Source of the DNA: Epulopiscium sp. Nele67-Bin004
Lineage (GTDB): Bacteria > Bacillota_A > Clostridia > Lachnospirales > Cellulosilyticaceae
DNA length: 18,910 nucleotides
Assembly (NCBI GenBank): GCA_002007315.1
Contig: LNZQ01000033.1
Span: 1-18,910, forward strand
Direction of reading: 5' to 3'
The translations under genes and the position numbers were made by a program. Under the pieces are notes generated by a model. The model saw nothing but the letters and a program-made list of their open reading frames with translations, searched no databases and was not told the DNA's origin. Below, one piece after another: positions 1 to 18,910 of this stretch; position 1 is the stretch's first letter; each line of letters opens with the position of its first letter.

Positions 1-1218
1 TTTAATATCAACTTTGCTCAAAATATTATCCTTTGTTTTTTCGTCAATAACTAAGTTTGAGGCAAAACCAATAGACCTATCGCCTTTAAGCCTATCTCTT
101 ATAATATCATCAAGCCCAACAAATGCACCACCAAATATAAATAAAATATTTTTTGTATGCATAAGTATTCCCTCAGAACTATGCATCATTCTTCTGTCGC
201 CAAATTCGGGCACTCTCATTTCCTCGCCATTGAGCATAGAAAGTAATGCCTCTTGTACTGCCTTGTCCGAAGGGTTGCCTGTTGTTGACTGATGAGCGTC
301 TGCTTTTGCTATTTTGTCTATCTCGTCTAAAAACACTATGCCTTTTTCTGCCATAGAAAGGTCGCCGCCAGATTTTTTGTATAATTCATACAAAACAGTT
401 TCCACGTCATCGCCAACATAACCTGTTTCTGTAAGTGTCGTAACATCGCTTCTTGCAAATGGGAGTGCAAGTATATTAGCAAGTGTTTGAGCAAGGTAAG
501 TTTTTCCAACACCTGTCGCCCCAATAAGCATGATATTTGAACGAAAAGGTATATGTGATGCATTTTGCACACGCATATAATGTAGATACGCCTGCACAGC
601 AAGTACACGTTTGGCACGCTTTTGCCCAACAACATATTTGTCTAACTCTGCTACCATTTCTTTTGGTGTAATACTTTCGACAATAGATTCAAATTTTCTT
701 TTATTTATAGCTATTGACGGAACAAATTCTGTACTGAGGTTATCTCCTATAATATTTTCAAGGACAGAATAATCCATTTCTTCAAGCAAAGAAAACAGTA
801 TCTTCGGATTGCTAAAGCCTACAAGTGTTTGACCTATTTCAAGCCCAATAGATGAGGAAAAATTATCCTTTGATGTAGTAAGTATCTGCGACTTTATAAG
901 GGCACTCTCTGGTGCTATATATTTATAATTACGTATATATATCTCTGTATTTGTGCTTACAAGCTCAAGAAGTTTACGCATAGAAAGAGAGGCAAGCGGG
1001 TCTGTATACAAAGAATAAACAGTAATGCAGTAAAGCATATAACGCTCTATGTCTGAGAGGTCCAACTCTGTTATAAGACGCTCTATATTAAAATTATATT
1101 TCTTATATTTTTTAATAGATTTAATATCATCTTTTAGAGATTCATGCAAATTAAGTATTGCTTTTATCCTATCACTTTTACTTGACTTATTATCGCCATC
1201 TTCAACCACTTCCTCCAA
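1..1218 (-). CDS. ClpX-like AAA+ unfoldase with non-canonical N-terminal region (partial, C-terminus off left edge)
   Basis: The frame is open from about 1218 to the left edge, giving about 406 residues; the stop lies outside the window. Seen in order: a 190-residue N-terminal region unlike ClpX, then DKYVVGQKRAKR (654-619), Walker A GATGVGKT (about 519-496), pore loop GYVG (423-412), Walker B IVFLDEID and the IGF tripeptide near 70. In ClpX the GYVG loop grips substrate and the IGF loop docks on ClpP, so this is probably an ATP-driven unfoldase able to work with a peptidase. The N-terminal Cys4 zinc domain of ClpX is absent; only one Cys lies upstream of the AAA core. The start is uncertain: TTG 1218 and GTG 1209 are in frame, neither with a well-spaced ribosome binding site, and the frame continues upstream antisense to the next gene. 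A specialised ClpX paralogue fits better than housekeeping ClpX. Confidence 0.85.
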   Translation of the reverse strand, partial: MEEVVEDGDNKSSKSDRIKAILNLHESLKDDIKSIKKYKKYNFNIERLITELDLSDIERYMLYCITVYSLYTDPLASLSMRKLLELVSTNTEIYIRNYKYIAPESALIKSQILTTSKDNFSSSIGLEIGQTLVGFSNPKILFSLLEEMDYSVLENIIGDNLSTEFVPSIAINKRKFESIVESITPKEMVAELDKYVVGQKRAKRVLAVQAYLHYMRVQNASHIPFRSNIMLIGATGVGKTYLAQTLANILALPFARSDVTTLTETGYVGDDVETVLYELYKKSGGDLSMAEKGIVFLDEIDKIAKADAHQSTTGNPSDKAVQEALLSMLNGEEMRVPEFGDRRMMHSSEGILMHTKNILFIFGGAFVGLDDIIRDRLKGDRSIGFASNLVIDEKTKDNILSKVDIK

Positions 1219-1451
1219 TGGACGAAGATTGCGGTTGTGGCGAAGACAGACCACGCTTCCACTGCCACGCTGAAAACATTGACGGTGTAACAGTTGTAAA
1301 AAGCACTGTACGTGTTGGTGGCAACACTTACGTTTCAGTTTGCAACGTTGAAGTTGATTGCAGTACTTGCGAAGATGCTTACGGTTGGGAATGTGGAAAC
1401 AGCTGGTATACAGACAGATATTTCGGTAGATGTTTCGGTAGACGCTGGTAA
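1218..1451 (+). CDS. Cys-rich small protein, possibly 5'-truncated
   Basis: From ATG 1218 this reads 77 residues with eight cysteines, including CGC near the N-terminus and a CSTC pair, and an aromatic, Arg-rich C-terminus (YFGRCFGRRW). The C-ending codons (AAC, TAC, TGC) look like real coding sequence of an expressed gene. I do not recognise the family; coat or metal-binding small proteins are possible but unproven. The ATG has no ribosome binding site: the bases before it are pyrimidine-rich, because they are antisense to the ClpX-like gene. The true N-terminus may therefore be missing, and a breakpoint close to 1218 would explain both damaged starts. The stop is followed by an AT-rich stretch and a hairpin at 1501-1521. 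Confidence 0.5.
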   Translation: MDEDCGCGEDRPRFHCHAENIDGVTVVKSTVRVGGNTYVSVCNVEVDCSTCEDAYGWECGNSWYTDRYFGRCFGRRW

Positions 1452-1500
1452 GAATTTAATTTGCATAAGTAGCATAAAATAATAGTAAGATAAATTTGCG

Positions 1501-1531
1501 GGGGTGGCTATCAAGCGCCCCTTTAATTTTT
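1501..1531 (+). terminator. possible rho-independent terminator
   Basis: A six-pair stem (GGGGTG at 1501-1506 with CGCCCC at 1516-1521, one G-T pair, nine-base loop) is followed by TTTAATTTTT. It would end the Cys-rich gene, but it lies just before the ribosome binding site of the next gene, so it could instead attenuate readthrough. Confidence 0.4.
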
Positions 1532-1545
1532 AGGAGGTTTTTATT

Positions 1546-1866
1546 GTGGTTACAAAGAAATTATCTATTAAAAATACTGAGTGCACACTTGATATAACAA
1601 ACAGCACAGCAAATACGCTTATGGGGGTACACCTAGCAAACAAAAATATAGACGACTTGTCCGATATTATAGAAAATATCACTATTTACCGAGAACGAGG
1701 ACATATTAGTTTTGACACACTTTCACCGAGCGTTATACTTGGAAACTTGTACCCAGAAGAAACGGCAAAACTTTCACTTAAATTGCGACAAGCTATGTCA
1801 CAAGAAGAATTATCGGTAAAGTTGAACGAGAACTTTAAACTTTTATGCGATATTAGCATAGAATAA
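1546..1866 (+). CDS. hypothetical protein, possible beta-sandwich fold
   Basis: GTG start at 1546 with AGGAGG at 1531-1536, giving 106 residues. There is no signal peptide and no membrane segment. The middle (LDITNSTANTLMGV, then SVILGNLYPEETAKLSLKLR) has the alternating pattern and the 'G-N-L-x-P-x-E-T-A' phrase often seen in Ig-like or DUF11-like repeat proteins, where that phrase precedes a final beta strand. This is a resemblance only. The preceding gene is the Cys-rich ORF on the same strand, and a separate promoter follows for the next gene. No function can be assigned. Confidence 0.7.
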   Translation: MVTKKLSIKNTECTLDITNSTANTLMGVHLANKNIDDLSDIIENITIYRERGHISFDTLSPSVILGNLYPEETAKLSLKLRQAMSQEELSVKLNENFKLLCDISIE

Positions 1867-1899
1867 TACATATACCCCCTATAATTGTAGATAGGTTTG

Positions 1900-1908
1900 T
1901 GGTATAAT
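1900..1908 (+). promoter_or_regulatory. extended -10 promoter for the universal-stress-like gene
   Basis: TGG directly before a perfect TATAAT (1903-1908) makes an extended -10 element. No -35 at 17 bases is convincing. It lies 37 bases before the ATG at 1945. Confidence 0.55.
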
Positions 1909-1944
1909 ATATATAAATATGACATCTAAAAAGGAGTGATTTAT

Positions 1945-2376
1945 ATGAAAATTTTATTTCCTATCACCAACACTGTTGACGCTCAAGCATTGCTTTATGC
2001 AGAAGAAGTCGCAATTTCACAAGGTGCAAAATTAGTTGTGTTATACATTACAAGCCCATTAACTTTTAGTAGTTGCTATGCATACCCAAGTTTGTTGTAC
2101 TCTGTTGCAAACTTAAACATGGAGAGCATCGAAACAGCTCATCAAGCTATTAGACACAACATCAAATCACTTTTAACAGGAAGCAACTACGAAATTATGT
2201 GCCTAATTGGTCCACAACTAGATACAATAATTAATGTTGCAAATGACAACGGTATAGACTGTATCGTAGCTACACATGAACACAAAATTTATGATAAATT
2301 AAAACACAAATCTCAGCGTGCAAAATTAAGCTCTGATATTTCGATTATGTTATATGAGGGAAGAAAACGTGCATGA
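1945..2376 (+). CDS. universal stress protein-like (Usp fold) protein
   Basis: The 143-residue product begins MKILFPITNTVDAQALLYAEEVA and continues with a hydrophobic strand (AKLVVLYIT). Later it has GPQLDTIINVANDNGIDCIVATHEH, which matches the Usp pattern of strand, helix, then 'A-x-x-x-x-x-D-x-I-V-x-G'. The ATP-binding G-x2-G-x9-G(S/T) signature of ATP-binding Usp proteins is not present, so it may not bind ATP. The ATG at 1945 is preferred over the GTG at 1936 because AAGGAG (1931-1936) is correctly spaced for it and overlaps the GTG. The gene has its own extended -10 promoter and ends at a strong terminator, so it is probably monocistronic. Confidence 0.7.
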   Translation: MKILFPITNTVDAQALLYAEEVAISQGAKLVVLYITSPLTFSSCYAYPSLLYSVANLNMESIETAHQAIRHNIKSLLTGSNYEIMCLIGPQLDTIINVANDNGIDCIVATHEHKIYDKLKHKSQRAKLSSDISIMLYEGRKRA

Positions 2377-2381
2377 GAAAA

Positions 2382-2421
2382 AGCCCCACAACAATTAGTA
2401 TATAGTTGTAGGGGCTATTTT
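2382..2421. terminator. bidirectional terminator between convergent genes
   Basis: AGCCCCACAAC (2382-2392) pairs with GTTGTAGGGGCT (2405-2416) with one bulged A. T-rich tails follow on both strands (ATTTTGTT on plus, TTTTTCTC on minus). It serves the plus-strand Usp-like gene and the minus-strand operon ending at 2434. Confidence 0.85.
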
Positions 2422-2433
2422 GTTACAAATTTT

Positions 2434-2712
2434 TTACCCGCTTATCATTAAGTATAAGTTTATAAGTAGTATTACTTGAACTGCAGCGATTGCTGGCATG
2501 CCAAACACAAAATACCAGTGTTTCGTTTTGTGTCTAAATTTATGCATACCAATCATACTGCCAACGCTACCACCAGCTAGTGCAACCAAAAATAATGTTT
2601 TTTCTGATATACGGTATTTTTGGTTTATTGCACGTTGTTTGTCTGAATACATAACGATTGCACCAAGTATGTTGGCTAAAATTAAATACAATAAAAATAT
2701 TCTAATAAACAA
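2434..2712 (-). CDS. DUF1294 family membrane protein
   Basis: The 92-residue product has an N-terminal membrane helix (about 4-20), then MYSDKQRAINQKYRISEKTLFLVALAGGSVGS, the DUF1294 signature (D-K-x-x-A, R-I-S/P-E, then a Gly-rich turn). It continues with HKFRHKTKHWYF and a second hydrophobic helix at the C-terminus. Family function is unknown; members are small inner-membrane proteins. The start is TTG at 2712, only two bases after the stop of the upstream exporter gene, with a G-rich ribosome binding site (GAGGGGG) overlapping that gene's end. This argues for translational coupling in one transcript. It is the last gene of the minus-strand cluster. Confidence 0.85.
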   Translation of the reverse strand: MFIRIFLLYLILANILGAIVMYSDKQRAINQKYRISEKTLFLVALAGGSVGSMIGMHKFRHKTKHWYFVFGMPAIAAVQVILLINLYLMISG

Positions 2713-2714
2713 AA

Positions 2715-3713
2715 TTATACCCCCTCTTTATAGCCTCGCCAATATAACATAAATTCTCTATCGTCAAGGCTTTCTCTAAATTTTAGTTTGATATATAAAA
2801 ATTGCTCCATATCGTTTAAATATTGATACAACATTGCTCTATTTTCAAATTCTTCTCTACTTGAAGGTAAAGTTGACTGCTTAAAGTGTTCTCTAAGCTC
2901 CTCAAGGCGAGTTAACATATCTTTTGCTGATATGTCACCTTGAACACATACGACCATGCTACGAGTAAAACTTGCAATAAGTTGTGCCTGCTCAAGATCC
3001 ATAGACAAGTTGGCAAATCGCTTTCGCATGTAAGATAACACTTGGTACTGATTGCTCCTCATATCAAAATATCGTTCGTATGGAGTGATGACACTTGAAG
3101 TTAAAGCGTTGTTCATGTGTTTGTATGCAAGTTTTTTGCCACTTATAATTTCATGTTCAAGTTTGGTATAAAGTTCTTCTTCAACTAGATGAGGGCTATG
3201 TTTTTCTATTGCATCTGCAATTTCGCCCAACAAGTCACTCATAAGCATTTCCACTTTTCGTCGGATTCGTTTTATCTGTTGTTCGTTGCTTGGCATATAC
3301 AAATTTAGTATTAGTGCAACACCTGCACCCACGATAAAAATGCCAATTTCATTAAGCCAAATAGACAGCGTGCTTGCCCCAAAGCTCATTAAGTGAGTTA
3401 CTAATACTGATGATGGAGTTATGCCATCTTGCACTTTGAATTTTACACACACGGGGATAAATATAGCTAAGTATAAACCAAAAGCAAGCGGATTGTATCC
3501 CAAAACTGTAAATATTCCTGTTGATAAACTTAGTGCTAAAAGTAGCGAAATAAATCGTCTAAAGGCAATTTCGACGGATTGTTTTCGTGTGGATTGAACA
3601 CTAAGTAGTGTTATTATACCTGCGGAATATGCAAAATCCAGCCCGATATACATTGCGATCCACATAGCAATTGTTGCACCGATAGCAGACTTTATCGTTC
3701 TTGAACCTATCAT
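2715..3713 (-). CDS. aromatic acid exporter family protein (ArAE_1, two-domain)
   Basis: The 332-residue product starts at an ATG with AGGAGGT seven bases upstream. Residues 1-145 hold about five hydrophobic segments with the ArAE_1 pattern (IGSRTIKSAIGATIAMWIA, then AGIITLLSVQSTRKQSVEIAFRR, the conserved 'Q-S/P-T-x-K-x-S' loop). Residues 150-332 are a charged, helical cytoplasmic domain matching the ArAE_1_C type, ending EFMLYWRGYKEGV. The family is related to bacterial aromatic acid efflux proteins such as AaeB; the substrate is not known for this short form. It lies downstream of the chromate transporter pair, separated by the tandem repeat, and is coupled to the DUF1294 gene. Confidence 0.85.
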   Translation of the reverse strand: MIGSRTIKSAIGATIAMWIAMYIGLDFAYSAGIITLLSVQSTRKQSVEIAFRRFISLLLALSLSTGIFTVLGYNPLAFGLYLAIFIPVCVKFKVQDGITPSSVLVTHLMSFGASTLSIWLNEIGIFIVGAGVALILNLYMPSNEQQIKRIRRKVEMLMSDLLGEIADAIEKHSPHLVEEELYTKLEHEIISGKKLAYKHMNNALTSSVITPYERYFDMRSNQYQVLSYMRKRFANLSMDLEQAQLIASFTRSMVVCVQGDISAKDMLTRLEELREHFKQSTLPSSREEFENRAMLYQYLNDMEQFLYIKLKFRESLDDREFMLYWRGYKEGV

Positions 3714-3731
3714 TTAAAACCTCCTAACTTA

Positions 3732-3888
3732 TACAGCGGGCGGCCAGACCGAATACAGTGGGCGGTTGACCTTAATACAGCGGGCGGCCAGACCGAATAC
3801 AGTGGGCGGTTGACCTTAATACAGCGGGCGGCCAGACCGAATACAGTGGGCGGTTGACCTTAATACAGCGGGCGGCCAGTGACCGCCC
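3732..3888. repeat. 44-bp perfect tandem repeat (3 copies plus a partial) ending in a REP-like hairpin
   Basis: Units at 3732-3775, 3776-3819 and 3820-3863 are identical. Each unit is itself two diverged 22-base halves beginning TACAGCGGGCGGCC and TACAGTGGGCGGTT. The fourth, partial copy (3864-3888) changes into the complete type A hairpin GGGCGGCCAGTGACCGCCC, which is also found at 11139, 11222, 11953 and 12973. The array sits between two co-directional genes inside the probable operon and contains no unique spacers. Confidence 0.9.
3870..3888 (-). repeat. type A REP-like hairpin abutting a stop codon
   Basis: GGGCGG/CCGCCC stem with a seven-base loop. Read on the minus strand it is immediately preceded by GTAG (3892-3889), and the TAG of that tetranucleotide is the stop codon of the chromate transporter gene. 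Confidence 0.8.
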
Positions 3889-4440
3889 CTACAGTGGCAA
3901 TATAATGCCTAAAATACCTCCTATTATTATAAAAAATATTGGGTGTTTGTTGTATTTTTGTATTAGCCAATATATGATACCACAAACAGCTATTCTAAGT
4001 ATTTGAAAAGCTATGTCATCGCCACCAAATCCAAATGCAACAAATCCAACGTTTATAGCGGCAGCAGCAATAATACCAGCAGCAGCAGGACGTATGCCGT
4101 AAAAGGCGTCTTGCACAGTTTTATTTTTGCGAAACTTATCAAAGATGCGAGCCACTATAACTATAATAACTATAGCAGGAGATACAAGCCCAAGCACTGA
4201 TATAATGCCGCCCCAAATGCCAGCAACTTTGTAGCCCATAAATGTTGCGGCATTTACACCGATTGCCCCAGGGGTTGACTCAGCTATGGCAACAATGTCA
4301 ATAAGTTCTTGTTGTGTTATCCAGCCATATTGCTCAACAAGTTCTTGCAAAAATGGAATAGTTGCAAGTCCACCACCAACAGAAAAAGCACCTATCTTAC
4401 AAAATTCCAAATATAAAATTAGATATATAGAGTTTATCAT
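3889..4440 (-). CDS. chromate transporter, half-size CHR protein (second of pair)
   Basis: A 183-residue membrane protein with one CHR domain: FCKIGAFSVGGGLATIPFLQ, then GWITQQELIDIVAIAESTPGAIGVNAATFMGYK and several later hydrophobic helices. This is the half-length type, where two paired genes replace the single fused transporter; in the family the pair works together as a membrane anion (chromate/sulfate-type) carrier. Its ATG overlaps the stop of the upstream paralogue by ATGA (4437-4440). The E-S-T-P-G-A-I-G-V-N segment is the conserved signature. The stop TAG is shared with the REP-like element that follows directly, so the C-terminus (GIILPL) may have been set by that insertion. Confidence 0.9.
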   Translation of the reverse strand: MINSIYLILYLEFCKIGAFSVGGGLATIPFLQELVEQYGWITQQELIDIVAIAESTPGAIGVNAATFMGYKVAGIWGGIISVLGLVSPAIVIIVIVARIFDKFRKNKTVQDAFYGIRPAAAGIIAAAAINVGFVAFGFGGDDIAFQILRIAVCGIIYWLIQKYNKHPIFFIIIGGILGIILPL

Positions 4441-4991
4441 TTGCCTGTGTCCGCCTTTCTATTAGAAAGTATGCCTATAATTCCAGTAGCTACAACTATT
4501 ACGATAGGCGATGGTGAAAATATTAGCATTATAGCTATAGATGCAAAAAACAGTGCTTTTGTTAGGTTGTCAATAAGTGATTTTTTTGAAAGCCCTGCAA
4601 CACCGCTAGCCATTAGTGCAACTACGACGATACGTATACCGTTAAAAGCTTTATCAACGATATTTGACTCCATAAGCGTATCAAACACAGTTGCGATAGC
4701 TGTAATGATTATAATAGATGGGGCAACAACACCAAGTGTTGCACTTATAGCTCCGAGTAATCCGCCACGTTTGTAGCCGATAAAAGTTGCGGTGTTTACG
4801 GCGATTATACCAGGGGTCATTTGCCCAATAGCGTAGTAGTCAAGAACTTCTTCTTCGGTAACCCAACCTCTCTTATTTACGACTTCTTCTTGTATTAGAG
4901 GGAGCATGGCATAGCCCCCACCAAATGTGAAAGCTCCAATTCTGGCAAACACTAAAAATAACTCAATTAAATTTTTCAATGTATCACTCAT
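4437..4991 (-). CDS. chromate transporter, half-size CHR protein (first of pair)
   Basis: A 184-residue paralogue of its neighbour, with FARIGAFTFGGGYAMLPLIQ, GWVTEEEVLDYYAIGQMTPGIIAVNTATFIGYKRGG and about five more hydrophobic segments. It has one CHR domain and is the usual length for the short form. The two halves are expected to assemble into a heterodimer. The start ATG overlaps the stop of the AAA-ATPase gene by four bases (4988-4991), and its own stop overlaps the next start in the same way, so all three are probably translated from one message. Whether the true substrate is chromate or another oxyanion cannot be read from the sequence. Confidence 0.9.
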   Translation of the reverse strand: MSDTLKNLIELFLVFARIGAFTFGGGYAMLPLIQEEVVNKRGWVTEEEVLDYYAIGQMTPGIIAVNTATFIGYKRGGLLGAISATLGVVAPSIIIITAIATVFDTLMESNIVDKAFNGIRIVVVALMASGVAGLSKKSLIDNLTKALFFASIAIMLIFSPSPIVIVVATGIIGILSNRKADTGK

Positions 4992-6562
4992 CTTTCATAT
5001 TTTATTTTTTGTATTTCGCATGAATGTGTTTTATTTTTATCACTATAATTAATTGCTACAATTAAAATATCTTTCTGATATTGTTTAATATATTTTTTGG
5101 CATACTCACGTTCTAGTATTTGATTCAATGCTACTTGCGTATTGCTATTGCGTTTTAATTCCACTATAATAGGTATGTCTAAGTTGTTTTTTGGATGAAA
5201 CACAAAGTCGACAAATCCTTTTCCGCTTTTTTCTTCACGTTCTATTCGATATTTATTTCTAGCTGATAAATAAGCTAGTGTTAGTACACAAGAGGTACTG
5301 TTTTCGTCTGTATATTTTAGTATAGGAATTTCACAATTATGAATATCATGGATAATTTGTGCTACTCTATCGCTATCTTGATTTAAGGTTGCAACCAACA
5401 TATCATTTGAATTACTTATAATTTGTGCAACATCTCCAAAACAATCTTCAGTAAGTGCTAGTTCAAATTCTATCATAAGTTCATTATTTGGTATTCTGAC
5501 CTCATCATTACTATAAGATAAAAATCCCCAAGTTATCATTGCTGAATAAATTTCTTCTCTGTTTTGGGGGATTTTAGAACCAGCCCTAAATTCACGTTTA
5601 ATTAAAATAGGGATGCTTTCTGAATTTATCATTTTAATTACATCTTCTATTACACCAGTTGTATCAAGTTTTAGATATTCTACTACTTCGTTTAATGCTC
5701 CAACATTTGTCCAATAACTTTGACAGTCATTATTACTTAGTGCCTCCACTACACTACGTGGATTAAAAATTTTGTTGCCACTAGCAGTAGTATACCCGTT
5801 ATACCAATAAGCCATTTCGTTATACGATATGTTAAAATTTGTTTCACATAATTTTTTGACTTCTTTTTCTGTAAAACCATATAAGGTATCGAAAGTTTTA
5901 TCTTTAAAGAACGAAAACTCACTAAACATATTTAATTCTGAACCTGTGGAATGTTTTTTTATCGGAAGTATGCCCGTCATATAGCACAGTGACACATATG
6001 AGCGCCCTTTTAGCAAGTTACGCAAAAACTCTAAAAACTTTTCTTGTTCACCTGCATACAAATTTTTGTTAAATATAAAGTCCCACTCGTCCAAAATAAA
6101 AATAAATTTTTCGCCTGTTATTTGATTAATAATATTTAGTTTATCAGCAACTTCAGTAATATCAGTTAAGTCAATATCTTTATAAGTAGTTTCTAAGTCA
6201 CGACTTAAAAACTTAGTTATTCTGCCAATATACCCATCATAAGTATTAGCTGTAGTGTCCACGTTTGAAAAGTCTATTTTGATAACATTATATTTGTTTA
6301 GATGCGTTTGATAGTTTGGAGTGTCACTAATTGCAAGTGTGTCAAATATTTCTTTGCTATTTACAGCTCTACTATAGTAGCTTTCAAGCAAATAGGTTAT
6401 TTCAGATTTACCAAACCGTCTTGGGCGAGTTATGCAAAGGTATTTACTACGTTTATTTATTCTTGAGCTTATTATATTTATAATCATAGATTTGTCTACA
6501 TAAATATCATCTGCCACAGACTCCATAAAGTTGTTATATCCATCTTGGGAATTTAGATACAT
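4988..6562 (-). CDS. AAA-ATPase-like / PD-(D/E)XK nuclease superfamily protein
   Basis: A 524-residue protein with two modules. The N-terminal P-loop ATPase has Walker A TRPRRFGKS (45-53) and Walker B FIFILDEWD (153-161), matching the AAA-ATPase_like family common in Clostridia and Bacteroidetes. The C-terminal module has a PD-(D/E)XK core, with Asp452 in GKGFVDFVF and Glu468-x-Lys470 in IIVELKRN. The family often occurs in many copies per genome; its role is unsettled, and defence or mobile-element functions have been suggested. The ATG at 6562 follows AAAGGTGAT at good spacing, and a near-consensus promoter lies at 6588-6617. The four-base overlap with the chromate transporter gene is unusual for this normally solitary family. 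Confidence 0.88.
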   Translation of the reverse strand: MYLNSQDGYNNFMESVADDIYVDKSMIINIISSRINKRSKYLCITRPRRFGKSEITYLLESYYSRAVNSKEIFDTLAISDTPNYQTHLNKYNVIKIDFSNVDTTANTYDGYIGRITKFLSRDLETTYKDIDLTDITEVADKLNIINQITGEKFIFILDEWDFIFNKNLYAGEQEKFLEFLRNLLKGRSYVSLCYMTGILPIKKHSTGSELNMFSEFSFFKDKTFDTLYGFTEKEVKKLCETNFNISYNEMAYWYNGYTTASGNKIFNPRSVVEALSNNDCQSYWTNVGALNEVVEYLKLDTTGVIEDVIKMINSESIPILIKREFRAGSKIPQNREEIYSAMITWGFLSYSNDEVRIPNNELMIEFELALTEDCFGDVAQIISNSNDMLVATLNQDSDRVAQIIHDIHNCEIPILKYTDENSTSCVLTLAYLSARNKYRIEREEKSGKGFVDFVFHPKNNLDIPIIVELKRNSNTQVALNQILEREYAKKYIKQYQKDILIVAINYSDKNKTHSCEIQKIKYER

Positions 6563-6587
6563 AAGATCATCACCTTTCTTCTTGTCT

Positions 6588-6617
6588 ATTGTATTACAAA
6601 TTTTTAAGTTTTGTCTA
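6588..6617 (-). promoter_or_regulatory. sigma-A type promoter of the minus-strand operon
   Basis: On the minus strand, TAGACA (6617-6612) and TACAAT (6593-6588) are separated by 18 bases, each one base from consensus. It lies 25 bases before the ATG at 6562. Confidence 0.6.
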
Positions 6618-6635
6618 GTATCCTATTGAATATAA

Positions 6636-6644
6636 TGGTATACT
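6636..6644 (+). promoter_or_regulatory. extended -10 promoter for the TraX-like gene
   Basis: TGG followed by TATACT (6639-6644) forms an extended -10. An alternative TATAAT lies at 6631-6636. It is divergent from the operon promoter at 6588-6617. Confidence 0.4.
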
Positions 6645-6671
6645 ATTTTGAAAGAAAGGAATGATAATCAT

Positions 6672-7388
6672 ATGCTCACGATTTTTGCAATGCTTACCAT
6701 GTTGATTGACCATATTGGAATATTACTTATGCCCCCCCTATCAGGTGCGATTGATGAAACTTTTATGTGCCGGGCGATAGGGCGACTTGCTATGCCTATA
6801 TTTGCATACAAAATTGCGAATGGCTTCATACATACAAGAAATTTCAAAAAATATTTTGGTCGAATGACAATGTTAACTATCGTATCTCAAGTGCCATTTG
6901 CACTTATGATGTCCCAAGTTATAACGGGTGTTGCAGACATAGACTTATTGTTTGACCTTAACAGGTATCCTCACATATTTTCAAGTCTTAACATTGGTTG
7001 GACGTTTATGTGTGCCTTGTTAGTTTTGTATATTATAAATATTCCAAGCAACTTAATAGCTGTATATATATTTAAGTTTATTGCGTTATTTATAGTTATG
7101 TGTTTTGCACCTGTGGGAGATTATGGCGTGTATGGAGTGGCAACGGTGGTAGTGTTTTATATGGCTATAAAAAGAGGGTTGTCATTTCCTATGACGGTAT
7201 TTTTGTTTATAGCTATAACATTCGGGTTTAATTCGAGAAGTGAAACATTTTATTTGTTGTTGCAAATGATATCGGTGTTATCAGTATTTTTGGTAGCATT
7301 AATACCAGACACACGTTCTAAATACGATAAATTTATCTTTTATGCTTTTTATCCTATTCACATGATTATATTATTATATTTGGTATAA
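6672..7388 (+). CDS. TraX family integral membrane protein
   Basis: The 238-residue product has MLTIFAMLTMLIDHIGILL at the start, then CRAIGRLAMPIFAYKIANGFIHTRNFKKYFGRM. These are the TraX signatures: M-L-I-D-H-x-G in helix 1, R-x-x-G-R-x-A-x-P-x-F in helix 2 and a T-R-x(5-6)-Y loop. About seven further hydrophobic segments follow, ending YPIHMIILLYLV. F-plasmid TraX acetylates pilin; chromosomal homologues in Firmicutes are presumed membrane acyltransferases of unknown target. ATG 6672 is preferred to the in-frame TTG at 6648, because the purine-rich AAAGAAAGGA (6651-6660) lies between them as the ribosome binding site. The gene stands alone between divergent and convergent neighbours. Confidence 0.85.
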   Translation: MLTIFAMLTMLIDHIGILLMPPLSGAIDETFMCRAIGRLAMPIFAYKIANGFIHTRNFKKYFGRMTMLTIVSQVPFALMMSQVITGVADIDLLFDLNRYPHIFSSLNIGWTFMCALLVLYIINIPSNLIAVYIFKFIALFIVMCFAPVGDYGVYGVATVVVFYMAIKRGLSFPMTVFLFIAITFGFNSRSETFYLLLQMISVLSVFLVALIPDTRSKYDKFIFYAFYPIHMIILLYLV

Positions 7389-7393
7389 AAAAT

Positions 7394-7411
7394 AGGGGGT
7401 ATTTGCCCCCT
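7394..7411. terminator. short bidirectional hairpin terminator
   Basis: AGGGGG (7394-7399) pairs with CCCCCT (7406-7411) across a six-base loop, with short A/T tracts on both sides. It lies between the stop codons of convergent genes and directly abuts the TAA of the minus-strand phosphoesterase. Confidence 0.6.
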
Positions 7412-8116
7412 TTAAACAAGTAAATCAGCAAGCTCATCTGATATAAATGGCGTGCCAACGATAAATTTTATAATTTTAGTTGTATCATAACTTACTCTTC
7501 TAATTTCACATCTAACATCTTCGTCAACTTCTACTATAATGTATGAACTATCTGAACCATCGCCTTCTTTTGGCTTTCCAACAGTGCCAGCGTTAATAAA
7601 GTGTTTGTCCTCTATTTGCGTGTGGTATGGCAAATGTGTATGTCCACAAATTAATATATCTGTCGTTAAAGTTGTTGATAGTGGCAACAATATTTCTTCA
7701 TTGTTATACAAATATTCTTTGTTTGATGTTGGGCTACCGTGCACCACTTGAATAGTTTTGTCTCCAGCGGATAAAGTTAGTGCCTTTGGCATTGCCTTTA
7801 AATATAATCTGTTTTGGTCTGTGATAGTTGCGTTTGTGAAAATTCGTGAAGCATTTGCTGTTATATTGTTATCGTTTGTATTGTAATTTTGAAGTTGTGT
7901 AGCGTCAGAATTTGCGATGACCTCATCGTGATTGCCCTGAACGGCTACAACGTTATGTTTACGAACTAAATCAATAACCTCATTTGGATAACAATAGTAT
8001 CCAACTAAGTCACCTGTTGATAATATAAAATCAACATTTTGGTGTGCTATATCGTCTAATGTCGCTTGTAGTGCTGGTTTGTTGCTGTGTATATCGCCTA
8101 TGACTGCAAATCTCAT
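7412..8116 (-). CDS. metallophosphoesterase (YfcE/MJ0936-type calcineurin-like phosphatase)
   Basis: A 234-residue protein with the full metal-site set of this superfamily: GDIHSN (D-x-H) at residues 7-12, GDLVGYYCYPNE (G-D-x-x), GNHDEV (G-N-H-D) and GHTHLP (G-H-x-H). The 'GYYCYPNEV' and 'INAGTVGKP' phrases are typical of the small YfcE-like subfamily, whose members hydrolyse phosphodiesters using two metals. It has no signal peptide and so acts in the cytoplasm. ATG 8116 is chosen over the TTG just upstream because AAGGAG is spaced eight bases from it. The gene starts 19 bases after the stop of the small glycine-repeat protein, so the two are probably co-transcribed. Confidence 0.9.
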   Translation of the reverse strand: MRFAVIGDIHSNKPALQATLDDIAHQNVDFILSTGDLVGYYCYPNEVIDLVRKHNVVAVQGNHDEVIANSDATQLQNYNTNDNNITANASRIFTNATITDQNRLYLKAMPKALTLSAGDKTIQVVHGSPTSNKEYLYNNEEILLPLSTTLTTDILICGHTHLPYHTQIEDKHFINAGTVGKPKEGDGSDSSYIIVEVDEDVRCEIRRVSYDTTKIIKFIVGTPFISDELADLLV

Positions 8117-8135
8117 CAAATTTTCTCCTTAATTA

Positions 8136-8414
8136 TTAAGATACAAACTTTTCTTTGCAATGTTCTTCGACTGATAGACCTTTCAAATACAGCTCCTGAG
8201 CTGTTCTTTTTATTTCATCGCTATAGCCATGTTCAACTTTAAAACAAGCTATATCTTGACCACTGTATATAAAATGAAGAAGCGTTTCTAGTTTGTTTTC
8301 GTATTTACCTTGGTTTACACCGTTTTTTTGTCCAACGGCATAGCCCTCTTGTTCACCTGCTCTAAATCCAAATTCAAATCCTTCATGGTAATCTGGTGAT
8401 GATTTTGCTATCAT
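8136..8414 (-). CDS. hypothetical protein with seven-fold GX3 repeat
   Basis: A 92-residue product whose residues 12-36 carry seven glycines at exact four-residue spacing (12, 16, 20, 24, 28, 32, 36). A charged and hydrophobic segment follows, ending YLKGLSVEEHCKEKFVS, which resembles a short helix-turn-helix tail. GX3 repeats form tightly packed helices; they are known in the Yae1/Lto1 family (deca-GX3), in FliH and in Rpn-type nucleases, where they take the form G-K-x-E. No nuclease core is present here, so this may be a stand-alone relic of such a tail or a separate small-protein family. The ribosome binding site is GGGGGG, eight bases from the ATG, behind a good promoter. Confidence 0.7.
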   Translation of the reverse strand: MIAKSSPDYHEGFEFGFRAGEQEGYAVGQKNGVNQGKYENKLETLLHFIYSGQDIACFKVEHGYSDEIKRTAQELYLKGLSVEEHCKEKFVS

Positions 8415-8442
8415 TTTAATTCCCCCCTATTTTTTTCTACTT

Positions 8443-8451
8443 ATTATAACA
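8443..8451 (-). promoter_or_regulatory. extended -10 promoter for the GX3 protein and phosphoesterase
   Basis: On the minus strand, TGT then TATAAT (8448-8443) lies about 28 bases before the ATG at 8414. A weak TTTAAT is found 18 bases further upstream. Confidence 0.5.
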
Positions 8452-8496
8452 CAATTCGGGGAACAAATTAAAGACATTTTAATAATAAATTGTAAA

Positions 8497-9123
8497 TTAA
8501 TTGTCAATCTGGGCACATGCCACTTCATATTCCTGTTGGCTTGGGGTAACAAGCTTAACTTTTGGTGGGAATAACTTATCAAAATTTTCTATTTCAGCAG
8601 GAGTGCATTCAAGTGCGTCAGAAAATATAGCGTGACCTGAAACGTTGTCAAGTGCGCCATCAAACAAAGGCAACACAAGTAAACCTTTATAAAAAACTCC
8701 GTCTGGCATAGAAATATGATATTTTTTGCCACCAACAAATCCATAAGGCTCATAGTGATGGGGATAACCAAGCGTCATAATTGCAGCGTACCCCAGTTTT
8801 TTTGCTTGTTCTATGGAGTGTGTTATGAGCTGGCGTCCAAGCCCTTTTCGGTGCATATCAGGGTTAATAAATACAGGTCCAAAACTTATAACATCAGTTG
8901 TCCCTTCGTCTGAAACAACTTTAGCTTTTGTATAAAAAATTGCACCTTGAACTTTGCCGTCAACTGTTATAACAAAGTTTAATTCTGGGATAGAGTCGGG
9001 GCTGCTTTGAAGTTTGTTTACAACGCAATGTATGTCTGTCCCAGGGAAGTATAAGTTCCAAAAGGCTTCTCGTGCTAGGTGAAGAATTGTAGGTAAATCT
9101 TGTGGTTGTTGTAGTCTAATCAT
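8497..9123 (-). CDS. GNAT family N-acetyltransferase
   Basis: A 208-residue protein. It opens MIRLQQPQDLPTILHLAREAFW, the usual first strand and helix of GNAT enzymes. The FVITVDGKVQGAIFY hairpin follows, then FGPVFINPDMHRKGLGRQLI, with the acetyl-CoA pyrophosphate loop H-R-K-G-L-G-R at 91-97 (Q/R-x-x-G-x-G/A). LGYPHHYEPYGFVGGKKY after it is typical of the 'predicted N-acetyltransferase YhbS' group. The substrate is unknown. It starts inside the last eight bases of the BSH-like gene, with its ribosome binding site (GGAAGG) in that gene's coding sequence, so its translation is coupled to it. Confidence 0.88.
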   Translation of the reverse strand: MIRLQQPQDLPTILHLAREAFWNLYFPGTDIHCVVNKLQSSPDSIPELNFVITVDGKVQGAIFYTKAKVVSDEGTTDVISFGPVFINPDMHRKGLGRQLITHSIEQAKKLGYAAIMTLGYPHHYEPYGFVGGKKYHISMPDGVFYKGLLVLPLFDGALDNVSGHAIFSDALECTPAEIENFDKLFPPKVKLVTPSQQEYEVACAQIDN

Positions 9124-10105
9124 TGTGATTTCCTTCCGTGATTATAAATTCTGTTTTGCATGGATACGATTTTAGTTCGGTGCTATCCAAATTTTCATTT
9201 TGCAAACGAATGCGATGCACTCCGTAGCCATCATACGTCTTGTAGTAATAGTCGCCAGTGTCCAAATTCATACAGCTTGTGTATTGTGTGTAATCGATTT
9301 TTTGGGCAGTTGTCATCATTGCACCTTTTGGAACAGACACTCCGTCTAGTATGCGGAAAAACTGTGGGATACCAAAGTCTGGAACGTTTGACACAGTTGC
9401 GTCACGCAAAAATGTTGCACGCACAAATCTTGATGCCGACGTGAAGTCACCTGGTAAACCAAGCATACCCGTACCTTGGCTCATAGCCGATAAGTTTAAC
9501 GTGCTTGACTCAAAGTTTGAAATTTGGTCGTATGATAAATGTATATAACGTGCAAGGTTTGTTTTGTGCCAGTCAAAATTTGGGGCGTTTGTGAGCACGC
9601 CATAAGGATTGTCGTGTATAGTTAAGCTGTCCACGGTTGGTTCAACAACTATCGTTTCACCTGTTTTGTCTGTAATTATCCAGTGCATAACAGGGTTAAC
9701 AAGTCCCTCAAACGCCTCTTTATCAATAAGAAGTGTATTTTCTAAAATGGGGCGAACTTCGGCAACACTGCTATAGTTGTTAAGTATCCACATAGGGAAA
9801 CGAAACACTTCAATATTGTTTTTTGTTGCACTTTCTTCCTTATTATAACTACCGAACTTGGGGAAGTTTAGCCCTGCACATGCAAGACCGTGTTCATTCA
9901 TGGCATCGGCAAGCATAGGAAAGCCTTTGTACACCATGCCCATACCAACAATGGCATGTTTCATTTGCAAAGATAGTCCATTATCATTATATTTAAAGTG
10001 GCGTGGAATAAATACCACTGATTGTCCAAAATTATATTCTAAGTCAAGAGTTCTACCAAATAGATGTTGTCCGTCTGGCGTGCTAAGTGCGAGAGCTGTA
10101 CACAT
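9116..10105 (-). CDS. bsh: choloylglycine (bile salt) hydrolase family, Ntn amidase
   Basis: A 329-residue enzyme of the linear amide C-N hydrolase family. ATG 10105 is chosen because it has GGAGGT at good spacing and exposes Cys2 as the N-terminal nucleophile after Met removal; the in-frame extension upstream would bury it. Catalytic-site residues are visible at the expected places: Cys2, Arg18, Asp21 (GRTLDLE), Asn80 (GLNFP), Asn173 (LTNAPNFDWH) and Arg226 (SASRFVR). The phrases GLACAGLNFP, GLPGDFTSASRFVRATF and DTGDYYYKTYDG are closer to bile salt hydrolases than to penicillin V acylases. The reaction would be removal of glycine or taurine from conjugated bile acids. There is no signal peptide, so it is cytoplasmic. 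This points to an animal-gut habitat. Confidence 0.88.
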   Translation of the reverse strand: MCTALALSTPDGQHLFGRTLDLEYNFGQSVVFIPRHFKYNDNGLSLQMKHAIVGMGMVYKGFPMLADAMNEHGLACAGLNFPKFGSYNKEESATKNNIEVFRFPMWILNNYSSVAEVRPILENTLLIDKEAFEGLVNPVMHWIITDKTGETIVVEPTVDSLTIHDNPYGVLTNAPNFDWHKTNLARYIHLSYDQISNFESSTLNLSAMSQGTGMLGLPGDFTSASRFVRATFLRDATVSNVPDFGIPQFFRILDGVSVPKGAMMTTAQKIDYTQYTSCMNLDTGDYYYKTYDGYGVHRIRLQNENLDSTELKSYPCKTEFIITEGNHND

Positions 10106-10222
10106 AAAAACTACCTCCAAAATATGTTTTTTATCGATATTATGTGCAATATCAATAACTATTAGTCACAAAAATATTAAATATTCCAACATAGACAATG
10201 TAAGTTAAAAAAAGTTGGTGCA

Positions 10223-10228
10223 TATAAT
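10223..10228 (+). promoter_or_regulatory. -10 element upstream of ytxC
   Basis: TATAAT in GCATATAATAA, 29 bases before the ATG at 10258. No consensus -35 is visible at 16-18 bases, which fits a weak sigma-A promoter or a sporulation sigma factor; I cannot choose between them. Confidence 0.35.
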
Positions 10229-10257
10229 AAAGAATGAAGTGCATAAGGGGGCTTAGT

Positions 10258-11085
10258 ATGGTCAGGTACACAATTTTAACAAATAGCTATCAAAATGAGT
10301 TGACAGATGCCCTAAAGACTCAAAGTTCGGGTATCTTAAAAAGAAAGTGGCGTTGTATTGAAGGTGAAGATTGCTATGAAATTTCATATAGTGCAAGTTC
10401 ACGTGAAATAGAAGTTTTGACAGAGATTATGGCATCAGCTGTTGCAGATATTGTACAAAAACAAACACTTAGATTATTTATAGATAAATATTGTAAAGCA
10501 CGACAAGATTTATCACCAACTCAGAAGCAAGAAATAGCCGATATGTTCGTAAATAACAATTATATTCCAAAGCAAGATGGAATATCTAGCATAGCGCATT
10601 ATTTGTTGTATATACCAATACTAGAGTTTTTAGAAGATAGTGTGACAATAAATGTTGATGGGTGGATTTCGTTTAGAACGGATAAATATAGATTTATACT
10701 AAATGAGGTTGTTGAACAATTTATTTATGACTATGAAACTAAGGAAGATTATGTGAAGTTTTTGGAGTTTTTGCGTGAAGTGAGTAGCAGTGGGGAGTCA
10801 CTTGAAGAAACGATAGACTTATTTTGTACAAAGCAGGGCGATATAGAAGTGTATCGAAAAGGTAAGCCAGCAACGAAAGACTATGTGGCGAGATATTGTG
10901 GGGAGTTTGACACGAGCGACATGTTAAAGGAAGATTTGGTTATGCACATACTTATAACGACTTGCCCGAAAAATATTGTGATACACAATGCGTATGATTT
11001 TTATAACCCAAATTTTATTATTACGTTGCAAGAAATTTTTGTTGACCAAGTTAGAATGTGTCAAGGGTGCGAAGTGTGCCAGTAG
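10258..11085 (+). CDS. ytxC: putative sporulation protein YtxC
   Basis: The 275-residue product starts at ATG 10258, which has AAGGGGG at 10244-10250; the in-frame ATG at 10234 has no ribosome binding site. The central phrase TINVDGWISFRTDKYRFILNEVVEQFIYDYETKEDYVKFLEFLRE matches the YtxC family core (I-N-V-D-G-F-V-x-F-R-L-x-x-Y, then a long helical segment). The C-terminus has ITTCPKNIVIHNA, another conserved part. Family members are found in endospore formers and their mechanism is unknown. The gene is divergent from the BSH-like gene and is followed within eight bases by the first REP-like array. Confidence 0.85.
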   Translation: MVRYTILTNSYQNELTDALKTQSSGILKRKWRCIEGEDCYEISYSASSREIEVLTEIMASAVADIVQKQTLRLFIDKYCKARQDLSPTQKQEIADMFVNNNYIPKQDGISSIAHYLLYIPILEFLEDSVTINVDGWISFRTDKYRFILNEVVEQFIYDYETKEDYVKFLEFLREVSSSGESLEETIDLFCTKQGDIEVYRKGKPATKDYVARYCGEFDTSDMLKEDLVMHILITTCPKNIVIHNAYDFYNPNFIITLQEIFVDQVRMCQGCEVCQ

Positions 11086-11092
11086 GAAAAAA

Positions 11093-11283
11093 AGGAAGGG
11101 CGGCAGGAAAAGGCAAGGGCGGCAGGAAAAAAAGGCAAGGGCGGCCAGTGACCGCCCGTACAGGGGTGCGAATGTTGTAGGGGCGATCATCGGTCGCCCA
11201 AATGCAGGGGGGAAAAGGCAAGGGCGGCCAGTGACCGCCCGTACAGGGGTGCGAATGTTGTAGCCCAAATACAGGGGGCGAAT
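11093..11283 (+). repeat. REP-like palindromic repeat array 1 (between ytxC and RAYT)
   Basis: A GC-rich array in an AT-rich genome. It has two truncated GGGCGGCAGG copies, a complete type A hairpin (11139-11157), a type B hairpin preceded by GTAG (11181-11199), a second type A (11222-11240) and a type B copy that has lost its hairpin (11260-11266). The A-to-A period is 83 bases. Between A and B lies a conserved spacer, GTACAGGGGTGCGAATGTT. The array ends a few bases before the RAYT stop codon. Confidence 0.85.
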
Positions 11284-11284
11284 A

Positions 11285-11740
11285 TCATGGCATAGGATAA
11301 CGATTATTAATCCATTTGCAGGGGTTGTTTTGTATATAGGTATAGATATTTTCATATTCATTAATATCCCTAATGATATGATCATGAAAAGATTTGTGCC
11401 ATATACAAAAACCAATTTGGCGTGTGACTTGTCCTTTGAGAGCATTAATAATGTTTGATACAGTTGATGAGGGAGTAGAGCTAAAATTTTTCAGTTGTAA
11501 GATTAAGTGAATATGATTAGGCATAATTGTGTATATATGAATGGAAACATAGTTGTAATAATTTGGGATATTTAAAATAGTAGTTTCTACAATTTTACCG
11601 TAGGACGATAATTTATGAATGTTTGGGATTTCCCATAATATTTGATATTGTTTTTTTGTAGATACCGTAATGAAATATAATCCATTTCGTGAATAGTCAT
11701 ATTCAGCGAGGCGGATTTTTTTGCGTGCACGTACTTGCAT
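11285..11740 (-). CDS. REP-associated tyrosine transposase (RAYT, Y1_Tnp family)
   Basis: A 151-residue single-domain HUH-fold nuclease. Features in order: RARKKIRLAEYDYSRNGLYFITVST (the RAYT opening), YTIMPNHIHLIL with the metal-binding H76-x-H78, then IWHKSFHDHIIRD (the RAYT W-x3-F-x-D-H signature) and NIYTYIQNNPCKW with the likely nucleophile Tyr135. RAYTs are domesticated relatives of IS200/IS605 transposases that cut REP sequences at a GTAG-type tetranucleotide beside a hairpin. The start ATG 11740 follows AAAGGAG; an upstream in-frame ATG gives 21 extra hydrophobic residues without support. REP-like arrays lie on both sides, the second beginning 80 bases upstream. All key residues are intact, so the enzyme may be active. 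Confidence 0.92.
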   Translation of the reverse strand: MQVRARKKIRLAEYDYSRNGLYFITVSTKKQYQILWEIPNIHKLSSYGKIVETTILNIPNYYNYVSIHIYTIMPNHIHLILQLKNFSSTPSSTVSNIINALKGQVTRQIGFCIWHKSFHDHIIRDINEYENIYTYIQNNPCKWINNRYPMP

Positions 11741-11837
11741 AAAAACTCCTTTCATAATGTAATAATATAAATATGCACAAATATAAAGAATTTTAATCAT
11801 CAAATATAAAAATTATATAGCGGAGTGGCAGAAAAAA

Positions 11838-12009
11838 GGGAAGGGCGTACAGGGGCGAATATTGTAGGGGCGATCATCGGTCGCCCAAATACAGGGGTGC
11901 GAATGTTGTAGGGGCGATCATCGGTCGCCCGAATGCAGGGGGGAAAAGGGAAGGGCGGCCAGTGACCGCCCGTACAGGGAGGCGAATACAGTCGATTGCC
12001 CCTTTTTTT
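11838..12009 (+). repeat. REP-like palindromic repeat array 2 (between RAYT and Rpn gene)
   Basis: It contains a type A copy with its hairpin deleted (AAGGGCGTACAGG near 11841-11853), two GTAG-type B hairpins (11868-11886 and 11912-11930), one intact type A (11953-11971) and a degraded end, GCGAATACAGTCGATTGCCCC followed by seven T. The orientation is the same as arrays 1 and 3. Confidence 0.85.
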
Positions 12010-12012
12010 GTA

Positions 12013-12041
12013 TTGTGAACCTATAAAAATGATGGTATGAT
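12013..12041 (+). promoter_or_regulatory. sigma-A type promoter of the Rpn-family gene
   Basis: TTGTGA (12013-12018) and TATGAT (12036-12041) are separated by 17 bases, with TGG making an extended -10. It starts a few bases after the repeat array ends and 31 bases before the ATG. Confidence 0.65.
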
Positions 12042-12071
12042 ATAAATATAGAGAGAACAAAGGAGGAAGCG

Positions 12072-12929
12072 ATGAGTACCAATAAGCAACCTAAGTATGA
12101 AGATTTAGTTATGAAAAGGTCTATGCAATTGTTTGGGGAATACGGAACAAAATATTTTGGCATAAACAAAACAGTGAAAACTATGGGGCATACAGAACAA
12201 CCAAAAGTGACAGTTGAAAATGGTCAGCTAGACTATGTGGGGCTAACAACAGATGATACGTATGTGCATTTTGAATTTCAAACAACTAACAAAGGAAGAA
12301 GTGACTATGCAAGGTTTTGTGCATACGATGCAAACTTGACGCAACAAACAGGAAAAGATGTGGACACGTATGTTATATATTCAAACAACATAAAAAGGCC
12401 AACGACAGAATACAAGTTTGGAAGCATACACTATAAGGCGACTGCAATTTGTATGTCAAATAAAGATGGTGACGCAATATTCGAAACGATTGAGAACAGA
12501 TTGAAACAAGGTGAAGATTTGACAGAGCAAGATTTGATGGATTTAACGTTTTTGCCACTGATGAGTAGCAAGTTAACTAAATTGGAGATAATAAAAAAGA
12601 CGTTAATACTCACAAAAGAATTTGAAACAGAAAAAACTAAAGATGTACAATCACTAGTTTTTGTGTTAGGTCTAAAGTTTTTAAAGCCAGAGGAAATAGA
12701 AAGTATGGTGGAGGTGTTTAAAATGACGATGTTAGGAAAAATGTTGTATGACAACGGAAAAGCAGAAGGAAAAGCAGAAGGAAAAGCAGAAGGAATAACT
12801 ATAGGTGAAATAATAGGTGAAGTGAAGACGCTATATTTACGACTAAAACTAAGCATTGAAGAAATAGCAGAAGAGCTAAACATATCAACGCAACAAGTGA
12901 CAGAGATAGTATCACAAATAAATGCATAA
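12072..12929 (+). CDS. Rpn-type PD-(D/E)XK nuclease family protein with GX3 tail
   Basis: A 285-residue protein with AGGAGG six bases before the ATG. The N-terminal half has ENGQLDYVGLTTDDTYVHFEFQTTNK, the D...E-x-Q form of the PD-(D/E)XK active site seen in Rpn (recombination-promoting nuclease)/transposase-like proteins, then YARFCAYDANLTQQTGKDVDTYVIYSNN. The middle is helical. Near the C-terminus are six glycines at four-residue spacing (GKAEGKAEGKAEGITIGEIIG), encoded partly by a perfect 12-bp repeat. A helix-turn-helix-like end follows (LSIEEIAEELNISTQQVTEIV). Rpn proteins are DNA endonucleases linked to horizontal transfer and phage defence. This gene is bracketed on both sides by REP-like arrays and has its own promoter. 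Confidence 0.8.
   Translation: MSTNKQPKYEDLVMKRSMQLFGEYGTKYFGINKTVKTMGHTEQPKVTVENGQLDYVGLTTDDTYVHFEFQTTNKGRSDYARFCAYDANLTQQTGKDVDTYVIYSNNIKRPTTEYKFGSIHYKATAICMSNKDGDAIFETIENRLKQGEDLTEQDLMDLTFLPLMSSKLTKLEIIKKTLILTKEFETEKTKDVQSLVFVLGLKFLKPEEIESMVEVFKMTMLGKMLYDNGKAEGKAEGKAEGITIGEIIGEVKTLYLRLKLSIEEIAEELNISTQQVTEIVSQINA
12756..12791 (+). repeat. three perfect 12-bp in-frame repeats in the Rpn tail
   Basis: GGAAAAGCAGAA occurs three times in a row (12756, 12768, 12780), encoding the G-K-A-E units. Slippage here would change the protein length by four residues without a frameshift. Confidence 0.9.
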
Positions 12930-12934
12930 GATTG

Positions 12935-13086
12935 CAGGGGGAAAAAGGAAGGGCGGCAGGAAAAAAGGGGAAGGGCGGCCAGTGACCGCCCGTACAGGGG
13001 CGAATATTGTAGGGGCGATCATCGGTCGCCCGAATGCAGGGGCGAAAAGGGAAGGGCGGCCAATGCCCGTACAGGGTGCGAATATT
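12935..13086 (+). repeat. REP-like palindromic repeat array 3 (after the Rpn gene)
   Basis: Includes one truncated GGGCGGCAGG copy, an intact type A hairpin (12973-12991), a GTAG-type B hairpin (13013-13031) and a shortened type A (13054-13069, loop and part of the stem missing). The spacers match arrays 1 and 2, and so does the orientation. Confidence 0.85.
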
Positions 13087-13113
13087 GTAGGGGCGATTGC
13101 CCCCTTTTTTTTG
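13087..13113 (+). terminator. REP-derived rho-independent terminator
   Basis: GTAG (13087-13090) leads into GGGGC-GATT-GCCCC (13090-13103) followed by eight T. It looks like a type B element with its centre removed. It would end the Rpn transcript. Confidence 0.7.
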
Positions 13114-13534
13114 TGCCCTGATAATATAACGGCTATTTATACCATGTCATGCCTTACCACCTGTCAAAGCAACTTAAATGACAGCTATTCAAATAGTTAT
13201 AATTGTTGCTTGATAATTTAGTCATAAGTTTAATAAATAATAATATATACAACAGCTACTAGGCGTATGTCGTATGCCTATGTGAAATATGTCGAAAATA
13301 AAAAATACGCCCCTGCCCTATTGCATATTTCGCCAAAGTCCGATATAATTTTGTTTAGGTAGCGCAACTGGTTCAAGCTATACTGTACTTTAAAACGTAT
13401 GTAGTTGTAGATGGTAGCACTCACATAGATAATGTTTAAATGATTTTTATGTTGTATGACAGCAAGGGATATTTAAAATATTATTACATAGATGAAAACT
13501 AACTGTAACTTTATTTATAAATTCGTAATAAACA
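13114..13534. other. non-coding stretch upstream of the surface protein
   Basis: About 420 bases without a credible gene. Seen here: an AAGCAAC...GTTGCTT stem (13167-13173 with 13205-13211), an eight-pair hairpin AGGCGTATGTCGTATGCCT (13261-13279), and two matches to the Spo0A box TGNCGAA, one on each strand (13290-13296 plus, 13329-13335 minus). A small stem, GTAGC/GCTAT, lies near 13361-13384. No tRNA or known riboswitch is recognised. Confidence 0.5.
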
Positions 13535-13540
13535 TATAAT
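13535..13540 (+). promoter_or_regulatory. -10 element for the giant surface protein gene
   Basis: Perfect TATAAT in ACATATAATATAAGG. No clear -35 is visible, so an activator may be needed. If used, it gives a 5' leader of about 150 bases before ATG 13697. That leader has two AGGCGAATA motifs and no recognised riboswitch. Confidence 0.45.
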
Positions 13541-13696
13541 ATAAGGGGACTGTTTATAGGCGAATAATAGCGTGTATAGCTTATTTTGCGTGGAGGCGAA
13601 TAGGTGAAAAACGGCTGGTAAATGCGGACTTAAAACTAATTATAAAAATAACCAAAATTTAAAAATGACAACAGAGAAAAACGGAGGAATTATAAA

Positions 13697-16600
13697 ATGA
13701 GTAATAAAGTAAAAAGAATGTTGGCTGGTATTCTTTCGGTAACGGTTGCAGCGACGACTGTACCAATGGCAACTTATGCAAGCACGGCGACTACAACTGC
13801 GGTTGTTCAAACAGTTGCAAGTGATGTAGTTGTTGAGGATGTAGATTATCATGAGATAGAAGTTGAATTAGATGGGACGAACGATGCAGTAACGATTAAT
13901 GAAGCTTTTGAAACTGATTTAACGGAGTTAGAAGAAGCAAAAGACGCAATTAAAGTTACTATCGTTGCAGGAGATGAAAGTACATTAGAATTAGGTGCTG
14001 AAATTACCGTTCCAGCAGGATATGCACTAAAAATTACTGCGGATGTAACAGTTGTATTGACTGAAGATAGTGGAATTACACTTGAAGATGGTGCGATTCT
14101 TACTGTTGAGGGGCTTGTAAACGGGACTGGAGATGGAATGATTACAATCGCTGAATCTAGTGATGACGATGATGATGACGATGACGGTGGATCATCTGGA
14201 CTAGCAAGAGACAGTGGGGACCCTTTAACAGCAACTATTGATGGATCAGGTAGAATTGATACTATTGGTATTGAAGCTGATGCTGATGCTGAAGTTACTT
14301 TTAATGGAAACTTAACGCTTGGAAGTATCGAAGCAGACGGGATTGACGCTATCAACAAAGGTACGATAAAGTTAGGGTATAGAGACTTAAAAGGTGATAT
14401 AACAAAAGGATATGATAATGAAGTAGAATTTAAAACCTTAACTAATAAAGTAGGTGCAATATTTGAACTTGAAGCGTATGCATTATCTATTGATAACTTA
14501 GGGGCAGACTATGACGTTGCTATTGGAACAACTTTAGTGGTTGATAAGTTAACAAACAATGGACAAGTAATAGTAAATGCAGACTCAGATGAAGGGGTAG
14601 ATGGAGCAGGAAGAGACAAAACAGCAATTGCTGAAGCTACTATTACAGCGGGTTCAGTTGAGAACACTGGAACAATGAGTGTAAAAGGGGTTGAAGAAGT
14701 ATCAACAACATATACTTTGGCTGCTGAAACTGGTATAAATGTAACAGGTACCGTTAACAACAGTGGTCATATCCAAGTTGACACTTATGGAACATTTGCA
14801 GCTGGAACATTAAATAATAAAGTTGTAGTTGATGAAATAACAAGTGAAGGAACAGTAACAGTTGAGGAAAATGCAATAGTAACAGTTACTAATATTACTA
14901 ATGAAGGAACATTTACTATTTATGGAACTGTTATGCTTGCAGATAATAGTAAAATAGTTAACGATGGTATACTAAAAGTGTTAGGTCAACTAAACGTATT
15001 AGGTTTAACAGGTATAGTAATAGAAAATAACGCTACTTTAATCGATAATGAAGACGATAAAGAGGGTTCTTTAGTTGGAGAAAATGAAAATGTAACTATA
15101 TCAATCATAAGCTTTGAGTCAGGGCAAGCTATTTTAAACAATGATGGTAAAACAGCAACTTGGACACCAGCAGTTAATGCTGCAAACCCAATTGTAAAAT
15201 ATGATGGGGACGAAAATAATGAGATAGCTATATCGGTTGAAGTTTTAGATCTGCATGCAAGTATAACTGCAGATGAAGTATTAGGCTGGAATGAAACTTT
15301 GGACACTCTTGCTACAGATCTTAATGACAAGTATACTACAGATCCTAATACTTTAGGGTATGAACATGGAGAAACTATCGTAGTTAAATCATTTGGAGAT
15401 AACATTTACGCTGGAAAAGGCGCTGGAAAAATACATTATACGCAAGCTGTAGTTTCAATTGATGATGGCGAGGTAACTTTAACTGAAGGTAAGACAAGTA
15501 CAGCTACATTTGATATTGAGCACTTAACAGTTGAAGTTGAAGTTGACAATTTAACAGGAACAGGCGAACAGTATTTAGAATTACATTATTTTGGTGACGA
15601 TATTGTAATTGATGATTTTGGATTTGCAGTAGCAGATGAAAGTATATATTCTGGAACTTTAACAAATGACTTAGTTGTAGGTGAAACTTATACTATGGAA
15701 GCTGAATTTAACGATGATAGAGAGCTTGTTGTTGGAAAAGACTCAAATGATTTAGTTAAATATACGGTAAAACTAATTAATAAAGAAGTTGAGAATGAGA
15801 ATGGTACTATAGACATTATACCTAATAGTTTTGAGTTTAATGACGAATATACATGGTCGCCAGATAAAACAACTTATATAAGTACTGTGCCAGTAAGATT
15901 TGTACCAGCAAATATTGAAGTTAAAACGCAAGTAGAAGAAGTGGTAGACGCAATGGACCCAGCTAACGTTATTACACCAGCTCAAATGGTTAAAAGTTAT
16001 AGCTACCTTGGTGAAGACCAAGTAACATTATCGTTTGAAATGCTTTATACAAACGATCATAGTTATGAACCAGCAGCAGGAACTTATGCTAGAAATTTAA
16101 AGCCAGAGGCAATGGAATTTACTGCAGACGATGCGAGCGGTGCATCACAAGTGATGGAGATCATTGGGGATATTTCAGTATCTGAACAAGAAAAAGACGG
16201 TGAAGTTGTAGGGGTGGTGTATACAGTTACATTAGAATTACCATCTGGGCATGCAGAATATAGTAATGATCTTGTTATAAGTGTAGCTTACAATGGAGCA
16301 GAGAGTACAGCAACAGGTGCTGATGGAAACTACAATGATATGACGGCAGCAGAATTACTTACACTTACACCGGGTTCTCCAGAGCTTAGTAGACCAATCA
16401 TTGAGCATGATGACTTTGTATATGGTGAAGAAGTAAAAGTTTCTTTTGATGCAGACGTTTATATTAATGAGAACATGCGTCCAGCCTTTTCAACAGTAAA
16501 TGATGATGTTCGAGTTGATGGAAATCAGGCTGAAAGAGCGACAGCAATGGTTACAGGGTTAAAAGTTGGAGAGTATGCAAATGCACTTAGACTTGAAATT

Positions 16601-18910
16601 TTCTATAACAACATACCGGAAGCAACTTTTAACTATAATGTTGAAATAGTTGAAAAATCTATCTTTAATGCAGATGGTACTCTTGCAACAGGAATCGAGT
16701 CGGCTTATGAATATGACTTATCAGGAAATCCAGCAGCAAATGCAGATGGAGACTACAAATTAGTTTACGCTGGTTATAACGGTGAAGAAGTTGCTATCGA
16801 CGTTATTAAAAATGAAGAAACAGGTGAAGTAACTATTAGTGCTACTGGTGACAACTATACAGGTAGTCATACATTTACTCCAGACTTTGAAATTACAGCT
16901 CCACAAGTTGATCAAACTCTTGAAGAAGCAACTACAATCATTGAAGGTATCGATTTCCCAGAAACAGCAAAAACAGTTGACGGAGCAAAAGAAGCAATTA
17001 ACGCATTAATTACAGTTGCGGAATTAAAAAAGCTTGATGTTGATACAGACTTATTTGAAGTGGAAGCTGCGTACACAGATAACGTTGATGTTGATGGTAT
17101 AGGAACGCTTACTGTTGTTATTACAGTTACAGGAGATGAAGGTAAAGATACTATTGAGTTTACTGTTAATATCGACCCAGAGAATCCAGAGCCAGAAGTA
17201 ACAGAACCAGAAGTAAACGAGCCAAATGCAGACTTTTTACTTCCAACAAAATTTAGCGACTTAGCAGTAGCAGCAGATGAAGCAGCAGCGAAAACACAAG
17301 TTTTAGCGGAAGCGGCTAAGCTAATAACAAACAAAGCATTTACAGTTGATGTAGAAACAGTTAGCTTTACAGCACCAACAACAACTACGGCAGGGTCATA
17401 TGTGTTTGACTTAACAGTTGAAGAAACAGATAATGACGCAAATAGTGCTACAAAACAGTATGAAGTAGCAATTGCACCACTTGAAGTGAAAGATCCAGAA
17501 ACAGGTGGAGAAACTGTAACAACAAGTGCAGCAATTATGTTAAGCCTAATTAGCGTGCCAACAGAAACACTGGCGGAAGGATCAACAATTGACAATGCGA
17601 AAGCAGTTGTAAATAATGCAATAGCAGCAGCGAAATTAGCAAATGATGACTTTGAATTCTTTGATGTATATGTAGAATTCGCAGAAGCATTCGAGGTAGA
17701 TGCAGATGGGGTAAAAACACTTGCATATACAATTACAGTTGAAGAAATTAAAAATACAGCAAACAACGAGGAAAAATCTGGAGTTGTAAAAATTGCAGCT
17801 GATACAACAGTAACACCAGGACCAGAACCAGAACCAGAGCCAGAGCCAGAAGTTGATCCAGAAGTTGAAGACGAGTTTGAAGACTTTGAATATGAGGTTG
17901 ATGTTGAAATTGCAGAACCACAAGCACCAACATTTGACGGTGTTGAATACCCAGACACAACTACAGGTTCAGCAATTGAATTAGTTGACAAGGCTATCAC
18001 TGACATTGGTGGAGCACTTGCAGACTTAACAGTTGATGCAGACTTAACAGTTGAGTTTGAAGATGCTCTTGATGTTAAAGATTTAGACTTTGATGGAATA
18101 CTTGAAGTTGCAAGAGATACTGTTTATGACGCAGTAATCAAGTTATTAAAAGGTGAAGGGTTTGACCTTGACGGACTTAAAGTAACTATCAATGATATTT
18201 CATTAAAAGGTAAGCTTGACACAGCAGAAGATGACAACACTCTAGTTTATACAGGACAAGTTGTTATTGAAGAAATGAACGCTGAAGGTGAAGTTGTTAG
18301 AACGACTACAATTGCAGCAGTAAGTGAAACTGTTGAAGTTGAAATCACTGGAATAGCATTCACACCAGGTTCTACTGATGAAGAAGAAACAGATGAAGAA
18401 GAAACAGATGAAGAAGATGAAGATGAAGACGAAGACTTAGATATCGACGTTGAAATTGAAGACGAAGACGACGAAGAAGATAACAAACTTGAGCCAGAAA
18501 TCGAAGTTGAAGATGACAAAGAAGACGAAACACCAAACTTCACTTACACAGGTTCATCAACCGTAACTTACTACTCAGGAAACAGCTTTACATTACCAGT
18601 AGTATACGATGCAAACGGAAACTTAATCACAACAGCAACTATCCAAGGAACAAACCAAGTTGTTGACGCAAGCGGTAATATCCTTGTTAACGGTCAAATC
18701 GTTGGACACATCACAAACACATCAGGAACTTACACATTAGTATTTGAAGGTGTTGATGGAGAAACTATGACAGTATCAATCAGAGTATTAACAGCACTTA
18801 GCGGAAGTGGAAGCACTTCATCAAGCACAACAACTAACGGAGCATCAGGAAGTGTTGTTGCAACAACTACAACAACTGAAGAAGATAGCACGGAAACAAC
18901 TACAACAGTT
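13697..18910 (+). CDS. giant acidic secreted surface protein (partial, C-terminus off right edge)
   Basis: The frame is open for 1738 codons from an ATG with GGAGG nine bases upstream. Residues 1-28 are a Sec signal peptide (KVKR, hydrophobic core, TYA|S). Residues about 70-450 look like a beta-solenoid, with short repeats such as 'LTNNGQVIVNA', 'VNNSGHIQVD' and 'ITNEGTFTIYG', interrupted by eight Asp (156-163). Beta-sandwich-like sequence follows. Four related helix-plus-strand units lie at about 1074-1160, 1177-1264, 1275-1371 and 1415-1548, separated by Pro-Glu linkers. A strongly acidic linker (about 1557-1614), a last beta domain and a Ser/Thr-rich tail come next. I found no cysteine. 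This fits an S-layer-like or adhesin protein; an anchor (SLH or LPXTG) would be beyond the window. The family is not recognised. Confidence 0.85.
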   Translation, partial: MSNKVKRMLAGILSVTVAATTVPMATYASTATTTAVVQTVASDVVVEDVDYHEIEVELDGTNDAVTINEAFETDLTELEEAKDAIKVTIVAGDESTLELGAEITVPAGYALKITADVTVVLTEDSGITLEDGAILTVEGLVNGTGDGMITIAESSDDDDDDDDGGSSGLARDSGDPLTATIDGSGRIDTIGIEADADAEVTFNGNLTLGSIEADGIDAINKGTIKLGYRDLKGDITKGYDNEVEFKTLTNKVGAIFELEAYALSIDNLGADYDVAIGTTLVVDKLTNNGQVIVNADSDEGVDGAGRDKTAIAEATITAGSVENTGTMSVKGVEEVSTTYTLAAETGINVTGTVNNSGHIQVDTYGTFAAGTLNNKVVVDEITSEGTVTVEENAIVTVTNITNEGTFTIYGTVMLADNSKIVNDGILKVLGQLNVLGLTGIVIENNATLIDNEDDKEGSLVGENENVTISIISFESGQAILNNDGKTATWTPAVNAANPIVKYDGDENNEIAISVEVLDLHASITADEVLGWNETLDTLATDLNDKYTTDPNTLGYEHGETIVVKSFGDNIYAGKGAGKIHYTQAVVSIDDGEVTLTEGKTSTATFDIEHLTVEVEVDNLTGTGEQYLELHYFGDDIVIDDFGFAVADESIYSGTLTNDLVVGETYTMEAEFNDDRELVVGKDSNDLVKYTVKLINKEVENENGTIDIIPNSFEFNDEYTWSPDKTTYISTVPVRFVPANIEVKTQVEEVVDAMDPANVITPAQMVKSYSYLGEDQVTLSFEMLYTNDHSYEPAAGTYARNLKPEAMEFTADDASGASQVMEIIGDISVSEQEKDGEVVGVVYTVTLELPSGHAEYSNDLVISVAYNGAESTATGADGNYNDMTAAELLTLTPGSPELSRPIIEHDDFVYGEEVKVSFDADVYINENMRPAFSTVNDDVRVDGNQAERATAMVTGLKVGEYANALRLEIFYNNIPEATFNYNVEIVEKSIFNADGTLATGIESAYEYDLSGNPAANADGDYKLVYAGYNGEEVAIDVIKNEETGEVTISATGDNYTGSHTFTPDFEITAPQVDQTLEEATTIIEGIDFPETAKTVDGAKEAINALITVAELKKLDVDTDLFEVEAAYTDNVDVDGIGTLTVVITVTGDEGKDTIEFTVNIDPENPEPEVTEPEVNEPNADFLLPTKFSDLAVAADEAAAKTQVLAEAAKLITNKAFTVDVETVSFTAPTTTTAGSYVFDLTVEETDNDANSATKQYEVAIAPLEVKDPETGGETVTTSAAIMLSLISVPTETLAEGSTIDNAKAVVNNAIAAAKLANDDFEFFDVYVEFAEAFEVDADGVKTLAYTITVEEIKNTANNEEKSGVVKIAADTTVTPGPEPEPEPEPEVDPEVEDEFEDFEYEVDVEIAEPQAPTFDGVEYPDTTTGSAIELVDKAITDIGGALADLTVDADLTVEFEDALDVKDLDFDGILEVARDTVYDAVIKLLKGEGFDLDGLKVTINDISLKGKLDTAEDDNTLVYTGQVVIEEMNAEGEVVRTTTIAAVSETVEVEITGIAFTPGSTDEEETDEEETDEEDEDEDEDLDIDVEIEDEDDEEDNKLEPEIEVEDDKEDETPNFTYTGSSTVTYYSGNSFTLPVVYDANGNLITTATIQGTNQVVDASGNILVNGQIVGHITNTSGTYTLVFEGVDGETMTVSIRVLTALSGSGSTSSSTTTNGASGSVVATTTTTEEDSTETTTTV
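17812..17875 (+). repeat. Pro-Glu repeat linker in the surface protein
   Basis: Encodes TPG then PEPEPEPEPEVDPEVED, a rigid, negatively charged spacer between repeat units 3 and 4. Shorter versions lie near 17176-17223. Confidence 0.8.
18376..18540 (+). repeat. acidic low-complexity linker in the surface protein
   Basis: Starts with a 15-base repeat (GATGAAGAAGAAACA twice) and continues as nearly pure Asp/Glu for about 55 residues. It separates the four-unit repeat region from the last beta domain. Such linkers may bind divalent cations; that is inference. Confidence 0.8.

Follow-up and report, generated by a model that had tools for sequence, protein, structure and literature searches.

Structure of the locus

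The window, i.e. the whole stretch of 18,910 nucleotides that was analysed, contains a gene for a RAYT, an HUH/Y1 transposase-like protein of 151 aa, at positions 11285–11740 of the minus strand. Its ATG is at 11740, and AAAGGAG is found 5 bases upstream of it. The gene lies on the minus strand between two REP arrays. Array 1, on its 3' side (11091–11284), is composed of truncated A-type hairpins at 11098 and 11117, an intact A (11139–11157), a B (11181–11199), a second intact A (11222–11240) and a GTAGCCC scar at about 11260. Array 2, on its 5' side (11820–12010), contains a scar of a lost A at about 11843, two B hairpins (11868–11886 and 11912–11930) and an A (11953–11971). Array 3 (12930–13115) is situated downstream of a gene for an Rpn-like protein (12072–12929, plus strand) that separates it from array 2, and comprises a truncated A at 12951, an A (12973–12991), a B (13013–13031), a degenerate A at 13054 and a terminator-like remnant at 13090–13103. 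The inverted REP dimers and clusters lie outside genes, on both sides of the RAYT. The G+C content of the three array regions is 59–61%, as compared to 36% in the window overall, in agreement with the first-pass annotation, which described GC-rich arrays on an AT-rich background.

The same annotation suggested that the arrays have an 83-base period. This step is exact once, from 11139 to 11222; the other step equals 81 bases and ends in the degenerate copy (12973 to 13054), and neighboring hairpins are otherwise 36–45 bases apart. At about 11260, 11843 and 13054 the sequence may be read as scars from which a hairpin was removed while its edges were retained. Local tandem amplification of a founder unit may account for most of the growth of the three arrays around the RAYT, because the spacers recur together with the hairpins and the array A copies share the GTAC foot, whereas the remote copy has GTAG.

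This remote A-type REP occupies 3870–3892 on the minus strand at the end of a chromate-transporter-like gene (3889–4440, minus strand), and the TAG of its foot doubles as the stop codon of that gene. The adjacent region 3731–3869 is a tandem of truncated A-type pieces, whose 44-base unit consists of two 22-base halves. Hence the earlier observation that the same elements recur at 3732–3888 holds for one intact A; the rest is this tandem, and B is absent.

The Rpn-like protein scored 26.5 bits, below the TIGR01784 cut-off of 52.1. We considered its gene as a possible part of the system; a profile built from its homologues detected no further copy in 88 other loci, and therefore the gene is treated as a bystander, which it probably is. 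Nucleotide relatives on plasmids were limited to a part of this gene, matched in four Paraclostridium records. The exact tagged B motif had no occurrences in viral contigs. The nearest named relatives of two window proteins belong to Cellulosilyticaceae and to Epulopiscium or Clostridium.

Hairpins A and B

Hairpin A (GGGCGGCCAGTGACCGCCC) is present in the window in five exact copies, starting at 3870, 11139, 11222, 11953 and 12973, and hairpin B (GGGCGATCATCGGTCGCCC), in four, starting at 11181, 11868, 11912 and 13013. The chance expectation for both, estimated from 200 shuffles, is 0.00. Read on the minus strand, A has the form GTAC-GGGCGGTCACTGGCCGCCC, with GTAG instead of GTAC at 3870; read on the plus strand, B has the form GTAG-GGGCGATCATCGGTCGCCC. 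With its foot, the A-type REP at 11139–11161 (minus strand) has GTAC, which departs from the GTAG (or GYRG-type) consensus, as do the three other array copies with hairpins from 11222, 11953 and 12973. All four B copies carry GTAG, namely the REP at 11177–11199 (plus strand) and those starting at 11864, 11908 and 13009. The GTAC foot is scarce elsewhere: it accounts for 18 matches vs 1281 with GTAG in 26 genomes picked as REP-bearing, and for 2 vs 139 hairpins in or near the RAYTs of the best 80 related loci (see below).

On the tag-bearing strand both hairpins follow the pattern GTA(G/C)+GGGCG(G/A)TC-NNN-GG(C/T)CGCCC. They agree in 18 of 23 letters and have opposite orientations. At the sixth stem pair, A has G-C where B has A-T, so that the change is compensated; both have T.G at the seventh. 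Judged by their letters, A and B are two subtypes of a single GTAG-type REP arranged as inverted dimers (BIME/REPIN), not the two distinct hairpins that had been described initially.

The stem has seven pairs and a loop of five bases as folded, or eight pairs and a loop of three as counted by eye, within the range of 6–13 pairs of REPs. As single-stranded DNA, both hairpins fold more stably on the tag strand, with −7.3 vs −6.1 and −8.2 vs −7.7 kcal/mol for the tag strand vs its complement; for the GTAG form of A, the respective values are −8.5 and −7.0 kcal/mol. When located in one strand, A and B pair mutually: folding of 98 bases gave a single long hairpin (z −2.8), which is the BIME/REPIN plan. 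There were no Rfam matches.

The RAYT protein

Family models were scanned with a longer frame of the gene (11285–11803). The best supported match was to NCBIfam REP_Tyr_transpos (NF047646; E 2.2e-16, 60.1 bits, below the curated cut-off of 80). The match to Pfam Y1_Tnp scored 20.9 bits, below the cut-off of 23, and that to the IS200 family model was weak (22.6 bits, E 1e-4). The sole relative in PDB is 4er8, named TnpArep, found with E 0.0009 using the single sequence and with E 2e-10 using the profile of an alignment of 28 sequences. The structure model of the protein has pLDDT 87.1.

Motif reading and the alignment of homologues place NHIH at residues 75–78, W114-H115, D120, H121, R124 and Tyr135, the latter within YIQNNP. 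The HUH motif, which is NHIH, and Tyr135 are conserved in all 120 of the best 120 out of 391 homologues, the window protein included. Thus the initial description of a RAYT with intact HxH and tyrosine motifs among hairpin arrays stands. The protein ends 16 residues past the tyrosine. No REP is found inside its gene, and all hairpins are external to it.

The residue following the conserved tryptophan is unusual. It is His115 in the window protein, whereas Gln is found in all but two of the 119 other homologues (117); the two, P0002 and P0044, also have His (best 120 of 391). Among the best 80 related loci, Gln occupies this place in all 78 that have the column. In the profile alignment to 4er8, His115 would fall at the place of Q95 of the E. 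coli RAYT, a residue that touches GTAG (PMC6006769, PMC8266576). The substitution could mean that the function has been lost. By its motifs, the protein appears nearest to subclass 2.4 as delineated in PMC6006769 (Bertels group 4); it is not assigned as a member of this subclass, since WH replaces WQ and the REP is missing from the gene.

REPs inside and outside related RAYT genes

We collected related loci from named genomes and kept the best 80; at least 494 of the 585 candidate stretches encode a relative. In these 80 loci, the density of hairpins with the GT[AG]G foot is 0.94 per kb up to a distance of 1 kb from the RAYT vs 0.19 per kb beyond 2.5 kb. When divided by place, the densities are 3.10 per kb in the gene (118 hairpins), 0.40 per kb outside the gene within 1 kb (62), and 0.19 per kb beyond 2.5 kb (80). 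Hence the excess of hairpins at related RAYTs is for the most part intragenic; outside the genes it is about twofold, and the window RAYT has no in-gene hairpin. Of 228 hairpins located in these RAYT genes or no more than 700 bases away, 139 carry the GTAG foot, many of the 139 being intragenic, as compared to 30 of 200 hairpins at greater distances.

The inverted REP pair has both ends inside the RAYT gene in 43 of the best 80 loci, only the 3' end in 16, only the 5' end in 3, and neither in 18. In the same loci, 45 of 46 in-gene 5' tags fall into a single alignment column, and 45 of 46 share a single frame. Translation of in-gene REPs gave a start with V-G in 39 of 40. For the 40 in-gene pairs that met our criteria, REP similarity is 94% within genes vs 58% between genes, the highest value in 2000 shuffles being 66%. 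REPs within genes of subclass 2.4, usually between HUH and Tyr, have already been published (PMC6006769, as far as its available part goes); the paired in-gene arrangement and the concerted likeness were not seen described in that part of the paper. With two copies of its own REP per RAYT gene, similar within genes and dissimilar between them, co-evolution of the protein and its substrate becomes measurable from sequence alone.

The second sample comprised 57 loci, that is, 53 from the class draw described below, three from the genus of genome G001, and the window; locus L151, which had no hit, was dropped. In 55 of the 57, a tagged hairpin, GTAC feet being allowed, lies inside the gene or at most 700 bases from it. 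The two locus samples have five genes in common. Removing these shared genes and dividing the hairpin excess by place weakened two secondary arguments and left the principal ones intact. A tree was built for 125 RAYT rows (123 different, 120 distinct genes), with seven of the 80 loci having odd frames and the weaker class loci excluded. No well-supported set on this tree contained the window. A REP is present inside 97 of the 120 distinct genes and absent from 23, the window gene included. At least two REPs outside the gene are found for 11 of the 22 genes without an in-gene REP (window excluded) vs 13 of the 97 with one (Fisher p 0.0004, kinship uncorrected). Gains and losses of the in-gene REP require 18 changes on the tree vs a shuffle mean of 21 (8 and 13 of 500 shuffles were as low), so that the trait is only loosely clustered.

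Co-distribution of REPs and RAYTs

Genomes were searched with the REP motif GTAGGGGCG-N9-CGCCC. It is present in 16 of 18 genomes hand-picked from the related RAYT loci. In the class sample, an even draw of 291 Clostridia genomes, RAYTs were called at E 1e-8 with fragments counted. The motif was found in 41 of these genomes, and the reversed-motif control produced five hits in total; a RAYT was found in 55. At least one REP is present in 28 of the 55 genomes with a RAYT vs 13 of the 236 without, and at least five, in 18 vs 4 (Fisher 3e-11, kinship uncorrected). If the three genomes with RAYTs known beforehand (G001, G002 and G011) are omitted, the latter counts become 16 of 52 vs 4 of 236. The total number of motif copies is 744 in the 55 RAYT genomes vs 123 in the 236 others.

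The genus of G001 (locus L007, Acetobacterium fimetarium) was chosen because its central genome has both the RAYT and REPs. Three of its 19 genomes have a RAYT and contain 44, 86 and 81 copies, and the 16 without contain 0–28 copies, 14 of them having at least three (exact p 0.001, kinship uncorrected). The REP subfamily of the L007 arrays shows the same distribution, with 19, 39 and 38 copies in genomes with a RAYT vs 0–14 in genomes without. The family of G069 (38 genomes) yielded no significant association (p 0.14, kinship uncorrected): the REP type is missing from 11 of 18 RAYT genomes, and 6 of 20 genomes without a RAYT hold 2–46 copies. GTAG REPs tend to follow the RAYTs of this clade in the class and genus samples; the check proposed in the first-pass annotation, whether REP copy number follows RAYT presence across relatives, had a positive outcome at these two levels and no significant one in the G069 family.

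Some genomes are rich in REPs without having an intact RAYT. No RAYT was found in G213, G255 and G306, which have 12–31 REPs, and G192 combines 43 copies with a broken RAYT remnant. The search of these four genomes with REP_Tyr_transpos retrieved only that one degenerate remnant. As the case of G192 illustrates, REPs can outlast the RAYT gene.

We also searched the order of G015 (295 genomes) for the REP core of the window. It matched 16 of these genomes at no more than one mismatch, and an exact match, in one copy, was found in G340 only. The number of strand hits was at most 16 per genome, many of these being near-perfect palindromes counted twice, on both strands. Since the matches are sparse, no close relative of the REP population of the window was found in this order.

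Interpretation and alternatives

We consider it highly probable that the locus is a REPtron, in which a RAYT closest to subclass 2.4 is flanked by its own GTAG-tagged inverted REP dimers of two subtypes. That this is a REP/RAYT system, as proposed initially, is well supported by the REP-type family model, the relationship to 4er8, the GTAG tags, the inverted dimers that flank the gene on either side, and the co-distribution in the class and genus samples. In the proposed mechanism, the tag-bearing strand would fold when the DNA becomes single-stranded; the RAYT would then bind the foot together with the hairpin, cut at a dinucleotide picked by pairing with the foot, and move or copy the REP dimer in trans. 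For other RAYTs, PMC8266576 reports that the folded single strand is bound or cut in a strand-specific manner.

A special case of the REPtron, which we regard as possible though rather unlikely, is that the system is dying: the RAYT with H115 would be inactive, and the arrays would change only by slippage and recombination. The rarity of His at this place, the off-consensus GTAC on the array A copies, and several hairpin-loss scars and truncated units are consistent with that. On the other hand, the frame is open and has a good ribosome site, HUH and Tyr are intact, and the arrays retain exact copies of A and B, four of each. It is also conceivable, yet doubtful, that the protein and its guide changed in concert, so that the His-for-Gln RAYT acts on dimers in which A has the guide GTAC and B has GTAG, and the two ends are cut at different dinucleotides. 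In Marinomonas, cleavage was at GA/GT instead of CA/CT when the foot was GTAC (PMC8266576).

The hairpins might instead be retained for roles in RNA, at transcript ends or in mRNA stability, the adjacency of the RAYT being incidental. There are 6 terminator-like sites vs 1.8 expected; on the minus strand, A has T-rich sequence behind it and scores as a terminator-like site in three instances, the remnant at 13090–13103 is followed by a T run, and the remote copy at 3870 stands at the end of a gene. Nevertheless, we find this explanation very unlikely: the GTAG foot is not part of the stem and yet is enriched in hairpins in or near RAYTs over those farther away in the best 80 loci, REPs are co-distributed with the RAYT, and we know of no terminator role for the foot. 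Finally, the weak IS200 match and the motifs common to both families could suggest an ordinary IS200/IS605 transposase, whose repeated insertion would have left the hairpins behind as IS ends. This is hardly credible, given that the REP_Tyr_transpos model fits far better, tandem inverted dimers flank the gene, the window has no unit of a gene with a single left and right end, and the motif copies in the class sample are concentrated in RAYT genomes.

As a REPtron, the locus adds a clear REP-RAYT case from a Clostridia-type genome. Moreover, its GTAC/GTAG dimer in combination with the altered contact residue constitutes a natural variant for the question of how the foot selects the cleavage site.

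Comparison with known systems

REP-RAYT pairs had been called best known from Gammaproteobacteria. This is fair for GTAG repeats, which occur predominantly there; tagged REPs, however, are known from eight phyla (PMC3733652), and RAYTs of subclass 2.4 have been found in various phyla (PMC6006769). Among the titles listed by literature searches, none concerned RAYTs in Clostridia or Firmicutes, which is no proof that such systems are unpublished. Neither 'Firmicut' nor 'clostrid' is found in the main text of PMC3733652. In PMC6006769, 'firmicut' is absent and 'clostrid' occurs twice, once concerning subclass 1.1; PMC2817692 and PMC8049555 contain, respectively, no 'clostridi', 'gram-positive' or 'phyla', and no 'Firmicutes' or 'clostridi'. 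The passages of the RAYT/REP literature considered here do not treat such systems in Clostridia.

Subclass 2.4 corresponds to group 4 of Bertels et al. 2017, as given in PMC6006769, where it is marked by NH[IFV]H, YIxNNP and WQ and by in-gene REP insertions that are predominant, not universal. The window resembles it in NHIH, YIxNNP and a REP stem base with three G-C pairs; the subclass is scattered over phyla, and RAYT genes related to that of the window carry in-gene REPs as published. The window differs in having WH instead of WQ, no in-gene REP, short linkers, and arrays outside the gene.

The E. coli REPtron with its BIMEs (group 2; Y and Z REPs) has, similarly to the window, two inverted REP subtypes beside one RAYT, the GTAG foot and an imperfect stem. 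In contrast, the stem in the window is shorter (7–8 pairs), contains a T.G pair and lacks an AA/GC bulge, and proteins of group 2 continue into a C-terminal extension (PMC8266576), whereas the window RAYT ends soon after its tyrosine.

The Stenotrophomonas Sm REPtron (group 3; PMC8266576) likewise has a short hairpin with a 3-letter loop immediately after the foot. A further likeness is D in the window RAYT at the position corresponding to residue 100, as PMC6006769 gives for subclass 2.5. It is unlike the window in having DH[LF]H vs NHIH and in belonging to another phylum, and the window has the GTAC foot on four of its nine intact REPs.

The layout of the window is matched by L095, L096 and L097 from the genus of G001, where the RAYT gene is free of REPs and tagged REP arrays lie outside it. 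Their feet are GTAG in the matches and their RAYTs have WQ, unlike those in the window. The REPs of L096 have one orientation only, with steps of 78–81 bases. In L097, where the steps equal 148 bases, two REP subtypes alternate in opposite orientation on one side of the RAYT, and further REPs are located on the other side, as in the window.

REPs and other repeats in the window

Away from the arrays that flank the RAYT gene (11285–11740, minus strand), a 44-base unit built from truncated pieces of the A-type REP is repeated in tandem at 3731–3892. The tandem terminates in a single intact A-type REP with a GTAG foot, and the TAG of this foot is the stop codon of the neighbouring gene. Between REP arrays 2 and 3 lies the gene of an Rpn-like protein with GKAE repeats (12072–12929), of which no copies were found among 88 other loci. 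At the end of array 3 (13090–13103), a REP remnant is followed by a run of T, forming a terminator-like site. Further downstream, a plus-strand open frame of at least 1738 codons (13697–18910) continues past the window end; it contains numerous short direct repeats and is predicted to encode a very long repetitive protein.

REPs in related loci and genomes

The majority of related RAYT genes, both among the best 80 loci (L001–L080) and among those from the even draw of class genomes (L098–L150), contain REPs of their own, frequently as an in-frame inverted pair flanking the HUH-coding part. For 40 such pairs, the likeness of copies was 94% within a gene versus 58% between genes.

GTAG REPs were also found, at 12–46 per genome, in G213, G255 and G306 from the class draw and in G605 and G606 from the family of G069; a search with one RAYT alignment found no RAYT in these five genomes. 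G192, also from the class draw, has 43 GTAG REPs and a broken RAYT remnant.

The plan of RAYT-adjacent arrays differs between two loci from different genomes of the same genus: beside the RAYT of L096 every REP has one orientation, whereas L097 carries alternating two-subtype REP pairs. One further RAYT, at 40% identity to that of the window, is located on an IMG/VR contig (L081).
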